Source: Alteromonas stellipolaris (GTDB lineage Bacteria > Pseudomonadota > Gammaproteobacteria > Enterobacterales > Alteromonadaceae). Taken from it: a stretch of 64,000 bases of DNA. The position numbers and the translations under genes were made by a program. How positions within the stretch are numbered: the stretch's first letter is position 1; every line of letters starts with the position of its first letter. The notes beneath the pieces were generated by a model. That model saw nothing but the letters and a program-made list of their open reading frames with translations, did not search any database and was not told the origin of the DNA. The stretch covers positions 1,364,001 through 1,428,000 of the forward strand of contig NZ_CP013926.1 in NCBI RefSeq assembly GCF_001562115.1, in the 5' to 3' direction. This document shows, in pieces, positions 1 to 64,000 of this stretch.

Positions 1-148
1 GTTCGGCCAACCCGATATGCAGTTTTTGTTCAGCTTCTTGTTGAGTACGCTTTTGCAATAAATTTGTGGAGTAAAAACAGGCAATCATCACCACCATAAA
101 TACGCCAACCAAGCACGCAGCAAGGCGAGGATAAAAGCCAAATTTCAT
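1..148 (-). CDS. Sensor histidine kinase, N-terminus only (partial)
   Basis: This is the first 49 codons of a protein that runs off the left edge. It begins MKFGFYPRLAAC and has one hydrophobic segment at about residues 8-26, followed by a polar heptad-like stretch (LLQKRTQQEAEQKL). That is how membrane sensor kinases begin. The ATG lies 4 nt after the stop of the upstream response regulator, and an AAGGAGT ribosome binding site overlaps the end of that gene, so the two are translationally coupled. No kinase domain is visible, so the call rests on the signal anchor and the regulator partner. Confidence 0.6.
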   Translation of the reverse strand, partial: MKFGFYPRLAACLVGVFMVVMIACFYSTNLLQKRTQQEAEQKLHIGLAE

Positions 149-152
149 GGGG

Positions 153-866
153 TTAAACTCCTTGAGGATTAAATTTATACCCTACGCCCCAAACGGTTTG
201 TACGATTTGAGGTGCAGTAGCATCGTTTTCTAATTTTGAACGCAACCGATTAATGTGCGAGTTCACCGTGTGCTCGTATCCACTATGGTGATAGCCCCAC
301 ACCGACTCTAATAACTGACTACGACTAAACACTTGTCCAGGGTGGCTGGCCAAATGATGAAGCAGTTCAAATTCAGTGGCGGTTAGTACCAGTTCTTCAT
401 CAGATAGAAACACCTGATGGTTCCGTTGATCGATAGTTAATCGGCCTAGTGTTAACGGTGTATCTGCTTGTGGTTGAGTCGCTTGAGTTTGTTGCACCAC
501 ATGATATTTTCGAAGCTGAGAACGCACCCTTGCTTGCAGCTCCCTTACGCTAAAAGGTTTTGTCATGTAATCATCAGCGCCAAGCTCTAACCCCAAGACC
601 CTATCGGTTTCAGAGGTTTTCGAGGTAAGCATAATAATGCTTTGCATAGGTAAGGCATCGCGCACCTTCCTACATATATCTAGGCCACTCATACTAGGTA
701 GCATTACATCCAGAATCACAATGGCGTATTCATCAGATAACGCGCATTCCAGTGCTATTTTTCCGTCAGTTTGATGTTCTATTTCAACACCTAGTTCTAA
801 CAGATTAACCCGCATTAAATTGGCGATATCTTGGTCGTCTTCAACGATTAATATTTTGTCGGTCAT
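153..866 (-). CDS. OmpR/PhoB-family response regulator
   Basis: The 237 aa protein is a phosphorylation-controlled transcription factor. The receiver domain (residues 1-120) shows the acidic pair D10/D11, the phosphoacceptor D53 in ILDVMLPS and the conserved Lys in the TKPFS motif near residue 103. The C-terminal winged-helix domain (about 140-235) has the typical LTATEFELLHHL and GVGYKF signatures. The gene is followed at once by the N-terminus of its presumed sensor kinase. Target genes cannot be told from the sequence. The partner kinase is cut by the window edge, so the stimulus is unknown. Confidence 0.93.
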   Translation of the reverse strand: MTDKILIVEDDQDIANLMRVNLLELGVEIEHQTDGKIALECALSDEYAIVILDVMLPSMSGLDICRKVRDALPMQSIIMLTSKTSETDRVLGLELGADDYMTKPFSVRELQARVRSQLRKYHVVQQTQATQPQADTPLTLGRLTIDQRNHQVFLSDEELVLTATEFELLHHLASHPGQVFSRSQLLESVWGYHHSGYEHTVNSHINRLRSKLENDATAPQIVQTVWGVGYKFNPQGV

Positions 867-907
867 TTTTTGGGAAAGCCACAGTTCAAAAACTAATAGA
901 ACGATGG

Positions 908-941
908 AAAAGCGTTAATCTTTCACAAGATTAACGCTTTT
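908..941 (-). terminator. Rho-independent terminator of the spondin operon
   Basis: A perfect 15-bp stem (908-922 pairs with 927-941) with a 4-nt loop ends in a T-run on the minus strand. It lies downstream of the minus-strand gene ending at 998 and upstream of the response regulator start. It therefore separates the spondin transcript from the two-component operon. Confidence 0.85.
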
Positions 942-997
942 TATTTACTTACCCGTTAAATTAGACTTTTGTCTAATGCGAGGGGCATAGCTGCTCA

Positions 998-1720
998 TTA
1001 CTCTGTTCGCGTAATTTGAATACGAATAACAGGGTTATCGAACTTGTGTTCAACCGTTAGCGCAGAGCTTGAAAGCCCATCGTCAGCGCTAACCACACCA
1101 GGGTGCATAGAGATAAACCCTGTGTCGTCACGACTTGGGCTAAAGCCCTCTCCGTTTGCGGCAGGCCCTGGTACTGTTGTTGCACTTTCAGTGTTTGCTT
1201 CTGTACCAGCGTCATAAGCTGGACGCGTAGTGGTATAAGTAGCACCCACTTCAAGGTTCGCTAAGCTCCAACTATTGATACCGGTAAAGGCATCGTTGGT
1301 ATTGCCCAACATAGCGGCAATAGTAAGGTTAGCGTCTGTGATATCGTTAATCGATACACTAATGGTTTGTGAATCGCCTGGGGTAATTGGGCCAACACCG
1401 CCAGCACTTGCATCACCTAGCATTAAAAAGTCGGCAGAATCACCTTGTTCAGCAATACGCTCTAACTCGACCGATGCGACTGCACCTACTTCCCACAACG
1501 TACCTTCGCTATGCAGCACTACCGCGGGCGGTGATACTGGCTGACCATTCGTTAAATTGGTCACGGTTACATCGTAAGATACCGGCACTGGATCTGGAAT
1601 TTCAGCTGGCACTTCTACTTCGACTATTACTTCACGGGTATCGTCATCGCCACACGCCGCAAGCAAAAAGGGTAAAGTAAGTACCAATGCTTTTTTATAA
1701 TGTTTGGCTAAATATTGCAT
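998..1720 (-). CDS. Spondin_N-domain lipoprotein
   Basis: The 240 aa protein has a lipoprotein signal peptide with lipobox LAAC (Cys23), then an acidic linker rich in V, E and P. The spondin_N-type domain covers about residues 45-240. It shares with its neighbour the phrases VTNLTNGQPVSPP, LWEVGAVAS, YDAGTEAN and the C-terminal NPVIRIQIT strand. Spondin_N domains are adhesion modules best known in animal F-spondin, and bacterial members are of unknown function. The next gene upstream (1731-2435) ends 10 nt away, so the two form an operon of paralogues. Its location is probably the inner or outer membrane facing the periplasm or surface; the ligand is unknown. Confidence 0.8.
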   Translation of the reverse strand: MQYLAKHYKKALVLTLPFLLAACGDDDTREVIVEVEVPAEIPDPVPVSYDVTVTNLTNGQPVSPPAVVLHSEGTLWEVGAVASVELERIAEQGDSADFLMLGDASAGGVGPITPGDSQTISVSINDITDANLTIAAMLGNTNDAFTGINSWSLANLEVGATYTTTRPAYDAGTEANTESATTVPGPAANGEGFSPSRDDTGFISMHPGVVSADDGLSSSALTVEHKFDNPVIRIQITRTE

Positions 1721-1730
1721 AACAGCCTCC

Positions 1731-2435
1731 TTATCGTACGGTTACTGTTACTTTAGCTACTGGGTTCAACCAACGATGAACGGCATTATCTACATCACTT
1801 GCACCTTCCGTTAACGAGTCGTCACCAATGTTACCGCGGTGAATATGTACGGTAGCGTTAGTATCTGCGCCCGCTACACCGGTTCCACCTGTGCCTAACA
1901 TAGGATCTAGTGGTGGTGGTACTGGCATACCCGCCATACCTGGTTCACCGCTTCCACGAAGTTCGTCATTCGCTTCTGTTCCCGCATCGTAGGCATTTAC
2001 GTAAACCGTATATGTGCCAGCTTCCGTTGGAATTGCCCAGTTATCTAATCCAATGAAGCCATCATTAGAAGGTAAAATCATAGCAACCACAGACAACACA
2101 ACGTTGTCGTCAGCTGTCATTAAATCGGCTGAGGTAGACATGGTTGGCGCTAAAAGCCCGCCTGCTGGGTTAGCAATAACGTCTGCACCAATAGCGGTAC
2201 CAATGGTAGCAATACCGTCTAGGCTGCCGCCTTCGGCCATCATTTGAATTTCAGTACTGGCAGCTTCACCCACTTCAAACAAACTAGCATCGGCAGTGTG
2301 CGCTACAGCAGCAATAGGTGTGAAGTACAACCCATGAGTTAAGTTTTGTATTTCTACTGTTATATCAGCAGCGAAACTTTGTTGGCTTGCGAACGCAAGC
2401 AATGCCGCTGCAGAAATTTTATTAAATCGCTTCAT
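1731..2435 (-). CDS. Spondin_N-domain secreted protein
   Basis: The 234 aa protein has a Sec signal peptide ending in FASQQSFAA (about 1-22). The spondin domain begins with ITVEIQNLTHGLYFTPIA and includes SLFEVGEAAS, VVAMILPSNDGFIGLDNW, VYVNAYDAGTEAN and HIHRG. It is the first gene of a two-gene operon with its lipoprotein paralogue. The lipoprotein copy could tether and this copy could be released, but that is inference. Marine Alteromonadales often carry such pairs (from general knowledge). Confidence 0.82.
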   Translation of the reverse strand: MKRFNKISAAALLAFASQQSFAADITVEIQNLTHGLYFTPIAAVAHTADASLFEVGEAASTEIQMMAEGGSLDGIATIGTAIGADVIANPAGGLLAPTMSTSADLMTADDNVVLSVVAMILPSNDGFIGLDNWAIPTEAGTYTVYVNAYDAGTEANDELRGSGEPGMAGMPVPPPLDPMLGTGGTGVAGADTNATVHIHRGNIGDDSLTEGASDVDNAVHRWLNPVAKVTVTVR

Positions 2436-2712
2436 GATGTTTCCTTAGTAATGAATGAGTGTTAACGCCCTAACAATACTGAAAGAAAGATGTCACGAAA
2501 GTATCCAGAAAATGGGACAAAAATGTTCTGATGGCATAACAGGTTTGTAAAAAGTGGTACCTATATGTTGCAGACTTTTGATGAAAATAGAATATGAAGT
2601 GTATGGGCTAGAGATATTTTTTAACTTGCCATCCTGTTTACAATATCTAAAATGAATCTTTACTAATATTTACAAAACGATAAAAAACCGCAAATCAGAA
2701 AAGGAAGTCTAC

Positions 2713-4689
2713 GTGAAGTACGCCTCTATTAATTATAAAACTCCCTTATTTTCTTTATTAACCCTTTCGCTCATCAGTGCCTGTGGTGGCGGAGGGGGTG
2801 GTTCAGACCCAGTTACTCCTCCGGTTCAGGTTACGCCCCCTGTTAGTCTTGCTGGCTATGCAGATGCAGCAAGTGGTATCAGCTTGTCTTCAGTAGATAG
2901 TTTGGTACAAATTAGCTTTTTAGCTCATAACACGTTGTTTACCACAGCGCACATTAGCGCTAACAGAGAAGGAAGTTGTTTTAATGGAGGTGTTTACGAA
3001 CAAACGCTCACCGATAACGACGATAACGCTGTGATTTCAGCCGGTGACCAGGTAACGGTCACCTATAGAGAATGTTACTCTGACAATTTAAATAGTGTTG
3101 CTGAAGGCACTGTTCGTTATGACGTAACAGCATTGAATGAACAATCGGATTACGACATTACTATTGATGCCAGTTCATTAACGGTAGATGAAAGCATAAA
3201 CCTGGTAGGTTCGCTACGTGTGAACTATCAGCGTGAAGAAACTCAGTCTGTTATGACCGTAACGACATCTACTGGAATTGATGTTGACATAAACGGTGAC
3301 ACAATCATCACACTTAGTAATATGGAAATTGTGAAGCGTGAAGACTTTGCAGAAGCGCAATATAGCGTGAGTGTAGATGGTGATATTAGGGATGAAGCCT
3401 TAGACGGAACATACTCACTGAGTCAAGTTACCCCGTTTTCTGGTTATTTTGACGAGTTCCCTAATGAAGGTGAAATGACTATATCAACAAGCGGAACTGA
3501 AAGTATAACAGTGACGGCCAACTTTGTTGAAGACTCAGCGTTATACGATGTTGAATACAAAGACGATTCTTTTTCGCTGTCTTGGGACAGTACAATTGAT
3601 GGCGCGATAACCGGATTAAATGCTCAACGTAGCTCATATATATACGAGTTTCGTTCAGATAATTTTGATCTAGTATCAGTTCTAGATACAAATACGCTAA
3701 CAAATTATGGTCTTAATGACAGCTACCAGTTGGTATTTTCAAGACCTGTCGAGTCATTTGTAGCGTCTTACGGTGAAATGGCTTTTCAAGCTGAAGACTG
3801 GCCCTTCGATAAGGTACTGGCTAGCGTTGAGATTAATGGCGCTCTCGTTACCATTACCCCAGAAGAAAGCCTGATGGCCGATACGTATTACGATGTATCG
3901 AGCTTTATAGTTACAAGCTTTAACCAACATAACTATGATATGTACGTACCTTCGGTGCATACCCGTGACGACATTATTCCGGTGGTAACCTCGCAAACTC
4001 ATCTCTATCGATTTAACGATACACCTACGTTAAGTGCAGAAGATACAGGTAATAATACCAACGGTGAACTTACCTATCAGTGGCAAGAGTTAAGTGATTC
4101 AGGTGTTGTATTTGAAACACCAAACGCGGCTAGCACAACATTTACAGTGCCAGAAACTGCTGACAGTGAGCTTACTATCGAAGTTGTTATTACTTCGGAA
4201 TACGGATATAGCGTAAATGAAAAAGTGGTTCTAGAGTACGTTGATCCATTTGGTACAATCCTAAGCTTCGATAGCCCAGAGGGTGATTTTGTTGGTGGCG
4301 GCGAACAGCGCTTGTTCACTGAAAGTGAGGGTGTATTCACCTTCATCAGCCCTGAAGATGCACCTAATTACTTATCGGTAGACTATCAAACCGACGATTG
4401 GTGGACGTTAGATCTTGCCGCTCCCACTGATGAAGTATTAGGTGTTGGCGTATATGAAGGTGCAACCAGATGGCCATTTCAATCCCCTACGGGCCCAGGC
4501 CTAGATTTCTCGGGCGCGAGCAGAGGCTGCAATAGATTAAGCGGAAGATTTGAAATACTGGAACTAAGTTACGATGAAAGTGGCAATGTAGAAAGCCTAG
4601 CCGTGAACTTTGAGCAAAACTGTGAAGAAACGATGCCTACTCTAAAAGGACTAGTTCGCCACAATAGTAGCGTGCCGTTGAATCAATAA
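2713..4689 (+). CDS. Large cell-surface lipoprotein of unknown function
   Basis: The 658 aa protein starts at GTG with an AAGGAAG ribosome binding site. The signal peptide ends in a lipobox (LISAC), followed by a run of six Gly and a Pro/Val linker typical of surface-exposed lipoproteins. The rest is predicted to be mostly beta strand and acidic. Around residues 430-505 an Ig/PKD-like segment is visible (YRFNDTPTLSAEDTG, then YQWQELSDSG). The C-terminal region has a Cys pair (RGCNRL and QNCEETM) that may form a disulphide. No enzyme motif was found. It stands alone, divergent from the spondin operon and closed by its own terminator. Function unknown. Confidence 0.75.
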   Translation: MKYASINYKTPLFSLLTLSLISACGGGGGGSDPVTPPVQVTPPVSLAGYADAASGISLSSVDSLVQISFLAHNTLFTTAHISANREGSCFNGGVYEQTLTDNDDNAVISAGDQVTVTYRECYSDNLNSVAEGTVRYDVTALNEQSDYDITIDASSLTVDESINLVGSLRVNYQREETQSVMTVTTSTGIDVDINGDTIITLSNMEIVKREDFAEAQYSVSVDGDIRDEALDGTYSLSQVTPFSGYFDEFPNEGEMTISTSGTESITVTANFVEDSALYDVEYKDDSFSLSWDSTIDGAITGLNAQRSSYIYEFRSDNFDLVSVLDTNTLTNYGLNDSYQLVFSRPVESFVASYGEMAFQAEDWPFDKVLASVEINGALVTITPEESLMADTYYDVSSFIVTSFNQHNYDMYVPSVHTRDDIIPVVTSQTHLYRFNDTPTLSAEDTGNNTNGELTYQWQELSDSGVVFETPNAASTTFTVPETADSELTIEVVITSEYGYSVNEKVVLEYVDPFGTILSFDSPEGDFVGGGEQRLFTESEGVFTFISPEDAPNYLSVDYQTDDWWTLDLAAPTDEVLGVGVYEGATRWPFQSPTGPGLDFSGASRGCNRLSGRFEILELSYDESGNVESLAVNFEQNCEETMPTLKGLVRHNSSVPLNQ

Positions 4690-4718
4690 GTGTGAGATTC
4701 GCTTTAAATTAAACTATA

Positions 4719-4748
4719 TAAGCCCCTTTCATTAGGGGCTTTTTTTTG
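4719..4748 (+). terminator. Rho-independent terminator
   Basis: AGCCCCT at 4721-4727 pairs with AGGGGCT at 4734-4740, with a 6-nt loop and eight T after it. It lies 30 nt past the stop of the lipoprotein gene. Confidence 0.9.
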
Positions 4749-4961
4749 CCATCAAAAATACCTAGCTTGCAAAAAGCTTAAATTGTGATTCGCAATATAG
4801 TGCCGAAACAAGCCATTACTATGGCAGTTTAAATAAATGAGAACACGATAAGATAACAAGTGTTTTATAAGGAAAGCTCCACGGTGACTCCGCTGCTGTG
4901 CATTAAATTTGTTTTATTAATTATAGTGTAACAACAATTTGTAGAGGAATTATGGAGAAGG

Positions 4962-5954
4962 TCATAATTTGCTTTCGCGCCCGTTTAAATATTCAAATAC
5001 ATCGCGCAGCGCTTCTGATGGTGAGCGAGGCTCGTATCCCAGTTCATTGTGTGCTTTCGTTATCTCATACTCCTGCCTGATGCCATAGAATAAAGCCACT
5101 TGGCTTCTAATAAGCTCTGCGGGTTTATCTGTCACCTTAGCTGCCAGCTCTGCGCACAAGGCAATAAAATATATTACCCACTTTGGTAGGCGTGCTGGAA
5201 CTTTTAAGTTAATTCCCGCTGATTGGGCAGCTTTGTATATTTCAGTAAGTGACGAAGAGTTGTTATTAGCCAATATGTACCGGTTACCAGAACTTCCTTT
5301 CGTAGTAGCAGCAACTACGCCTTTTGCCACATCGCGAACATCAACGAAATTAAAGAAAAAATGAGGGTCTATTAGAAGCTTATTGGTTCTAATGGTTTCA
5401 ATAAACTGCATAGTGTCTGTGAGTCGATTAGCATGAGGACCAATCATTGCAGAAGGTAGAACGGAAACCATCCAAAGATTATACTTTTTTGCCAACTCCC
5501 ACGCTTTTTGCTCTGACTTTATTTTAGAGTTGTAATAGGCGTTGTTAGATAACGTGTTCCAACTATTTTCGTTTAAATAGCTTCCATCATGGCCAACAGC
5601 CGCAACCGAGCTAACATAAACCACTTTTTTCACATTGGCTTCGGCCGCCGCTTTAAGGACAATTTCAGTCCCTTTTACATTCGGCTCGACGATTTCAGTA
5701 GTAGGATCTTTAGCCCAATGTTTAAATACCGCGGCAACATGATATAAAATATCGACACCTTCCAGGGCTTTTCTCATTGCGTCTATATCTTGCATTTCGG
5801 TATAGACGACTTGGCAGTTCAAGTGGAAAAAATCATCCGCATTTTGGACATCACGCATCCCTGCCCTTACCGTTTCGCCTTGCGCTATAAGCGCTCTAAC
5901 TACATTTCCTCCTAAATGACCGTTCGCCCCTGTTACCAAACATACATTAGACAT
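4962..5954 (-). CDS. NAD-dependent epimerase/dehydratase (dihydroflavonol reductase-like)
   Basis: The protein is 330 aa from the chosen start. It is an extended short-chain dehydrogenase/reductase. The Rossmann glycine motif is VTGANGHLGGN (residues 6-16), and the catalytic Tyr-Lys is seen in NAYYNSKIKSE, preceded by VYVSSVAAVG. The substrate is unknown; the resemblance is to dihydroflavonol-4-reductase and 3-beta-hydroxysteroid dehydrogenase-like reductases acting on carbonyl compounds. An upstream in-frame start at 6020 exists, but the ATG at 5954 has an AGGTG ribosome binding site 8 nt away and begins exactly at the usual MSNVCLVTGA start. It lies downstream of a MerR-type regulator and a MerR-style promoter, which suggests inducible detoxification. 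Confidence 0.82.
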   Translation of the reverse strand: MSNVCLVTGANGHLGGNVVRALIAQGETVRAGMRDVQNADDFFHLNCQVVYTEMQDIDAMRKALEGVDILYHVAAVFKHWAKDPTTEIVEPNVKGTEIVLKAAAEANVKKVVYVSSVAAVGHDGSYLNENSWNTLSNNAYYNSKIKSEQKAWELAKKYNLWMVSVLPSAMIGPHANRLTDTMQFIETIRTNKLLIDPHFFFNFVDVRDVAKGVVAATTKGSSGNRYILANNNSSSLTEIYKAAQSAGINLKVPARLPKWVIYFIALCAELAAKVTDKPAELIRSQVALFYGIRQEYEITKAHNELGYEPRSPSEALRDVFEYLNGRESKL

Positions 5955-5988
5955 CTTGTATTCACCTATAAAGTTATTAAGTGACAAG

Positions 5989-6020
5989 ACTATAAACTCT
6001 CCCCCTAGGGGAACAGTCAA
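5989..6020 (-). promoter_or_regulatory. MerR-type promoter/operator for the epimerase gene
   Basis: On the minus strand a -35 TTGACT (6015-6020) and a -10 TATAGT or TTATAG (5989-5995) are separated by 19-20 bp. The perfect palindrome CCCCTAGGGG (6002-6011) sits inside the spacer. An over-long spacer with a dyad is the hallmark of promoters activated by MerR-family proteins through DNA distortion. It lies between the MerR gene stop (6027) and the epimerase start (5954), so the adjacent regulator is the likely ligand. Confidence 0.7.
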
Positions 6021-6026
6021 GGGCTT

Positions 6027-6398
6027 TTAATTGTTTGGGTTGTTAAGCGGAAATTGATCAATCAGTTCTTGTTTTAATGACCCTAGCTCAACATCTAGTT
6101 GTTTGGCTTTTTCAATCTCGATTCTAATTTGCTTCTGCTTTTGCTCTACGGCATCTATCGCCACTTCAACCGGAAAGCGATTTTCTTTGGCCTTTGCCTC
6201 AATCATTGGCAGTAGTTCCGAAAGTTTAAAACCCAGAGATTGCGCTTTTTTTATCATCGAGATTATTACGACGTGATGCTTATCGTAAATGCGGTACTTT
6301 CCTAATCTAGACACCTTCGTCAACAACCCTAGCGCTTCGTAGTGATGAATTGCTTTTTTTGATGCGCCAGTAAGTTTTGAAACCTCTCCTATATACAT
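6027..6398 (-). CDS. MerR-family transcriptional regulator
   Basis: The 123 aa protein has an N-terminal winged helix with the family signature MYIGEVSKLTGASKKAIHHY, then a long coiled-coil dimerisation helix (about 75-115). It is short and lacks any obvious metal-binding cysteines, so a metal sensor is unlikely. An ATG 14 codons upstream (6440) is possible, but the chosen ATG at 6398 has AGGA 8-9 nt before it and matches the family start. It probably activates the downstream epimerase gene from the long-spacer promoter at 5989-6020. Confidence 0.88.
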   Translation of the reverse strand: MYIGEVSKLTGASKKAIHHYEALGLLTKVSRLGKYRIYDKHHVVIISMIKKAQSLGFKLSELLPMIEAKAKENRFPVEVAIDAVEQKQKQIRIEIEKAKQLDVELGSLKQELIDQFPLNNPNN

Positions 6399-6440
6399 GT
6401 TTTTCAATCCTAATGGGTGTAACGCTGACGAAATTGGCAT

Positions 6441-6503
6441 ATTGAAGCGAAATGAATAAGGCCACGTGTTAGTGCGGCAGAGAAATTAGGCGACAAGTTA
6501 TGT
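6441..6503 (-). repeat. Degenerate attC at the distal end of the cassette array
   Basis: The stop codon of the gene ending at 6498 overlaps an R''-like ACATAAC. The sequence that follows on the minus strand lacks a clear matching arm or GTTRRRY end before the MerR gene. It reads as a truncated attC marking the far boundary of the array. Confidence 0.4.
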
Positions 6504-7187
6504 TGCATCGACACCAGGATAACCAATTTCTAAAATGTCTTTATCTAGCTGTTTTAATGTTACTTCAGAGTTTACTTCTTTAACCAACTCATCAGTTAAA
6601 GGTAAGTGATTATAAAACTTTGCAATAGTTGCAACATCTAAATCTACCTCATAGTACTCTAGAGCAAATACCCTATATGTTTCAGGGTTACAGTCAAAGA
6701 TTTCTAAAAGATACTCTGAACCATCAGGATCTTCGTCAACTGCAAATTCGAAGTCACCCTTACCCCAAAAGTCTGCCGTGTGAAGTTTCCAAATACAGAA
6801 CGAAATATTGTCCATAGAGAAAGCAGGCTCTTTAGACGCAGCAATAAATTCAGATGGCAACCCTTTTAATAAATCTGGCCATGGAACTTGACCATCAGTA
6901 CTCCAAGATGACATTGCAGATTCATGATCAAAACCTTTAACAAAGCAGCCATCTTGAGTGAACAGTACAAAGAAATCATCACCGCAGCCATTTCTCATCG
7001 AACCCATTTGTTCATTATCGCCCCAATTTGAGTTGAACGAATAAAAACGTTCATCCCATTCAGGGGACATTATTGCATCTAGCATTGCCAGCGATTGAAG
7101 TAGCTTTTTTAACGCTAATACTTCTGGCATTGAGTTTAAATTTTTAGTTGATATAGCATCCAATGCAGGAGACTCCATTTGCAACAT
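6498..7187 (-). CDS. Conserved hypothetical protein (integron cassette)
   Basis: The protein is about 229 aa. It is soluble, acidic, without signal peptide or membrane segment. Distinctive phrases are WDERFYSFNSNWG, GSMRNGCGDDFF, a WPDLLKGLPSEF helix and DPDGSEYLLEIFDCNPETY. I recall similar proteins of unknown function in diverse bacteria, some with a SMI1/KNR4-like or immunity flavour, but I cannot name a family with certainty. The start is uncertain: the ATG at 7187 lies inside the attC end of the upstream cassette (GTTATG), one at 7178 follows, and neither has a strong ribosome binding site. It is the last cassette before the array ends. Confidence 0.65.
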   Translation of the reverse strand: MLQMESPALDAISTKNLNSMPEVLALKKLLQSLAMLDAIMSPEWDERFYSFNSNWGDNEQMGSMRNGCGDDFFVLFTQDGCFVKGFDHESAMSSWSTDGQVPWPDLLKGLPSEFIAASKEPAFSMDNISFCIWKLHTADFWGKGDFEFAVDEDPDGSEYLLEIFDCNPETYRVFALEYYEVDLDVATIAKFYNHLPLTDELVKEVNSEVTLKQLDKDILEIGYPGVDAT

Positions 7188-7266
7188 AACGCTTCTACAA
7201 GCGGGCAAAAGCCAACTGTATTTTGCCTTACTGAATTAATTTTTTATGTGTACGGAAAAGTTAAAA
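7184..7266 (-). repeat. attC site of the acetyltransferase cassette
   Basis: On the minus strand it begins with an R''-like TTTTAAC next to the stop of the acetyltransferase gene and ends with R' GTTATGT, from which the next cassette starts. The arms are AT-rich and only partly complementary. Length is 83 bp. Confidence 0.6.
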
Positions 7267-7267
7267 C

Positions 7268-7822
7268 TTATAAAATTTTAGTGATCTCTGGCTTGATAAA
7301 TAAACCTAGGACCCTTCCGAAAAGGTTTTTGTACATATACTCTATTTCTTTTTTAGAAATACCTGAACCATATATTAACATCTCAAGATTTTCGCCTGGC
7401 TCTTTAACTGTAAAACCTGAAGGTAAAAAACCATTGCTCTCATAAAATTCTTTACGTTTAACTCTTTGTTGATAATTACTTGCCTGTTTATCTATGACCT
7501 CAATGTTTAAAACTATCCTTTTACCTAAATGTTCATTTTTTAAGGATTCCAGTACTTGACTACCAAAGCCTTTTGAACGGCAAGATTCTAATATTGCAAT
7601 TGATTGGATAAATACAATATCTTCATATTCTGTTATGTGAATAAGACCAATCCACATATCTTCTGTATGCAAAGCACTAAAACCTAACTTTCCATTCCTC
7701 AACTGATACTTGAGAAACCATTTAGGCACTTTCCTCGCTTCGGGGAATGCTTCTTTATAAAGATCTATTACCTTAATATAATTAGCGTTACTACTACTTA
7801 TAGGTAAGAACGTGATGCTCAT
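7268..7822 (-). CDS. GNAT-family N-acetyltransferase (integron cassette)
   Basis: The 184 aa protein shows GNAT fold features: motif A with the acetyl-CoA pyrophosphate loop in CRSKGFGSQVLESL (about residues 83-96), preceded by the strand IQSIAIL, and a later motif B region with EFYESNGFLPSGF. It would transfer an acetyl group from acetyl-CoA to an amine; the acceptor is unknown. The C-terminus (about 150-184) is longer than in minimal GNATs. GNATs are among the commonest cassette-borne enzymes. It is bounded by attC sites on both sides. Confidence 0.8.
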   Translation of the reverse strand: MSITFLPISSSNANYIKVIDLYKEAFPEARKVPKWFLKYQLRNGKLGFSALHTEDMWIGLIHITEYEDIVFIQSIAILESCRSKGFGSQVLESLKNEHLGKRIVLNIEVIDKQASNYQQRVKRKEFYESNGFLPSGFTVKEPGENLEMLIYGSGISKKEIEYMYKNLFGRVLGLFIKPEITKIL

Positions 7823-7831
7823 AGGGAGTAC

Positions 7832-7929
7832 TCATAACACCGCAGTAAGCGGCTGATAATAGTTGGCTAAAATGGAAAGGAACGAACACAGCCTACTATC
7901 ATGCGTCCGCCCATAACTTGTTTGTTAGT
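7832..7929 (-). repeat. attC site of the broken cassette
   Basis: The minus strand has R'' ACTAACA at 7923-7929 and R' GTTATGA at 7832-7838. A core inverted repeat pairs GATAGTAGGCTG with the TAGCCAACTATTATC side. Length is 98 bp. Confidence 0.7.
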
Positions 7930-7936
7930 TTATCGC

Positions 7937-8197
7937 TTACCCGCAGACCTTTTTACTTTCAAAAGGAATGTTCTTATGACCTAAATATTGTTGAAGCTCA
8001 CGTCTAGTTTTATCTCCCGCAGTATCGCCATATAAAAAGAAAGACGTTAGCGTTTGTTAACCATACCTGGATTTGTACAACAAACTTATATCAAATACTC
8101 TTTTTTGGAGCCATAGTGACTGAATTAATTCTCTAGACTCTTTTTACTTAATACTTTCAAGAGCCTCTAGATAAATAAATGAATCTACTTCTTTCAT
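7937..8197 (-). pseudogene. Decayed cassette gene with two in-frame stops
   Basis: One minus-strand frame runs 87 codons from the ATG at 8197 to TAA at 7937-7939. It is broken by internal TAA codons at positions 18 and 47. The three pieces read MKEVDSFIYLEALESIK, KESRELIQSLWLQKRVFDIS and onward, then FFLYGDTAGDKTRRELQQYL and onward. All look like real protein in the same frame, and the gene ends directly at an attC. This points to point-mutation decay of an 86 aa cassette gene. I do not recognise the family. Confidence 0.5.
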
Positions 8198-8249
8198 CCT
8201 AAACTCGTCTCAATGAGCGAAGCAAAGGATATTATGTTTTTGTAATATT

Positions 8250-8711
8250 TCATTGTGTAAATATCAAAAGAGGAAGATCACCAGCCTGTTTAGGAACCGT
8301 TACAGGGCCAATTACTAGTTCACCAGTATTTTTATCAACTACTGAAAAATTCACTTTAGTCCAACTATGTTCGCCAAGTTTAATTTGATACTCTGCGGTA
8401 GTATCAAAAGATGCTTTAATTGGAGCTTCGGCATGATTGGCACCTTCGTTGTAACATATACTTATTAGCCTCTCTCCAAGTGCAACTCTTGTAGGTTTAT
8501 CAAATGAGTAACTATTCTGAAAAGCCCCATCGACACGACACAGGTAAATTTTTTCATGACCTTTACCTAGAAATTTTCCGGGACTTTCTTCACCTAAAAA
8601 AATAACACTAGGTTCTGATTCTGGTGGCTGTGAATATAAATTTGCATTTCTACCAGTAGAAGAGCAACCAAGCAGCAATGTGGAGAGAGTAAAAATAACT
8701 AAAAATTTCAT
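8250..8711 (-). CDS. Small lipoprotein of unknown function (integron cassette)
   Basis: The 153 aa protein has a signal peptide and lipobox (LLLGC) within the first 17 residues, then STGRNANLYSQPPESEPSV and a beta-rich domain. It resembles small periplasmic lipoproteins with a PEGA-like or Ig-like fold, but no named family is certain. The start at 8711 has AGGA 8 nt upstream. A longer reading frame to 8768 is rejected because its extra codons lie in the left end of an IS remnant. That IS insertion is directly upstream, so the original cassette start signals may have been altered. Confidence 0.65.
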   Translation of the reverse strand: MKFLVIFTLSTLLLGCSSTGRNANLYSQPPESEPSVIFLGEESPGKFLGKGHEKIYLCRVDGAFQNSYSFDKPTRVALGERLISICYNEGANHAEAPIKASFDTTAEYQIKLGEHSWTKVNFSVVDKNTGELVIGPVTVPKQAGDLPLLIFTQ

Positions 8712-8731
8712 CTGATTTTTCCTGAAATATA

Positions 8732-9078
8732 GACACAATGACTCCCTGTGAAATGCTAGCCTCCGCATTCTCTTGGGTTAGCTTAAAAAGCCACCGGAAC
8801 GCAGCACGGAATCATGATTAGTTTGCTTAAGACTAAATCATTTGGAGGCTAGTATGAACAAACATAACATGATTTTTATCGGGTTGGATACGAATAGAGA
8901 ACTTCACACGAGGTTGCCTATTGTGAAGAGCAGCGTGGAGCACCCCCAGTTCACTTCGGACGTATTCCCTCGTTTAAGGTCAATGTGAAAAAGCTGCTCC
9001 GTCAGTTTGAATCTCAATATCCTGGCGCAACACTTCACGTTATTTATGAAGACACAGCCGACTGGTCGAAGAAACACC
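8732..9078 (+). mobile_element. Remnant of IS1111-type element, copy 1
   Basis: It matches the full element at 12428 from its left end: GACACAATGACTCCCT at 8732-8747, the leader, the GGAGG ribosome binding site and the transposase start at 8854. It has lost two blocks. One internal deletion joins the codons around residue 63 to those around residue 162 of the transposase. A second removes everything from there to the right end. The residual frame is also shifted. It abuts the attC of the methyltransferase cassette at 9079, as an attC-targeted insertion would. It is inactive. Confidence 0.85.
8854..9078 (+). pseudogene. IS110-family transposase fragment (copy 1)
   Basis: It starts MNKHNMIFIGLDTNRELHT, very close to the intact transposase N-terminus, then drifts out of frame. 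DNA matching the GAAGAGCAGCGTGGAGC region follows, and it jumps to the segment encoding YEDTADWSKKH. Both breakpoints show short shared words with the missing parts (TATGAAG and ACC). It is non-functional. Confidence 0.85.
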
Positions 9079-9150
9079 AACGCCTAAAACAGCGGCGCGC
9101 GTTAGTTCGTCCAGCCCGCAGGGCGATGCTGCCTTTGCTTGTGAGGTGAT
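9079..9150 (-). repeat. attC site of the methyltransferase cassette
   Basis: It lies between the methyltransferase stop and the IS remnant. On the minus strand the end reads TTTTAGGCGTTGG, with the AAAGGCAGC-type arm near 9135 partly complementary to GCCGCTGTTTT. The R' end is interrupted by the IS junction. Confidence 0.55.
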
Positions 9151-9153
9151 GTG

Positions 9154-9756
9154 CTAGTACTTTTGCAAAACAATACGCGCCCACTTTACATTCTCTTTAT
9201 TTGGCAAGATGCTGGATTTATCTTGCACTTCGAAAATGCACACGAAACCATGCTTTTCAAATTGTTGAATAGTGAATTTCGTGTCTGTCGGATAGACCCT
9301 TGACCCTAAACCAGCAGGCCCATTTCTGAGTGATATGGCACATCTCCCTCCTTTTTTAATTAGTACGGAGAGACGAATTACCGCCGTTTCCCTTTCAGTG
9401 CTATCAATATGGTGCCATACCCCATCAATGAGAACAAAATCGAATTGATCTGTGCCCGCATTTAAGCATGCCATATCAGGAAAGCTACCTTTAAGCCAGG
9501 TGATTGATGCGCTTTTATATCTCTTTCTTGCAGCACTCAAGAATTCTGGCATGGGCTCTACAGCTGTAACAGTAAAACCCTCTTGAGCTAATGCTGCTGC
9601 ATTTTGGCCAGCGCCGGAACCTGCATCTAATATACGAGCAGGTTTAGATGGTAGAAACGCGATAAAATCTTTGCAGACTTCAAAGAAATCTAAGTCTTGG
9701 CTGACCTCAATGAAGCGTGAAACAAATTTTTCGTAGCCTTCAGTTCCTGCCACCAT
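9154..9756 (-). CDS. SAM-dependent class I methyltransferase (integron cassette)
   Basis: The 200 aa protein has the Rossmann-like methyltransferase core: motif I ILDAGSGAGQNAAAL (about residues 42-56), motif II VTAVEPMPEF with the acidic residue that binds the SAM ribose, and FVLIDGVWHH at the motif IV strand. It has no membrane segment. The substrate is unknown; small-molecule or drug-type methyltransferases are typical of cassettes. Its own attC follows at 9079-9150. Downstream the IS remnant separates it from the lipoprotein cassette. Confidence 0.82.
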   Translation of the reverse strand: MVAGTEGYEKFVSRFIEVSQDLDFFEVCKDFIAFLPSKPARILDAGSGAGQNAAALAQEGFTVTAVEPMPEFLSAARKRYKSASITWLKGSFPDMACLNAGTDQFDFVLIDGVWHHIDSTERETAVIRLSVLIKKGGRCAISLRNGPAGLGSRVYPTDTKFTIQQFEKHGFVCIFEVQDKSSILPNKENVKWARIVLQKY

Positions 9757-9815
9757 GTTTTCACCTAACTCTTAAAAAACTAAAAAAGACATGCATAATT
9801 CGCTTCTGCTTTTAT
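9757..9815 (-). repeat. Degenerate attC tail
   Basis: The minus strand ends GAGTTAGGTG just before the methyltransferase start, which fits an R' end (GTTAGGT). The R'' side lies inside the duplicated gene fragment upstream and is not clear. Confidence 0.4.
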
Positions 9816-9911
9816 CTAACCATCAACTAAAAAGAAGCGTTTACCTAGACAATTGGCGACAAATATAGCCTTCGTAAAACCAGCTTTAACTTCCCAAAGA
9901 TGCCTGTCTTG
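9816..9911 (-). pseudogene. 3' fragment of a cassette gene, duplicate of the 11446 gene
   Basis: The minus strand encodes QDRHLWEVKAGFTKAIFVAN and then CLGKRFFLVDG, ending in TAG. The intact gene at 11446-11658 ends with almost the same residues (QDRYLWEVKADF, then the same tail). The DNA is nearly identical over about 85 bp. There is no start codon, so it is a gene tail left by a cassette fusion or recombination. It sits immediately after the stop of the gene at 9917. Confidence 0.75.
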
Positions 9912-9916
9912 TTAAG

Positions 9917-10432
9917 TTACCTGTTTAGACGGTATAAGCCAGATTCATTAACCCACTTTTCGATTTTTTCTGCATGTTTAGGATTACGTAAGTAGAAAAC
10001 ATTAGTGTCGTCCCAACTTTCAAAGTACACAGCTTCCAACTCAGGTAGCACCACTTTATAAAAATGACTACTACCTACATTGTGTGGGGCGCACATTAGG
10101 TAAGCTTCTTTAGCAGCATCCGAGGTAAATTTGCGAAATTGTGGTTTTGCTGAACTCCAACGTCCTTTAAATGTAAAGTTTAGAACTTCAGTATTTTCGA
10201 TTAGCTTCTTCGCAAATTTAACGAACTTTAAATCTCTACTGAGTTGCTCCTCTTCAGAAACATCAGATAAATATTTAATTGAGTCTTCTGCTCCCAGCCA
10301 ACGGTCGAAAACTGAAACTGCCATGTAAGTATATTCATCTGTATCATCTACAGCATACAACTTACCAAGATCAGGATACTTTTCTCGCAACTCTATTTGA
10401 GATTGTTTATCCAATGCCAGAAATTTACGCAT
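9917..10432 (-). CDS. Hypothetical protein (integron cassette)
   Basis: The 171 aa protein is soluble, rich in K, D and aromatic residues, with no signal peptide. It starts MRKFLALDKQSQIELREKYP and includes YMAVSVFDRWLGAEDSIKYL and VYFESWDDTNVFYLRNP. I do not recognise a family. An AAGGT ribosome binding site precedes the ATG at 10432, and the start is close to the left end of IS remnant 2, which replaced the upstream attC. It is followed by the tail fragment of another cassette gene rather than by a normal attC. Confidence 0.65.
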   Translation of the reverse strand: MRKFLALDKQSQIELREKYPDLGKLYAVDDTDEYTYMAVSVFDRWLGAEDSIKYLSDVSEEEQLSRDLKFVKFAKKLIENTEVLNFTFKGRWSSAKPQFRKFTSDAAKEAYLMCAPHNVGSSHFYKVVLPELEAVYFESWDDTNVFYLRNPKHAEKIEKWVNESGLYRLNR

Positions 10433-10451
10433 ATTTTACCTTGGTAACTTA

Positions 10452-10662
10452 GACACAATGACTCCCTATGAAATGCTAACCTCCGCATTTTCGTGGGTTA
10501 GCTGAAAGCCACCGGAACGCCGGCCGGAACCATAATTAGTTTGCTTAAGACTATATCATTTGGAGGCTAGCATGAATAAACATAGCATGATTTTTACCGG
10601 ATTGGATACGCGTAAAGAGTTTCAAGAATTTGATTAATAAGAAGAGCAACTAGCTGCGATAA
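10452..10662 (+). mobile_element. Remnant of IS1111-type element, copy 2
   Basis: The left end is shared with the other copies (GACACAATGACTCCCT at 10452-10467), with the leader and the transposase start at 10572. Only about 17 codons follow (MNKHSMIFTGLDTRKEFQEF) before stop codons, then weak similarity to about 10662. The right end and the rest of the element are gone. The leader keeps a GC-rich block (CCGGAACGCCGGCCGGAA) that the full copy lacks, so this is an independent lineage rather than a fresh duplicate. Confidence 0.8.
10572..10626 (+). pseudogene. IS110-family transposase N-terminal fragment (copy 2)
   Basis: The first codons match the intact transposase, including GGAGG at 10562-10566 and the first catalytic Asp of GLDT. 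The frame ends in TAA TAA soon after. It is non-functional. Confidence 0.8.
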
Positions 10663-10734
10663 CTATTCAATTGTGGCCGTAACCAGATATGCCTGTCTTG
10701 TTTAATCTGTTTAGCCCCTAATTTAGTTCCCTTG

Positions 10735-11223
10735 TTAGCTACCGGCTAATTCAACTACCTCAATAGAAACAGTTCCTAATAGTACTAAACCCCATAAAAA
10801 AGAAAAAAAGCCTATTGTACCAAGGATAACAATAAGTCCCCTGAGCGCTGACAAAGTCGTATTCCCAGTTATTTGATCATCACTTAGAGGGAGTCTGCCA
10901 TCCCAATTTTTATTGATATAAAAACCTTGAATGAGCAATGTGTAATAGCAGACTGAAAATGCAACAATTGTGAATAGCAGCAGTCCCCATGAGATCTTCA
11001 AATCCTGTAATATTGAAGTAGTTACTTGGGGAGAATCTTGTTTTAAAAAAAGGCTCATTGAAATAGTCAACGCACCACCAGTAAACAGCAATACTGTTTT
11101 CGTGAAAAGGTCAATCCTTTGTCTAAAATCTATACGAAATCCACTCTTTCGTTCTAGGTACTTGTGGTGATCTTCTGGAGATATTTTTCGACGCTCCTCG
11201 CCACGTATATTATTTGCTTCCAT
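10735..11223 (-). CDS. Small integral membrane protein (integron cassette)
   Basis: The 162 aa protein has a charged N-terminus (MEANNIRGEERRKISPEDHH). Three hydrophobic segments lie at about residues 43-60, 78-98 and 127-152, with a short polar stretch (YINKNWDGRLPLSDDQ) between the last two. It would sit in the inner membrane with a cytoplasmic N-terminal helix. No family is recognised. Membrane proteins of this size are frequent among cassettes and some act in phage defence, but nothing here proves that. The downstream attC begins (GCTAACA at the stop) and is then cut by IS remnant 2. Confidence 0.7.
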   Translation of the reverse strand: MEANNIRGEERRKISPEDHHKYLERKSGFRIDFRQRIDLFTKTVLLFTGGALTISMSLFLKQDSPQVTTSILQDLKISWGLLLFTIVAFSVCYYTLLIQGFYINKNWDGRLPLSDDQITGNTTLSALRGLIVILGTIGFFSFLWGLVLLGTVSIEVVELAGS

Positions 11224-11244
11224 GATTTAATATTCCCTGTAAGT

Positions 11245-11345
11245 AGCTAACTTTTAAATAAGGGGCGCAGGCATGTGGGTCATAATGGCGAAGCCGCCCC
11301 GCATGTATGCGTCCCAGCCCGCGCAGCGGGTGAACTTAATTTTTA
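11245..11345 (-). repeat. attC site with long arms (cassette of the 11446 gene)
   Basis: The minus strand ends in R' GTTAGCT. The core GGGACGCATACATGCGGG pairs with CCCACATGCCTGCGCCCC across a GGCTTCGCC-type loop. It closely resembles the attC at 16813, so the two belong to one attC subtype. Confidence 0.75.
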
Positions 11346-11445
11346 ACTCAACAAGACAGGCATAATACAAAAACACAAAACTGTCCCTTATTACACTTTC
11401 TTTAATCTGTATGGCTATTCAAACTGGTAAACGAGTCAATCAGAG

Positions 11446-11658
11446 TCAGACTAAAAAGAAGCGTTTACCTAGACAATTTGCGACGAATATAGCCTTCGTA
11501 AAGTCAGCTTTAACTTCCCAAAGATACCTGTCTTGTTTAGGATTCAGTTCATCAATTTTTGCGCCTATGTAGGTTCCACCGTCTGCCCCTTTTGAATAGG
11601 CAGATTGAAGATCATCAATCTCATTCTTTAATAATCTGATGAAGCTCTCAGAGTTCAT
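11446..11658 (-). CDS. Small hypothetical protein (integron cassette)
   Basis: The 70 aa protein starts MNSESFIRLLKNEIDDLQSA and ends KAIFVANCLGKRFFLV. The ATG at 11658 has AGGG 6 nt upstream; an ATG 6 codons earlier lies on the attC R' end and is less likely. There is no signal or membrane segment. The last 31 codons are duplicated as a fragment at 9816-9911, and a shorter echo (KQDRHIW) is found near 10690. About 85 bp of unassigned sequence separates its stop from its attC. Confidence 0.6.
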   Translation of the reverse strand: MNSESFIRLLKNEIDDLQSAYSKGADGGTYIGAKIDELNPKQDRYLWEVKADFTKAIFVANCLGKRFFLV

Positions 11659-11672
11659 TGGTTTCCCTATAC

Positions 11673-11740
11673 ACATAACACCTTACATAAGCGGTTTGGT
11701 GGCGCTCTTCCACCAAATCCGTCTTATGTATTTGTTAGGC
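11673..11740 (-). repeat. attC site (68 bp), well formed
   Basis: The minus strand has R'' GCCTAAC (11734-11740) and R' GTTATGT (11673-11679). Near-complementary arms ACATAAGACGGATTTGGTGG and CCACCAAACCGCTTATGT surround a short AAGAGCG loop. This is the clearest attC of the array. Confidence 0.88.
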
Positions 11741-11746
11741 GAATAA

Positions 11747-12406
11747 TTACTCATTTACTTCTTCTTTGCTCTTTGATTTTTTGAATTCCCGATACTGTGG
11801 TAAGAGCAATTTGAAGTATGCGTCCATAATCAAGTTTCTGCTAATTGCCTCATAGAATGACCTGAGAATCACATCAGGTACAGTTCCTTCAAAATCATCT
11901 CTTTTGACCACTTCTGTTCCAATTTTTCGATATTCGGAAGACCAGCCTTCAGGCTTATGTGAAAACAAGGCTCTCGCTGATAATTGCTCGTTTGGATTGA
12001 GAAAAGCAGATTTCACCACAACTCTATTGTCCCCAACTAATTCGACAATGCTATTAGGGTCATCTAAGTGGTGATTAGCATCGAAGAAATTTGCGCTGAT
12101 TGTTTTTCCATTTGTCTCAACAATGAAAGGCACTTCTATATCTTCTAATGGAACATTTCCAGAATTAAGCAATTTAAAGTCCATCATATATAAGCTCGTT
12201 ACTTCTGCACCAGACACAGTTATTTTCACTTCATCGTTAATTTCATCACCTATTGCTATTAATTGTGTTGGCTTCGTGCCTAGCAGAGTCAACTGATTTT
12301 TTTCACGATTTTTTCTAGCTACATAAATTGCAAATATGCCTGAGACAATTGCGCCTACTAGCGCTCCACCTAGGGCAAATAAGCCATTCATTATTTCATT
12401 ACTCAA
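11747..12406 (-). CDS. Membrane-anchored hypothetical protein (integron cassette)
   Basis: The 219 aa protein starts at TTG with AAGGAGA 5 nt upstream, which decides the start. One N-terminal transmembrane helix (about 8-28, LFALGGALVGAIVSGIFAIY) is followed by a basic stop-transfer (ARKNREKNQ) and a soluble beta-rich domain at about 45-160 with the phrase LLNSGNVPLEDIEVPF. That resembles Ig-like domains of membrane-linked effector or stress proteins. No catalytic motif. The upstream side is the left end of the full IS element. Confidence 0.7.
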   Translation of the reverse strand: MSNEIMNGLFALGGALVGAIVSGIFAIYVARKNREKNQLTLLGTKPTQLIAIGDEINDEVKITVSGAEVTSLYMMDFKLLNSGNVPLEDIEVPFIVETNGKTISANFFDANHHLDDPNSIVELVGDNRVVVKSAFLNPNEQLSARALFSHKPEGWSSEYRKIGTEVVKRDDFEGTVPDVILRSFYEAISRNLIMDAYFKLLLPQYREFKKSKSKEEVNE

Positions 12407-12448
12407 TGCTGTCTCCTTATTCGCCTAGACACAATGACTCCCTGTGAA

Positions 12449-12534
12449 ATGCTAGCCTCCGCATTTTCGTGGGTTAACTGAAAGCCAGTGCCATAATTAG
12501 TTTGCTTAAGACTAGATCATTTGGAGGCTAGCAT
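12449..12534 (+). promoter_or_regulatory. Inverted repeat able to mask the transposase ribosome binding site
   Basis: ATGCTAGCCTCC at 12449-12460 is the perfect reverse complement of GGAGGCTAGCAT at 12523-12534. The second arm holds the ribosome binding site GGAGG and the first bases of the ATG. A transcript entering from outside the element would fold this into a 12-bp hairpin and block translation, while a promoter inside the loop would give an mRNA without the first arm. Similar protection is known in IS10 and IS50. Copies 1 and 2 keep the pair with one changed position each. Confidence 0.65.
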
Positions 12535-13687
12535 GAACAAACATAGCATGATTTTTATCGGGCTGGATACGCATAAAGAGTTTCATGAGGTTGCTTATTG
12601 TGAAGAGCAGCGTGGAGCGACGCCCGTTCATTATGGTCGTATTCCCTCGTCTAAGGTCAGTGTCAAAAAGCTGCTCCGTCAGTTTGAATCTAAATTTCCT
12701 GGCGCAACACTGCACGTGGTTTATGTAGCTGGACCGTGTGGTTATTGGATTTATCGGCTGATTACGAGCTTGGGACATTGTTGCTATGTCGTGGCTCCAT
12801 CTCTTATCCCCAAAAAGCCAGGAGTGCGAATTAAAACCGACCGACGGGATGCGCTTAAACTCGTTAGGGCACTAAAGTCTGAAGACCTTACACCCATCTA
12901 TGTGCCCGAGCCGGAAGATGAAGCTGTGCGGGATTTATCCCGAGCTCGAGAAGCTGCAATGAAGGATTTAAAAGAAGCGAAGTACCAGCTTAAAGCCTTA
13001 CTTTTGCGCAACAACATACGCTATGAAGGCACTGCCAACTGGTCGAAGAAACACCTTCGCTGGCTCACAGAATTGATATTGCCTCATCCAGCTCAGCAAA
13101 TTGTTTTACAGGAACAGCTACAAACCATTGAAGAACGTATTAGGCGATTAGAACGTTTGGAAAATGAATTAACTCACCACGTTCACCAGTGGCGTTATTA
13201 TCCGGTAGTGAAAGCCATTCAGGCGATGCGTGGCGTTCGATTGTTAGTAGCTGTTGGTGTAGTGGCGGAACTTGGTGATTTACATCGCTTCGATCATCCA
13301 AGAAAACTCATGGCATATTTAGGTTTAGTCCCCAGTGAACAATCATCAGGTGGAAAGCGACACTTAGGTGCTATTACTAAAGCGGGAAATGGCCGAGCAC
13401 GGCGTTTGCTGATTGAAGGTGCGCACAGCTATCGGTATCCAGCGAATGTCTCTACCGAATTACAGTTAAGGCAAGAAGGCTTACCCAAAGACATCGTCGA
13501 TATTGCTTGGAAAGCGCAATTGCGTCTGTGCAAACGCAATCAGCGTATGAGTAAAAAAGGTAAACACTACAATTTAATCATTACGGCGATTGCCAGGGAA
13601 ATGGCGGCTTACATCTGGGCCATTGCGAAGGAAGTGGTACTTACACCGGTTAATCCAAAATTACGGTTAAGTAGAGTACCTGCATGA
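12533..13687 (+). CDS. IS110-family transposase (IS1111 group), probably inactive
   Basis: The 384 aa protein is from the ATG preceded by GGAGG. The N-terminal RuvC-like DEDD domain has D12 in GLDTHKEF and D103/D106 in KTDRRDALK, a central coiled coil (about 120-225), and a C-terminal domain with AYLGLVPSEQSSGGKR, which contains the conserved Ser region of the family (SSGGKR). The segment that normally reads YEAGPCGYW here reads YVAGPCGYW: residue 65 is Val (GTA at 12725-12727) where the DEDD Glu is expected. The frame is otherwise intact. It may be catalytically dead. Confidence 0.9.
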   Translation: MNKHSMIFIGLDTHKEFHEVAYCEEQRGATPVHYGRIPSSKVSVKKLLRQFESKFPGATLHVVYVAGPCGYWIYRLITSLGHCCYVVAPSLIPKKPGVRIKTDRRDALKLVRALKSEDLTPIYVPEPEDEAVRDLSRAREAAMKDLKEAKYQLKALLLRNNIRYEGTANWSKKHLRWLTELILPHPAQQIVLQEQLQTIEERIRRLERLENELTHHVHQWRYYPVVKAIQAMRGVRLLVAVGVVAELGDLHRFDHPRKLMAYLGLVPSEQSSGGKRHLGAITKAGNGRARRLLIEGAHSYRYPANVSTELQLRQEGLPKDIVDIAWKAQLRLCKRNQRMSKKGKHYNLIITAIAREMAAYIWAIAKEVVLTPVNPKLRLSRVPA

Positions 13688-13990
13688 TAAACGAGTTTGA
13701 GCTAATGCATTCGGATCGGGCCGCGGGATGTGGCACAACCTACGAGGGCGTTATGATGGCAATCACTTAACGGTGATTGATCTACGAGCATAGACTGATG
13801 AGAAGGTGACCACGGCGAAGTGAGTAAGGTAGGCGCTGTTCACTGAAAGGTGAATAATCCACGAATACCAGCATGAAAACCGACGACATTACTGCCTCAT
13901 CCGGTGCGTTAGCTCATTTATTTTGAATAAAAAAAGAATACTAATTATGGGCTGAAAGAGTGTCAGGGAAGCACTAGTTCAGGGTTGACA
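13688..13990 (+). ncRNA. Predicted bridge/seek RNA region of the IS right end
   Basis: IS1111-group elements are reported to make a guide RNA from the non-coding end after the transposase. Here about 300 bp hold a 7-bp hairpin CAATCAC/GTGATTG (13760-13779), a second hairpin TTCAC/GTGAA with a similar 6-nt loop (13839-13854), and a direct repeat of CTACGAG. Two unpaired words equal the attC R' core: GGGCGTTATG at 13746-13755 and GCGTTAGC at 13906-13913. The host attC is cut at GGCGTT. The RNA itself and its ends are inferred. Confidence 0.45.
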
Positions 13991-14003
13991 AAGGGAGTCA
14001 TAC

Positions 14004-14090
14004 CAACGCCTCGTTAAGAGGCAATAAAACAGTTGGCTAAAATTAGCGACAAAGGAGCAAAAACCAACTGTTTTTTGTCCTTTTAAGCGA
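14004..14090 (-). repeat. attC site of the 14095 cassette, split by the IS
   Basis: The minus strand reads from CGCTTAAAAGG beside the gene through complementary arms (AAACAGTTGG with CCAACTGTTTT) to CTTAACGAGGCGTTGG, where the IS begins. The remaining bases of the R' end (TAGGCG on the minus strand) are found on the other side of the IS at 12422-12427. Joining the two gives a normal GGCGTTAGGCG end. Confidence 0.75.
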
Positions 14091-14094
14091 CTTT

Positions 14095-15006
14095 TTATAA
14101 GCAATCTCCACTAATGTAGCGTTTACTATTGTTAGTTATTCCCTTGTTTTTGTTGATTAAGTTTAATCTGACATTATCCCAATCAAGCAGAAGGGGAACT
14201 TTGGTTTCAACGTCACCTAATGGGTCGTCTGAATCAACGCTATAAGCATAAATCCCTAATGCATTGTTGTCATTAACAGCCTTATACTCTGAAATTACAT
14301 TCTCAATACAATTACGTGACTCTTTTAAATTCTCTTCTATTAGGGCTCTAATTTCACTATGAATTAAGCTTAACTTCTCAATATATTTACGAATAGATTT
14401 AGTCAGGTTTATTTTATCGGTACACTCAGAAAAAACAGGTCTTTTAGAAAACTTAGGGTCTTGTCCTAGCTCTTCACGAGTTGAATAAATTTTTATACCA
14501 TTTTTCATTAATCGTGAATCACCTTCTCCTTCCCAATTGCTGGGTAGTGAGAATGAATGTATAGCTAAACCACAATGTTGAACGTAATTTCTTAAGTTCT
14601 CCATAAATCTATATTCAAAGTGATTGTCATACTCACGGCTGAAGTAATTCAAAGCGGTATTTGAAAAATTATCATTATTAAAATCACATAAGCGTACTTG
14701 TCTTTGCATTTGATCATAATAAAGCTTCGTGGAAGTTAATAGGTTAACTATTCTACGATTTAAAATGGTGCTTATTTGATAAAAGTCATCATATGACTCT
14801 TTATTAAGTACGACCTGCTCAGTAATTTGAAGCAAAAGTTCTTTTTCAAATTCCAAATAATTTGAAATCATTAGATCATACTTTTCTTCGATTGCTTTTG
14901 CCGCAACCATTGAACGCTGTGATTTCTGCAATAGCGCAAAGTGTGAGGCTTCAATAGGTAATATTGCTGTTTTACCTAGAATAAATTGTTTCACGAAATA
15001 TTTCAT
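14095..15006 (-). CDS. Hypothetical protein (integron cassette)
   Basis: The 303 aa protein is mostly alpha-helical, charged and without membrane segments. It starts MKYFVKQFILGKTAILPIEA and contains long helices around 30-110 and 200-250 (IRALIEENLKESRNCIENVI). There is no nuclease, ATPase or toxin motif that I can see. The ribosome binding site is weak. It is strongly AT-rich compared with the flanking chromosome. Its attC was hit by the IS1111 element, but the coding region is intact. Confidence 0.6.
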   Translation of the reverse strand: MKYFVKQFILGKTAILPIEASHFALLQKSQRSMVAAKAIEEKYDLMISNYLEFEKELLLQITEQVVLNKESYDDFYQISTILNRRIVNLLTSTKLYYDQMQRQVRLCDFNNDNFSNTALNYFSREYDNHFEYRFMENLRNYVQHCGLAIHSFSLPSNWEGEGDSRLMKNGIKIYSTREELGQDPKFSKRPVFSECTDKINLTKSIRKYIEKLSLIHSEIRALIEENLKESRNCIENVISEYKAVNDNNALGIYAYSVDSDDPLGDVETKVPLLLDWDNVRLNLINKNKGITNNSKRYISGDCL

Positions 15007-15029
15007 TTAGCGCCAAACTTCCTTATTGC

Positions 15030-15100
15030 TTATAACGCCGCGCTCTGCGGCAAATTTGGAGCGCAGAGGAAAATTTGTCCGAAAGCAGCGCCTTGTTAGC
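15030..15100 (-). repeat. attC site (71 bp), well formed
   Basis: The minus strand has R'' GCTAACA (15094-15100) overlapping the stop of the PIN gene and R' GTTATAA (15030-15036). Arms CAAATTTTCCTCTGCGCTCC and GCCGCAGAGCGCGGC-side sequences pair well. It ends GGCGTTATAAGC. Confidence 0.88.
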
Positions 15101-16217
15101 ACAGCTCAATATCAGTTACCTCATCAATTTTGAAGCCATCATCTACCATGCTCTCAAATAGCTCATCCATATTGATATTGTCTCTATCAATTGTTATTGA
15201 GACCAAACCTGAAACACACAACTCAAACTCTTCTTCGGCCTCGAAATAGTGATCATTATGGTCTGATACGGAAGCTACATGTTCTCTCTCTGGATCCATA
15301 CAGTAATAGTCTGGCTTGAATATATAGTAATCCGCTAGAACAGTAATTCTCAATTTGAACGGAATTCCAAACTGACCGTTTCCGTAATATCCTATCTCAG
15401 AAAAGTCCAATTCAATATCTTCCGCTTCACCATAGCTATTTATAGTCGCTTCATGATTATCATCTGGTATTGATGGATCGGAGAATGTTTCCCAAACTAT
15501 GGACTCGCCAATATTGCTTGAAAGAAAATATTGTATCTCAGAGCTTTCGCTCTCAAACTTTTGAATTGCGGCAATTAATGGGCCGATGCTATCTATTAAA
15601 TCAACCTCTTTTAATTCATTTTGAATTAAATCGCTTTCTATGAAATCAGAAAGGCTTTCATAAGTATTAATATTCTCTTCATTGGTAAAAGCTTCGTTAA
15701 CTTTTTTATCTCCTGCCACCACATGAATTGGATTATGATCTTCACGCAATTTAAGAATCGATTGAACTATAAAACTATCGGGGATATCCTCACGGTTCTT
15801 TACTGATTTTAGTGGTGGCTTTCCTTGAAAGTACGCCTCCAAGGCCTGATTTGCCTGATCTAAGCATAATGGATGTACTTTTGCCCCAATGCTGTCAGCC
15901 CATTTGGTTATTTGGCTCTCTGCACTAGATAGAATTTTCTCTGACTCACCTTCAAGCTCGGCTTTAGCTGAAGCTAACCTTTCTAGAATATCTTCGTCTA
16001 GAAGTTTTCTAGACAAACCTGCCAATCCAGAGACGGCTTTCACCAAGTCTTTAGAGTAGATATCTCTTTGCTGAGTCTGAAATTCACGCAAAACAACATA
16101 AGGGACATGAAGGCAAAGCAAGCCAGCTTTTGAAAGTTTTTCAAGTGCTCTGAAATGTAAATTATCTCTTGCTGGGTTGTTTCGATAAATGTTTGTATCC
16201 AAAACTATATGAATCAA
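15096..16217 (-). CDS. PIN-domain protein, DUF4935-like (integron cassette)
   Basis: The 373 aa protein starts at TTG with GGAGAG upstream. The N-terminal PIN-like nuclease domain (1-185) shows acidic active-site candidates: D7 in VLDTNIYRN, E45 in VVLREFQTQ, the DIPDSFIV motif near 145 and the GDKKVNEAF motif near 169. PIN domains cleave RNA in a metal-dependent way. The C-terminal half (about 200-373) is acidic and beta-rich with no known motif. It is large for a cassette protein. Such DUF4935 proteins occur in defence and toxin settings, but no antitoxin partner is seen next to it. Confidence 0.78.
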   Translation of the reverse strand: MIHIVLDTNIYRNNPARDNLHFRALEKLSKAGLLCLHVPYVVLREFQTQQRDIYSKDLVKAVSGLAGLSRKLLDEDILERLASAKAELEGESEKILSSAESQITKWADSIGAKVHPLCLDQANQALEAYFQGKPPLKSVKNREDIPDSFIVQSILKLREDHNPIHVVAGDKKVNEAFTNEENINTYESLSDFIESDLIQNELKEVDLIDSIGPLIAAIQKFESESSEIQYFLSSNIGESIVWETFSDPSIPDDNHEATINSYGEAEDIELDFSEIGYYGNGQFGIPFKLRITVLADYYIFKPDYYCMDPEREHVASVSDHNDHYFEAEEEFELCVSGLVSITIDRDNINMDELFESMVDDGFKIDEVTDIELC

Positions 16218-16236
16218 ATTCTACTCTCCATAGTAG

Positions 16237-16314
16237 TGCTAACGCTTTACATATGGGGATTTTAGGAGCGCTTTTTCAGCGAGTAAAATTCCCACCATAA
16301 TGCACTTGTTATAA
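16237..16314 (-). repeat. attC site (78 bp)
   Basis: The minus strand has R'' GTTATAAC overlapping the stop of the membrane protein gene and R' GTTAGCA at 16237-16243. The arms TGGTGGGAATTTTACTCGC and CTAAAATCCCCATAT are mostly complementary, with a GCTGAAAAAGCG mid-stem. Confidence 0.85.
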
Positions 16315-16797
16315 CCCGAATGCCCTATACCAAATATAGAGGATAACAAGAACAATAATTGCAGCTGAAACTATCTTATATGCTGCCTTTTTGGCGTTTG
16401 TATTGGTTATTTCTTCAAACTTTTTATCTATCCACTCAAACTTATTTTCAATTGATGACGCCACCAGCATTATTAGCGCGATAGACAACACTATAATTAA
16501 TGTGCCTTCTACGTTGAATTCGCGTTTTTGCACCATTAAGGCAATTATTATTGTTATAAAAACACCATGTGCATAAGACAATATTTCACCTAACCATTTG
16601 TACCCTTTTTTAACATCTTTAGCCTGCATGCCAAGTAAGACTAGTGACAATAGTAAAGTCACAAAGCCACTTGATATGTATAGTGGTTTAGATATAAAGC
16701 CTTCTAGAGCCTTTTCATATTCTGGTAAAGCACAAATTGATATTACTAAAATACTGAGTAAGAATATTATTGGTGTTTTGAAGTTAATTCCTGACAC
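16309..16797 (-). CDS. Integral membrane protein (integron cassette)
   Basis: The 162 aa protein starts at GTG with GGAGATG upstream. About five hydrophobic segments lie at residues 8-24, 38-58, 74-90, 97-113 and 139-158, with a charged stretch (ENKFEWIDKKFEEITN) before the last. No family is recognised. It lies between the zinc-ribbon cassette and the PIN cassette in the first part of the array. Its stop overlaps its attC, as usual for compact cassettes. Confidence 0.7.
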   Translation of the reverse strand: MSGINFKTPIIFLLSILVISICALPEYEKALEGFISKPLYISSGFVTLLLSLVLLGMQAKDVKKGYKWLGEILSYAHGVFITIIIALMVQKREFNVEGTLIIVLSIALIMLVASSIENKFEWIDKKFEEITNTNAKKAAYKIVSAAIIVLVILYIWYRAFGL

Positions 16798-16812
16798 AAC
16801 ATCTCCATAGGG

Positions 16813-16928
16813 TTATAACGCTAAGCTTTGGGGCGCTAGCACGTGGGCTAAAATCCGAACGAAGTGAGTCAGCCCACGTGTTAGCGTCCCAGCGACCGAA
16901 GGGAGTGCCAACAGCGTTTTGTTATAGC
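16813..16928 (-). repeat. attC site (116 bp), long form
   Basis: The minus strand has R'' GCTATAAC and R' GTTATAA (16813-16819). Arms GGGACGCTAACACGTGGGCT and AGCCCACGTGCTAGCGCCCC are almost perfectly paired, around a CACTTCGTTCGG loop. It is one of the two best sites and the same subtype as the site at 11245. Confidence 0.9.
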
Positions 16929-17380
16929 TCAGGTTTAGGAGCACTCAGATTTGCTTTACACGATGGGCACTCCCATTTATAACTAGCAGCAGATGAATGG
17001 CTAGTTGCAATAACAAATCCCGTCTTGTGATGAAGGCTCACTAGTATATTGTCAACCTCAAAGCATCTTGTACACCACGGGCCATCCCCAATAAATTCGC
17101 TTTCATTTTCTTTAGGGTATAAAACATTACCTTTTTTGACGATCTTATTTTTTAAGTCAGTCAATTGATGTAGAGCATTAATTTGTTGTCTTAAATCTAC
17201 GATCTCTTCCTGAGCTTCAACAAATTGAAGTTTAGCAGTTGCTAAATTTTCCGTGATTTCGGCAAGCTTGAGCTTCATCTGAGCTTTTTCTAATGAAGAA
17301 GATGCATTTTGAATTTCTTTAGTGATATCTATTGCTGCTTTAAGAGCCCCAAGACCAGCACTTATTGAATTTATATCCAT
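16922..17380 (-). CDS. Coiled-coil zinc-ribbon protein (first cassette of the array)
   Basis: The 152 aa protein has a long heptad-rich coiled coil at residues 25-75 (LEKAQMKLKLAEITENLATA), then a C-terminal zinc ribbon built from WCTRC and ECPSC knuckles about 40 residues apart. It is likely cytoplasmic and dimeric. An AAAAGGAG ribosome binding site lies 10 nt before the ATG. It is nearest to the start of the array on the coding strand, so it would be the best-expressed cassette if a Pc-like promoter lies upstream. Function is unknown; it resembles small phage- or integron-borne proteins. Confidence 0.72.
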   Translation of the reverse strand: MDINSISAGLGALKAAIDITKEIQNASSSLEKAQMKLKLAEITENLATAKLQFVEAQEEIVDLRQQINALHQLTDLKNKIVKKGNVLYPKENESEFIGDGPWCTRCFEVDNILVSLHHKTGFVIATSHSSAASYKWECPSCKANLSAPKPEL

Positions 17381-17403
17381 AGCATAAAAACTCCTTTTAT
17401 GAG

Positions 17404-17421
17404 CTATAACAGCTTATTATA
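17404..17421 (-). promoter_or_regulatory. Proximal array boundary and candidate -10 element
   Basis: On the minus strand CATATAATAAGCTGTTATAGCTC holds a consensus-like TATAAT (17416-17421) just before GTTATAG (17404-17410), which looks like a cassette insertion end (attI-like or attC R'). The matching -35 is poor (TCTTGT at 17 bp), so promoter strength is uncertain. No integrase gene lies upstream. Confidence 0.35.
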
Positions 17422-17625
17422 TGGAAAAATTCCTTTATACAAGATAAAATCTTTCCGTACATAATTTCCCTAATAAACAAACTTTCGCACGAAAATAGCC
17501 TATTATCAATCTATTACACTCCAACCATCCAAAGGCACTCCCCACATTCCGGAATAATTCCTTTTTATTTCCAACAACGCCCAAAACACGGCCAACTGTA
17601 TAAAAACACACCCCACCAACATCCC
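17422..17625. other. Intergenic stretch beside the array, no gene seen
   Basis: About 200 bp between the first cassette and the GST-like gene. It contains a minus-strand open frame of 64 codons with no ribosome binding site and no protein-like features. I see no attI core, recombinase gene or tRNA. Confidence 0.5.
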
Positions 17626-18798
17626 TCAACCCAACTCAAACACCAATCTATTCCCCTCAAAAGCAACCCGGTCTTTCACGTCAAGCTGCATATATTCCAA
17701 TCCCCCAACTTCTTCTAACAAGCTCGTTAATTCCAGGCTTGGCTCTTCAATACTATTAAACACATCCAACACTCGTTGTAATTTGTATTGATGGAAGCTC
17801 GATATAAAACGTTGCTCTTCTACATTACCTGTTTCGCCCCGCCCTATTTTAAAACTGTGCTGCCCTATTGTTCTTGGGATAAAGTGCGATGTATTTTCAT
17901 TACTCGCATTCTTTTCTCGCCAACCAGTTAACGCTTCTGAGGTGCTTTTCAACACCGGCCATTGCTGAGTGAACATGTCTTTTAATAACGGCAATAAGGT
18001 TGCGGGTATTTCGTCGTTATCTAAAAAATTAGGGTTGTTGATATCGTTACTAGCAGAGGTAGTTGCTTGCTGTGCAGTACCTGGGTTATTCATTCGTTTA
18101 ACCCACGCGGCTACATTGGGTGCTAGCTTATCCATTAACTGCTTGGGTACAGGGTCACGGTACAAGTGGGCATATAATGGGCCTAGTAAACCAAAGTCGC
18201 CAGTGCAGGGTTTATCGCCCAACAAGTACTTATGGGTGGCGAAATGTTCGTTTAAATAGTGCAGAACGGTGTTTTCATACCAGTCTTCAATATAGGGAAT
18301 GCTTTTTTCGGTAATACCTAACAAAGGCACAAACCCTTGGAACTTTTTGGCTAGCTTTTTCCCAAAATACGCTTTAATAATTTTTGGTGCTTTAGGGGTA
18401 ACTACTTGCCCGAATTCTTCATATATAAAAGGAAAGTTATCTTTATTCCAGCGGTAGTGCATGGCGGGAATAACCAGCCATTCATCGCCCCATAAAGCGA
18501 ACAGTTCGCTTACAAGTTGCTGCGCGGGTGTGGTAGGTACAATCGATAACTTAGATCCGCTTGAAGGAGGCGATGTCTGCGCTTCAAAGTAATCAATAAT
18601 GCGGGCGGTATCTTGTAGGTATTCACCTGACAGGGTTTTAACCACCGGAATAAAGGTAACACCGGTTTTCGGGCGAATAATTTTTTTGTATACCGATAAG
18701 GTAGATAATACCTCGGTAAAAGGCAGTTGCTTATACTTAAGGTAAGCGCGAATTTTACCTGTATACAAAGACACTTCAGAACCATACAAAATATACAC
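17626..18798 (-). CDS. Glutathione S-transferase-like protein, extended
   Basis: The 390 aa protein starts at GTG. The N-terminal thioredoxin-fold GST domain spans 1-75 (LYGSEVSLYTGKIRAYLKYK, then FIPVV and DTARIIDYFE at the glutathione gamma-glutamyl site). An all-helical GST C-terminal domain follows (about 100-225, with TGDFGLLGPLYAHLY). About 130 residues of extra C-terminal sequence are of unknown role. Standard GSTs are near 200-230 aa, so this is the large variant seen in some marine proteobacteria. It probably conjugates or reduces electrophiles; the substrate is unknown. Confidence 0.78.
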   Translation of the reverse strand: MYILYGSEVSLYTGKIRAYLKYKQLPFTEVLSTLSVYKKIIRPKTGVTFIPVVKTLSGEYLQDTARIIDYFEAQTSPPSSGSKLSIVPTTPAQQLVSELFALWGDEWLVIPAMHYRWNKDNFPFIYEEFGQVVTPKAPKIIKAYFGKKLAKKFQGFVPLLGITEKSIPYIEDWYENTVLHYLNEHFATHKYLLGDKPCTGDFGLLGPLYAHLYRDPVPKQLMDKLAPNVAAWVKRMNNPGTAQQATTSASNDINNPNFLDNDEIPATLLPLLKDMFTQQWPVLKSTSEALTGWREKNASNENTSHFIPRTIGQHSFKIGRGETGNVEEQRFISSFHQYKLQRVLDVFNSIEEPSLELTSLLEEVGGLEYMQLDVKDRVAFEGNRLVFELG

Positions 18799-19016
18799 TG
18801 CAACACACTCTTAAACGCTGAATACAAACCAGATTAATACGCAAGTAATGTTCACGTCTATTGAATGCCTATTTTGTTAAATGATATAGCACCATAACAA
18901 CTGCTATTTGATTGCCTACCTGTTAGCCAACTACACCGAAAAAAGCAAAAAATATTTCACATCGCAATTGTTACAATATAACATATCACCAAATTTAGAC
19001 TTTATTCCGCAAATCA

Positions 19017-19736
19017 ATGACATCAAAATCTGTAATCAGCGCTAGTGAATTATCGGTACGTATAAATCAACGTACTATTCTTGATAACCTTAATTTTGAA
19101 GTAGGCAAAGGTGAAGTGTTTGCCCTTCTTGGTGGAAACGGTGCGGGTAAATCCACAACCCTTAAAACCTTTTTAGGGTTAATGAAACCTAGTATTGGCA
19201 CAGCTTCTGTTATGGGCATGTCGGTAGCAGAAAACACCAACGAAGTGCAAAAGTCGGTGGCTTATTTGCCTGAATCGGTAACACTTTATGGTCATCTTTC
19301 TGGATATGAAAATATTCGCTACTTTTTGTCGGTAGCCGGTGTCGAAAAAACTGACGATGCTATTCATGAAGCGCTTAAGAAAGTGGCATTGCAAGAGAAT
19401 GCGTGGCACAACACTTTGTCGAACTACTCAAAAGGAATGAGGCAAAAAACAGCTATTGCATTAGCCATTCTACGTAATGCCCCAGTGCTGTTTTTAGATG
19501 AACCAACTTCTGGTCTCGATCCTGCCGCTATTGATGAATTTAATACGTTAGTGTCTGAGTTAGCAAACAACGGTGCCACCATATTTATGGTAACCCACGA
19601 TGTGTATGGCGCTTGTCAGGTTGCCCACCGCATTGTGCTATTAAGCAACGGCAAGCTTACGGGTTCGTTCGAACGCGCGGGCGATACACCTATCGATACA
19701 GAAGCCGTTCACGCTGCCTTTGCAGGGCGCAAGTAA
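19017..19736 (+). CDS. ABC transporter ATP-binding protein
   Basis: The 239 aa protein has Walker A LGGNGAGKSTT (about 38-48), the Q-loop region, signature LSNYSKGMRQK, Walker B VLFLDEPTSGLDP and a switch His in VTHD. It is closest to the NosF/CcmA-type ATPases that drive ABC-2 permeases. It heads a four-gene operon. Its TAA overlaps the ATG of the next gene by 1 nt (TAATG). It works at the inner membrane face with the two following permeases. Confidence 0.92.
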   Translation: MTSKSVISASELSVRINQRTILDNLNFEVGKGEVFALLGGNGAGKSTTLKTFLGLMKPSIGTASVMGMSVAENTNEVQKSVAYLPESVTLYGHLSGYENIRYFLSVAGVEKTDDAIHEALKKVALQENAWHNTLSNYSKGMRQKTAIALAILRNAPVLFLDEPTSGLDPAAIDEFNTLVSELANNGATIFMVTHDVYGACQVAHRIVLLSNGKLTGSFERAGDTPIDTEAVHAAFAGRK

Positions 19737-21178
19737 TGATTGATCAAACCATAAAAACAATTTGTGCTGAGCAGTGGCGTTATTGGCTGCGAACTAAGGT
19801 TGCCACTACGGTGTTAATTTTGGGCAGTGTACTTACGTTAACTGCGCTTGTTATTAATACCTTTCATATTGAAGAAGCAGCGCACGCCAGAGAACACCTT
19901 CAAGGTGAAGCTGAGCAACGCTTCTTATCGCAACCTGATAAACACCCGCACCGCATGGTGCATTACGGGCATTATGTATTTCGTACACCTACGCCGCTTA
20001 GCGTAATAGAACCTGGCGTAGATACCTACACAGGTAACGCTATTTTCTTAGAAGGCCACAGGCAAAACAGTGCCATGTTTGCCCAGCAGCGCGAGTCTGC
20101 AGGACTTACTCGCTTTAGTAGCTTAACGCCAAGCTTTTTAGCATTAGTGTTGGCACCACTATTTATTATTCTGATTGGCTACGGCAGCGTGTCACGAGAA
20201 CGTGAAGCAGGCACGCTAACCTTATTACTTACCCAAGGCGCTAGCCGCTGGCAATTGGTGTTAGGAAAGCTAGTGGCATTAATGCTAGCTAGCAGTATTT
20301 TCTTACTGCCATTGCTATTGGCCTGCTTGTATGTCGCTTTTTCTAATGAAAGCGCGTTAGTGGTAACGCTTTTCTGCTTAGGTTACGCACTTTATTTCTT
20401 GTTATGGGCCGTGGTGGTTACCGCCTGCTCAACGTTGTTTGAAAAAAGCAGCGCTAGCTTTACCGTGCTTATTGTTATTTGGATGAGCGCTTGCATATTG
20501 CTACCTAGAATGGGCAGCAGTGTCGCTACCAGTGTCGAGCCTTCTATCGGTAAGTTAGAAGCCGACTTTAAAGTAGAAGAAAAGCTTCGAAGCTTAGGCG
20601 ATGGTCACGATGTTAACGATCCTGCTTTCGTTACGCTTAAACAAGACCTACTAGATAAATACAACGTCGATTCTGTAGACGACTTACCCGTGAACTTCAG
20701 AGGCATAGTGGCGCAATATTCTGAACAGCGCCAGGCCGTTGTGATTAACGAATTTGCTGAAAGCCGCATGCAAGAAGAGCTAGCGCAAGCGCGCATTGCT
20801 AGGCAGTTTGGTTGGCTTTCGCCTACCGTTGCACTGCGATCATTTTCAACTTTGCTTGCAGGCACAAGTATTGAAACCCATCACCGCTTTTTACGTGAAG
20901 CCGAAATTCTACGTATGCAGTTTGTACAAGGCTTGAATAAAGTGCATGTAGAAAAGCTTGATTACAAACTGGATATGAACCGCAATTCAAGCGAAGAAGC
21001 CGCAGACAAAGCGGTAGTTGAAGCCAGCAACTGGGCAGTATTATCGGAATTTAGTTTTGAACCCGAAGCACCCATGGCCCGCTTAAGCAGTGCCGCCATG
21101 TATTGTTTACAACTTCTTCTTTGGGTGGGTGTTGCTGTACTACTTCTTAAGCTTGCAGTAAGGAGGCTAAACCCATGA
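19736..21178 (+). CDS. ABC-2 type permease with large periplasmic loop (DUF3526-like)
   Basis: The 480 aa protein starts at the TAATG overlap. An upstream frame extension to 19613 is rejected because it lies in the ATPase gene. TM1 lies at residues 19-38, followed by a periplasmic region of about 100 residues (HRMVHYGHYVFRTPTPL). Several TM segments cluster in the middle (about 140-270), with the motif GSVSREREAGTLTLLLTQGA, then a long soluble loop and a last TM near 455-475. The family is the permease type that pairs with NosF-like ATPases. It overlaps the next gene by 4 nt. Confidence 0.85.
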   Translation: MIDQTIKTICAEQWRYWLRTKVATTVLILGSVLTLTALVINTFHIEEAAHAREHLQGEAEQRFLSQPDKHPHRMVHYGHYVFRTPTPLSVIEPGVDTYTGNAIFLEGHRQNSAMFAQQRESAGLTRFSSLTPSFLALVLAPLFIILIGYGSVSREREAGTLTLLLTQGASRWQLVLGKLVALMLASSIFLLPLLLACLYVAFSNESALVVTLFCLGYALYFLLWAVVVTACSTLFEKSSASFTVLIVIWMSACILLPRMGSSVATSVEPSIGKLEADFKVEEKLRSLGDGHDVNDPAFVTLKQDLLDKYNVDSVDDLPVNFRGIVAQYSEQRQAVVINEFAESRMQEELAQARIARQFGWLSPTVALRSFSTLLAGTSIETHHRFLREAEILRMQFVQGLNKVHVEKLDYKLDMNRNSSEEAADKAVVEASNWAVLSEFSFEPEAPMARLSSAAMYCLQLLLWVGVAVLLLKLAVRRLNP

Positions 21179-22500
21179 TGCGGTTTAACGATATTAAACG
21201 CGAAGCAGGGTTTGTGTTTGCCCATCGCCAATTCAAACTGACTTTGTTAGTAGTGTTTCTATTAAGTACAGCGGCCTTGTGGTCGGGTCATGCGGAAATG
21301 CAGGCACAACAAGCCACCATTGAACGCCTATTGGAAAAAGACACTCAAGAGCGTGAAGCGGTACTTAACCATCAGTCTAGTTACGGCATGGTGGCCTATT
21401 ACGCATTTCACCTAACCTATGCGCCGCCTTCTCCCCTAGCCTTTGCGGTAGTTGGCGAACGTGATGTGTTTCCGTGGAAGCATCGTGTACGCATGTTGGC
21501 CCTTGAAGGCCAAATATATGAAAGCGATACCGACAATCCTGAATTAGCGTTTTTAGGGCGTTTCGATTTTGCCTTTGTGGTAAGCGTACTGCTACCGCTA
21601 TTTATTATTTTGTTGCTGTACGATTTAAAAGCTAAAGAACGTGAAGCAAGACGCTTCGACTTACTTAACGTTACAGCGCGTAATAGCCATGCGGTATGGA
21701 CATCTCGTACCCTAGTTACGCTGGTTCCGTTAGCTTTAGTTACTCTGCTTCCTTTTGTGGCCTTTGCGATTGTGAATGGCGCATCGCTAAGTTCTATCTT
21801 GTTAGCCTGCGTTATTGTACTGGGTACTATAAGTGTGTGGTCTGCCATTGTATTAGCCATTGGCGCAGCACAACGTTTTGCGAAATACAGTGCCACTCAT
21901 CTTGCGTCGTTAATGTTAGGCGTATGGCTTATTACTACCGTCATCGTGCCGGTTACCGGTCATACCGTTATTAATGCTGCGGTTGAAACCCCTGAAGGTG
22001 GCGACATTGTGCTTACACAGCGTGAAGCGGTAAATGGTGCATGGGATAAGCCCGTTGAGGAAACGTGGGAGAAGTTTATTGAAACTCACCCACAGTGGGC
22101 TGATTACACGGCTTACGATCCTAAGCGTGATGGCTCGTTTAACTGGAAATGGTACTTCGCGTTTCAACAAGTTGGCGATGAAAGTGCAAGCGAACTTTCT
22201 AACGCGTATCAGCAATCTACTATTCGAAAAAATCAGCTGGCGGGCTATGTGTCTTTGCTATCCCCTTCGTTGCTAACTCAGCGTTTGTTATCGAACACCG
22301 CAAGCACCAACGTGCAATCAATGATTGATTATGAAAATAAGGTGCGCGCTTTTCATGCTTCGTTGCGCGAATTTTACTACCAACAACTTTTTGCAGCGCC
22401 TGAGTTTTCAAAATCAAGCCTTAAGCGCTTACCGCAATTCACTACAACTTCACAATTTACTACACCAATGAACACACAGGAAAACACCAATGAAAAATAA
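21175..22500 (+). CDS. Second ABC-2 type permease (DUF3526-like)
   Basis: The 441 aa protein is a paralogue-like partner of the preceding permease. It has TM1 at about 17-35, then a periplasmic segment with YGMVAYYAFHLTYAPPSPL, a cytoplasmic coupling motif LLYDLKAKEREARRFDLLNV, five more TM segments to about residue 265 and a soluble C-terminal region. The start ATGATG overlaps the previous stop. Its own stop overlaps the ATG of the TonB receptor gene, so all four genes are translationally coupled. Confidence 0.85.
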   Translation: MMRFNDIKREAGFVFAHRQFKLTLLVVFLLSTAALWSGHAEMQAQQATIERLLEKDTQEREAVLNHQSSYGMVAYYAFHLTYAPPSPLAFAVVGERDVFPWKHRVRMLALEGQIYESDTDNPELAFLGRFDFAFVVSVLLPLFIILLLYDLKAKEREARRFDLLNVTARNSHAVWTSRTLVTLVPLALVTLLPFVAFAIVNGASLSSILLACVIVLGTISVWSAIVLAIGAAQRFAKYSATHLASLMLGVWLITTVIVPVTGHTVINAAVETPEGGDIVLTQREAVNGAWDKPVEETWEKFIETHPQWADYTAYDPKRDGSFNWKWYFAFQQVGDESASELSNAYQQSTIRKNQLAGYVSLLSPSLLTQRLLSNTASTNVQSMIDYENKVRAFHASLREFYYQQLFAAPEFSKSSLKRLPQFTTTSQFTTPMNTQENTNEK

Positions 22501-24697
22501 CTGGGTGAAATCTACACTCGCCATCAGTATTGCTGCATTTTTTAATGCGCCAGTGCTTGCTCAAAATGATGCTCAAGCAAAAGCACAGAGCGAAGAAGAG
22601 AAAGTAGAAAAAATTACGGTGCATGGCATGCATCGCGCTTATCAAGGGGCGTTTGAATACAAAGAAGTGCCAGCCGCTGCACAAGATATTGATCTTGGCT
22701 TAATTAGTGATACAGGTGCCATAAACTTAAATGACGCGCTAGATCTGTCTGCGTCAGTAGCAAGGCAGAATAACTTTGGTGGGCTGTGGAATAGTTTTGC
22801 CATTCGTGGTTTTTCTGGTGATGAAAACTTACCTAGTGGTTTCTTGGTAAATGGTTTTAATGCTGGCCGTGGCTTTGGTGGCCCTCGTGATTTAGCTGGT
22901 ATCGACCATGTGGAAGTATTAAAAGGCCCTAAAGCGGCTTTGTTTGGCCGTGGCGAACCTGGCGGCGCAGTAAACTTAGTGACTAAGCGTCCACAGTTTT
23001 TTACTGGTGGCGAGGTAAAAGCCACTTATGGAAGTTGGGAACAAGTACGCGTGGAAGCTGACATACAAACCGTAACGGGCGCTAATGACAGCATTGGTGT
23101 ACGCGTTGTGGGCTTTTACGAGGATGCTGAAAGCTTTAGAGATACCGTAGAAACTGAAAAGGTCGGCTTTTATCCTTCTGTTACGTGGGAATTTTCAGCA
23201 GATACCCGTATTACCTACGAACTTGAATATACCAAGCAAGAAATCCCCTTCGACCGTGGTGTAATTGCGGTAGACGGTAAGTTAGGCATTCAGCCTATTG
23301 AAACTTTTGTGGGCGACCCTAATGGCGATAGAATTACTACCGACGTGGTTGGGCACCAACTTGAGATTTCTCATGAGCTTAACGACGACTGGAACCTTTT
23401 GGTAGGTGCAGGCCTGCGAGACACTACCTTTGAAGGTAATGCGCTTGAAACTAACTTTGGCGGCCGCCAAACGTTGTTTATCGACCCAGATCAAACGTTA
23501 CTGTCTCGCTTTAAGCGCTATCGCGATTTTGAAACCGATTATATGGTAGTGCGCGGCGAAATTGCTGGTGAGTTTGATACAGGCTCAGTTAGTCATCGCG
23601 TTATTATTGGTGGTGATTACGATAAGTTTGAAAACGATCAAGTTATCTTGCGCTACCGCCCACCCTTTTTCTCGGACGACACCGACATTAACGATTTGGA
23701 TTTAAGCCAATATCTTGTTGTAGATATTCTTAACCCAGATTACTCGCCTTTGGCTGATGTTGAGTTGTCTGATAATCTTGATCGCCTAGAAACGCAAGAA
23801 GCTTGGGGTATGTACATTCAAGACCAAGTAAACATTACCGATAAATTTCAAGTGCGCTTTGGTGGCCGAATTGACAAATTCGAACAAGAAATCCAGAACC
23901 GCTTAAGCGATCCGGTTTCTGTAACATCGCAAGATGATACTCAATTTTCGCCTCAGTTAGGTGCAGTGTATTTGCTTGACGACAGCATCAGCTTTTACGC
24001 AACTTACGGTGAAGGCTTCCGTCAGCTAACGGGTTCTGATTATGCGGGTAACCCGTTTGAACCAAACCAATCTGAATCTACTGAAGTAGGTGTTAAAACC
24101 GATTTAACGTCATTCTTTGACGATGTACGCGGCGATATCACCTTATCTATCTTCAACATTGAGCAAACCAATATTTTAGTGTTCGATAGCAGTGATGAAG
24201 CATCTGACGGTTTCTTTTTAACCCCTGGCGGCGAAGCACGTAGTCGTGGTGTAGAACTTGATATTAACGCTGAGTTTGGCAATGGCATTGCCTTGTGGGT
24301 GTCTTACGCTTATATCGATGCAGAAAGTACTAACGATGCAGCAGATGCTAACTTTGTGGCCGCAATTGAAGCCGGCGATCCGCTTATTAACGTTCCTGAA
24401 AATCAGCTTAGCGTTCAAGTAGGCAAAAGCCTTACGGTTTCAGATATGCCGGTACGCCTAGGTACAGGCTTGTTGTACGTAGATGAGCGTTTAGGGCAAA
24501 CCGCAACAGACTTCTATTTGCCTAGCTACACTACCGTACGTGCGTTCGCGCAAATTGAACCAGTTGAAAACTTAGTGGTACGTGCAGAAGTAGACAACCT
24601 TTTCGACAAAGAGCATTACACCAACTCTTTTGCTGACGTATGGGTTGAGCCTGGTGCACCACGCCGCTTTAGAGTTTCAGCGTCTTACCGTTTCTAG
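22490..24697 (+). CDS. TonB-dependent outer-membrane receptor
   Basis: The 735 aa protein has a signal peptide that ends in APVLAQ (about 1-25). The plug domain (about 55-170) includes NSFAIRGFSGDE, VEVLKGPKAALFGRGEPGGA and VNLVTKRP, signatures of siderophore-type receptors. A 22-strand barrel ends in the C-terminal Phe (VSASYRF). It imports an iron chelate or other ligand across the outer membrane with TonB energy. It is the last gene of the operon with the ABC exporter. No clear Fur box was found upstream of 19017. The substrate cannot be read from the sequence. Confidence 0.9.
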   Translation: MKNNWVKSTLAISIAAFFNAPVLAQNDAQAKAQSEEEKVEKITVHGMHRAYQGAFEYKEVPAAAQDIDLGLISDTGAINLNDALDLSASVARQNNFGGLWNSFAIRGFSGDENLPSGFLVNGFNAGRGFGGPRDLAGIDHVEVLKGPKAALFGRGEPGGAVNLVTKRPQFFTGGEVKATYGSWEQVRVEADIQTVTGANDSIGVRVVGFYEDAESFRDTVETEKVGFYPSVTWEFSADTRITYELEYTKQEIPFDRGVIAVDGKLGIQPIETFVGDPNGDRITTDVVGHQLEISHELNDDWNLLVGAGLRDTTFEGNALETNFGGRQTLFIDPDQTLLSRFKRYRDFETDYMVVRGEIAGEFDTGSVSHRVIIGGDYDKFENDQVILRYRPPFFSDDTDINDLDLSQYLVVDILNPDYSPLADVELSDNLDRLETQEAWGMYIQDQVNITDKFQVRFGGRIDKFEQEIQNRLSDPVSVTSQDDTQFSPQLGAVYLLDDSISFYATYGEGFRQLTGSDYAGNPFEPNQSESTEVGVKTDLTSFFDDVRGDITLSIFNIEQTNILVFDSSDEASDGFFLTPGGEARSRGVELDINAEFGNGIALWVSYAYIDAESTNDAADANFVAAIEAGDPLINVPENQLSVQVGKSLTVSDMPVRLGTGLLYVDERLGQTATDFYLPSYTTVRAFAQIEPVENLVVRAEVDNLFDKEHYTNSFADVWVEPGAPRRFRVSASYRF

Positions 24698-24833
24698 GCT
24701 TTGTAGTAGAAAACTAGAAAAGATGGCTGTAATGGAAAATAGTCATGGCGTGTTGTTAACTCAACCGCTATGACGTAGCGGCTCTTGTAATTGCCCTTGT
24801 AATAGCCCTTATAACAGCCCCGTCAGTTGATGA

Positions 24834-24883
24834 ATGACGTAGATAAGCTTTGTTTCGCTCATGCTTTTCTACGTCATTTTTTT
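24834..24883 (+). terminator. Terminator after the TonB receptor operon
   Basis: ATGACGTAGATAAGC (24834-24848) pairs with GCTTTTCTACGTCAT (24863-24877) with one mismatch, followed by a T-run. It lies 137 nt past the receptor stop. Confidence 0.75.
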
Positions 24884-24940
24884 ATGTGTTGAAAGCCTTG
24901 CTTATCGACTTAGGTTACCGAATTAAGTTATCGAGTTAAG

Positions 24941-25264
24941 TTATCGACTGGGCGTAGATTGCACTTTTAAGTTGAAGTCTTTACCAATGCCTTCGATAAT
25001 TCGGGTTAAACCTACTATTTCGCCCTCGTCGTCGTTATTCCAATTGCAAGTAAGGGTACTGGTTCCTTTTCGAAGTTTACCCTGCCAACTGTCACGACTT
25101 ACATCTAAGTCGCCAGGGGCGTCGGTTAACTCCCACCCTTCATCTTTAAACTGAAAAACAATGGTAGCAAATCTTTCTGTAGGGATAGCCTCAATAATCT
25201 TCAAGTCTTTACGCTGAAATTTAGAGGCAGTTAGTGCACGTCGGATGTTAGTAAATAAGCCCAC
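24941..25264 (-). CDS. Small hypothetical protein
   Basis: The 107 aa protein starts at GTG with AAGGA 5 nt upstream. It is a compact alpha/beta protein with no signal peptide, beginning GLFTNIRRALTASKFQRKDL and containing WQGKLRKGTSTLTCNWNND. No family recognised. It stands alone, facing the terminator of the TonB operon. Confidence 0.6.
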   Translation of the reverse strand: MGLFTNIRRALTASKFQRKDLKIIEAIPTERFATIVFQFKDEGWELTDAPGDLDVSRDSWQGKLRKGTSTLTCNWNNDDEGEIVGLTRIIEGIGKDFNLKVQSTPSR

Positions 25265-25432
25265 GTTAGTCCTTTATAGTAATGGTCGGGGCTTCGCCTT
25301 GTACTTACAAACCCCGTTCATCGGTATCTATATTTAACTACTTTTTAACCTATTTTGCCAACTACGCCATATTGGGCTCATTTGGACGTTGGTTAAGCGG
25401 GTGTGCTTTTTAAGCGAAAGCACTTCGCTTCG

Positions 25433-26395
25433 CTAGGCTTTGCGCATTTTAATAACCAACCAAATACCGCCCAATGTCATTAAAGAGGCAATCATTATTT
25501 GCAAGCTAATAGCTTCAGCAAGAAACGCCCAGCCCATCAGCGTGGCAATTACCGGTACGCTTAACTGAACGGTGGCAGCGGTTGTCGATTGAATTAACGG
25601 TAGCGCCTTGTACCAAATTGCATAGCCGCAACCAGAGGCCACTATCCCAGACGCCAGCGCATAAAACACGCCTTCGTTGCTCCACTGCCATGTACTGGTT
25701 ACCCATAACCACATCACTAAAGGTAGGGTAAGTAAAGTGGCATATAAAAAGTTACCTGCACTCAGCAATAAGGGCGCGTTACTCTTTTTACCTAATAAGG
25801 AATAAAATCCCCATGCAATTCCTGCGCTTACCATTAACAGTGCTGAAAACAGCGGCGGCGCGCTTGCACCGGGTAGCAACAAGATAACTAAGCCTGCAAA
25901 AGCCAGTAAAAAACCTAACCACTGAAATGCAGCAAAGCGTTCGCCTTTTAGCAACCCCACTGAAATCATTGTGAGTTGCACTGCGCCAAATAAAAGCAGT
26001 GCGCCTGTACCCGTCGACATTGAGATATAGGCATAAGAAAATGCGATAGCATAAACAAATAGGCTTAACGCCCCTGCTATTGATGCTTGTTGTTTAATGG
26101 CCGCTATTGCACTGGTGTTCGTCGCCGCGCTGTTTGTGCCCGCCGCAGCGCTCTTGATATTAACCGCAGCACCTTCTGTTCCCGAAGCGCTTTGCTCACT
26201 TTTGTTACTCGCTAACAATGAACGGCGCGCAGTAAAAGCGACCAAAAGTGTTAAACACAATGCCCCACTGGCTAAGCGTATTGTGGTGAAAAGGCCTGGG
26301 TCGATATCGGTATTGGCCAGTGCCATACGGCATAACAACGAATTGGCAGCAAACGCCAGCATGGCAATACACACTAATCCGTATGGGTTACCCAT
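25433..26395 (-). CDS. DMT-superfamily exporter (EamA family)
   Basis: The 320 aa protein has ten predicted TM helices in two EamA repeats (about 5-155 and 180-318). The N-terminus GLVCIAMLAFAANSLLCRMA is typical. An unusual Ala/Ser/Thr-rich cytoplasmic insert at about 65-90 is not part of the core fold. It exports a small metabolite or amino acid, identity unknown. A GGAGA ribosome binding site precedes the ATG. Confidence 0.85.
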   Translation of the reverse strand: MGNPYGLVCIAMLAFAANSLLCRMALANTDIDPGLFTTIRLASGALCLTLLVAFTARRSLLASNKSEQSASGTEGAAVNIKSAAAGTNSAATNTSAIAAIKQQASIAGALSLFVYAIAFSYAYISMSTGTGALLLFGAVQLTMISVGLLKGERFAAFQWLGFLLAFAGLVILLLPGASAPPLFSALLMVSAGIAWGFYSLLGKKSNAPLLLSAGNFLYATLLTLPLVMWLWVTSTWQWSNEGVFYALASGIVASGCGYAIWYKALPLIQSTTAATVQLSVPVIATLMGWAFLAEAISLQIMIASLMTLGGIWLVIKMRKA

Positions 26396-26542
26396 TCATT
26401 TTCTCCAACAGCGTATTCATAAAAGCCCTTTTAGAAGGTTGATAATTTTACTAGGTTATTTCGTGCACGTAGCCACATGTAAAAAATACACAAAGCTCTG
26501 TTTAATCAAGGCTTTGTAATTTACCTTTTTACAGGCAAAAGA

Positions 26543-26569
26543 AAAGGACCGCAATGGGTCCTTTTTTCT
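26543..26569 (-). terminator. Terminator after purC (bidirectional)
   Basis: AAAGGACC (26543-26550) and GGTCCTTT (26557-26564) with a short loop. A T-run follows on both strands. It lies 25 nt past the purC stop on the minus strand. Confidence 0.85.
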
Positions 26570-26593
26570 TTCAATCTTTACACTAACATGCCG

Positions 26594-27307
26594 TTACAGT
26601 GAAACACCTAAGCGTTCTGCAACTTCAATGTAAGTTTCAACCACTGAGCCTAGGCCTTGTCTGAAACGGTCTTTATCCATCTTCTTGCGGGTTTCTTTGT
26701 CCCACAAGCGGCAACCGTCAGGTGTAAATTCATCACCTAAAACAATGTTGCCTTCAGGATCAACACCGAATTCAAGTTTGTAATCTACTAGCAACATGCC
26801 TGCTTCATCAAACAGCGATTTAAGCACAGCATTTACTTTAAACGTTAACGACTTCATTTCAGCAATTTGTGCTTCTGTCGCCCAGCCAAATGACACAATG
26901 TGATAATCGTTAATCATAGGATCGTGCAGTGCGTCGTTTTTAAGGAAGAATTCAAACACAGGCGGCGCCAACGTTTGCCCTTCTTCTACACCAAGACGAC
27001 GAACCAAAGAGCCTGCCGCTAGGTTACGAACAACACATTCCACTGGGATCATGTCTAGCTTTTTAACTAAGGATTCAGTGTCAGAAAGCAAAGCTTCTAC
27101 TTGCGTAGCAATACCCGCTTCTTCAAGTTTGGTCATAATAAAATGGTTGAACTTGTTATTCACTTCGCCTTTACGGTCTAGCTGTTCAATTTTTTCACCA
27201 TCGAAAGCTGATGTGTCGTTTCTGAAATGCAGAATTAACTTATCGCTATCATCGGTAAAATACACAGTTTTTGCTTTACCGCGGTAAAGCTCGTCACGTT
27301 TTTCCAT
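26594..27307 (-). CDS. purC: SAICAR synthase
   Basis: The 237 aa protein has exactly the length of E. coli PurC. It joins aspartate to CAIR with ATP in purine synthesis. It starts [20 protein letters not shown] and has [10 protein letters not shown], the family signature DYKLEFG and [12 protein letters not shown] near the C-terminus. A TTG start 4 codons earlier is possible but less likely. It is the last gene of the dapA-bamC-purC group, an order common in gammaproteobacteria. Confidence 0.96.
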
Positions 27308-27319
27308 TCTCAGTCTCAA

Positions 27320-28423
27320 TTATATATCAAGGTTATCTTCTGACATGACCTCGGCAAATGCGCCGTATAGGTCTGAAACCTGATTGGCTTCAAAAGGTTC
27401 GCTTTCATTATTCATGAAAGTCACTGAACTGCGTTTCTCACCGGCACGTGAAACTTTTAAACGGTAGTCACCTTTTTCAAGTAACTCATTGTCGCTGGAG
27501 AACAAGCCGCCCCACCAACCCGTGTCACTACCATTATAGGAAACAAACAGTAGGCCGTTAGATTTGTCTAAATCTTTAACGTCGAAACCAAGTTTACGCA
27601 ATACCAATAACATACGTGGCCATACCACATCGTATTGTGCATCAACCATAAATGCTGGGTTGCCGTCATCATTAAAGCCCATTTCGGTATTTAGGCCTTG
27701 GCGAATACGTGCAATTCGGCGTGTTTCTTGTAATTGAATCTGGTATTCGTAATGACCAATCACTTGGTTAAGTACGTCTACTTCCTCGCGGCGCTCTTGC
27801 ATGCTTGAAATTTCTGCAACAACATCGTCACCCGTGGTGGCCATATAGTCTTTTAAGTCAACAGAAAGCGCGGCAGATCTACCGTGAGGTTTTACGTCAA
27901 GAACGAATTCAAAGCGGCGTCCAACTTCACTTTCAGTGCTGGTCCATTTGTACCAAGGGCTATCCACTTCTTTTTTGATAATCATCCAATCAGTGTTTAG
28001 CACTTGCTGCTCTGGATCAAAGAAATCTACGCCAATGCCTTGTTCGTCTAGGAAGCTTAACAAAGAATTCCAAACTGCTTGGCTTAATGGTTGGCTATCA
28101 TCAACTTGGTCGAACCAAATTGTTGCTGTGCTTTTACCTTCTTCTACGTGCGAGCCCGTAACAAGAGGCAATACCAACGCAGGAGACTGAACAAGCAATT
28201 TCTTGCCAACAAGACTTTCATCTACCCTTTCGTCTAGTTCAGGTACCGCAAACTCTCTAGAAAAAGCTGGTGCATCTAAGTCGGTAGGAACTTGTACTTG
28301 CTTTTGTTCTTTTGTTTCTAAGTACTTGTACGTTCCTGAAGCCGTCTTTCTATCTGTTTGGCTTGAACAACCTGCAAGTGCGATTACTACCATCGAACTC
28401 ACTATAGCCAGCGTTCTATTCAT
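27320..28423 (-). CDS. bamC: Outer-membrane assembly lipoprotein BamC
   Basis: The 367 aa protein is an accessory subunit of the BAM complex that inserts beta-barrel proteins. A signal peptide with lipobox LAGC (Cys19) precedes a conserved unstructured segment (VQVPTDLDAPAFSREFAVP) known to contact BamD. Two helix-grip domains follow (about 100-220 and 255-365). It lies 12 nt after dapA, as in E. coli. Confidence 0.93.
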   Translation of the reverse strand: MNRTLAIVSSMVVIALAGCSSQTDRKTASGTYKYLETKEQKQVQVPTDLDAPAFSREFAVPELDERVDESLVGKKLLVQSPALVLPLVTGSHVEEGKSTATIWFDQVDDSQPLSQAVWNSLLSFLDEQGIGVDFFDPEQQVLNTDWMIIKKEVDSPWYKWTSTESEVGRRFEFVLDVKPHGRSAALSVDLKDYMATTGDDVVAEISSMQERREEVDVLNQVIGHYEYQIQLQETRRIARIRQGLNTEMGFNDDGNPAFMVDAQYDVVWPRMLLVLRKLGFDVKDLDKSNGLLFVSYNGSDTGWWGGLFSSDNELLEKGDYRLKVSRAGEKRSSVTFMNNESEPFEANQVSDLYGAFAEVMSEDNLDI

Positions 28424-28435
28424 CTGTGTTCCTTA

Positions 28436-29320
28436 TTAACCCGAAATCAATGCGTATTTTTGTAATAGTTCTTCGATATGTTTTTGGCTTACAAGTTCCG
28501 GTAAAACCATAGGTAATCGCATTTGTGCACTTTCCATCATGCCCATTTTGTATAAAGCCCACTTAGGAATAACTGGATTAGGCTCGATAAATAGCGCGGT
28601 GTGAAGCAATTCGATGCTTTCATCTATAGTGCGACATTTATCAAAATCTTTTGCTAAAGCGGCTTCACACATTTGTGCAATGGCCTTTGGAACCACGTTT
28701 GCTGTCACAGAAATAACACCATGACCGCCTTCACACATAAATTCACAACTTGAGCCGTCATCGCCGCTTAATAAAACGAAGTCTGAAGGGACAAGTGCTT
28801 GTGTTGCTTTAAGGCGAGCAATATCACCGGTTGCGTCTTTTAATCCAACAATGTTTTTGTGAGATGAAAGTTCTGCAACGGTTTCAGGTAGCATGTCAGC
28901 AACGGTTCTACCTGGTACGTTGTATAACAACACAGGTAAATCGCTGGCATCAGCAATGGCGTTGAAGTGTGCCACCATGCCTGCTTGCTGAGGCTTGTTA
29001 TAATAAGGGACTACGCTTAAGAAGCCGTCGATACCGGCGGCACCCAATTGTTGGGTAAGAAAAATCGCTTCAGCAGTTGAGTTTGCGCCACTACCTGCAA
29101 TAACAGGAATAGCGCCAGACACCATAGCAACGGTCTCTTTAACTACGTTTACGTGTTCATCAAACGGTAAGGTGGCCGACTCGCCAGTGGTGCCAACAGA
29201 CACAATACCATGTGTGCCTTGTTCAACATGAAAGCGCACTAGCTTCTCAAGTGACTTGTAATCGATGTCGCCGTTTTCAAACATCGGCGTGACGAGTGCT
29301 ACGTAACTACCAGTAAACAT
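28436..29320 (-). CDS. dapA: 4-hydroxy-tetrahydrodipicolinate synthase
   Basis: The 294 aa protein is a TIM-barrel lyase that condenses pyruvate with aspartate semialdehyde in lysine and diaminopimelate synthesis. The Schiff-base Lys is in GLKDATGD (about 161), the Tyr in VLLYNVPGRT (about 133), and the Thr-Thr pair in VGTTGES. It is the first gene of the dapA-bamC-purC set and is divergent from gcvR. Confidence 0.96.
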   Translation of the reverse strand: MFTGSYVALVTPMFENGDIDYKSLEKLVRFHVEQGTHGIVSVGTTGESATLPFDEHVNVVKETVAMVSGAIPVIAGSGANSTAEAIFLTQQLGAAGIDGFLSVVPYYNKPQQAGMVAHFNAIADASDLPVLLYNVPGRTVADMLPETVAELSSHKNIVGLKDATGDIARLKATQALVPSDFVLLSGDDGSSCEFMCEGGHGVISVTANVVPKAIAQMCEAALAKDFDKCRTIDESIELLHTALFIEPNPVIPKWALYKMGMMESAQMRLPMVLPELVSQKHIEELLQKYALISG

Positions 29321-29500
29321 AATCTCTCCGCAAAATATGAGCGCACATGGTAAATATGTCGGTAGCTAAACACAAGCTATCTCACGCCTAAATACCAAGA
29401 ATTTGACAATAATCTGCATCAATACTACAAAAAGCCGCTGGTACTAAAAAAAAACTCTATGCTACCATCACGTCATACGTTTCTTGTGATGCAGGTTTTA

Positions 29501-30064
29501 ATGTCTCAGCACCAACTGATTGTTACCATTTTAGGTTCAGATAAAACGGGTATATTAAGTGAAATTGCGACCACAGTTTCTGCAGCGCAGTGCAACATTC
29601 TAGACAGTCGACAAGCTATTTATGGTCAAGAGTTCTCACTTACTATGATTTTAGAAGGCTCGCAGTCAGCCATCACCCGCGCTGAGTGTACCGTGCCCCC
29701 TCTTTGTCAGCGACTCGATCTGCTTTCTATGATGAAACGTACCAGTCACCACGAGAAGCAAAATCTCGATCACTTATTTCACGTTGAGTTCAGCGGCGAA
29801 GATACTGCTGGCCTTATAAAAGCAGTAACAGGCTTTTTCGCAAAACGTAATGCGTCAATTAGTGCATTTAGACAAGCCACCTTTAAAGCGGCCGAGTGTA
29901 AAAACGAATGTATGCGATGCAAATTCGTTGTGAACATGCCCGCATCTGAAGATTTTGCTGCCCTAGAATCAGAACTAACCGCGTTATTTGAAGAGCTCAA
30001 CGTAACCGGAAAAGTTGTAGATAAACATATTAAGGAATCTAATGAACACGCTTCAAGCTGGTGA
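29501..30064 (+). CDS. gcvR: Glycine cleavage system regulator GcvR-like (ACT domains)
   Basis: The 187 aa protein has two ACT domains (about 4-80 and 92-170) with ILGSDKTGILSEIATTV and SGEDTAGLIKAVTGFF. GcvR-type proteins modulate GcvA activity by protein contact. The ATG at 29501 (AGG 5-6 nt before) is preferred over an upstream ATG at 29459. The end overlaps the start of bcp by about 23 nt, and dapA-divergent gcvR-bcp is the standard gene order. Confidence 0.85.
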   Translation: MSQHQLIVTILGSDKTGILSEIATTVSAAQCNILDSRQAIYGQEFSLTMILEGSQSAITRAECTVPPLCQRLDLLSMMKRTSHHEKQNLDHLFHVEFSGEDTAGLIKAVTGFFAKRNASISAFRQATFKAAECKNECMRCKFVVNMPASEDFAALESELTALFEELNVTGKVVDKHIKESNEHASSW

Positions 30065-30512
30065 TAAAGCACCACAGTTTTCACTTCAAAACCAAAACGA
30101 TGAAACCATTTCGTTATCAGATTACCTAGGCAAAAAAGTACTGGTTTACTTTTACCCTAAAGCGATGACCCCAGGCTGTACCGTTCAAGCGCAAGGCTTG
30201 CGCGACAGCAAAGAGGCATTAGGCGGCTTGAACGTAGAAGTTATGGGTATCAGCCCTGATGCGGTTAAACGCTTGCCAAAGTTCGCTGAAAAAGAAAGCC
30301 TGAATTTTACTTTGTTGTCTGACGAAGACCACGCGGTAGCAGATGCTTTTGGCGTATGGGGCTTGAAAAAGTTCATGGGTAAAGAGTATGACGGCATTCA
30401 CCGCTTGAGCTTTTTAGTAGACGAAAACGGTGTTATCGAACACGTTTTCAATAAGTTTAAAACCAAAGAGCATCACACAGTGGTGTTAGATTACTTAGCA
30501 GATAACAAGTAA
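30042..30512 (+). CDS. bcp: Peroxiredoxin BCP (1-Cys form)
   Basis: The 156 aa protein is a thiol peroxidase that reduces H2O2 and organic hydroperoxides. The peroxidatic Cys46 lies in the PKAMTPGCT motif. The usual resolving Cys five residues later is Gln51 here (CTVQAQGLRD), and the protein has no other Cys. It must therefore be recycled by an outside thiol. The start is inside the gcvR gene with AAGGAA upstream. Confidence 0.93.
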   Translation: MNTLQAGDKAPQFSLQNQNDETISLSDYLGKKVLVYFYPKAMTPGCTVQAQGLRDSKEALGGLNVEVMGISPDAVKRLPKFAEKESLNFTLLSDEDHAVADAFGVWGLKKFMGKEYDGIHRLSFLVDENGVIEHVFNKFKTKEHHTVVLDYLADNK

Positions 30513-30534
30513 CTCACTTCACGCTTATTTGTTA

Positions 30535-30580
30535 GAAACGAAAAAGGGCGATAGTTCACACTACCGCCCTTTTTCGTTTC
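30535..30580. terminator. Bidirectional terminator between bcp and perM
   Basis: GAAACGAAAAAGGGCG at 30535-30550 pairs with CGCCCTTTTTCGTTTC at 30565-30580, with an inner TAGT/ACTA stem and TCAC loop. It carries T-runs on either strand inside the arms, serving the convergent bcp and perM genes. Confidence 0.85.
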
Positions 30581-30618
30581 GCTGGTTATTGGTTTTATTG
30601 CCTGTTTAGCTTAATGCG

Positions 30619-31695
30619 CTATTCGCTTTCAGCCACAGGTAATCCCGCAGGATTGCTCGACCACGCGGTTATTACTGCTTTTACTAATGTGGCCAAGGGT
30701 ATGGCAAAGAAAACGCCCCAGAAGCCCCATAGACCGCCAAATACCAGCACTGCAATAATGATATACAGTGGGTGCAAGCTTACTGCTTCAGAGAAAAGCA
30801 AAGGCACCAGTAAGTTTCCATCTAGTGCCTGAATAATTGAATAGGCAATAAATAGGTACCAGAAGTCAGGCGTTAAACCCCATTGAAATAGCGCAACTAT
30901 GGCAACAGGAATGGTGACTACCGCAGCGCCAATGTAAGGAATCAACACCGAAATTCCCACCAATACGCCAAGTAATATAGCGTATCGTAAATCCATAAAG
31001 GCAAAAGTTACGCATGACACTAAGCTAACAATCACAATTTCTATCACTTTGCCGCGAATATAATTGGCAATTTGTGAATTCATTTCATGGCCAACTTGCG
31101 TAATTAATCGGCGCTCTTTGGGCAACAAATTAGAAATACTTTCTAAAAAATACATTTTGTCTTTGAGCATGAAAAACACCATTAAAGGCACAAGCACCGC
31201 ATAAACTAATAGCGCAGCCACATTGGCAATATTACTAAAAGACGCTGATATTAACGTTTCGCCTACGCCAACAAGTTTGTCGTTTAGCCCTTCCATCATT
31301 TGATGAATTTGATAAACCTGCACATAGTCTGGGTATTTTTCTGGCAAGGTTAAGATCCAATCTTGGGCCTTTTGCCATATTAACGGGGTTTCTTGAATAA
31401 GATTAATGCTTTGCCGGGTAACAATGGGCACTAAACCAATTAGCATGAAAATGACAAGGGTAATAAACCCCATTAATACGATGCCGCAAGCAATAGCGCG
31501 GCTTACGCCGAATCTAACAAGGTGGGTAACCGGCCAATCAAGTAAATAAGCTACAATCGCTGCCACTAAAACAGGCATGATAAGCTCGCCCCACAAGAGC
31601 AGCGCGGCGGTGGTAATTAGTATTAGAATAAGCAGCATGGCTGCATCAGGATCGGAAAATTTGCGTCGGTACCAGCGACCAAACACACTGATCAT
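30619..31695 (-). CDS. perM: AI-2E family permease PerM-like
   Basis: The 358 aa protein has seven to eight TM helices with the AI-2E transporter family layout: a pair near the N-terminus (LLILILITTAALLLWG, then VLVAAIVAYLLDW) and a C-terminal group with LLGVLVGISVLIPYIGAAVV and GNLLVPLLFSEAV. The substrate is not established. The ATG at 31695 has AGGAAG upstream; a longer frame to 31761 lacks one. It sits beside bepA as in E. coli (yfgO-yfgC). Confidence 0.88.
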   Translation of the reverse strand: MISVFGRWYRRKFSDPDAAMLLILILITTAALLLWGELIMPVLVAAIVAYLLDWPVTHLVRFGVSRAIACGIVLMGFITLVIFMLIGLVPIVTRQSINLIQETPLIWQKAQDWILTLPEKYPDYVQVYQIHQMMEGLNDKLVGVGETLISASFSNIANVAALLVYAVLVPLMVFFMLKDKMYFLESISNLLPKERRLITQVGHEMNSQIANYIRGKVIEIVIVSLVSCVTFAFMDLRYAILLGVLVGISVLIPYIGAAVVTIPVAIVALFQWGLTPDFWYLFIAYSIIQALDGNLLVPLLFSEAVSLHPLYIIIAVLVFGGLWGFWGVFFAIPLATLVKAVITAWSSNPAGLPVAESE

Positions 31696-31975
31696 AAAAG
31701 CTTCCTGAGAAATTTTAAGAATAGGATACGCATCATAGTGTAAAGACTTAGCATCGGGCAATACACTTTCTATTTAAATCAATCTGGTAAGACGATTTAA
31801 TAAGCAATATTCGAATCAAATGCCACGCTAATGGTTAATGTCAGATTTACACTAAAACTGGCATAAACGTACTTATCTAGGCAGAATGATAAAATTCATA
31901 ATAAATAATTGAAACTGAAACGGTACTTTGGTGCTCTAATACGTATTCCAGTATTGTTCAGTAAATCACAGGTAC

Positions 31976-33445
31976 ATGAAGAAAAGGTTATCTCAAAAAC
32001 TCTTGGTGCTGTCTTTCCTTATTACAGCTAGCTTGTCGAGTATTGCGCAAAGCGTGAGTTACACGAATAAAAATGCGCTGCCTGAAATTGGCGTAGTGGC
32101 GTCTGACGCCATTTCTTTAGACAAAGAAATGATTGTTGGCGATGCAGTTATGCGTCAAATGCGTGGGCAAAGCCCGCTAATAGCCGATCCTGTTTTAGAT
32201 GAATACCTACAAGATTTAGGTAACCGCTTAGTCATTCATGCCGAAAATGCCAAATTCCCATTTCGTTTTTTCTGGGTAGATAACGATGCGATTAACGCCT
32301 TCGCTTTCTTTGGGGGGCATATAGGTGTTCATACTGGCCTTATGCGCAGAGCAAACACTGAAAGTGAATTGGCCTCGGTGCTGGCTCATGAAATCTCTCA
32401 CGTTACACAACGGCATATCGCTCGAAGTATGCAAGCGCAACAACGTTCATCGCCCTTGGCTATTGCTTCGCTTATTGGTGGCGTATTAATAGCCATGGCA
32501 AACCCCCAAGCGGGTATGGCGGCAATGCAAGCTGGCCAAGCGGCTTCTGTACAAATGCAAATTGACTACACCCGTTCTAACGAGCAAGAGGCTGACCGCA
32601 TTGGTATTGCTATGTTGTCTCGTGCTGGGTTCGATGCCAACGGCGCTGCAGACTTCTTTTCAATTATGGCTGAAGAATATCGAAACGTTTCACGCCCGCC
32701 AGCGCGTTTATTAACTCACCCATTAACTGAGTCTCGTATAGCCGATGCCCGTTCTCGTGCAGACGACTACCCTTCTCGCTTTGTTCCGGTAAGTAAACAG
32801 TTTGAGTTGGCTAAAGCCCGCATCATGGCTAGGTACTCATTCGAACCCGATTATGCGGTAGAGTATTTTACCGCGCAGGTAGATAAAGAGGCTTATCGAG
32901 TAAGAGAAGCATCGCTTTACGCCTTAGCATTGGCATATATGCGAACCGAAGAGTACGACAAAGCCCAAGACATCGTTATGGGTGAGTTGTTACGCAAAGA
33001 TAGCGGCAACCTGTTTTATCTAGACGCCGCAACAGATATTTATATTGCTAAGGGCGAGCCTTTAAAGGCAGTAGAAATGTTGTCACCTTTTGTAGAGAAC
33101 AGCCCGCGCAATCAAGTATTGGCGCTTAACCAAGCAAATGCCATGATAAGTGCTAGCCGTTACGATGATGCAATTAGTTTGCTAAAAGACTTTTTATTGG
33201 TGAACGACGAATACCAAATTGCGCATCAGTTGATGTCTGAAGCGTACCAAAAAGCGAAGCGCTTTTCGCAAATGCACCAAAGTAAGGCAGAAGTGTATGC
33301 CTTGTATGGCGCCTATACCCGCGCAGTGGATGAACTGCAGTATGCTTATAACTTTGCGAAAGACGACGACCATCTTCAAAAGCAACGTATTAGGGCAAGA
33401 ATAAAGCAATTTAGAGATCAAGAAGAGCGGTTGCAGCGCCTATAA
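31976..33445 (+). CDS. bepA: Periplasmic metalloprotease/chaperone BepA
   Basis: The 489 aa protein has a signal peptide at about 1-24 ending in IAQS. The M48 zinc metalloprotease domain has HEISHVTQRH (HExxH, about 137-146) and the third ligand Glu in SNEQEADRIG. A C-terminal TPR array spans about 290-480. BepA degrades stalled outer-membrane proteins and assists LptD assembly through the BAM complex. It is divergent from perM. Confidence 0.93.
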   Translation: MKKRLSQKLLVLSFLITASLSSIAQSVSYTNKNALPEIGVVASDAISLDKEMIVGDAVMRQMRGQSPLIADPVLDEYLQDLGNRLVIHAENAKFPFRFFWVDNDAINAFAFFGGHIGVHTGLMRRANTESELASVLAHEISHVTQRHIARSMQAQQRSSPLAIASLIGGVLIAMANPQAGMAAMQAGQAASVQMQIDYTRSNEQEADRIGIAMLSRAGFDANGAADFFSIMAEEYRNVSRPPARLLTHPLTESRIADARSRADDYPSRFVPVSKQFELAKARIMARYSFEPDYAVEYFTAQVDKEAYRVREASLYALALAYMRTEEYDKAQDIVMGELLRKDSGNLFYLDAATDIYIAKGEPLKAVEMLSPFVENSPRNQVLALNQANAMISASRYDDAISLLKDFLLVNDEYQIAHQLMSEAYQKAKRFSQMHQSKAEVYALYGAYTRAVDELQYAYNFAKDDDHLQKQRIRARIKQFRDQEERLQRL

Positions 33446-33931
33446 CGCCTGTGCCTGTAACTCTGCTATTTTGTCTTTTAACATATCAGCAGTTACCTCA
33501 CCTAAAATCTCGGCTTGAACCTGACCTTGCGGGCCCACAATGTAAGTCGCCGGTAAATACGGCGGCTTCGTAATGGGAAGTCGCGTTTCCTCATTAGCCA
33601 TAATCAAATTCAGCGTAATGTCGAACTTATCTGCCATGGCCTGCAAATCGCCTTTAGGTAATACGTCGTAGTTAATGGCGAATAACGAAGTGTTTGGCGG
33701 GAGGTTGTCGCCTAAATGGTGTAACTCAGGCATTTCTCTTAAACAAGGGGCACACCACGGGGCGAAGTAATTAATTATTACCCAATTGCCCTCTAAATCT
33801 CGCCACTTATATTCGCCGCCTTGTAAAGTTTCAAAGTCGGTCTGATTGTACTTATAAAACCACACTCCAGCTGTTGCTGAAAGTAACATCACCAATATAA
33901 TCAACAGCCCTTGCTTCACAGCGTTCGTCAT
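33440..33931 (-). CDS. TlpA/ResA-like membrane-anchored thioredoxin
   Basis: The 163 aa protein has one N-terminal TM anchor (about 7-27) and a periplasmic thioredoxin fold with active site WCAPC in FAPWCAPCLREMPEL. It also has LFAINYDVLPKGDLQ and the cis-Pro region KPPYLPATYIV. It probably reduces disulphides in the periplasm. The ATG at 33931 is preferred. A frame extending to 34069 would add a second TM but spans a short tandem repeat (33941-33980) and lacks support. It overlaps the end of bepA by 6 nt in the opposite direction. Confidence 0.85.
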   Translation of the reverse strand: MTNAVKQGLLIILVMLLSATAGVWFYKYNQTDFETLQGGEYKWRDLEGNWVIINYFAPWCAPCLREMPELHHLGDNLPPNTSLFAINYDVLPKGDLQAMADKFDITLNLIMANEETRLPITKPPYLPATYIVGPQGQVQAEILGEVTADMLKDKIAELQAQAL

Positions 33932-34302
33932 TTTTAGCGTACCTTTTTTGCCATACTTTTTTGCCATACTTTTTTGCCATAAGAACAGCGTTGTTATTAA
34001 TAAAGACAATATAAACAACAACGGTGTGAAAACATGCCTTGCTGCGTATTTAATAGCAAGTATTTTCATGTGTTTGCAAATGGGTTTCCCTTTCTACCTG
34101 CTCAATTTCAAGGGCGACATTTGTAGCGTGCAGTTTGCACATGCAGGGTTAATTGCTTAGCATCAGCGTTAATTTATTAGCCCTAAACACCAATATTAAT
34201 GCGCTTTTATCATTAATAAGGGCTTAGCACCTTGAAAAACACCTTCAAACAAGCAATAGTCAGCGCCAAAATTTGGCAATGATTTAACGATGAGGCGACA
34301 TT
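33932..34302. other. Intergenic region with short tandem repeat and hairpin
   Basis: A 13-bp unit (CTTTTTTGCCATA) occurs three times in a row at 33941-33980, in the leader of the TlpA-like gene. Farther on, an imperfect hairpin (AGCCCT and ATTAAT arms, 34179-34224) precedes arsC. No gene is seen besides the rejected TlpA extension. Confidence 0.6.
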
Positions 34303-34656
34303 ATGTCTTCGGTTACTATTTTACATAACCCGCGCTGCTCTAAAAGCCGCCAAACCTTAGCACTACTCGAAGAAAAAGGTATATCGCCTACGGTAGTAGA
34401 ATACTTAAAAACGCCACTGAGCATCGATGAACTTAAAACCTTGTTTGGGCAACTTAACGTAGAGAATGTGCGAGACATGATGCGCACGAAAGAAGATGCC
34501 TATAAAGCTGCAGCATTAGGTGGCGCAGATATTACCGATGAACAGCTTTTTGCCGCCATGGTAGAACACCCTAAGTTAATTGAACGCCCTGTTGTTATTA
34601 GTAACGATAGTGCGCGTATTGGAAGACCGCCAGAGGCCGTGTTGGAAATCGTATAA
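34303..34656 (+). CDS. ArsC/Spx-family reductase-like protein (YfgD type)
   Basis: The 117 aa protein is thioredoxin-fold ArsC family with the N-terminal NPRCSKSRQTL active-site Cys12 and the conserved Arg in ERPVVISND. YfgD-type members sit next to bepA, as here, and a role in arsenate resistance is unproven. No arsB or arsR gene is nearby. The stop overlaps the start of the next gene (TAATG). Confidence 0.85.
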   Translation: MSSVTILHNPRCSKSRQTLALLEEKGISPTVVEYLKTPLSIDELKTLFGQLNVENVRDMMRTKEDAYKAAALGGADITDEQLFAAMVEHPKLIERPVVISNDSARIGRPPEAVLEIV

Positions 34657-35387
34657 TGGGCCCTATTTTAGTTCTTTATTACAGCCGCCATGGCAGCACC
34701 AAAAGATTAGCCGATGCTATAGCCCAAGGGGCAATGGCTGAACTATCAAGCTTGGAAGCCAATGCGGCGTCATCTTCTACTGGTGAATCATTTGTGCGAC
34801 CAGAAGTTATTGTTCGCAGTGTGGCAAGCCTAAACCCGAGTTCAAATGGCGCCAGTTCGAAAGAGCCTGGCTTAAATAGTCAGGGCTCAGGGGAAGAGAG
34901 CACCAACGTCAGTGTGGAAGAATCAAACCCTAACGCAGCCCCCACGGTTACCTTACAAGAACTCGAACGATGTAGTGCGCTTGCGCTAGGAAGCCCTACG
35001 CGATTTGGTAATATGGCAGCGCCAGTAAAGTACTTTTTAGACAGCACCAGTAGCCAGTGGCTAAAAGGATCGCTAATTAATAAGCCAGCGTGTGTTTTCA
35101 CATCAAGTTCTTCCATGCATGGCGGTCAAGAATCAACGCTGCTTTCCATGATGATCCCATTATTCCACCACGGCATGGTGATGTGCGGCCTGCCCTACAG
35201 CGAGCCAGCGCTTCATGAAACTCGCAGCGGTGGAAGTCCTTACGGTGTGAGTCACGTCGCACTCGACAACGCAGTCACACTCACTGAAGATGAAAAATCT
35301 TTATGTATTGCTCAAGGTAAACGTCTGGCAAATTTAGCCAATGCTTTGTGGCATGCGAATAACCCGGAGACAACACATGGCGCCTAA
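34656..35387 (+). CDS. WrbA-like NAD(P)H:quinone oxidoreductase with Ser-rich insert
   Basis: The 243 aa protein is flavodoxin-fold. FMN phosphate loop YYSRHGSTKRLAD (8-20), then ALGSPTRFGNMAAPVKYFLD and SMHGGQESTLLSMMIPLFHHG. Normal WrbA is about 200 aa; here residues 30-95 contain a Ser/Asn/Glu-rich insert (SSSTGESFVRP, then GASSKEPGLNSQGSGEEST) in the region after the first helix. It reduces quinones by two electrons. It overlaps the downstream gene by 11 nt. Confidence 0.85.
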   Translation: MGPILVLYYSRHGSTKRLADAIAQGAMAELSSLEANAASSSTGESFVRPEVIVRSVASLNPSSNGASSKEPGLNSQGSGEESTNVSVEESNPNAAPTVTLQELERCSALALGSPTRFGNMAAPVKYFLDSTSSQWLKGSLINKPACVFTSSSSMHGGQESTLLSMMIPLFHHGMVMCGLPYSEPALHETRSGGSPYGVSHVALDNAVTLTEDEKSLCIAQGKRLANLANALWHANNPETTHGA

Positions 35388-35796
35388 CACTCGCTTTTAC
35401 CGTTATTTGGCACTTGGTTGTCATACCCTCTTAATAGCGTGGATTATTGCGTGGCAGTTTTTTCTTAATAAAACGCTAACGTACTCGCCAATCTTTATTA
35501 CACTGGTTTATTTAGTGCCGTTACTTTTACCTTACAAGGGAATTATACAAGGCAAGCCGTATACTCACGCTTGGGCAAATTTCGTGGTACTGTTTTATTT
35601 AATGCACGGTTGTACGGTGGCTTATGCGGTGCCTGAAGAGCGCTGGTATGCTGCAATTGAAATTCTGCTTTGTGTTGGAATGTTCGTTGGTTGCAGCGCG
35701 TTTGCTCGTAAACGTGGACGTGAATTAGGCCTTGGATTAAAGAAACTTAAACAAGTTATGCAAGAAGAAAAGGCGCATTTCGAACAAGGGGAATAA
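35377..35796 (+). CDS. DUF2069 inner-membrane protein
   Basis: The 139 aa protein has four TM helices (about 8-28, 33-50, 63-80 and 88-105) and a basic C-terminal tail (RKRGRELGLGLKKLKQ). It starts inside the wrbA-like gene with GGAGA 6 nt before the ATG. DUF2069 proteins commonly follow wrbA in gammaproteobacteria. Function unknown. Confidence 0.85.
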   Translation: MAPNTRFYRYLALGCHTLLIAWIIAWQFFLNKTLTYSPIFITLVYLVPLLLPYKGIIQGKPYTHAWANFVVLFYLMHGCTVAYAVPEERWYAAIEILLCVGMFVGCSAFARKRGRELGLGLKKLKQVMQEEKAHFEQGE

Positions 35797-35798
35797 CG

Positions 35799-37715
35799 AT
35801 GAAGTGGCTACTACCGATTTCACTGTTGGCATTATATGGATGCGGCGGTTCAACAGGAGATAGCAACACCACTACACCTACCCCATCTTCGCCACCCAAC
35901 CTAACAATACAGGGCGCCAGCGAAATCATTGCTGGCGACTCTGCCGATTTTGCCGTTGCCGCCCCATCGGGCACATTTATAACTAGTGTGAATTGGACGG
36001 TAAGTGCAACTAGCGCTAGCACACAAGCAAACAATATAACTCCTCTTGCATCACATACCCAAGCCATAGGTTTCGATGCTATGGCGGCCGGCGAATACCT
36101 TGTTTCAGTTACTGCCACTTTTTCTAGTGCCGATTCTTTAACCGAAATAACCTTAACCGACGAGCTTAGCCTTACCGTTATTGAAGGCCAGCCCCCTGGC
36201 GCTACTTTACGTTTAGGTCACGAAGCCAGCGAAGGGGGCCGCGTTTCACTGCACGTAGATAACAACAGCTTGAAAACCGTAACCGACATTACGTGGGAAC
36301 AGTTATCAGGGGCATCAATACCCGCTTTTACCTTTGATGACGGCGATTTTTCTTATAACCTTTATTTTCAAGCGCCACAAGTAAGCGCCGACAGCATTGC
36401 TGAAATTCAAGCTACGCTGACTTTCGATGATGGCTCGGTTGCGATCGATACGGTTCAAGTGTTGATAAAAAACATCAATATAGATTCAGATGCGTATTTC
36501 GTTGACGACTCAGGCAGTAATCCTGAAACCGTGACGTCGCACATGCTAGCGTATCGCCCGAATAGCCCTTATGCCGCAGCGCTAGACGCTTGCGTATACA
36601 ACAATGAGCTAACATCCAGCTGCACATTTGCGCAACTTCCCCTTATTGGCCAACAGACCGAATCCCCTACTATCGATGATATTTTAGATAGAACCTATGT
36701 GTCACATCCATGGATGGGAGAGGCATTCGAGCAGTTTCTACAAACATCTAACAGCAGTGACGATTTGCTACAAATGCTAAGAGCTACCAGTGCGGTTGTC
36801 ATTTCTTACGATATTCGCCCCTCATTTTATTGGGCAGTGACTGGTGCTATTTACCTTGATGCAAATAACTTTTGGCGCAGCCCTGAAGAAAGAGACACCA
36901 TTAATACTCAACCCGATTACCGTAGCGGTTTTGGTAGTGATTTAGATTTTTCTATTTTTTGGCGATACGTAAAAGACGCAGCCTATTACTATCCACAAAC
37001 TGGCTTGGCAGCGTCAGCAAGGGCAACCCGTACTCAACAAGGTGTCGATGCCGCACTAACATGGTTGATGTACCACGAGCTCGCCCATGCGAATGATTTC
37101 TTCGACTATACAACCTGGTCGTCCTTATCTAACAGTAATACCCCTCTAAATTACGTTAATAACAACGCGCCTTTATCTACTGGCCTTGAAAACACCTTGC
37201 CACTTACCTCATCCGAACTACATGCGCTGGCGCAGGTACGCTATGGGGGTGATGATGCCAACAGTACACAGCGCGCTTATTCAGCAGGTCAAGTTGCCAA
37301 CTGGTTTGCTAGCGACGGCGCAGTTACTTTTTATTCCTATTACACCGAAAGAGAAGATTTCGCTAATTTGGTCGAGCGTTTCATGATGCTTTATCGAATG
37401 GACGCCAGTGCGGATGTGGCCATATTTTCAGGTGATGCGGTAGACGATGGTTCATACGATGTCACTTGGGGGCAACGGGATCGTATTAACGATAGCAACC
37501 TGCAATTACGGGTAGATTATGCGGTTAGCCGTGTATTACCCGAGCTCGATATTCCGGCCATTCAAGCTGCCATGCCAACGCCAACTTTGTTTCCTGCCGA
37601 CAGCACTTGGTTTAATACGGTAGATTTAGACAATGAAGAAAGTGTGCAGCTTACAGGCGATGAAAAAAAAGCGATTATAGAAGCGCAAGAGAAGCTTGAA
37701 GAGCGTTTATTTTAG
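35799..37715 (+). CDS. Lipoprotein with HELAH zinc-protease motif
   Basis: The 638 aa protein has a signal peptide and lipobox LYGC (Cys15), then a Thr/Pro linker. Two Ig-like domains lie at about 30-130 and 135-225. A helical domain follows with HELAH at residues 426-430 inside LTWLMYHELAHANDFFDY, the HExxH zinc signature. A possible third ligand is in the downstream ASDGAVTFYSYYTEREDFAN segment. I know of no characterised member. It may be a surface gluzincin-type protease. It lies 2 nt after the DUF2069 gene, so it is in the same operon. Confidence 0.72.
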   Translation: MKWLLPISLLALYGCGGSTGDSNTTTPTPSSPPNLTIQGASEIIAGDSADFAVAAPSGTFITSVNWTVSATSASTQANNITPLASHTQAIGFDAMAAGEYLVSVTATFSSADSLTEITLTDELSLTVIEGQPPGATLRLGHEASEGGRVSLHVDNNSLKTVTDITWEQLSGASIPAFTFDDGDFSYNLYFQAPQVSADSIAEIQATLTFDDGSVAIDTVQVLIKNINIDSDAYFVDDSGSNPETVTSHMLAYRPNSPYAAALDACVYNNELTSSCTFAQLPLIGQQTESPTIDDILDRTYVSHPWMGEAFEQFLQTSNSSDDLLQMLRATSAVVISYDIRPSFYWAVTGAIYLDANNFWRSPEERDTINTQPDYRSGFGSDLDFSIFWRYVKDAAYYYPQTGLAASARATRTQQGVDAALTWLMYHELAHANDFFDYTTWSSLSNSNTPLNYVNNNAPLSTGLENTLPLTSSELHALAQVRYGGDDANSTQRAYSAGQVANWFASDGAVTFYSYYTEREDFANLVERFMMLYRMDASADVAIFSGDAVDDGSYDVTWGQRDRINDSNLQLRVDYAVSRVLPELDIPAIQAAMPTPTLFPADSTWFNTVDLDNEESVQLTGDEKKAIIEAQEKLEERLF

Positions 37716-37867
37716 TTTTTAACTAAGCGCTTTTTAGTATGGTTGTTCAATCTGTTTTTTTGGGGGCTGTGCTATCACGGAAGCGCTGTAGCAGGCAAAG
37801 TTGGCGTATTGAAAACTAGCGGATTGGAAATTAGTGGATTGGAATTAGCGCAATTGGTAATTAGAAA

Positions 37868-38620
37868 TTAAAGCCCGAGCTCCCGCTTAACCATTGCCAC
37901 AGAAAGCTTTTTTTGCTCCTGCAATGAACGAGTATCAAGTCTGGCTAATAAGCTTAACAAGCTTCGTAAATCTCGGTCGCTGTGGTGCAACAAAAACTGT
38001 AATGCCTGTTCTGACAACCGCAATCCTCGTTGATTAGCACGCAATCGCACCACTTCCTTACGCGACTCATCATTAAGCGCTGTTAAATGATAAATGACTC
38101 CCCATGCAAGCCTAGAGCTTAAATCTGGCAATTGAAATGCTGGGTGTGAAGGCCCGTGTTGACTACCGCCCACAATGAGTGCGTGAGGGTTTTCTATCAC
38201 CCGATTGAAAAGATCGAATAAGGCTTCTTCCCATCGTGGGTGACCAGCAATGGCATGCATATTATCTAAACAGATAACCGAGAGATTTTCTAACCCATCA
38301 AAAATATCAAAAGACCACTGGGCATGATGATTCAAATTTAAATAAAGGTGATTTACGTTTTGCTGCGCCAGTTGATGACACAAGGCATAAAGTAAATGGC
38401 TTTTACCCAAGCCCTGCCCACCTAACAATGTAACTAATGGCAGATGTAATGCAGAAAGCGAGGCTAAAGACGGCGCATCGTGCCATGCAGGCATAGCACT
38501 TGGAATACCCTTAAGCAACGCCACCACTTCTTGGTTTCCCGTATCAACAAAACTGTCGAACGTTTCATCTGTGGGTAGCGTTACAGGGAGAGTTAGCTGC
38601 ATAGCAAAAGGGTCATTCAT
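37868..38620 (-). CDS. hda: DnaA regulatory inactivator Hda
   Basis: The 250 aa protein is an AAA+ DnaA paralogue that stimulates DnaA-ATP hydrolysis with the loaded clamp. The N-terminal clamp-binding peptide QLTLPV is near residues 8-13. Walker A GGQGLGKSHLL, Walker B LSVICLDNMHA and the arginine-finger region DLSSRLAWG follow. The ATG overlaps the end of the upstream DUF2066 gene by 8 nt; a second ATG six codons in is possible. Confidence 0.93.
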   Translation of the reverse strand: MNDPFAMQLTLPVTLPTDETFDSFVDTGNQEVVALLKGIPSAMPAWHDAPSLASLSALHLPLVTLLGGQGLGKSHLLYALCHQLAQQNVNHLYLNLNHHAQWSFDIFDGLENLSVICLDNMHAIAGHPRWEEALFDLFNRVIENPHALIVGGSQHGPSHPAFQLPDLSSRLAWGVIYHLTALNDESRKEVVRLRANQRGLRLSEQALQFLLHHSDRDLRSLLSLLARLDTRSLQEQKKLSVAMVKRELGL

Positions 38621-39992
38621 TCCAGTAAAAGGTATATCCTTCTACCACTTGACCAAAGGCATCGGTGACAGGCCTAAGTTTAGATTCAAGCCTTACAGTG
38701 TTGAGTAAATCCTCTGGCGTACCAAGCAAAGTTAAATTGTAAGTAGCTACGGAACCGGTTTGCCCAGTTAACATAGCTTCTTCTATTACGCTTAAGCTTT
38801 TTAAATACGTATTAGCGTTAGCGTATTTTTTTAATGAGTCTAAATTGGCAACCGACACAGATATTTGCACTCGCTCTGCATCTACTGCTCCGGGGATCAC
38901 TGCATATTGTGAAGATAAGTAGTTGGCATAAGCATCAACCAACTGTTGAGTAAGTGATGTAGGTTCGTCGGCAAAAATGGAACCGTAGCTGACCTTACCA
39001 TTACCCACAAACACCCAATCAAGTGCATATTCACCTTCTTGTGCTTTTTGTGCATATTGGGTGAATTCGTCCATCGTGAAAGGCGGCATGTCTTGCGCTT
39101 CATTCATCATTGCAGCTGTGGCTGTTACTTCATCGCCTGCAAGGCTAGCTTGTTGTTCTTCGTTTGTCTGCAGATTCACGCCGTTACTCATGCCATCACT
39201 TACGTCGCCAGTCACGCTATTAACGTCACTTAAATCTAGTTGACCGCTTGGCGGTTGTTCTGCAGCGCTGGCCTCACCTGTACGCTTATCTTGAATACTA
39301 CCATCCTGATAAGCATTGGACGAAGCAGGCAAACCTTCAGGGATAGACGGCATTTCGCCAGGAGCATTTTTATACAAACGAGCGCCAATAATATTATCAA
39401 CACCATAACGCTGTGATGATGCCGTTAATGACTGAACGAACCTACCCCACACATCGTAAATTGAAATATTGGCAGAGTCGGTTAAATCCATTAACGGCAG
39501 GCTTACCGGTACACCGCGGGTTTTGGCGGTGTTAACCAACATTTCCCCTACCGGTGTTGGTGAACTTTCATCTAAAATAATGCGTTCGTTGTCGTCGGTT
39601 TCTGTGGCCAACCACACAATGGTTTCTGGTCTACGCTCGCCCCACAAAGGTAGGCCTTCACGTTTCATCAGTTCGGTCAGCTTAGTTTTGTCAAACTCTG
39701 CAACATAAAAGGTTTCGTTGCCTGAATAAGAAAAGCGGTACGAGCGAAGGTAAGCTTCTGGCTTTCTAAGTGCTGCCCTTACACCAGGGTTCTGCAGCAC
39801 CGTGGTATTACCTGACACCTTCACCATCACTTGGGTTAAGGCTTCTTTTACCGCGTTGGCTTGTGTTTTTTGACTCTGATCACTAACAGGTATCTGTGCT
39901 TCATTAACCACCACGTGCTGCGTAGCATGGGCACTCATTGTGCACACCGCTATTGCCAAACCTACACCGCGAATTAATTGTTGCTGAAACAT
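38613..39992 (-). CDS. DUF2066 domain protein
   Basis: The 459 aa protein has a signal peptide of about 25 residues ending SAHA. The N-terminal domain (about 30-200) has the DUF2066 pattern (KEALTQVMVKVSGN, then YVAEFDKTKLTELM). A low-complexity Ser/Asp/Glu-rich linker spans about 225-310, and a C-terminal beta domain follows (WVFVGNGKVSYGSIF). The gene pairs with hda in many gammaproteobacteria and its function is unknown. The ATG at 39992 is preferred over one at 40034. Confidence 0.82.
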   Translation of the reverse strand: MFQQQLIRGVGLAIAVCTMSAHATQHVVVNEAQIPVSDQSQKTQANAVKEALTQVMVKVSGNTTVLQNPGVRAALRKPEAYLRSYRFSYSGNETFYVAEFDKTKLTELMKREGLPLWGERRPETIVWLATETDDNERIILDESSPTPVGEMLVNTAKTRGVPVSLPLMDLTDSANISIYDVWGRFVQSLTASSQRYGVDNIIGARLYKNAPGEMPSIPEGLPASSNAYQDGSIQDKRTGEASAAEQPPSGQLDLSDVNSVTGDVSDGMSNGVNLQTNEEQQASLAGDEVTATAAMMNEAQDMPPFTMDEFTQYAQKAQEGEYALDWVFVGNGKVSYGSIFADEPTSLTQQLVDAYANYLSSQYAVIPGAVDAERVQISVSVANLDSLKKYANANTYLKSLSVIEEAMLTGQTGSVATYNLTLLGTPEDLLNTVRLESKLRPVTDAFGQVVEGYTFYWNE

Positions 39993-40269
39993 ACGCCTAA
40001 TTTTCCTGTTCCGATAAGAAATCAATTTCTTCACTACTCCACTACAACGCCAAAAGATCGTTGCCCGCTATTCTCTGTCATATTCGCGTTTATTTCATCT
40101 ATAAATACAAAAAACGAAGTTTGAAGCAGCTAAAAAATGTATTTCATACTCAAATTACACTTTTTTCACATGATCTGCCCCTTATCCGCCTTAGTCAATT
40201 GGACTTGTGGTGACTTACTGGTAGAATCCGCGTTTTTCTACCTCTTACTCTTAGTTCTAGGGCGCAAAC

Positions 40270-41310
40270 GTGAGCGAAAATAAAACCTCTCTTAGTTATA
40301 AAGATGCTGGTGTCGATATTGATGCGGGAAACCAACTTGTCGACCGTATTAAATCCGTTACTAAAAGGACTCACCGTCCGGAAGTAAAAGGAAACCTTGG
40401 TGGGTTTGGCGCATTATGTTCGCTTCCAACGAAATACAAGAACCCTTTATTGGTTTCTGGAACCGATGGCGTGGGCACTAAACTTCGTGTTGCTATGGAC
40501 GCGAACCGTCACGACGGTGTGGGTATTGACCTTGTAGCCATGTGCGTTAACGACCTTATCGTGCAAGGTGCAGAGCCGCTGTTTTTCTTAGACTATTACG
40601 CTACTGGCAAACTAGATGTTGATGTTGCTGCATCGGTAGTTACCGGTATTGGTAATGGTTGTGAGCAAGCAGGATGTGCCCTAATCGGTGGTGAAACCGC
40701 TGAGATGCCAGGCATGTACCACGGCGGCGATTACGATATTGCAGGTTTCTGCGTTGGTGTAGTTGAAGCTGATAAAGTTATCGACGGCACTAAAGTAAAG
40801 CCTGGCCAGAAACTTATCGCGCTAGGGTCATCAGGTCCTCACTCTAACGGTTACTCACTCGTTCGTAAGATTTTAGAAGTGAGCAACGCCGACGTAAATC
40901 AAGATTTAGACGGCAAGCCGCTTATCGAGCATTTACTTGAGCCTACCCGCATTTATGTGAAATCTGTCTTAGCATTGCTTGAGAAAGTTGAAGTTAGCGC
41001 TATTTCGCACATTACTGGCGGCGGTTTCTGGGAAAACATCCCTCGAGTATTACCTGATGATGCAAAAGTGGTTATTGACGAGAAGAGCTGGCAGTGGCCT
41101 TCAGTATTTAGCTGGCTGCAAGAGAACGGTAACGTTACTCGTCACGAAATGTACCGTACGTTTAACTGTGGTGTTGGCCTAGTTATCGTTGTTGATGAAG
41201 CCGACGTAGATACCACTATTGCAACGTTGAAAGAACACGGTGAAAATGCCTGGTTAATTGGTGATATTCAAGCCAAGGACGGTGAGCAGCAAGTAGAGAT
41301 AAACGCGTGA
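40270..41310 (+). CDS. purM: Phosphoribosylformylglycinamidine cyclo-ligase
   Basis: The 346 aa protein closes the imidazole ring to make AIR in purine synthesis. It starts at GTG. Signature sequences are [22 protein letters not shown] (phosphate loop) and [17 protein letters not shown]. Length matches E. coli PurM (345). It overlaps purN by 4 nt. Confidence 0.96.
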
Positions 41311-41957
41311 GCACTCCATCAACCAAACTTTGCGTTTTAATTTCAGGTAACGGCAGTAACTTACAAGCCATTATTGATAATATCAGCGCTGAAAAGCTCG
41401 ACGCTGAAATCTGTGGTGTTATTAGTAACCGCCCAAATGCGTACGGTTTAACCCGTGCGCAAGAAGCCGGTATTAAGGCAATTAGCCTAGACCACATGCA
41501 GCATGACAGTCGCGAAAGCTACGACAAGGCATTGCAAGCTGAAATTGAATCATTAAACCCAGACTATATTGTACTTGCTGGCTTCATGCGTATCCTAACG
41601 CCTGAGTTTGTAAATACTTTTTCTGGAAAATTAGTGAACATTCATCCATCTTTGTTGCCCAAATACAAAGGGTTGAATACGCATCAGCAAGCCATCGATA
41701 ACGGCGACGAAGAACACGGCGTAAGCGTGCACTTTGTGACGCCTGAGTTAGATGGCGGCCCAGTCATTATTCAAAGCCGCGTGCCGGTTTTCGAAGATGA
41801 CACTGCGGTAGACTTAGCAGATCGTGTTCAAGAACAGGAGCGTCGCATATACCCATTAGTGCTTTCTTGGTTCAGTGCGGGGCGACTTAAGATGGTAAAT
41901 AATAAGGCTATCCTAGATGAGCAAGAACTCCCAGAATCGGGTTATGCAAACGAGTAA
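41307..41957 (+). CDS. purN: Phosphoribosylglycinamide formyltransferase
   Basis: The 216 aa protein starts at GTG overlapping purM. It transfers the formyl group from 10-formyl-THF to GAR. It has [13 protein letters not shown], the catalytic Asn-His in [14 protein letters not shown], His in HGVSVHFV and Asp in PELDGGPVI. The downstream DUF3108 gene starts inside its 3' end. Confidence 0.96.
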
Positions 41958-42660
41958 ACGCCGTTTTGTAGCAGCAATATTAATGGCTTTTGTGGGCGCC
42001 AGCGCCCACGCGGCCGATGCAACAGAGAGTAAACTTCAACCCTACGAGGCAGTTTATACTGCTTACAAGTGGGGCGATGATGTGGGCGAAGCTCGCATTA
42101 AGCTTGAAGCGTTAAGCAATACACAATATTCCCTCACCTACTCTTCCAAAGTTTCTAAATTCTTTTTATCTGACAAACGCTATGAGCATTCAATTTTTAA
42201 AGTAGAAGACAGTAGCGTTTTACCTATCGAGTATCATTATACTCGCACCGGTACAGGGCCAGATAAAAAGCTCACTGTTAACTTCAATACCGATAACGGC
42301 GGCAAAATAGCGATAGAAAATGGCGACGAGTTTGTTTGGAACGGTCAGTTCGACAACCAAATCTACCGCGTAGACCTTGCGAATCAATTAGCATCTGGCG
42401 AAACCAACCTGACTTACGACTTTGTTAATTATCGTGGTGAGTTACGTACCTACGGTGTAGAAGTAGTTGGTAATGAAAATTTATCATTACCTTATGGTGA
42501 TTTCGACACGGTGAAAGTGAAACTTATTCGTGATTCTAAAACTCGCGAAACCTTTGCGTGGTTTGCTCCATCATTAAACTATACCCTAGTGCGATTGCAG
42601 CAATTTAAAGACGGTGAAGAGCAAGGCGACATTAAGCTGAAGTCTTACACCAGCGAGTAA
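41944..42660 (+). CDS. DUF3108 periplasmic protein
   Basis: The 238 aa protein has a signal peptide of about 24 residues ending SAHA, then a beta-rich domain (LQPYEAVYTAYKWGDDVGEA, LDLSYG-like strands and LPYGDFDTVKVKLIRDSKTR) typical of DUF3108, which follows purN in many gammaproteobacteria. No enzyme motif. It probably acts in the periplasm; role unknown. Confidence 0.82.
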   Translation: MQTSKRRFVAAILMAFVGASAHAADATESKLQPYEAVYTAYKWGDDVGEARIKLEALSNTQYSLTYSSKVSKFFLSDKRYEHSIFKVEDSSVLPIEYHYTRTGTGPDKKLTVNFNTDNGGKIAIENGDEFVWNGQFDNQIYRVDLANQLASGETNLTYDFVNYRGELRTYGVEVVGNENLSLPYGDFDTVKVKLIRDSKTRETFAWFAPSLNYTLVRLQQFKDGEEQGDIKLKSYTSE

Positions 42661-42681
42661 ATTTAAGTTACACCTTCAATC

Positions 42682-42706
42682 GGCGGGGATCTCCCCGCCT
42701 ATTTTC
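42682..42706 (+). terminator. Terminator after purMN-DUF3108
   Basis: GGCGGGG (42682-42688) pairs with CCCCGCC (42693-42699) with a 4-nt loop, then TATTTTCC. The T-run is short, so it may be moderate. Confidence 0.6.
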
Positions 42707-42857
42707 CTTTTCTATTTTCATTATTTGACCGTTTTACCCAACCTAGCTGCTAGCCCATAGCTATAGCGTTCTAGCGCAAACTATAAGCGTTAGTTTTAAT
42801 GCAAAATTCATGTAAAAATCTTGATCTTTGGGCCATTAAATAATAGGTTTAACCCAT

Positions 42858-42871
42858 GCTGGTCTGACCTC
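42858..42871 (+). promoter_or_regulatory. fadE: FadR-like operator upstream of fadE
   Basis: The sequence GCTGGTCTGACCTC contains TGGTCTGACC, matching the core of the E. coli FadR site (TGGTCNGACC). It lies about 90 bp before the fadE start. FadR represses beta-oxidation genes and is released by acyl-CoA. No factor gene is in the window, so this is inference. Confidence 0.5.
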
Positions 42872-42959
42872 AAATTTATCGTTGCGCAGAATCTTGCGCA
42901 ATGAACCAAAATAAGAGGAACGATTAGCGTTACATTTAACGCCTTCTCAGGAGCGAAGT

Positions 42960-45422
42960 ATGGCAGATTTTATTTGGTTTTTACTGGTAGTGTTAGCCTT
43001 GGCTGTTGCCAGCTATCAACGTACCAGCTTAGTAACAGCAGTGTGTATTGCTGGTGGAGTCATGATTTTAGGGACTCTATTTGGTGATATTGGTTTACTT
43101 GGTTGGATTGTATTCCTAGCGCTTACGCTGCCGTTTACCCTTTCTAATATTCGTCAGCAACACATCACTAAGAAATTATTAGCATTTTACCGAAAGGTAA
43201 TGCCAGAAATGTCCAGCACCGAACAAGAAGCAATCGATGCAGGTACAGTATGGTGGGACGGCGATATTTTCAGTGGTAAGCCTGATTGGGAAAAACTTCA
43301 TCGAATTCCGAAAGGTCGTTTAACGGCTGAGGAACAAGCGTTCCTAGACGGGCCGGTTGAAGAAGTATGTTCAATGGTAGATGAATGGCAAATTAACCAT
43401 AAAGATGCCGATTTATCGCCTGAAATCTGGGCATACCTGAAAGAACATAAGTTCTTTGCCATGATCATTAAAAAAGAATACGGCGGCCTAGCGTTCTCAG
43501 CGTTCGCACAGTCTCGCGTTCTTCAAAAGCTTGCTGGTGTTAGCGCAGTACTTTCAAGTACCGTTGGTGTTCCTAACTCGTTAGGCCCAGGCGAACTACT
43601 TCAGCACTATGGAACAAAAGAACAACAAGACCATTACTTACCTCGCCTAGCGGCAGGTCAAGAGGTTCCTTGTTTTGCATTAACTGGCCCTGAAGCAGGT
43701 TCAGATGCTGGCGCTATTCCTGATGTCGGTGTGGTATGTAAGGGCGACTGGAACGGTGAAGAAGTGCTAGGTATGCGCCTAACATTTGATAAGCGTTACA
43801 TTACCCTTGCACCAGTGGCAACAGTAATTGGTCTGGCGTTTAAGCTTCAAGACCCAGACGGTTTGTTAAGTGACAATAAAGAGCCTGGTATTACTTGTGC
43901 ACTTATTCCACGCGATACCAAGGGTTTAGAAATTGGCCGTCGTCACTTCCCGCTGAATACGCCTTTCCAAAATGGTCCTATTCGCGGAAACGACATTTTC
44001 GTTCCAATCGATTACATTATTGGTGGCCCTTCAATGGCTGGTAGAGGCTGGCGTATGCTGGTTGAGTGTTTGTCAGTAGGTCGTTGTATTACCCTACCGT
44101 CTTCTGCTGCAGGTGGTGCTAAGTCTGTATCATTGGCAACGGGTGCGTACGCACGTATTCGCCGTCAGTTCCGTATGCCTGTTGGTCATATGGAAGGTGT
44201 AGAAGAAATGCTAGCTCGTATCGGCGGGAATGCTTACTTGATGGATGGCGTAACCCGCTTTTCAACAGTAGGTGTAGATTTGGGTGAGAAGCCGTCTGTT
44301 ATATCGGCAATCTGTAAATACCACCTTACTGAAAAGATGCGTCAAGTCATTAACGACTCTATGGACGTTCATGGCGGTAAAGGCGTAATGCTTGGGCCAA
44401 ATAACTATTTGGGTCGTGGTTACCAAGGTGTACCGGTTTCAATTACCGTTGAAGGCGCTAACATTCTTACTCGTAACATGATGATATTCGGTCAAGGCGC
44501 AATGCGCTGCCACCCTTTCGTATTGAAAGAAATTCAAGCAGCGTCAATTGAAGATAAGAAAGAAAGCATTGCCGCGTTCGATAAAGCCGTATTTGGGCAT
44601 ATTGGTTTTGCCATTTCAAATACTGTTCGTAGTGTTTGGTTTTCACTAACTAGTGGCGTATTCAGCAGTGCACCATTTACTGACGAAACCGCTCACTACT
44701 ATAAGCTGTTACAAGGTTACAGTGCTAACTTAGCGCTACTTACCGATGTTTCTATGGGTGTGTTAGGCGGCGACTTAAAACGTCGCGAGCGCTTGTCTGC
44801 ACGCCTAGGTGATATCTTAAGTGGTCTGTACCTAGGTAGTACTACATTGAAGCGTTTTGACGAAGATGGTCGTTTAAAAGAAGATTTACCGCTACTTCAT
44901 TGGGCAATGCAAAACACCTTGCATGACATTGAAACCGCTATTGATGACTTCTTAGCGAACTTCCCTAACAAAGCCATTGGTGTGGTACTTCGTGGTCTTG
45001 TTATTCCGTTTGGTCGTCGTGTTGGTAAGCCTTCTGATAAAACCGAGCATGCTATTGCGCAAATGCTACAAACCCCTTGTAGCGCACGTAGCCGCTTAGG
45101 TTATGGTCAGTACCTAGCCCGTGTAGAAGGTAACTTGTTCGGTGACTTAGAACAGACCCTTGATGACGTATTAGCAGCCGAGCCAATCTTCGAACGCATT
45201 TGCAAACATAAGAAAGCGAAACTGCCTTTCACACGTTTAGCGGCGTTAGCGGACGATGCGCTAAGTGAAGACATTATTAATGAAGAAGAAGCTGATTTAC
45301 TTCGCCGTACAGAAGCAGGTAGACTAAGAACCATTAATGTTGACGATTTTGACCACGAAGAATTAGTGGCTAAAGTGAACTCTTCTAGCGAAACAAAGAA
45401 ACGAGGAGGCAAAGCTGCTTAG
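42960..45422 (+). CDS. fadE: Acyl-CoA dehydrogenase FadE
   Basis: The 820 aa protein (E. coli FadE is 814) catalyses the first oxidation of beta-oxidation. Two TM segments at about 2-20 and 28-58 anchor it, then the dehydrogenase core (about 120-500) with [32 protein letters not shown] and the [20 protein letters not shown] region. A FadE-specific C-terminal extension of about 300 residues follows. It has its own terminator downstream. Confidence 0.95.
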
Positions 45423-45433
45423 CTTAATCCCCC

Positions 45434-45464
45434 CTAAAAAGGGCCGCTTCGGCGGCCTTTTTTT
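45434..45464 (+). terminator. Terminator after fadE
   Basis: GGCCGC (45442-45447) TTCG GCGGCC (45452-45457) with a T-run of seven. It touches the reading frame of the following CAP-domain gene, whose signal peptide begins only a few bases later. Confidence 0.9.
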
Positions 45465-45468
45465 ATGC

Positions 45469-46089
45469 ATCAAATCCACTGCTATTTTATGGTTAGCTTT
45501 GTTACTGACTGCCCCTGCTCATGCTGAATCGCAGTACCCAATGGTTACATTACCTTCTGACACCTTTCAATGTGGTAATTCAGAACAAGCCCAAAAACTG
45601 GCTCGGCTTATTGTGAATGATAAAAACCAAGCGCGCCCCCAAATGCACTGTAACCCCACCCTGGTTGCCATTGCTGAGCAAAAGGCAAAAGACATGGCAG
45701 AAGAAGGCTTAGTGTCGCATTTCTTAAATGGCAGCCCTAACACCCGCTTGCGAAACGCAGGGTTAACACTTCCTTCCTATTACGGCGATGCTATGAGTAA
45801 TCAGGTTGAGGCGTTGGCTGGCGGCTATCAGACCGCAAAAAAGGTGTGGCACGCATTAAAAAGCTCGTTCTCTCATAAACAACATTTGCTGGGTGAAATT
45901 CCTTTTTATGCTGAGCAAAATGAAATTGGCGTCGCCTTTTTTAAAGATTATAAAACGCCACACGTAGAATACTGGGCGATTTATATCACTAAACTAAGTG
46001 GTGATGCGCAACAAACACCATTCAGTGAAGTTCCCGATAAGGGGCTCGGCATTGTTACCGAAAATGGTGAAATTGCCCCAATGCAATAG
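45469..46089 (+). CDS. Secreted CAP/SCP-domain protein with odd start
   Basis: CAP superfamily domain (about 25-190) with VAIAEQKAKDMAEEGLVSHF and VEYWAIYI, the conserved His/Glu-type surface. The frame runs through a good signal peptide (KSTAILWLALLLTAPAHA) that has no ATG, GTG or usable TTG in front. The first TTG (45499) leaves only about nine residues of it. Either ATC at 45469 or a 1-base frameshift after the ATG at 45465 is needed. It lies right behind the fadE terminator. Bacterial CAP proteins are of unknown function. Confidence 0.65.
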   Translation: MKSTAILWLALLLTAPAHAESQYPMVTLPSDTFQCGNSEQAQKLARLIVNDKNQARPQMHCNPTLVAIAEQKAKDMAEEGLVSHFLNGSPNTRLRNAGLTLPSYYGDAMSNQVEALAGGYQTAKKVWHALKSSFSHKQHLLGEIPFYAEQNEIGVAFFKDYKTPHVEYWAIYITKLSGDAQQTPFSEVPDKGLGIVTENGEIAPMQ

Positions 46090-46135
46090 TGAACTATCAC
46101 TTTTGAACATGGTGGCAATGGCAGCAGAAACAAAA

Positions 46136-46163
46136 AAACCGGTGTTATTTAAAACACCGGCTT
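46136..46163 (-). terminator. Terminator of the NarL-type regulator gene
   Basis: CCGGTGTT (46139-46146) pairs with AACACCGG (46153-46160). Read on the minus strand it is followed by seven T, so it ends transcription of the 46210 gene. Confidence 0.8.
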
Positions 46164-46209
46164 TCATGAATTTGTAGGACTTATTTATAACCCTAGCCAG
46201 GCCGAAGCT

Positions 46210-46845
46210 TTAGCTAAGTTGAAGCTTATCCATTAACAACACCGCTTGCGTACGAGTGTTAATTTCAAGTTTACGAAGTATTGCGCTGATGTGCGCCTTA
46301 ATAGTCGCTTCTGTTACATTCATTTCGTGAGCAATTTGCTTGTTCATTAAGCCTGCACGTAGGAATGACAATACTTGAATTTGTTTAGGCGTAAGCTCTC
46401 TGAATCGTTGAAGCAACAACTTCAATTCATCGTCTACTTTATCAAGCTCTTCTTCCATACCTTCAGGAAGCCATTTTTTACCCGCAATGATATCAACAAT
46501 GGCTTGCGCCATTTCGCGTGTTGCTGACACCTTAGGGATAAAGCCTTGAGCACCTAAGCTCATTACTTGTGCAACCACTTCTACCGTGTCGCTACCAGAC
46601 ACTACGCCGATAGGAATATTAGGATATTGTTCACGCAAAGTAATGATGCCATTAAAATATTCACCGCCTGGCATATTTAAATCAAGTAAGACTAACTCTA
46701 TGCCATCGTATTCATTTAAAATGGCCAGCGCAGCATCAAGGCTTCCAGCTTCAAGAATCTGCGCGTTTTCAAAATAAGGGCCTAGTGCTCCGCTGAGTGC
46801 TTCGCGAAACAATGGATGATCATCTGCTACAAGAATTCTTGTCAT
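46210..46845 (-). CDS. NarL/LuxR-family response regulator (orphan)
   Basis: The 211 aa protein's receiver has DDHPLFR, the phosphoacceptor Asp54 in VLLDLNMPGG and a Lys in the IPKVSATR segment. The HTH of LuxR type is at about 145-205 (LTPKQIQVLSFLRAGLMNKQ, then IKAHISAILRKLEIN). No kinase gene is next to it, so it is orphan in this window. It is transcribed away from cmoA; its targets are unknown. Confidence 0.9.
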   Translation of the reverse strand: MTRILVADDHPLFREALSGALGPYFENAQILEAGSLDAALAILNEYDGIELVLLDLNMPGGEYFNGIITLREQYPNIPIGVVSGSDTVEVVAQVMSLGAQGFIPKVSATREMAQAIVDIIAGKKWLPEGMEEELDKVDDELKLLLQRFRELTPKQIQVLSFLRAGLMNKQIAHEMNVTEATIKAHISAILRKLEINTRTQAVLLMDKLQLS

Positions 46846-47022
46846 TAGCGTTGTTGCTTCCTTTAGTTCTTATATCTCTAGGTTAATACTTTCGATTTAA
46901 TTCTAAAAGCCCTATTCGTAAAAAAATCACCGCTTTATTTGATTTTTTTAATGTTTTCCATTGGCATTTCCGTTTGTGAGGGTAAAATTGCCGACCAAAT
47001 TCCCGCTAGCTGAGTACATTTT

Positions 47023-47751
47023 GTGCAAAAACACGACAGACTTTATGCAAACCCTCTTAAAAAGGTAGCAGACTTTACATTCGATGAGTCAGTAGTTGAC
47101 GTTTTTCCCGATATGATTCAACGCTCGGTGCCGGGTTATGAAACTATTGTCCATACTATTGGTGAATTGGCCAAAACAAAAGTACAACCAAATACGAGGG
47201 TGTACGACCTTGGTTGTTCATTAGGTGCAGCAAGTTTTTCAATTGCACGGGCCACTCAAGATGTGCCGTGTGAAATAATTGGTATAGACAGTTCGGACGC
47301 CATGGTTGACCGTTGCAGACGAATGGTTCAAGCCTTCAACTTACCAAACCCAATTAACATTGTTCAGCAAAATGCCCAAGATACCCAAATAGAAAATGCG
47401 TCTATGGTAGTTATGAATTTCACATTACAGTTCATTCCGCCAGCTGACAGAGAAGCGTTACTGAAACAAATCTACGATGGTTTAAATGATGGAGGCGTGT
47501 TAATTCTTTCAGAAAAAATTAAACACCCCACCATGGCAGGTAATGAACTATTGATAGACTTACACCACCAATTTAAGCGTGACAATGGTTACAGCGAATT
47601 GGAAGTAAGCCAAAAACGAGCAGCAATTGAAAAGGTCATGCTGACCGATACCTTTAGCGAACACGAAACCCGATTAAAATCAGTTGGCTTCAAGGATGTG
47701 GTGATGTGGTTTAAGTGCTTTAACTTTACATCGCTGGTTGCAATAAAGTAG
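47023..47751 (+). CDS. cmoA: Carboxy-S-adenosyl-L-methionine synthase
   Basis: The 242 aa protein makes Cx-SAM from SAM and prephenate for tRNA wobble uridine modification. It starts at GTG. It shows the class I SAM fold (VYDLGCSLGAASFSIAR, IGIDSSDAMVDRCR) and the CmoA pattern YANPLKKVADFTFD at the N-terminus. It is followed by cmoB after 132 bp. Confidence 0.95.
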   Translation: MQKHDRLYANPLKKVADFTFDESVVDVFPDMIQRSVPGYETIVHTIGELAKTKVQPNTRVYDLGCSLGAASFSIARATQDVPCEIIGIDSSDAMVDRCRRMVQAFNLPNPINIVQQNAQDTQIENASMVVMNFTLQFIPPADREALLKQIYDGLNDGGVLILSEKIKHPTMAGNELLIDLHHQFKRDNGYSELEVSQKRAAIEKVMLTDTFSEHETRLKSVGFKDVVMWFKCFNFTSLVAIK

Positions 47752-47883
47752 TTGGCGTTTAGGTAAAGTGGGTACTAATACCCCACGACACTTATAATTA
47801 GCATCCAGTTACTTAGTATTAAGAATATTGTGAATCACATTTAAAAACACTGTGACTCACAATTAAGAACACCGAGAAGAAAT

Positions 47884-48867
47884 ATGACGAAACCAGAATC
47901 AGCGTGGTTTAACGACTGCTACAAATCTATTTTAGATACGCCTTTAGCCCATTGGCTACAAACACTACCGGCGCAAATGAATGAATGGCAAAAAAGTCAA
48001 AAACACGGTGAATTCGACAAATGGTGTCGTCTACTTGCAAAAATTCCAACGACCACACCATCGTCCATACAACTTGTTGATGAAGTTCGAGTGGGTACAG
48101 CGGGTGATATAGACCAATATGCCCAAAAGAAAATCTTAGGCTTACTGCAACAGTTTATGCCGTGGCGCAAAGGCCCTTTCCATATACACGACATTCACGT
48201 TAATACCGAATGGCGTTCTGATTGGAAGTGGGACAGGGTTGCCCCGCATATATCGCCACTTAAAAACAGAACCGTACTTGATGTGGGCTGTGGCAGCGGC
48301 TACCACATGTGGCGCATGCTAGGAAATGATGCGTCTCGCGTGGTAGGTATCGACCCCACCCAGCTTTTTCTTATTCAATTTCAGGCTATCAAACACTTTA
48401 TACCTGACAATCGCATTCACTTCTTACCGCTAGGTATTGAGCAGATGCAGCCGTTGAATGCGTTTGATACCGTTTTTTCTATGGGTGTTCTGTATCACCG
48501 TAAAGATCCTATCCAATTTCTTACCCAGCTTAAGCATCAACTGAGAAAAGGCGGTGAACTGGTATTAGAAACGCTAGTGGTAGATGGCGATGCGCAAACC
48601 GTGTTAATGGCAGGCGAACGCTATGCTCAAATGCGAAACGTGTGGTTTTTACCTAGCACAGATGCGTTAACAGTGTGGCTAGAGCGACTTGGGTTTGAAA
48701 ACATTCGCGTGGTTGATAAGAACTTCACCACTCTGGATGAACAACGTGCTACTGAATGGATTGAAGGCCAGTCATTGAAAGATTTTCTCGACCCTGAAGA
48801 TATTACTCGCACCATAGAGGGGTATCCTGCACCACAACGAGCCGTGATTGTCGCGAATCGTAAATAA
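47884..48867 (+). CDS. cmoB: tRNA U34 carboxymethyltransferase
   Basis: The 327 aa protein transfers the carboxymethyl group of Cx-SAM to 5-hydroxyuridine at tRNA position 34. It has RTVLDVGCGSGYHMWRMLG and the conserved WRSDWKWDRV and SMGVLYHRKDPI segments of the family. Length matches E. coli CmoB (323). It is preceded by AGAAGAA-like bases before the ATG. Confidence 0.94.
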   Translation: MTKPESAWFNDCYKSILDTPLAHWLQTLPAQMNEWQKSQKHGEFDKWCRLLAKIPTTTPSSIQLVDEVRVGTAGDIDQYAQKKILGLLQQFMPWRKGPFHIHDIHVNTEWRSDWKWDRVAPHISPLKNRTVLDVGCGSGYHMWRMLGNDASRVVGIDPTQLFLIQFQAIKHFIPDNRIHFLPLGIEQMQPLNAFDTVFSMGVLYHRKDPIQFLTQLKHQLRKGGELVLETLVVDGDAQTVLMAGERYAQMRNVWFLPSTDALTVWLERLGFENIRVVDKNFTTLDEQRATEWIEGQSLKDFLDPEDITRTIEGYPAPQRAVIVANRK

Positions 48868-48962
48868 GTTCAGCCCCATGTAATGCAACGGTGATGTTGG
48901 CATAAATGTTGTAACCTATATTCCCCATGATGTACGTATTCTGCATTTAATAGGGTTGTAAC

Positions 48963-49844
48963 ATGGACATACATGGGTTTTTAAAGACACATCAGCTACC
49001 AAGTACGTATGCGGACACTGCACAAAAATGGTTCATCCCATTATGCGAACGGCTAGTTAAGCACCAAGAGAGTGCAGGAGATTCAAGTAAAGCCCCATTG
49101 GTGGTCGGAATTAACGGCTGCCAAGGTTCGGGTAAATCTACGCTAACTGATTTTATAAGCGCATATTTAACCAGCATTTATTCCAAAAAAGTGGTTTGTC
49201 TTTCTATTGATGACTTTTATTTAGACAAATCGCAGCGAAATGCGCTGTCGATAAAAGTTCACCCACTTCTTGCAACCAGAGGTGTGCCAGGTACACACAA
49301 TATGCCGCTAGCGCTTGATACGTTTAAGCAGCTCAAAGGCAGTGATCAAGTAGCCCTTCCCCGTTTCAATAAAGCCATAGACAACCCCTTTCCTGTTAAT
49401 CAGTGGCCCGTTATTTCTGCGCCACCAGATATCATTATTTTGGAGGGATGGTGCGTTGGTGTAACACCACAAAACGCTGCCGACATGAAGCAACCCATAA
49501 ATAGTTTAGAAGAAAACCAAGATCCACTTGGTATTTGGCGTTCGTTTGTTAATACTGAATTATCAAATGACTACCAAAGCTTGTTTGATCAAATCGATTA
49601 TCGGGTTATGTTAAAAGCGCCCTCGTTTGAATGTGTTTATCGCTGGCGGTTAGAGCAAGAACATAAACTTGCTGTAGCAACCCAGGGGGCTTCTACGGGG
49701 GTGATGTCCGATGAACAGGTCGCGCAGTTTATTCAGAATTACCAACGACTAACCGAACATGCACTTAAAACATTGCCAACAAAGTGTGACACTGTGTATT
49801 CGCTAGATGAAACAAGAACGATAACAGGCGAGGAAGTAAAGTAA
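48963..49844 (+). CDS. D-glycerate 3-kinase-like P-loop kinase
   Basis: The 293 aa protein has P-loop GINGCQGSGKSTL (about 47-59), then SIDDFYLDKSQR, GTHNMPLALDTF and IILEGWCVG with the Walker B-like aspartate/glutamate. It matches the plant-type glycerate kinase and E. coli YggC family. In this operon it can phosphorylate glycerate released from glucosylglycerate, making 3-phosphoglycerate. The stop overlaps the next ATG (TAATG). Confidence 0.82.
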   Translation: MDIHGFLKTHQLPSTYADTAQKWFIPLCERLVKHQESAGDSSKAPLVVGINGCQGSGKSTLTDFISAYLTSIYSKKVVCLSIDDFYLDKSQRNALSIKVHPLLATRGVPGTHNMPLALDTFKQLKGSDQVALPRFNKAIDNPFPVNQWPVISAPPDIIILEGWCVGVTPQNAADMKQPINSLEENQDPLGIWRSFVNTELSNDYQSLFDQIDYRVMLKAPSFECVYRWRLEQEHKLAVATQGASTGVMSDEQVAQFIQNYQRLTEHALKTLPTKCDTVYSLDETRTITGEEVK

Positions 49845-50653
49845 TGACAAGAACGCTAGTTTTCACCGATATGGACGGCACGCTGTTAGACCACCATACT
49901 TACTCCTTTGAGGCGGCGAAACCTGCTTTAACAGCGTTAGAGTCACGAGATATCCCCGTTATTCCAACTACCAGTAAAACGTTTGCCGAGCTACAGCCTT
50001 TACGGGAGCAAATTGGCCTTAACGGACCATTTATCATTGAAAATGGTGCAGCCATCTTCATTCCTCATGGTTTTTTCAAAAAGAAACCTAGTGGAACCGT
50101 ATGGGTAGATGGTTACTGGTGTAAATCGTTTATATCCAATAAAAACTACTGGATAAAGCTCCTAGATAAAATCAAAGCGGATTTTGAAGGTGAGTTCAAA
50201 CAGTTTTCGCAAATGAGTTTAGAAGAAATTCAAAGCAGTACAGGCTTAGATGAAGCATCTGCAGCCTTAGCAGCTAAGCGTCAATTTGGCGAACCTGTGC
50301 TTTGGACAGGGTCTGATGAAAACAAACAGAAATTTATTGCTGCAGTTAAAGAGCGTGGCGCCTATCCTCTAGAAGGCGGGCGATTTATCCACGTCTCTGG
50401 CAATTGCGACAAAGGCCAAGCGCTTAAATGGCTTGCGGCTGAATACCAAAGACAACATGAATGTCATGTTAAAACCGTTGCTCTAGGCGATGGTAAAAAC
50501 GATATTGCTATGCTGGAAGCAGCACATATCGCTATACGAATTTTATCTCCGGTAAATCCTCCGCCTTCCGTTAAAAAAGACGAGGTTTATACCAGCACGT
50601 TGCATGGCCCAGAAGGCTGGAACGAAATGCTAACTCAATTGCTATCCCTATAA
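49844..50653 (+). CDS. Mannosyl/glucosyl-3-phosphoglycerate phosphatase (HAD family)
   Basis: The 269 aa protein is a HAD class IIB phosphatase with nucleophile Asp in TDMDGTLLD (about 8), the Thr in VIPTTSKTFAEL and the metal-binding GDGKNDIAMLEAA near residue 222. It is annotated MpgP/YedP-like; in this operon the substrate is more likely glucosyl-3-phosphoglycerate. It yields glucosylglycerate and phosphate. A 12-nt gap leads to the synthase gene. Confidence 0.85.
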   Translation: MTRTLVFTDMDGTLLDHHTYSFEAAKPALTALESRDIPVIPTTSKTFAELQPLREQIGLNGPFIIENGAAIFIPHGFFKKKPSGTVWVDGYWCKSFISNKNYWIKLLDKIKADFEGEFKQFSQMSLEEIQSSTGLDEASAALAAKRQFGEPVLWTGSDENKQKFIAAVKERGAYPLEGGRFIHVSGNCDKGQALKWLAAEYQRQHECHVKTVALGDGKNDIAMLEAAHIAIRILSPVNPPPSVKKDEVYTSTLHGPEGWNEMLTQLLSL

Positions 50654-50665
50654 TCAGGAGGACAC

Positions 50666-51889
50666 ATGGCTGATTTTTATCAAAACGGTGTGGTTACAAC
50701 TTTACATAATCTTTCTCGTAGACCAACAGAGGAACTAGAAGCCGAATTACTCCGCTTTTCACAGAAACGCCCCATGGCACTTATCTTGCCATCTCTTTTT
50801 TCAGAACTAGAAGGTGATGCCTTACCTCATATTGTTGATGAATTAACAGGCGTACCTTATTTATCTGAAATAGTCATTGGTCTGGATAGAGCCGATATGG
50901 CGCAGTACAAACATGCGCTTAAGTTTTTCGACAAATTACCTCAGCATCATCGCGTGTTGTGGAACGACGGCCCTCGCTTGAAAGCCCTTGATGAAGAACT
51001 ACAATCAAAAGGTCTTGCCCCTAAAGAACTAGGTAAAGGCCGTAATGTTTGGTATTGCATGGGCTATGTTTTAGCATCAAACCGTGCTGAGTCTGTTGCT
51101 CTGCATGATTGCGATATTGTGACTTACAACAAAGACTTATTGGCGAAGCTTATTTACCCAGTCGCGAACCCGAACTTTAACTATGAGTTCTGTAAGGGTT
51201 ATTACGCCCGTGTAGCGAACGGTAAAATTAATGGCCGAGTATCACGTTTGTTAGTGACGCCGTTATTACGCGCACTTAAGCGCATTATGGGCGATAACGA
51301 ATATTTGGAATTTATGGACAGCTTCCGCTATCCATTAGCGGGTGAGTTCTCATTCCGACGCGATGTATTAAACGATATTCGCATTCCAAGTGACTGGGGC
51401 CTAGAAATTGGCGTGTTGTCTGAAATGCATCGTAACTATTCGCACAACCGTCTTTGCCAAGCCGACATTTGTGATATTTACGATCACAAACACCAAGATT
51501 TGTCGCTTAACGATGAACATGGTGGCTTATCTAAAATGTCTATCGACATTACTAAGGCCATCTTCAGAAAACTTGCTACCCAAGGCTATACCTTTAGTAA
51601 CGAGATGTTCCGCTCAATCAAAGCGACCTATTTTAGGATTGCACTAGACTTCATTGAGACCTATCACAACGACGCAGTAATGAACGGTCTAACTCTTGAT
51701 ATTCACAGTGAAGAAAAAGCAGTTGAAATGTTCGCCAGTAACATTATGAAAGCTGGTCAGAACTTCTTAGAAAACCCAATGGAAACCCCTTTCATTCCAA
51801 GTTGGAACCGAGTAACCAGCGCTGTGCCAGATATTCTCGAGCGCTTGCTGGAGGCCGTTGAAGCTGACACCGCAGAATTTATGGAGTAA
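50666..51889 (+). CDS. Glucosyl-3-phosphoglycerate synthase-like glycosyltransferase
   Basis: The 407 aa protein is a GT-A fold glycosyltransferase of the GT81-like type. It has PTEELEAELLRFSQKRPMA at the start, a metal-binding HDCDIVTYN (about 147-155) and the acceptor region GRVSRLLVTPLLRALKR. It would join glucose from an NDP-sugar to 3-phosphoglycerate. AGGAGG-type ribosome binding site 7 nt before the ATG. The GH13 gene follows after 6 nt. Confidence 0.82.
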   Translation: MADFYQNGVVTTLHNLSRRPTEELEAELLRFSQKRPMALILPSLFSELEGDALPHIVDELTGVPYLSEIVIGLDRADMAQYKHALKFFDKLPQHHRVLWNDGPRLKALDEELQSKGLAPKELGKGRNVWYCMGYVLASNRAESVALHDCDIVTYNKDLLAKLIYPVANPNFNYEFCKGYYARVANGKINGRVSRLLVTPLLRALKRIMGDNEYLEFMDSFRYPLAGEFSFRRDVLNDIRIPSDWGLEIGVLSEMHRNYSHNRLCQADICDIYDHKHQDLSLNDEHGGLSKMSIDITKAIFRKLATQGYTFSNEMFRSIKATYFRIALDFIETYHNDAVMNGLTLDIHSEEKAVEMFASNIMKAGQNFLENPMETPFIPSWNRVTSAVPDILERLLEAVEADTAEFME

Positions 51890-51895
51890 TAGACA

Positions 51896-53650
51896 ATGAC
51901 ATGGCAAGTACTCCATGACAAAGTGAAGCACCATCTAGAATATATCTATGCGGACGTGCCCCTTGAGCATTCATTAGAAAGCTTAACCATGTCTTTAATG
52001 GAGACTATGGGCATTAAGCCTGATGAAGATGTTTCGCTTCCTCAATCCCATTCTAATTATTGGGACGAGGAAGACATCATCATGATCACCTATGGCGATA
52101 GCGTTATTGATGGCGACGAGCGACCGCTCGTTACCCTCAATCGTTTTTTAAATCGTTATAGTAAGAACACCATCAATAATGTGCATATTCTGCCTTTCTT
52201 TCCATACAGTTCAGACGATGGCTTTTCGGTCATCGACTATTCAAGTGTGAATGAGGCCTTAGGCAGTTGGGACGATATTGAAGCCATTGCGAAAGACTAC
52301 GGGTTAATGACTGACTTGGTCATTAACCACTGTTCTGCGCGCAGTGTATGGTTCGATAATTTCATCAAAGGCGAAGGTCCTGGTTCAGATTTCTTTTTTA
52401 CTGGGGATCCAGCGGATGATTTGTCTATCGTCACTCGCCCTAGGGTTTCGCCGCTATTGCGTGAAACAGAAACCAAAGATGGCACTAAACATGTCTGGTG
52501 TACTTTTAGTCACGACCAAGTCGATTTTGATTTCAGGAATCCTAAGGTACTTCTTACGTTCATTGATATCATTCGTTTGTATATCGACAAGGGCGCAAAA
52601 ATATTCCGCTTAGATGCCGTGGCGTTTTTGTGGAAAATTGTGGGCACCAACTGTATTAACCTTCCTCAAACTCATGAGGTTATTAGGTTAATTCGTACCC
52701 TGATTGAACATGTCGACCCGTCTATTATTATCATTACTGAAACCAATATTCCTAACCGGGAAAATTTGACCTATTTCGGTAATGCTAACGAAGCTCATGC
52801 TATTTATAACTTTTCATTACCGCCGTTATTGGTAAATACCTTGGTGACCGGTAATTGTAAGTACTTAAAAAGTTGGATGATGAGCATGCCACCAGCGCAA
52901 AACGGTACGGCCTACTTTAACTTCATTGCATCGCACGATGGGATTGGCCTTCGCCCTGCCGAAGGGTTGTTAGATGACGAAGAAATTTCAGAACTTGTGC
53001 ATACCATGCAAAACTTTGGTGGCAAAATTTCGTGGCGTGCGTCTGATCATGGCCAACAAAAGCCTTATGAAATAAACATTACGTTATTTGATGCGTTACA
53101 GGGAACGACAAAAGGTCCTGATAAATGGCAAATAGACAGATTCATCTGTGCACATGCCATTATGCTGGGAATGGAAGGTATTCCAGGCATTTATATTCAT
53201 AGTTTATTAGGTACATCTAACGACTATGAAAAAGTGGCTAATACAGGTCAAAATCGTTCGATTAACCGCAGACGTTGGGATTTCAAAGAGCTCGAAGCTT
53301 TGCTTGATTCGCCCTACTCTCAGCACCATAAAGTATTGACGCGATTGTCTCAATTAATTCGAATTCGTAAAGCGCAGCCTGCATTCCACCCGAATGCCAC
53401 ACAGTTTACGCTACAGCTTAATGAAAATATTTTCGGTTATTGGCGACAAAGCTTAGACAGAAAGCAAAGTATCTTCTGCATTAGTAATGTATCGGATGAA
53501 GAGCAAACTATTTTACTGTCAGATATCAACCTAATTGGTACTGATAACTGGATAGATCTTGTGACTCGCCAACAAATTGCTTTGTCGGATGCCTTTTTGC
53601 AATTGAAACCCTATCAAGTGCTCTGGATTAGCAACCAAGACTTTGAGTAA
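51896..53650 (+). CDS. GH13 family phosphorylase (glucosylglycerate/sucrose phosphorylase-like)
   Basis: The 584 aa protein has the GH13 subfamily 18 motifs: [10 protein letters not shown] (nucleophile Asp), [11 protein letters not shown] (acid/base Glu) and [12 protein letters not shown] (transition-state Asp). Some members cleave sucrose, others glucosylglycerate. The neighbours favour glucosylglycerate, giving glucose 1-phosphate and glycerate. The operon ends with a terminator at 53685. Confidence 0.83.
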
Positions 53651-53684
53651 CGTTAGTTTCTTGAGCTTTCCACTCACCTCTTCC

Positions 53685-53712
53685 AAACGGCGCTTACAGC
53701 GCCGTTTTTATT
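53685..53712 (+). terminator. Terminator of the glucosylglycerate operon
   Basis: AAACGGCGC (53685-53693), loop TTACA, GCGCCGTTT (53699-53707), then five T. Confidence 0.9.
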
Positions 53713-53800
53713 ATAATTTCTTTATCGTCATTGCCTAATACATTGGTTTATTGACTGATTTAGGTGATAATCCTCACCCTCAAATTAGGGAGTGGTTTTC

Positions 53801-55036
53801 ATGTCTTCAAAATGGTTATCGTTAGAACACGCATTAGAAAAAGCGATTGATGCAACTAGCACCTTAGGTGAATCTGAAACCATTGCGTTGAGCCATGCCC
53901 TAGGAAGAATTACCGCCTCTGAAGTACACGCTACACTATCTGTCCCACCGTGGGATAATTCGGCAATGGATGGCTTCGCTATTAATGCAGATAGTAGCCA
54001 ACCAAACACGCTTATGCCTATTCAAGGTACGATTACCGCTGGCATGGCCGCAGACGAACCATTAAAACCTGGTCATGCCATCAAGATAATGACAGGTGCA
54101 CCAGTCCCCCAAGGTGCCGACGCTGTAGTCATGGTTGAAAATACATTTACTGAAGGCAATCACGTAAGTATTAATAGGCAGCACTCTTGTGGTGAAAATA
54201 TTCGCAACAAAGAAGCAGATATTCAAATTGGACAGTCACTAGTAAATCAAGGCGTTCGATTACAGCCACAGCACCTTATGTTGTTGTCTTCACAGGGGCT
54301 AACCACGGTTGAAGTAGTGAAACAAGTTAAGGTAGGTGTGGTTGCCACAGGTTCTGAACTGGCGCAACCCGGCGAACCTTGCTTACCCACACAAATATAC
54401 GAGTCGAACCGTATTGGTGTGAGTGCCTTACTTTCAGAATTGGGCGTGGAAATTATCGATTTCGGCATAGTGAAAGACGACGAACAATCACTCACCGCTT
54501 TGTTTAAAGAAGCCAGTGAGCAAGTAGATGTGATGGTCAGTAGTGGCGGCGTATCTGTTGGCGACGCCGATTACGTGAAAGATGTAATAGATACGCTAGG
54601 CAGTATCGACTTTTGGAAAGTCGCCATTAAGCCGGGAAAACCTTTTGCCTTAGGCCACATTGGTAACACCTTGTTTTGTGGTCTGCCTGGTAACCCTGTT
54701 TCAGCCTTTGTGACCGCCAAACTTCTTGTTACGCCGTTAATTAGAAAAATGCAGGGTGAACGCCACGTTCGTAAGCCGCTAACCGTTAATGCCACAGTAA
54801 CATGTGACATTAAACGTCGTGCTGGCCGACGAGATTTTCAGCGCGCCACGATGACCTACGATGAAAATTTCAATCTTCTCGTAACGCCGTTTCGCACACA
54901 AAGCTCTGGTGTTATGACGTCTATTACCGCAGCAAATTGTTTAATGATAATTCACGAAGATATTAGTCATGTTGAAAAAGGCACTACCTTGCCTGTTATC
55001 CCTTTTGACTTACTTTCACCTGAATCGGATTTGTAA
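53801..55036 (+). CDS. moeA: Molybdopterin molybdenumtransferase
   Basis: The 411 aa protein inserts molybdate into adenylated molybdopterin. Key signatures are PPWDNSAMDGFAI, IMTGAPVPQGADAVV, VVATGSEL and SSGGVSVGDADYV, with LPGNPVSAFV. The ATG at 53801 has GGGAG 8 nt upstream. It sits 2 nt before a MATE transporter gene, and a MocA-like gene lies convergent. Confidence 0.94.
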   Translation: MSSKWLSLEHALEKAIDATSTLGESETIALSHALGRITASEVHATLSVPPWDNSAMDGFAINADSSQPNTLMPIQGTITAGMAADEPLKPGHAIKIMTGAPVPQGADAVVMVENTFTEGNHVSINRQHSCGENIRNKEADIQIGQSLVNQGVRLQPQHLMLLSSQGLTTVEVVKQVKVGVVATGSELAQPGEPCLPTQIYESNRIGVSALLSELGVEIIDFGIVKDDEQSLTALFKEASEQVDVMVSSGGVSVGDADYVKDVIDTLGSIDFWKVAIKPGKPFALGHIGNTLFCGLPGNPVSAFVTAKLLVTPLIRKMQGERHVRKPLTVNATVTCDIKRRAGRRDFQRATMTYDENFNLLVTPFRTQSSGVMTSITAANCLMIIHEDISHVEKGTTLPVIPFDLLSPESDL

Positions 55037-55038
55037 CC

Positions 55039-56403
55039 TTGAAGAACAAACGTTATTTACTTGAAGGTAGAGATATAATAAAGCTGGCTTGGCCATTATT
55101 AATTGCGCAAATCACCCAAATGCTAATGGGCGTAAGCGATACGATTATGGCGGGACGTTATAGCGCCACTGATATGGCAGCGGTGGCCCTGGGTTTTAGT
55201 ATTACCGTGCCCTTATTATGCTTTATACAAGGTATTGCACTTGCCTTACCGCCGATTATTTCAAGGCTTCAAGGTACAAAAGACATAACTGGCATTGCCA
55301 ATGCCAGTCAACAAGCAGGCTACTTAGTGTGTTTCGTTGGTTTAGCGGTAGCCACCCTTATTCCCTTTGCCGGCAACATCGTCTCGTTATTCCCTATGGC
55401 AGATGAGCTTCATACCATTACCGTAGATTATGTCGTTTATGTGCTGTGTGCCATGCCGGGTTTTGCGCTTTATCAGTGGTTACGGAATTACTGTGAAGGG
55501 TTAGGTAAAACCAAGCCCACTATGTTAATTACCGTTATAGGTTTAATGGCTAATATTATTGGTAACTACCTGTTCATTTACGGTGTGGGCCCTATTCCTG
55601 CTTTTGGTGGCGCAGGTTGTGGTGTAGCAACAGCCATTGTTATTTATACCATGCTAATTGCTACTTTCATTTACGTACGATTTAGCCCAGCACTAAAAAA
55701 ATACCAACTATTCGATACGTACTACAAGCCGTCTGTGGTGGCCATAAAGCGTACCTTTAAGCTTGGCCTTCCTATCGCCATGACATTGCTGTTTGAAGTG
55801 ACCTTATTTGCTGTAGTGGCATTGTTACTAGCGCCCTTTGGCTCAACAACCGTTGCCGCACACCAAGTTGCCCTTAATTTCTCAGCGCTTATGTTTATGA
55901 TACCCATGAGTATTGGTATGGCAGCGTCTATTCGAATTGGTTATCGCATAGGGCAAGATAATAGACGGCAAGCTAAAATTGCCGCTCAGTGTTCCATTTT
56001 AATTGGGTTTGTTACCGCAGCCTGTACTGCAACCTTCACGCTAAGTGCCAAAGCATTCATCATTGGGCTTTATACTAGCGACGATGCAGTTTACCAAATG
56101 GCGAATGCGCTGCTTATTTATGCGGCTATTTTTCAACTTTCAGACGCTATACAAGTAATATCAGCCAATGCCTTACGTGGATACAAAGACACGACTGCCA
56201 TGTTTATTATTACATTTGTGTCTTACTGGTTAATTGGCCTGCCCACCGGCGTAATATTAGGCCGTACTGATTGGGTAACCGCAGAGCCTATGTCTGCTGG
56301 CGGTTTTTGGATTGGGTTTATTGTGGGGTTAAGTGCAGCAGCCATTATGCTAGGCGCAAGACTTTATTATATTCAGCGGCCAAACTACCGCTACGCTACC
56401 TAG
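55039..56403 (+). CDS. MATE-family multidrug efflux pump
   Basis: The 454 aa protein starts at TTG. Twelve TM segments; N-half marker AWPLLIAQITQMLMGVSDTI and the mirrored VSADAL-like motif ISANALRGYKDTTAMFIITF in the C-half, as in NorM. It exports cationic drugs against sodium or protons. It is co-transcribed with moeA by distance. Confidence 0.88.
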   Translation: MKNKRYLLEGRDIIKLAWPLLIAQITQMLMGVSDTIMAGRYSATDMAAVALGFSITVPLLCFIQGIALALPPIISRLQGTKDITGIANASQQAGYLVCFVGLAVATLIPFAGNIVSLFPMADELHTITVDYVVYVLCAMPGFALYQWLRNYCEGLGKTKPTMLITVIGLMANIIGNYLFIYGVGPIPAFGGAGCGVATAIVIYTMLIATFIYVRFSPALKKYQLFDTYYKPSVVAIKRTFKLGLPIAMTLLFEVTLFAVVALLLAPFGSTTVAAHQVALNFSALMFMIPMSIGMAASIRIGYRIGQDNRRQAKIAAQCSILIGFVTAACTATFTLSAKAFIIGLYTSDDAVYQMANALLIYAAIFQLSDAIQVISANALRGYKDTTAMFIITFVSYWLIGLPTGVILGRTDWVTAEPMSAGGFWIGFIVGLSAAAIMLGARLYYIQRPNYRYAT

Positions 56404-56427
56404 TTTTATAAATACTATGACTATCGA

Positions 56428-57069
56428 TTACACGTCTGTGTTCCGATAGGCTTCCCAATCACTAGGTGCATCAATATCAAATGCAGATTCGGGGTGATTT
56501 ACCCCAATGGCCTGCCCTTTATTTTTCCAATTTTCTATCACTTTCTTAGCCCCTTTATCACCGCTTAATGCCAGTAAGCTGTCGAATGCCGCTTTTGGAA
56601 AAATGGCAGGCACTGTTGCTTTCGTTTCAAGAACGCGGTTATACCACTGACTGAAGATGATGTGATTGGGGTTTGATGGTAACTCGTTAATTAATGCTTG
56701 CAGTGTGGTAGTGGTGACACTGGCTAAGTCTGCTAAGTGCACTAACACATGGGTGTACTGGTGGTCGTTTGCTTGCATAGCATTGCTAATGCCACAGCAA
56801 ATACTCGAAGCGATGCCTTCATGCCACGACGGGTTGTAACACACCTTAACACTATTGCTATCTTGCACTGCGTTGGCCGTAATTAAATCAGCAATATCGC
56901 TGTGCCAACGGCCGGTTACCACGTAAGTAGCGTCAAGGTGAAGTGCTTGTAACTGCTGCAAAGCGTATTGGATTAACGGCAACCCACTGTAATGTGGGGA
57001 AAGTAACTTGTTACTGCCGTAACGCTTACTTTCCCCACCCGCCAAAAGTATGCTTGCAATCTTAATCAT
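56428..57069 (-). CDS. mocA: MocA-like molybdenum cofactor nucleotidyltransferase
   Basis: The 213 aa protein has the NTP-transferase signature LLAGGESKRYGSNKLL at the N-terminus and VHLADLA in the metal/nucleotide region. MocA-type enzymes add CMP to molybdopterin, MobA-type add GMP; the motif details favour MocA but do not prove it. It is convergent with the moeA-MATE genes, so the three form a molybdenum-related neighbourhood. Confidence 0.75.
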   Translation of the reverse strand: MIKIASILLAGGESKRYGSNKLLSPHYSGLPLIQYALQQLQALHLDATYVVTGRWHSDIADLITANAVQDSNSVKVCYNPSWHEGIASSICCGISNAMQANDHQYTHVLVHLADLASVTTTTLQALINELPSNPNHIIFSQWYNRVLETKATVPAIFPKAAFDSLLALSGDKGAKKVIENWKNKGQAIGVNHPESAFDIDAPSDWEAYRNTDV

Positions 57070-57147
57070 GCTTACTCATGTTAATTTACCGTATTTGCTG
57101 CATTAACTGTATTCACCAGTTCTCACGCTTGCGAAACTAAACAAGAT

Positions 57148-58329
57148 CTAACGTGAACGACTGAGCTCTTTGATGGCTTGGGTTAGCCCTTCAAGAGTTA
57201 GCCCGTACATTCTGTCTTCAACAATCTCTTTAATAATTGAAATAGACGAATAATAAGGCCAATAGTTCTCAGCTTGTGGATTTAACCATACCGCTTTATT
57301 AAAATGGTTCAGTATACGGCCCAGCCACGCACTACCCGGCTCTTCGTTCCAATGCTCAACACTTCCACCAGGATAAGTAATCTCATAAGGCCCCATGGTG
57401 GCATCGCCAACAAAAATGACTTTATAGTCTTTACCGTACCGATGAATAATATCGTGAACCGATACCCGTTCTTTTTCGCGTCGCAGGTTATCTTTCCATA
57501 CCTCTTCATACACGCAGTTATGAAAGTAGAAGTACTCGAGGTATTTGAACTCACTCTGCACTGCGGAGAAAAGCTCTTGGGTAGTTTTAACATAAGGATC
57601 CATAGAACCACCCACATCAAAAAACATTAACACCTTAACCGCGTTATGGCGCTCGGGCGACATGTGTATATCTAACATGCCGCCTTTTTTAGCCGTTTCA
57701 CCAATGGTCGTGGCCACATCCAGTTCTTCACTTGCACCGGTTCTGGCGAACTTACGTAATTTACGCAAAGCCACTTTAATATTTCGTGTACCTAGCTCTA
57801 CGTCGGCAGATAAATTTTTAAACTCGCGTTTGTCCCATACTTTTACCGCAGAGTTACGACGATTGCCTTTTTGACCAATACGAATACCTTCAGGGTTGTC
57901 GCCATAAGCGCCGAAGGGAGACGTTCCACCTGTACCCACCCACTTATTACCACCTTGATGTCGCTTTTCTTGCTCTTCAAGGCGCTTTTTAAGGGTATCC
58001 ATTAAGGCTTCTAAGCCACCAGATTGGCGCAGTGCTTCACGCTCTTCTGCGCTTAAGGTTTTCTCAATTTGCTTACGTAACCATTCTTCGGGAATTTCTT
58101 TACCGAATAAATCGATAGATTCCACCCCTTCGAAGTAATCGGCAAATGCTCTGTCGAATTTATCGTATTGAGATTCATCTTTCACCATGATGGTTCGAGA
58201 CAAACTATAAAAGCCTTCTAAATCTGCATAAACAATATGCTTTTCCAAGGCGTGGAGTAAATCAAGTAGCTCTCGCAAGCTTACCTTTACTTGATATTTT
58301 CGCAGCGTGAAAAAGAATTGAATAAGCAT
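57148..58329 (-). CDS. VWA-domain CoxE-like protein
   Basis: The 393 aa protein has the VWA fold near residues 215-385 with MIDAS-type DVGGSMD (the canonical DxSxS is DxGxS here), YEYFYFHNC-type strands and a basic insert. The N-terminal helical region (1-130) is typical of partners of MoxR ATPases. Its ATG overlaps the MoxR stop (TAATG). It probably assembles or activates a partner protein; the client is not in the window. Confidence 0.82.
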   Translation of the reverse strand: MLIQFFFTLRKYQVKVSLRELLDLLHALEKHIVYADLEGFYSLSRTIMVKDESQYDKFDRAFADYFEGVESIDLFGKEIPEEWLRKQIEKTLSAEEREALRQSGGLEALMDTLKKRLEEQEKRHQGGNKWVGTGGTSPFGAYGDNPEGIRIGQKGNRRNSAVKVWDKREFKNLSADVELGTRNIKVALRKLRKFARTGASEELDVATTIGETAKKGGMLDIHMSPERHNAVKVLMFFDVGGSMDPYVKTTQELFSAVQSEFKYLEYFYFHNCVYEEVWKDNLRREKERVSVHDIIHRYGKDYKVIFVGDATMGPYEITYPGGSVEHWNEEPGSAWLGRILNHFNKAVWLNPQAENYWPYYSSISIIKEIVEDRMYGLTLEGLTQAIKELSRSR

Positions 58330-59165
58330 TAGCGGCGGGCCATAAATACCAATTTTTCGAACAAGTGAATATCTTGCTCGTTTTTAAGTAATGCACCGTA
58401 CAGTGGTGGAATTGCGGCTTTACCGTCTTTAGATTGCAAGGCTTCAGGTGGAATGTCTTCAGCCACCAGCAGTTTCAACCAGTCGATAAGTTCTGATGTA
58501 GACGGTTTTTTCTTAAGCCCAGGTACGTCTCTAATCTCAAAGAAAGCTTTTAATGCTTCATCAAGCAGCTTTTTCTTTAAGTCAGGGAAATGCACATCTA
58601 CGATTTGCTGCATTTCTTCAGGCGTAGGAAATTTAATATAATGGAAGAAACAACGACGCAGAAAGGCGTCTGGCAGCTCTTTTTCATTATTTGACGTGAT
58701 AATAACAATGGGGCGTACTTTTGCTACCACGCGCTCTTGAGTTTCATAGACAAAGAACTCCATCTTATCGAGCTCAAGCAATAAATCGTTTGGAAACTCA
58801 ATATCCGCTTTGTCTATTTCATCAATTAATAAAATAGGACGGTTGCCCGCTTCAAATGCCTGCCACAGTTTCCCTTTAACAATGTAATTGCCGATATCAT
58901 GAACACGATCGTCACCCAGCTGTGAATCACGAAGACGCGATACTGCATCGTATTCGTACAAGCCTTGTTGTGCCTTTGTAGTAGATTTGATGTGCCACTG
59001 AATTAAATCGGTTCCAAGACTGGCGGCTAATTCTTCAGCCAACATGGTTTTACCGGTGCCCGGCTCACCCTTTATGAGCAGTGGACGCTCTAGCGTAATG
59101 GCGGCATTCACGGCAAGTTGCAAATCTTTTGTAGCGATATAATTCGACGTTCCACTAAAAGCCAT
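58329..59165 (-). CDS. MoxR-family AAA+ ATPase
   Basis: The 278 aa protein has Walker A KGEPGTGKTMLAE (about 34-46), Walker B ILLIDEIDKAD, sensor region ITSNNEKELPDAFLRRCFFH and an arginine finger. The start at 59165 has AGAGGT 9 nt upstream; a frame to 59231 adds a non-conserved leader. It pairs with the VWA protein downstream, the usual MoxR partner. Confidence 0.9.
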   Translation of the reverse strand: MAFSGTSNYIATKDLQLAVNAAITLERPLLIKGEPGTGKTMLAEELAASLGTDLIQWHIKSTTKAQQGLYEYDAVSRLRDSQLGDDRVHDIGNYIVKGKLWQAFEAGNRPILLIDEIDKADIEFPNDLLLELDKMEFFVYETQERVVAKVRPIVIITSNNEKELPDAFLRRCFFHYIKFPTPEEMQQIVDVHFPDLKKKLLDEALKAFFEIRDVPGLKKKPSTSELIDWLKLLVAEDIPPEALQSKDGKAAIPPLYGALLKNEQDIHLFEKLVFMARR

Positions 59166-59366
59166 TTTGGTTTTACCTCTTTCGTTCTGATTCGTCATGT
59201 AAAATAACAATAACATATAGCGAAAAAGCACTTTGCATTTTCACGTTTGGGACCAATGATATAGGGGTATGACGAAATCCCCTAATTCAGGCTATGAATT
59301 ATTAACTATTATAAAGGTCGTACAGATCACGACTGCTGGGATTTCCTAACTAGGTAAGGATTAATA

Positions 59367-60332
59367 ATGCAAGTATTTGACGACAACTCTCTATCTATTG
59401 GCCGCACGCCTCTAGTTAAATTAAACCGCGTTACTTCTGGTAACGTTTACGCAAAGGTTGAATCTCGTAACCCTAGCTTTAGCGTTAAGTGCCGTATTGG
59501 CGCCAATATGATTTGGGATGCCGAAAAACGTGGCGTGCTTACCCAAGGTAAGGAAATTGTAGAGCCTACCAGTGGTAACACAGGTATTGCCCTTGCGTTC
59601 GTTGCCGCATCTCGTGGTTACAAACTTACGCTTACCATGCCTAGCAGCATGAGCTTGGAGCGCAGAAAGCTATTAAAAGCCCTTGGTGCAAGCTTAGTAT
59701 TAACTGAAGCGCCAAAAGGCATGAAAGGTGCGGTTGCCGCAGCACAAGAAATTGTGGCATCGGATCCTGAAAAGTACGTTTTACTTCAGCAGTTCGATAA
59801 CCCTGCCAACCCTGCTATTCATGAAAAGACCACGGGTCCTGAAATTTGGAATGACACCGACGGTAAAGTAGATGCATTCGTGGCAGGCGTTGGTACAGGC
59901 GGAACCATTACTGGTGTTAGCCGTTACCTCAAAAACACCCAAGGTAAAGCTATTACCTCTATTGCGGTAGAGCCTACTGATTCGCCGGTTATTACCCAAG
60001 CGATGAATGGCGAAGAACTAACACCAGGACCACACAAAATTCAAGGTATTGGTGCAGGCTTCATTCCAGGTAACTTGGACTTAAGCTTGATTGACGAAGT
60101 TGAGCAAGTAACCAACGATGAATGTATGGAAATGGCGCATCGCTTGATGACCGAAGAAGGTATTCTTGCCGGTATTTCTTCTGGTGCAGCAGTAGTGGCA
60201 GCAAAACGTTTTGCTGAGCGTCCAGAGAATAAAGACAAAATTGTGGTAGTACTGCTAGCCAGTGGTACCGAGCGTTACCTAAGTAGCCCATTATTTGCGG
60301 GCGCATTTGGCGACCAAGAAGAAACACAGTAA
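59367..60332 (+). CDS. cysK: Cysteine synthase A
   Basis: The 321 aa protein is a PLP enzyme that makes cysteine from O-acetylserine and sulfide. PLP Lys is in the [12 protein letters not shown] segment (about 42), with the substrate loop [13 protein letters not shown] and the phosphate loop [10 protein letters not shown]. Divergent from the MoxR gene. Terminator at 60374. Confidence 0.95.
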
Positions 60333-60373
60333 TTAACTCTAGCAACCCGTTGGGCGGGTACGAGTAAAGTGAC

Positions 60374-60398
60374 AAAACGAGGCTTCGGCCTCGTTTTT
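60374..60398 (+). terminator. Terminator after cysK
   Basis: AACGAGGC (60376-60383), TTCG loop, GCCTCGTT (60388-60395) and a T-run. Confidence 0.9.
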
Positions 60399-60640
60399 TG
60401 TTTTAAGATCTCCCTTTAAAGGAATACTTTTATATCATCGCTATACTTTTTTTTAGCAAAATAGAACTTAAAACCGTTCATCTCAACTATCTTTATCTCA
60501 AGGTAGTAATTTAATAGATTCGTTAAAGAAATGAGTGAATGTTATTCGAAAGATTAAGACTTATTGGCTTGCGTCTCATCGGATGAGCCACGATAATATT
60601 CGCGATCATTTTCCTTTATCTTATTTGAGGTTTTTCATTA
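60399..60640. other. Intergenic region between cysK terminator and lipoprotein gene
   Basis: AT-rich and without open frame of note. It should hold the promoter of the following lipoprotein gene. No conserved element was recognised. Confidence 0.4.
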
Positions 60641-61099
60641 ATGCGCCCTTTTCGTTTTGGTTTGTATGCCGTTTTGCTTAGCGTGCTTTGTTTAGCAGGG
60701 TGTGAAGAAAAAGAAGAAGGAATGGGTCGCTACGGTATGCTAGCCGACAGTACGCCAGAATATTCGGCAGTGACGTTTCTAAAAAGCGTTTATGAAGATG
60801 ATAATCTTGATGTTGCGATTAGCCTGTCGTCCGATCGTTTGGCTAGGATTCTGACCAATTACCACAGCAATAGAAACGTACAGCGTCATCTATTGAATTT
60901 AAAATACGACACTGTAATCATTACTCCGCAAAGCGGCAACAGTGTTGGGCGCTCTGAGTTTTCAAAAAAAGCAACGGTAACCGTATTTTTAAGTGGTATG
61001 TACGATGACGATAAAATTGAAGACTTGCGCAGCTTAGATCTTATTAAAGAAGATGGTGTGTGGAAAGTATCTCAAATTCACCCAGACCATTTTATGTAA
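60641..61099 (+). CDS. Small lipoprotein of unknown function
   Basis: The 152 aa protein has a signal peptide with lipobox LAGC (Cys21), then EEKEEGMGRYGML and an NTF2-like or DUF-type alpha/beta domain (DNLDVAISLSSDRLARILTN). No family named with certainty. It is followed by a terminator shared with the convergent ggt gene. Confidence 0.65.
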   Translation: MRPFRFGLYAVLLSVLCLAGCEEKEEGMGRYGMLADSTPEYSAVTFLKSVYEDDNLDVAISLSSDRLARILTNYHSNRNVQRHLLNLKYDTVIITPQSGNSVGRSEFSKKATVTVFLSGMYDDDKIEDLRSLDLIKEDGVWKVSQIHPDHFM

Positions 61100-61100
61100 T

Positions 61101-61136
61101 AAAAAAGGCTGTTCGAATATATGATTCGAACAGCCT
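61101..61136 (-). terminator. Terminator of the ggt operon
   Basis: A perfect 13-bp stem AGGCTGTTCGAAT (61106-61118) with ATTCGAACAGCCT (61124-61136). The T-run follows on the minus strand, so it ends the ggt transcript; it may also slow the convergent lipoprotein gene. Confidence 0.85.
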
Positions 61137-61222
61137 GTTGGTATTTGGCTATGGTGCTAAAATAGTACTATATGCGTAGCTTGGATTTAGTCGCTTGAGT
61201 TTAATAGCTTAAACTAACTCGC

Positions 61223-62980
61223 TTAACGCCCTACCGCAACGCCTTCACGTCTTGGATCCGCACCGCCAATAATCTTACCCGACTTAATTTGAATACCGTG
61301 TAAACCACTGTTTAAGTCGACAACCTTTACATTATGCCCTAACGCTTTTAACGGCGCTTCGAGTTCAGCAATAGGCGTTCCTTTTTCAAGGGCGGTGTAA
61401 TCATTTCGGTTCGTGATTTTAGGTAAATTAATAGCCTGTTGGATGTCTAATCCAAAATCCAGTACGCCCACTAACGTTTGCGCCACGTAACTTACAATAC
61501 GAGAGCCACCAGGAGAGCCTACTACCACTTCCAGCTCACCTTCCTTGTCGAATACCATTGTTGGGCTCATCGCGCTTCGTGGGCGCTTACCTGGCTCAAC
61601 ACGGTTAGGGACAGGGAAACGATTCTGGGTAGGTGAAAACGAAAAGTCGGTTAATTGGTTATTTAGCAAGAAACCACCAACCATTAAACCCGAACCAAAC
61701 ATAAATTCGATACTTGTGGTCATCGACACCGCATTGCCTTCTTTATCGACAATAGAGAAGTGCGATGTATTTGGCTGTTCCATGTTACTGCCAAGACTAA
61801 TATTGGCATCGCCGTAAGGGTTGCCCGCACGCACACGTCGCCACTTCTTATCTGGTGCAATACCTTCAGCGCGGCGGTGTAAATACGCAGTGTTAATCAT
61901 GGCTGCAAACGGTAGGTTGGTAAAATCACTATCCGCTATGTATTTTTCTCTGTCGGCGTAGGCCAGCGCGCTTGATTGAGTAAAAACGTTTGCGAATTCT
62001 ACAGAATCAGGCGTGAAGGAAGAAAAATCCTGCCCTTCTAGCATTTTGAGAATTTGGTACACGTTAATACCGCCCGAACTTGGCGGTGCCATGCCACAAA
62101 TCTGTTTTTCACGATACAAGCCACACACTGGTTCACGTTGAATAGGTTCGTAGGCGGCCAAGTCTTCTGTCGTCATTTGACCTGGGTTGATTGATGCAGA
62201 ATTCACCGTTTTAACGATTTTTTCTGCTAATTCGCCTTTATACAGATAATCAGTACCGTTTGCGGCAAGACCTTTCAACGTTTTAGCCAGTTGCTTGTTC
62301 TTACGTATCGCGCCTTCTTTTAACGGAAGCCCTGCAGGAAAGAAATACGTAGAACTGGTTGGAAACGTTTTTAAACCTGGGTGGTAGTCAAGGGCAATAA
62401 GTTTAGCTAGTCGTGGAGATACACGAAACCCTTCGGTTGCCGTTTTAATAGTATCGTCAAACAGTGTATTCCACGGCAAGTTGCCGAATTCACTTTGTGC
62501 AGTTTCTAGCGCTTTAATCGCACCAGGCACACCTACCGATTTTCCGCCTACTACGGCATCCAGCCAACGCATAGGCTTGTTGCCTTCCATAAACCAATGG
62601 GCGTTTACGGCTGCAGGCGCGGTTTCTCTGCCATCAAAGGTGTGCAGCACTTTATTTTTGTTGTCCCAATACAATATAAACGCGCCGCCACCAATACCAG
62701 AGGACTGTGGTTCAACAAGTGATAACATTGATTGCACTGCAACGGCAGCATCAATGGCGCTTCCACCTTTCGCCAATATGTTTTTGCCTGCCCATGAAGC
62801 GTATGGGTTAGCCGCTACCACCATGTAATCTTCAGCAGCAAAGGCTTTTTTATCCACGTATCCAGTGGCCGCCTCTGGCTCCCCTACTTCTCTTACTTGT
62901 TGTGCATTAGCAGACACCAACAGGCAGCTTGAAACTGCAATGGCTAAAAACGATGAACTAAACCATGAACCACGTTTCAA
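61223..62980 (-). CDS. ggt: Gamma-glutamyltranspeptidase
   Basis: The 585 aa protein hydrolyses or transfers the gamma-glutamyl group of glutathione in the periplasm. Signal peptide of about 26 residues ending SANA. The self-cleavage nucleophile is Thr in NTSHFSIVDKEGNAVSMTTS (about 400), with GSPGGSRI near the C-terminus. It is in one transcription unit with the enoyl-CoA hydratase gene, 15 nt upstream. Confidence 0.93.
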   Translation of the reverse strand: MKRGSWFSSSFLAIAVSSCLLVSANAQQVREVGEPEAATGYVDKKAFAAEDYMVVAANPYASWAGKNILAKGGSAIDAAVAVQSMLSLVEPQSSGIGGGAFILYWDNKNKVLHTFDGRETAPAAVNAHWFMEGNKPMRWLDAVVGGKSVGVPGAIKALETAQSEFGNLPWNTLFDDTIKTATEGFRVSPRLAKLIALDYHPGLKTFPTSSTYFFPAGLPLKEGAIRKNKQLAKTLKGLAANGTDYLYKGELAEKIVKTVNSASINPGQMTTEDLAAYEPIQREPVCGLYREKQICGMAPPSSGGINVYQILKMLEGQDFSSFTPDSVEFANVFTQSSALAYADREKYIADSDFTNLPFAAMINTAYLHRRAEGIAPDKKWRRVRAGNPYGDANISLGSNMEQPNTSHFSIVDKEGNAVSMTTSIEFMFGSGLMVGGFLLNNQLTDFSFSPTQNRFPVPNRVEPGKRPRSAMSPTMVFDKEGELEVVVGSPGGSRIVSYVAQTLVGVLDFGLDIQQAINLPKITNRNDYTALEKGTPIAELEAPLKALGHNVKVVDLNSGLHGIQIKSGKIIGGADPRREGVAVGR

Positions 62981-62995
62981 AATATGACTTCCTCT

Positions 62996-63760
62996 TTATT
63001 TAAATTTCTCCGGATTGATCGGACGTTTTGACAAAAACGCATCAAACGCTTCACGCGCTGCCTCTGAATCCATAGCTTGACCAAACACATCGAATTCAAT
63101 ATCCATATAATGATGGGTAGATTCCACATCATTCTTTAACAGTGATTTGGTTTGCATCAATGCAAATGAGGGCTTTGCCACCAGCTTTTTACATACCGAT
63201 GCCACTTTTTCGGTTAACACCTCGGCAGAATAGCTACCAGTAATTAACCCAAACTGACAGGCATCTTCTGTGCCAAATGGTTCGCCTAACATCAGCCACT
63301 CACTGGCTTTTACATGTCCTGCCAGTTTCGGAAGAAGATAACTTGAAGCAAATTCAGGAACAAGGCCTAAGTTGATGAATGGTAGAACAAATCGGGTGTT
63401 TGTCTCAGCGTAGATAAAATCACAATGTAAAAGCATAGTCGTGCCTATACCTACAGCCATGCCATGTACTTGAGCCACCACCGGCACTTTGCAATTTATT
63501 AGCCCGCGCATAAATGCCGCCGATTCATTAACATCATCCCCTTCTTTGCGCCCTGCAAAATCACTAATGTCGTTACCTGAAGTGAAGCAGTCCCCTTCAC
63601 CACGAAACAGCACTGTCTTAATGCTATCGTCATTTTCAATACTAAATAATGCATCAGCCATGGCCTGATACATTTCTCGGGTTAAGGCGTTTTTCTTCTC
63701 TGGGCGATTGATGGTGATCGTTAAGATCCCGTTTTTCTTTTCACTTAAAATTAGAGACAT
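62996..63760 (-). CDS. Enoyl-CoA hydratase/isomerase family protein
   Basis: The 254 aa protein is a crotonase-fold enzyme with LFRGEGDCFTSGNDISDF (oxyanion hole Gly-Asp) and VAQVHGMAVGIGTTMLLHCD. It acts on acyl-CoA double bonds. It is a probable beta-oxidation accessory isoform; exact substrate unknown. It precedes ggt in the same orientation. Confidence 0.85.
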   Translation of the reverse strand: MSLILSEKKNGILTITINRPEKKNALTREMYQAMADALFSIENDDSIKTVLFRGEGDCFTSGNDISDFAGRKEGDDVNESAAFMRGLINCKVPVVAQVHGMAVGIGTTMLLHCDFIYAETNTRFVLPFINLGLVPEFASSYLLPKLAGHVKASEWLMLGEPFGTEDACQFGLITGSYSAEVLTEKVASVCKKLVAKPSFALMQTKSLLKNDVESTHHYMDIEFDVFGQAMDSEAAREAFDAFLSKRPINPEKFK

Positions 63761-63899
63761 CTGTCACCTCTTGATATTTTTATGATTGTTATATAGGTGG
63801 AAGCCGACGAAAAAAGCAATTTTACCGATAACGCTTTCCACCCTACTGGCAATTTTATGTATCATACCCAGCACACACGGATTACTAAAATAAATAACA

Positions 63900-64000
63900 A
63901 TGATGATGTCACTACCGGTCTCACCTAAGTATAGCGTAGGCCCACTTATTTTAGCGCTTTGCGCTATCGTCGCTTTTTTCTTAGAACCCCTCTCTGGTGA
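63900..64000 (+). CDS. N-terminus of a membrane protein (partial)
   Basis: MMMSLPVSPKYSVGPLILAL continues with LCAIVAFFLEPLSG and runs off the right edge. One hydrophobic helix is visible. It resembles the start of SLC13/DASS-type anion transporters, but only about 33 residues can be seen. Confidence 0.45.
   Translation, partial: MMMSLPVSPKYSVGPLILALCAIVAFFLEPLSG

Follow-up and report, generated by a model that had tools for sequence, protein, structure and literature searches.

Downstream of its transposase gene, an insertion sequence (IS) in Alteromonas stellipolaris most likely codes for a folded RNA that serves as a guide and aims the element at integron cassette ends. In the window, i.e. 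the whole stretch of 64,000 nucleotides that was analyzed, this IS occupies positions 12428–14005 (+ strand, as are all features below unless indicated otherwise), and a comparison with its relatives makes it highly probable that it is an IS1111-type element directed to attC sites, which would be placed by an RNA encoded 3' of the transposase gene (tnp) with two guides in one stem-loop domain of 84 nt. In the right half of the target, guide T would pair with the top strand, namely AAC and the first bases of the attC R'-L' spacer; in the left half, NTA, guide B would pair with the bottom strand. The transposase, which presumably binds the RNA, would rely on both guides to insert the IS at T(A)|AC in a single orientation. 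The anatomy, the RNA structure (by covariation) and the covariation of guide and target are observed here; transcription, RNA binding and catalysis are inferred. RNA-guided insertion into attC has already been published; the present analysis adds a quantitative account of how guide and target change together among natural copies, and it corrects the map of the two guides.

Anatomy of the insertion sequence

The IS measures 1578 bp (GACACA...ATACCA). Its ends, which are common to its relatives, were delimited by comparing the filled site with eight uninterrupted homologous attC sites and are ambiguous by one base, bounds of 12427–14004 being equally valid because a single A is common to the IS and the target. 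The transposase gene (12533–13687, stop codon at 13685–13687) encodes a DEDD transposase of 384 aa that matches Pfam DEDD_Tnp_IS110 and, in its C-terminal domain, Transposase_20 above the cut-off, and a close relative carries the NCBI name 'IS110 family RNA-guided transposase'. A scan of the ends revealed perfect subterminal inverted repeats of 10 bp at 12434–12443 (ATGACTCCCT) and 13992–14001 (AGGGAGTCAT), which lie 6–7 and 3–4 nt from the respective IS ends, and tnp is followed by a long non-coding stretch of ~318 nt (13688–14005). From its transposase domains, repeats and layout, all of them features of IS1111, the element can be assigned to the IS1111 type. The initial annotation had described the right end as non-coding, and indeed no ORF of at least 80 aa is present in 13688–13990.

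A second copy of the IS, 76% identical and truncated on the right, is found in the same genome (G000:C1:2365641-2366647). In addition, remnants of related elements, 83% identical and comprising the left end only, lie in neighbouring cassettes (window 8730–9078 and 10450–10648). The first of them stops inside tnp (..AAACACC) and abuts AACGCC directly at 9079; the junction 9078/9079 would fit either the use of an internal site as right end or a deletion with its breakpoint at that very base. Elsewhere, two elements with both IS ends (L166 in G030:C37, and L186) either have no intact transposase frame or, at ~275 bp and 0.95 kb, are too short to contain one, which suggests mobilization in trans or decay.

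Target site and integron setting

The filled site reads CCTA|GACACAATGACTCCC...GGGAGTCATACC|AACGCC, with CCTA|GACACA as left and CATACC|AACGCC as right junction. In all eight uninterrupted homologues of this attC, which come from seven loci, the site is preceded by a T; it is followed by AAC in 7/8 and by AAT in 1/8. From this comparison of filled and uninterrupted sites, the insertion point is T(A)|AC, i.e. GGCGTT on the cassette strand, in agreement with the cut at GGCGTT of the host attC that had been proposed initially. The host attC (14005–14099, − strand, far end approximate) is interrupted at its R' side, the cassette genes lying on the − strand; homologous uninterrupted attC copies match ~14005–14099, and 14005–14110 folds as DNA with z = -2.48. 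Among the unique copies the right flank begins with AAC in 95 of the 97 that have one, and flank base -2 is T in 104/105, which, judged by these flanks, corresponds to insertion at the attC R' side in a single orientation.

No intI is adjacent to the array: the sole match to TIGR02249 over the cut-off in the 4.9-Mb host genome (461 bits) lies at G000:C1:636416-637363, about 0.73 Mb away. The cassette array in the window is an attC cluster with no integrase next to it and not a complete integron. In another genome (L157, G019:C1:547800-561500), three IS copies have left neighbours (12 nt seen) or right neighbours (22 nt seen) in common, combined in various ways; recombination between IS copies that rearranges the cassette array would produce such a pattern.

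Structure of the predicted RNA

The region 3' of the transposase was aligned for 36 of 42 prepared lineages (alignment A2); L029, L043, L061, L070, L118 and L119 were excluded because they were too long, owing either to an insert or to an arm misplaced by the regular expression. Three helices were taken from the predicted fold of the window copy and then scored for covariation across A2. Together, 96.6% of their cells are paired and 15/23 pairs show double-sided changes; none of the five measures is attained in any of 500 shuffles, and the signal is lost when the partners are slid. The outer stem of the long RNA has 11 pairs between 13699–13709 and 13905–13915, with 99.5% of cells paired and 5 pairs changed on both sides. 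In the hairpin between the guides (13760–13779, arms 13760–13766/13773–13779), 5 of 7 pairs are changed on both sides and the loop sequence varies in relatives, and in the second hairpin (13839–13854, arms 13839–13843/13850–13854) this holds for 5/5 pairs. The two hairpins had already been noticed in the initial annotation and, given the compensatory changes in both, are real; the third helix, the outer stem, had been overlooked, as had guide B (CATAGAC, 13789–13795).

RNAalifold on A2 predicts in addition a seekRNA core of 84 nt (13730–13813), in which a closing stem of 7 pairs, 5 of them with double changes, is formed by 13730–13736 and 13806–13813 round both guides. A conserved RNA structure around the guides, as in a seekRNA, is seen in the covariation across A2; the transcript ends of the core are presumed from this model. 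The folding energy is not significant for either 106 nt (z = 0.11) or 303 nt (z = -1.48), and Rfam gave no match for the right end at gathering scores. As the predicted energy is unremarkable, the case for an RNA rests on covariation, which argues strongly that the 303-bp right end encodes a structured RNA; the earlier suggestion of a bridge- or seek-type RNA is supported.

Guide T and the right target half

Guide T, GGGCGTT (13746–13752), pairs with AACGCCT (14005–14011), the right half of the target on its top strand. It belongs to one of two words that had been pointed out before, GGGCGTTATG at 13746–13755 and GCGTTAGC at 13906–13913, both of which are present. A match of the loops to both halves of the target, 12424–12427 and 14004–14010, had been expected; it holds on the right, with six Watson-Crick pairs and one G-U, and fails in part on the left, where CATA faces CCTA with one mismatch.

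After removal of double counts 113 unique IS copies remained, 97 of them with a right flank, and 95 could be used for guide T and 105 for guide B. The guide T test leaves out two copies with the right flanks AGA and AGC, and L083 and one L116 record were dropped as over-long. Several copies come from one genome, and the guide tests are therefore not fully independent. Over the 95 copies, 13746–13749 and target positions +4 to +7 form Watson-Crick pairs in 309/380 cases, compared with a mean of 263 and a maximum of 285 in 10000 shuffles; with one copy per identical guide stretch (lineage), the count is 227/276 versus 193.5 expected. All four bases match in 44 copies, three in 35, two in 13, one in 2 and none in a single copy (L144). 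As 16/95 copies have at most two of four bases matched, pairing beyond AAC is favoured but not obligatory.

The changes can be followed at single positions. With C at 13746 the target has G at +7 (AACGCCG) in 13/38 copies, with G in 0/54 (p = 2.4e-6), and the guide/target pairs AAAAGTT/AACTTTT (L087, L111, L021), GGAAGTT/AACTTCC (L017) and GGGTGTT/AACACCC (L012) are found as well. In an unbiased scan of 2548 pairs of RNA column and target position, 13749/+4, 13748/+5 and 13746/+7 rank 1st, 3rd and 5th for complementarity; these top pairs run antiparallel, as pairing requires, and the 2nd and 4th ranks are cross terms of the same columns. The covariation thus concerns +4, +5 and +7, and the guide base facing +6 varies in just 3/99 parsed copies. 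When each copy was paired with its closest relative of different guide, its own target was the better match in 30 cases and the worse in 4, with 11 ties (p = 3e-6). Across the 95 copies GGGCGTT behaves as a real target guide that changes with its target, and the initial idea that GGGCGTT(ATG) accounts for the attC preference gains support from a guide-target covariation beyond chance.

The same covariation could come about by coincidence if each host had one common attC spacer and the IS lineages differed for other reasons, in which case it would reflect shared ancestry. Guide types do cluster by clade, Alteromonas-type copies having mostly GGGC and many others CGGC; however, the signal survives the nearest-relative swap test, and we regard this explanation as very improbable in view of the hosts themselves. 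The attC pools were counted in three same-genus genomes with several IS copies (G010, G024 and G019), chosen because their arrays were available. A rule ignoring the tested bases yielded 64, 58 and 37 sites, respectively, with 11, 2 and 10 matches in the reversed sequences as a yardstick for false positives. All three pools are mixed, mostly AACTT or AACAC with AACTT as the commonest class, and yet GGGC copies sit in AACGC and AAAA copies in AACTTTT. With each attC counted once, 24/28 bases match in seven targets versus 10.6 expected (p = 6.5e-5), and the first variable base matches in 7/7 targets (p = 7e-5; three G019 copies on one attC counted once), a fit of guide and target that exceeds the expectation from the attC pools of the three hosts. 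In G010, two copies with the guide AAAAGTT are inserted in AACTTTT, and a third, whose guide is GGGCGTT, lies in AACGCCCC; a counterexample is a GGGC-guide copy in AACTTTC in G031 (L158/L038). As seen in these sequences, the guide appears to be retuned naturally between attC spacer classes, even among copies of one genome.

Still less probable is that the transposase protein itself recognizes attC and that the words of the right end are fossils or chance. Protein-only choice would account for the insertion of the 16/95 copies with two or fewer of four bases matched, and AAC hardly varies, so that covariation cannot tell how it is read; however, wherever the target does vary the guide words vary with it, they lie within a compensated RNA fold, and the RNA is essential in tested family members (PMC11187229). 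RNA guidance is the preferred reading. That GGGCGTTATG and GCGTTAGC would be the target and donor recognition loops can practically be dismissed, although both look like an attC R' end, as GCGTTAGC forms the 3' arm of a covarying stem, GCGTTAG is kept with AACTTTT targets and the scan gives it no plausible target partner.

Guide B and the left target half

The second guide would be CATAGAC (13789–13795), with CATA opposite the bottom strand in the left half of the target and GAC identical to the IS left end; its support, which comes from the left flank, is weaker than that for guide T. Base 13790 tracks flank base -3: the flank has C in 17/24 copies with C in the guide and in 14/80 with A (p = 2e-6, one T copy left out). 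The association is weaker per lineage (median p = 0.005, and 0.03 at the 90% quantile), and in the swap test a copy's own flank was better in 18 cases and worse in 3, with 3 ties (p = 7e-4). In the scan, no identity partner of flank -3 ranks above 13790 (z = 3.2, fourth in its list), and columns 13799, 13729 and 13919 reach z = 3.2–3.5 as its complementary partners; with three other columns as high, the scan alone cannot single out 13790. The window copy itself has A in guide B where its own left flank has C. On the RNA, the top-strand guide T (13746–13752) lies 5' of the bottom-strand guide B (13789–13795), which is the order of IS1111.

The word GCGTTAGC, which had been suggested as a second guide, is held within the 3' arm of the outer stem (13905–13915), where it takes part in covarying pairing and has no convincing association with the target. 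As a target guide it was rejected: GCGTTAG is kept in L021, L087 and L111 despite their pairs AAAAGTT/AACTTTT, the last base differing in two of them, and its best scan columns (z = 3.0 and 2.9) depend on 1 and 5 of 69 copies. The hairpin loop TTAACG (13767–13772), considered as a bottom-strand guide, was also rejected, as the loop is GAAA or another word in many relatives. For T bases 3' of GTT, which might have read the left flank, no positive association was seen (p = 0.09, with the opposite sign). When IS-end positions were scanned against the RNA, clade differences dominated, and the result was set aside.

ATACCA at 13865–13870 is identical to the right terminus of the IS (ATACCA, 14000–14005) and is a possible donor word. 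RNA ATATC occurs with terminus ATATC in 9/32 lineages and RNA ATACC with that terminus in 1/40 (p = 0.004), the corresponding figures with a narrower parser being 3/26 and 1/40. The lineages added by the wider parser are presumably those of a diverged group, 45–47% identical, and the association is weak and probably a clade effect.

Comparison with known elements

Tetu and Holmes in 2008 and Post and Hall in 2009 reportedly described ISPa25 and the IS1111-attC group, which have the same attC target. Our diverged group, 45–47% identical (L126–L133, L140–L142), carries GGGCGTTA or CGGCGTTA plus NTAGAC, and the segment separating its guides is much shorter. Like the IS1111-attC group, in which a diverged transposase keeps the seekRNA core (PMC11187229), these relatives also keep the guide-core words.

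For ISKpn4 and ISPst6, the seekRNAs of which are 82 and 86 nt long, insertion into attC was shown in 2024 to be guided by RNA (PMC11187229). They share with the present element the IS1111 layout, an RNA downstream of tnp, the attC target and a top-strand match 5' of the bottom-strand match, and the predicted 84-nt domain is close to their seekRNAs in length. Unlike in these two elements, the RNA here is predicted and guide variants are found across many lineages; the comparison relies on the published description (PMC11187229). When a guide was altered in that work, the donor flank had to match as well (PMC11187229).

Guide and target were also replaced together in the natural redirection of ISEc11/ISXne4, with 3 of 13 bp common (PMC11187229). 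In contrast to that case, in which most of the target was changed, the IS studied here stays in attC and just the R'-L' spacer part is retuned. The nearest solved structure to the transposase is that of IS621 (8wt6, E = 2.9e-5), which likewise combines a DEDD recombinase with a structured RNA. In the IS110 group, as described in PMC11208160, the RNA is encoded at the left end, upstream of the gene, and has a donor loop, whereas in our element it is 3' of the gene and the donor loop is a candidate.

In the partly covered literature on IS1111 and attC, bridge RNA and integrons, Alteromonas integrons and IS110 reprogramming, we found no mention of guide retuning between attC spacer classes; subscription literature was covered thinly, and absence is unproven.

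Possible consequences of retuning

An RNA-guided element that is retuned within one target class bears on reprogramming as well as on the disruption of integron cassettes. The natural data set reads guide and target (95 copies for T, 105 for B) and, for a few genomes, the host background, and therefore the reading range of each guide can be deduced without experiment.

It is conceivable, though doubtful, that attC-seeking IS track the diversity of cassette ends by point changes in the four-base field 13746–13749, so that one host carries differently tuned copies dividing the attC pool. The same tentative view holds that the guide's own DNA (reverse complement CATAACGCCC) is a full-length attC-like target, so that the element would have to avoid or survive self-insertion, and that inserts of 45 bp at that base, found at four loci in three genomes, may have been left by insertions into the guide. 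Read on the − strand, the guide DNA at 13746–13755 (CATAACGCCC) is itself a matched target; nested self-insertion into the guide gave 0 matches to a narrow pattern among the loci examined.

The ~45-bp insert bears a hairpin (GCCTACATGGATGTAGG...) and is located inside guide T, exactly after GGCGTT, in L037, L065, L083 and L186, the last two being from the same genome. In all four, it sits at the base where the IS inserts itself into attC. A looser pattern for the insert had just 1, 1 and 3 matches in the three genomes. The transposases of L037 and L065 are 83% identical to one another, and each is 86–87% identical to that of L029, which is without the insert.

A relative that is 77% identical is annotated between qacEdelta1 and arr-3 on a Klebsiella pneumoniae IncC plasmid (NZ_CP095763.1, L143); its guide is CGGTGTT and its target AACGCCG.
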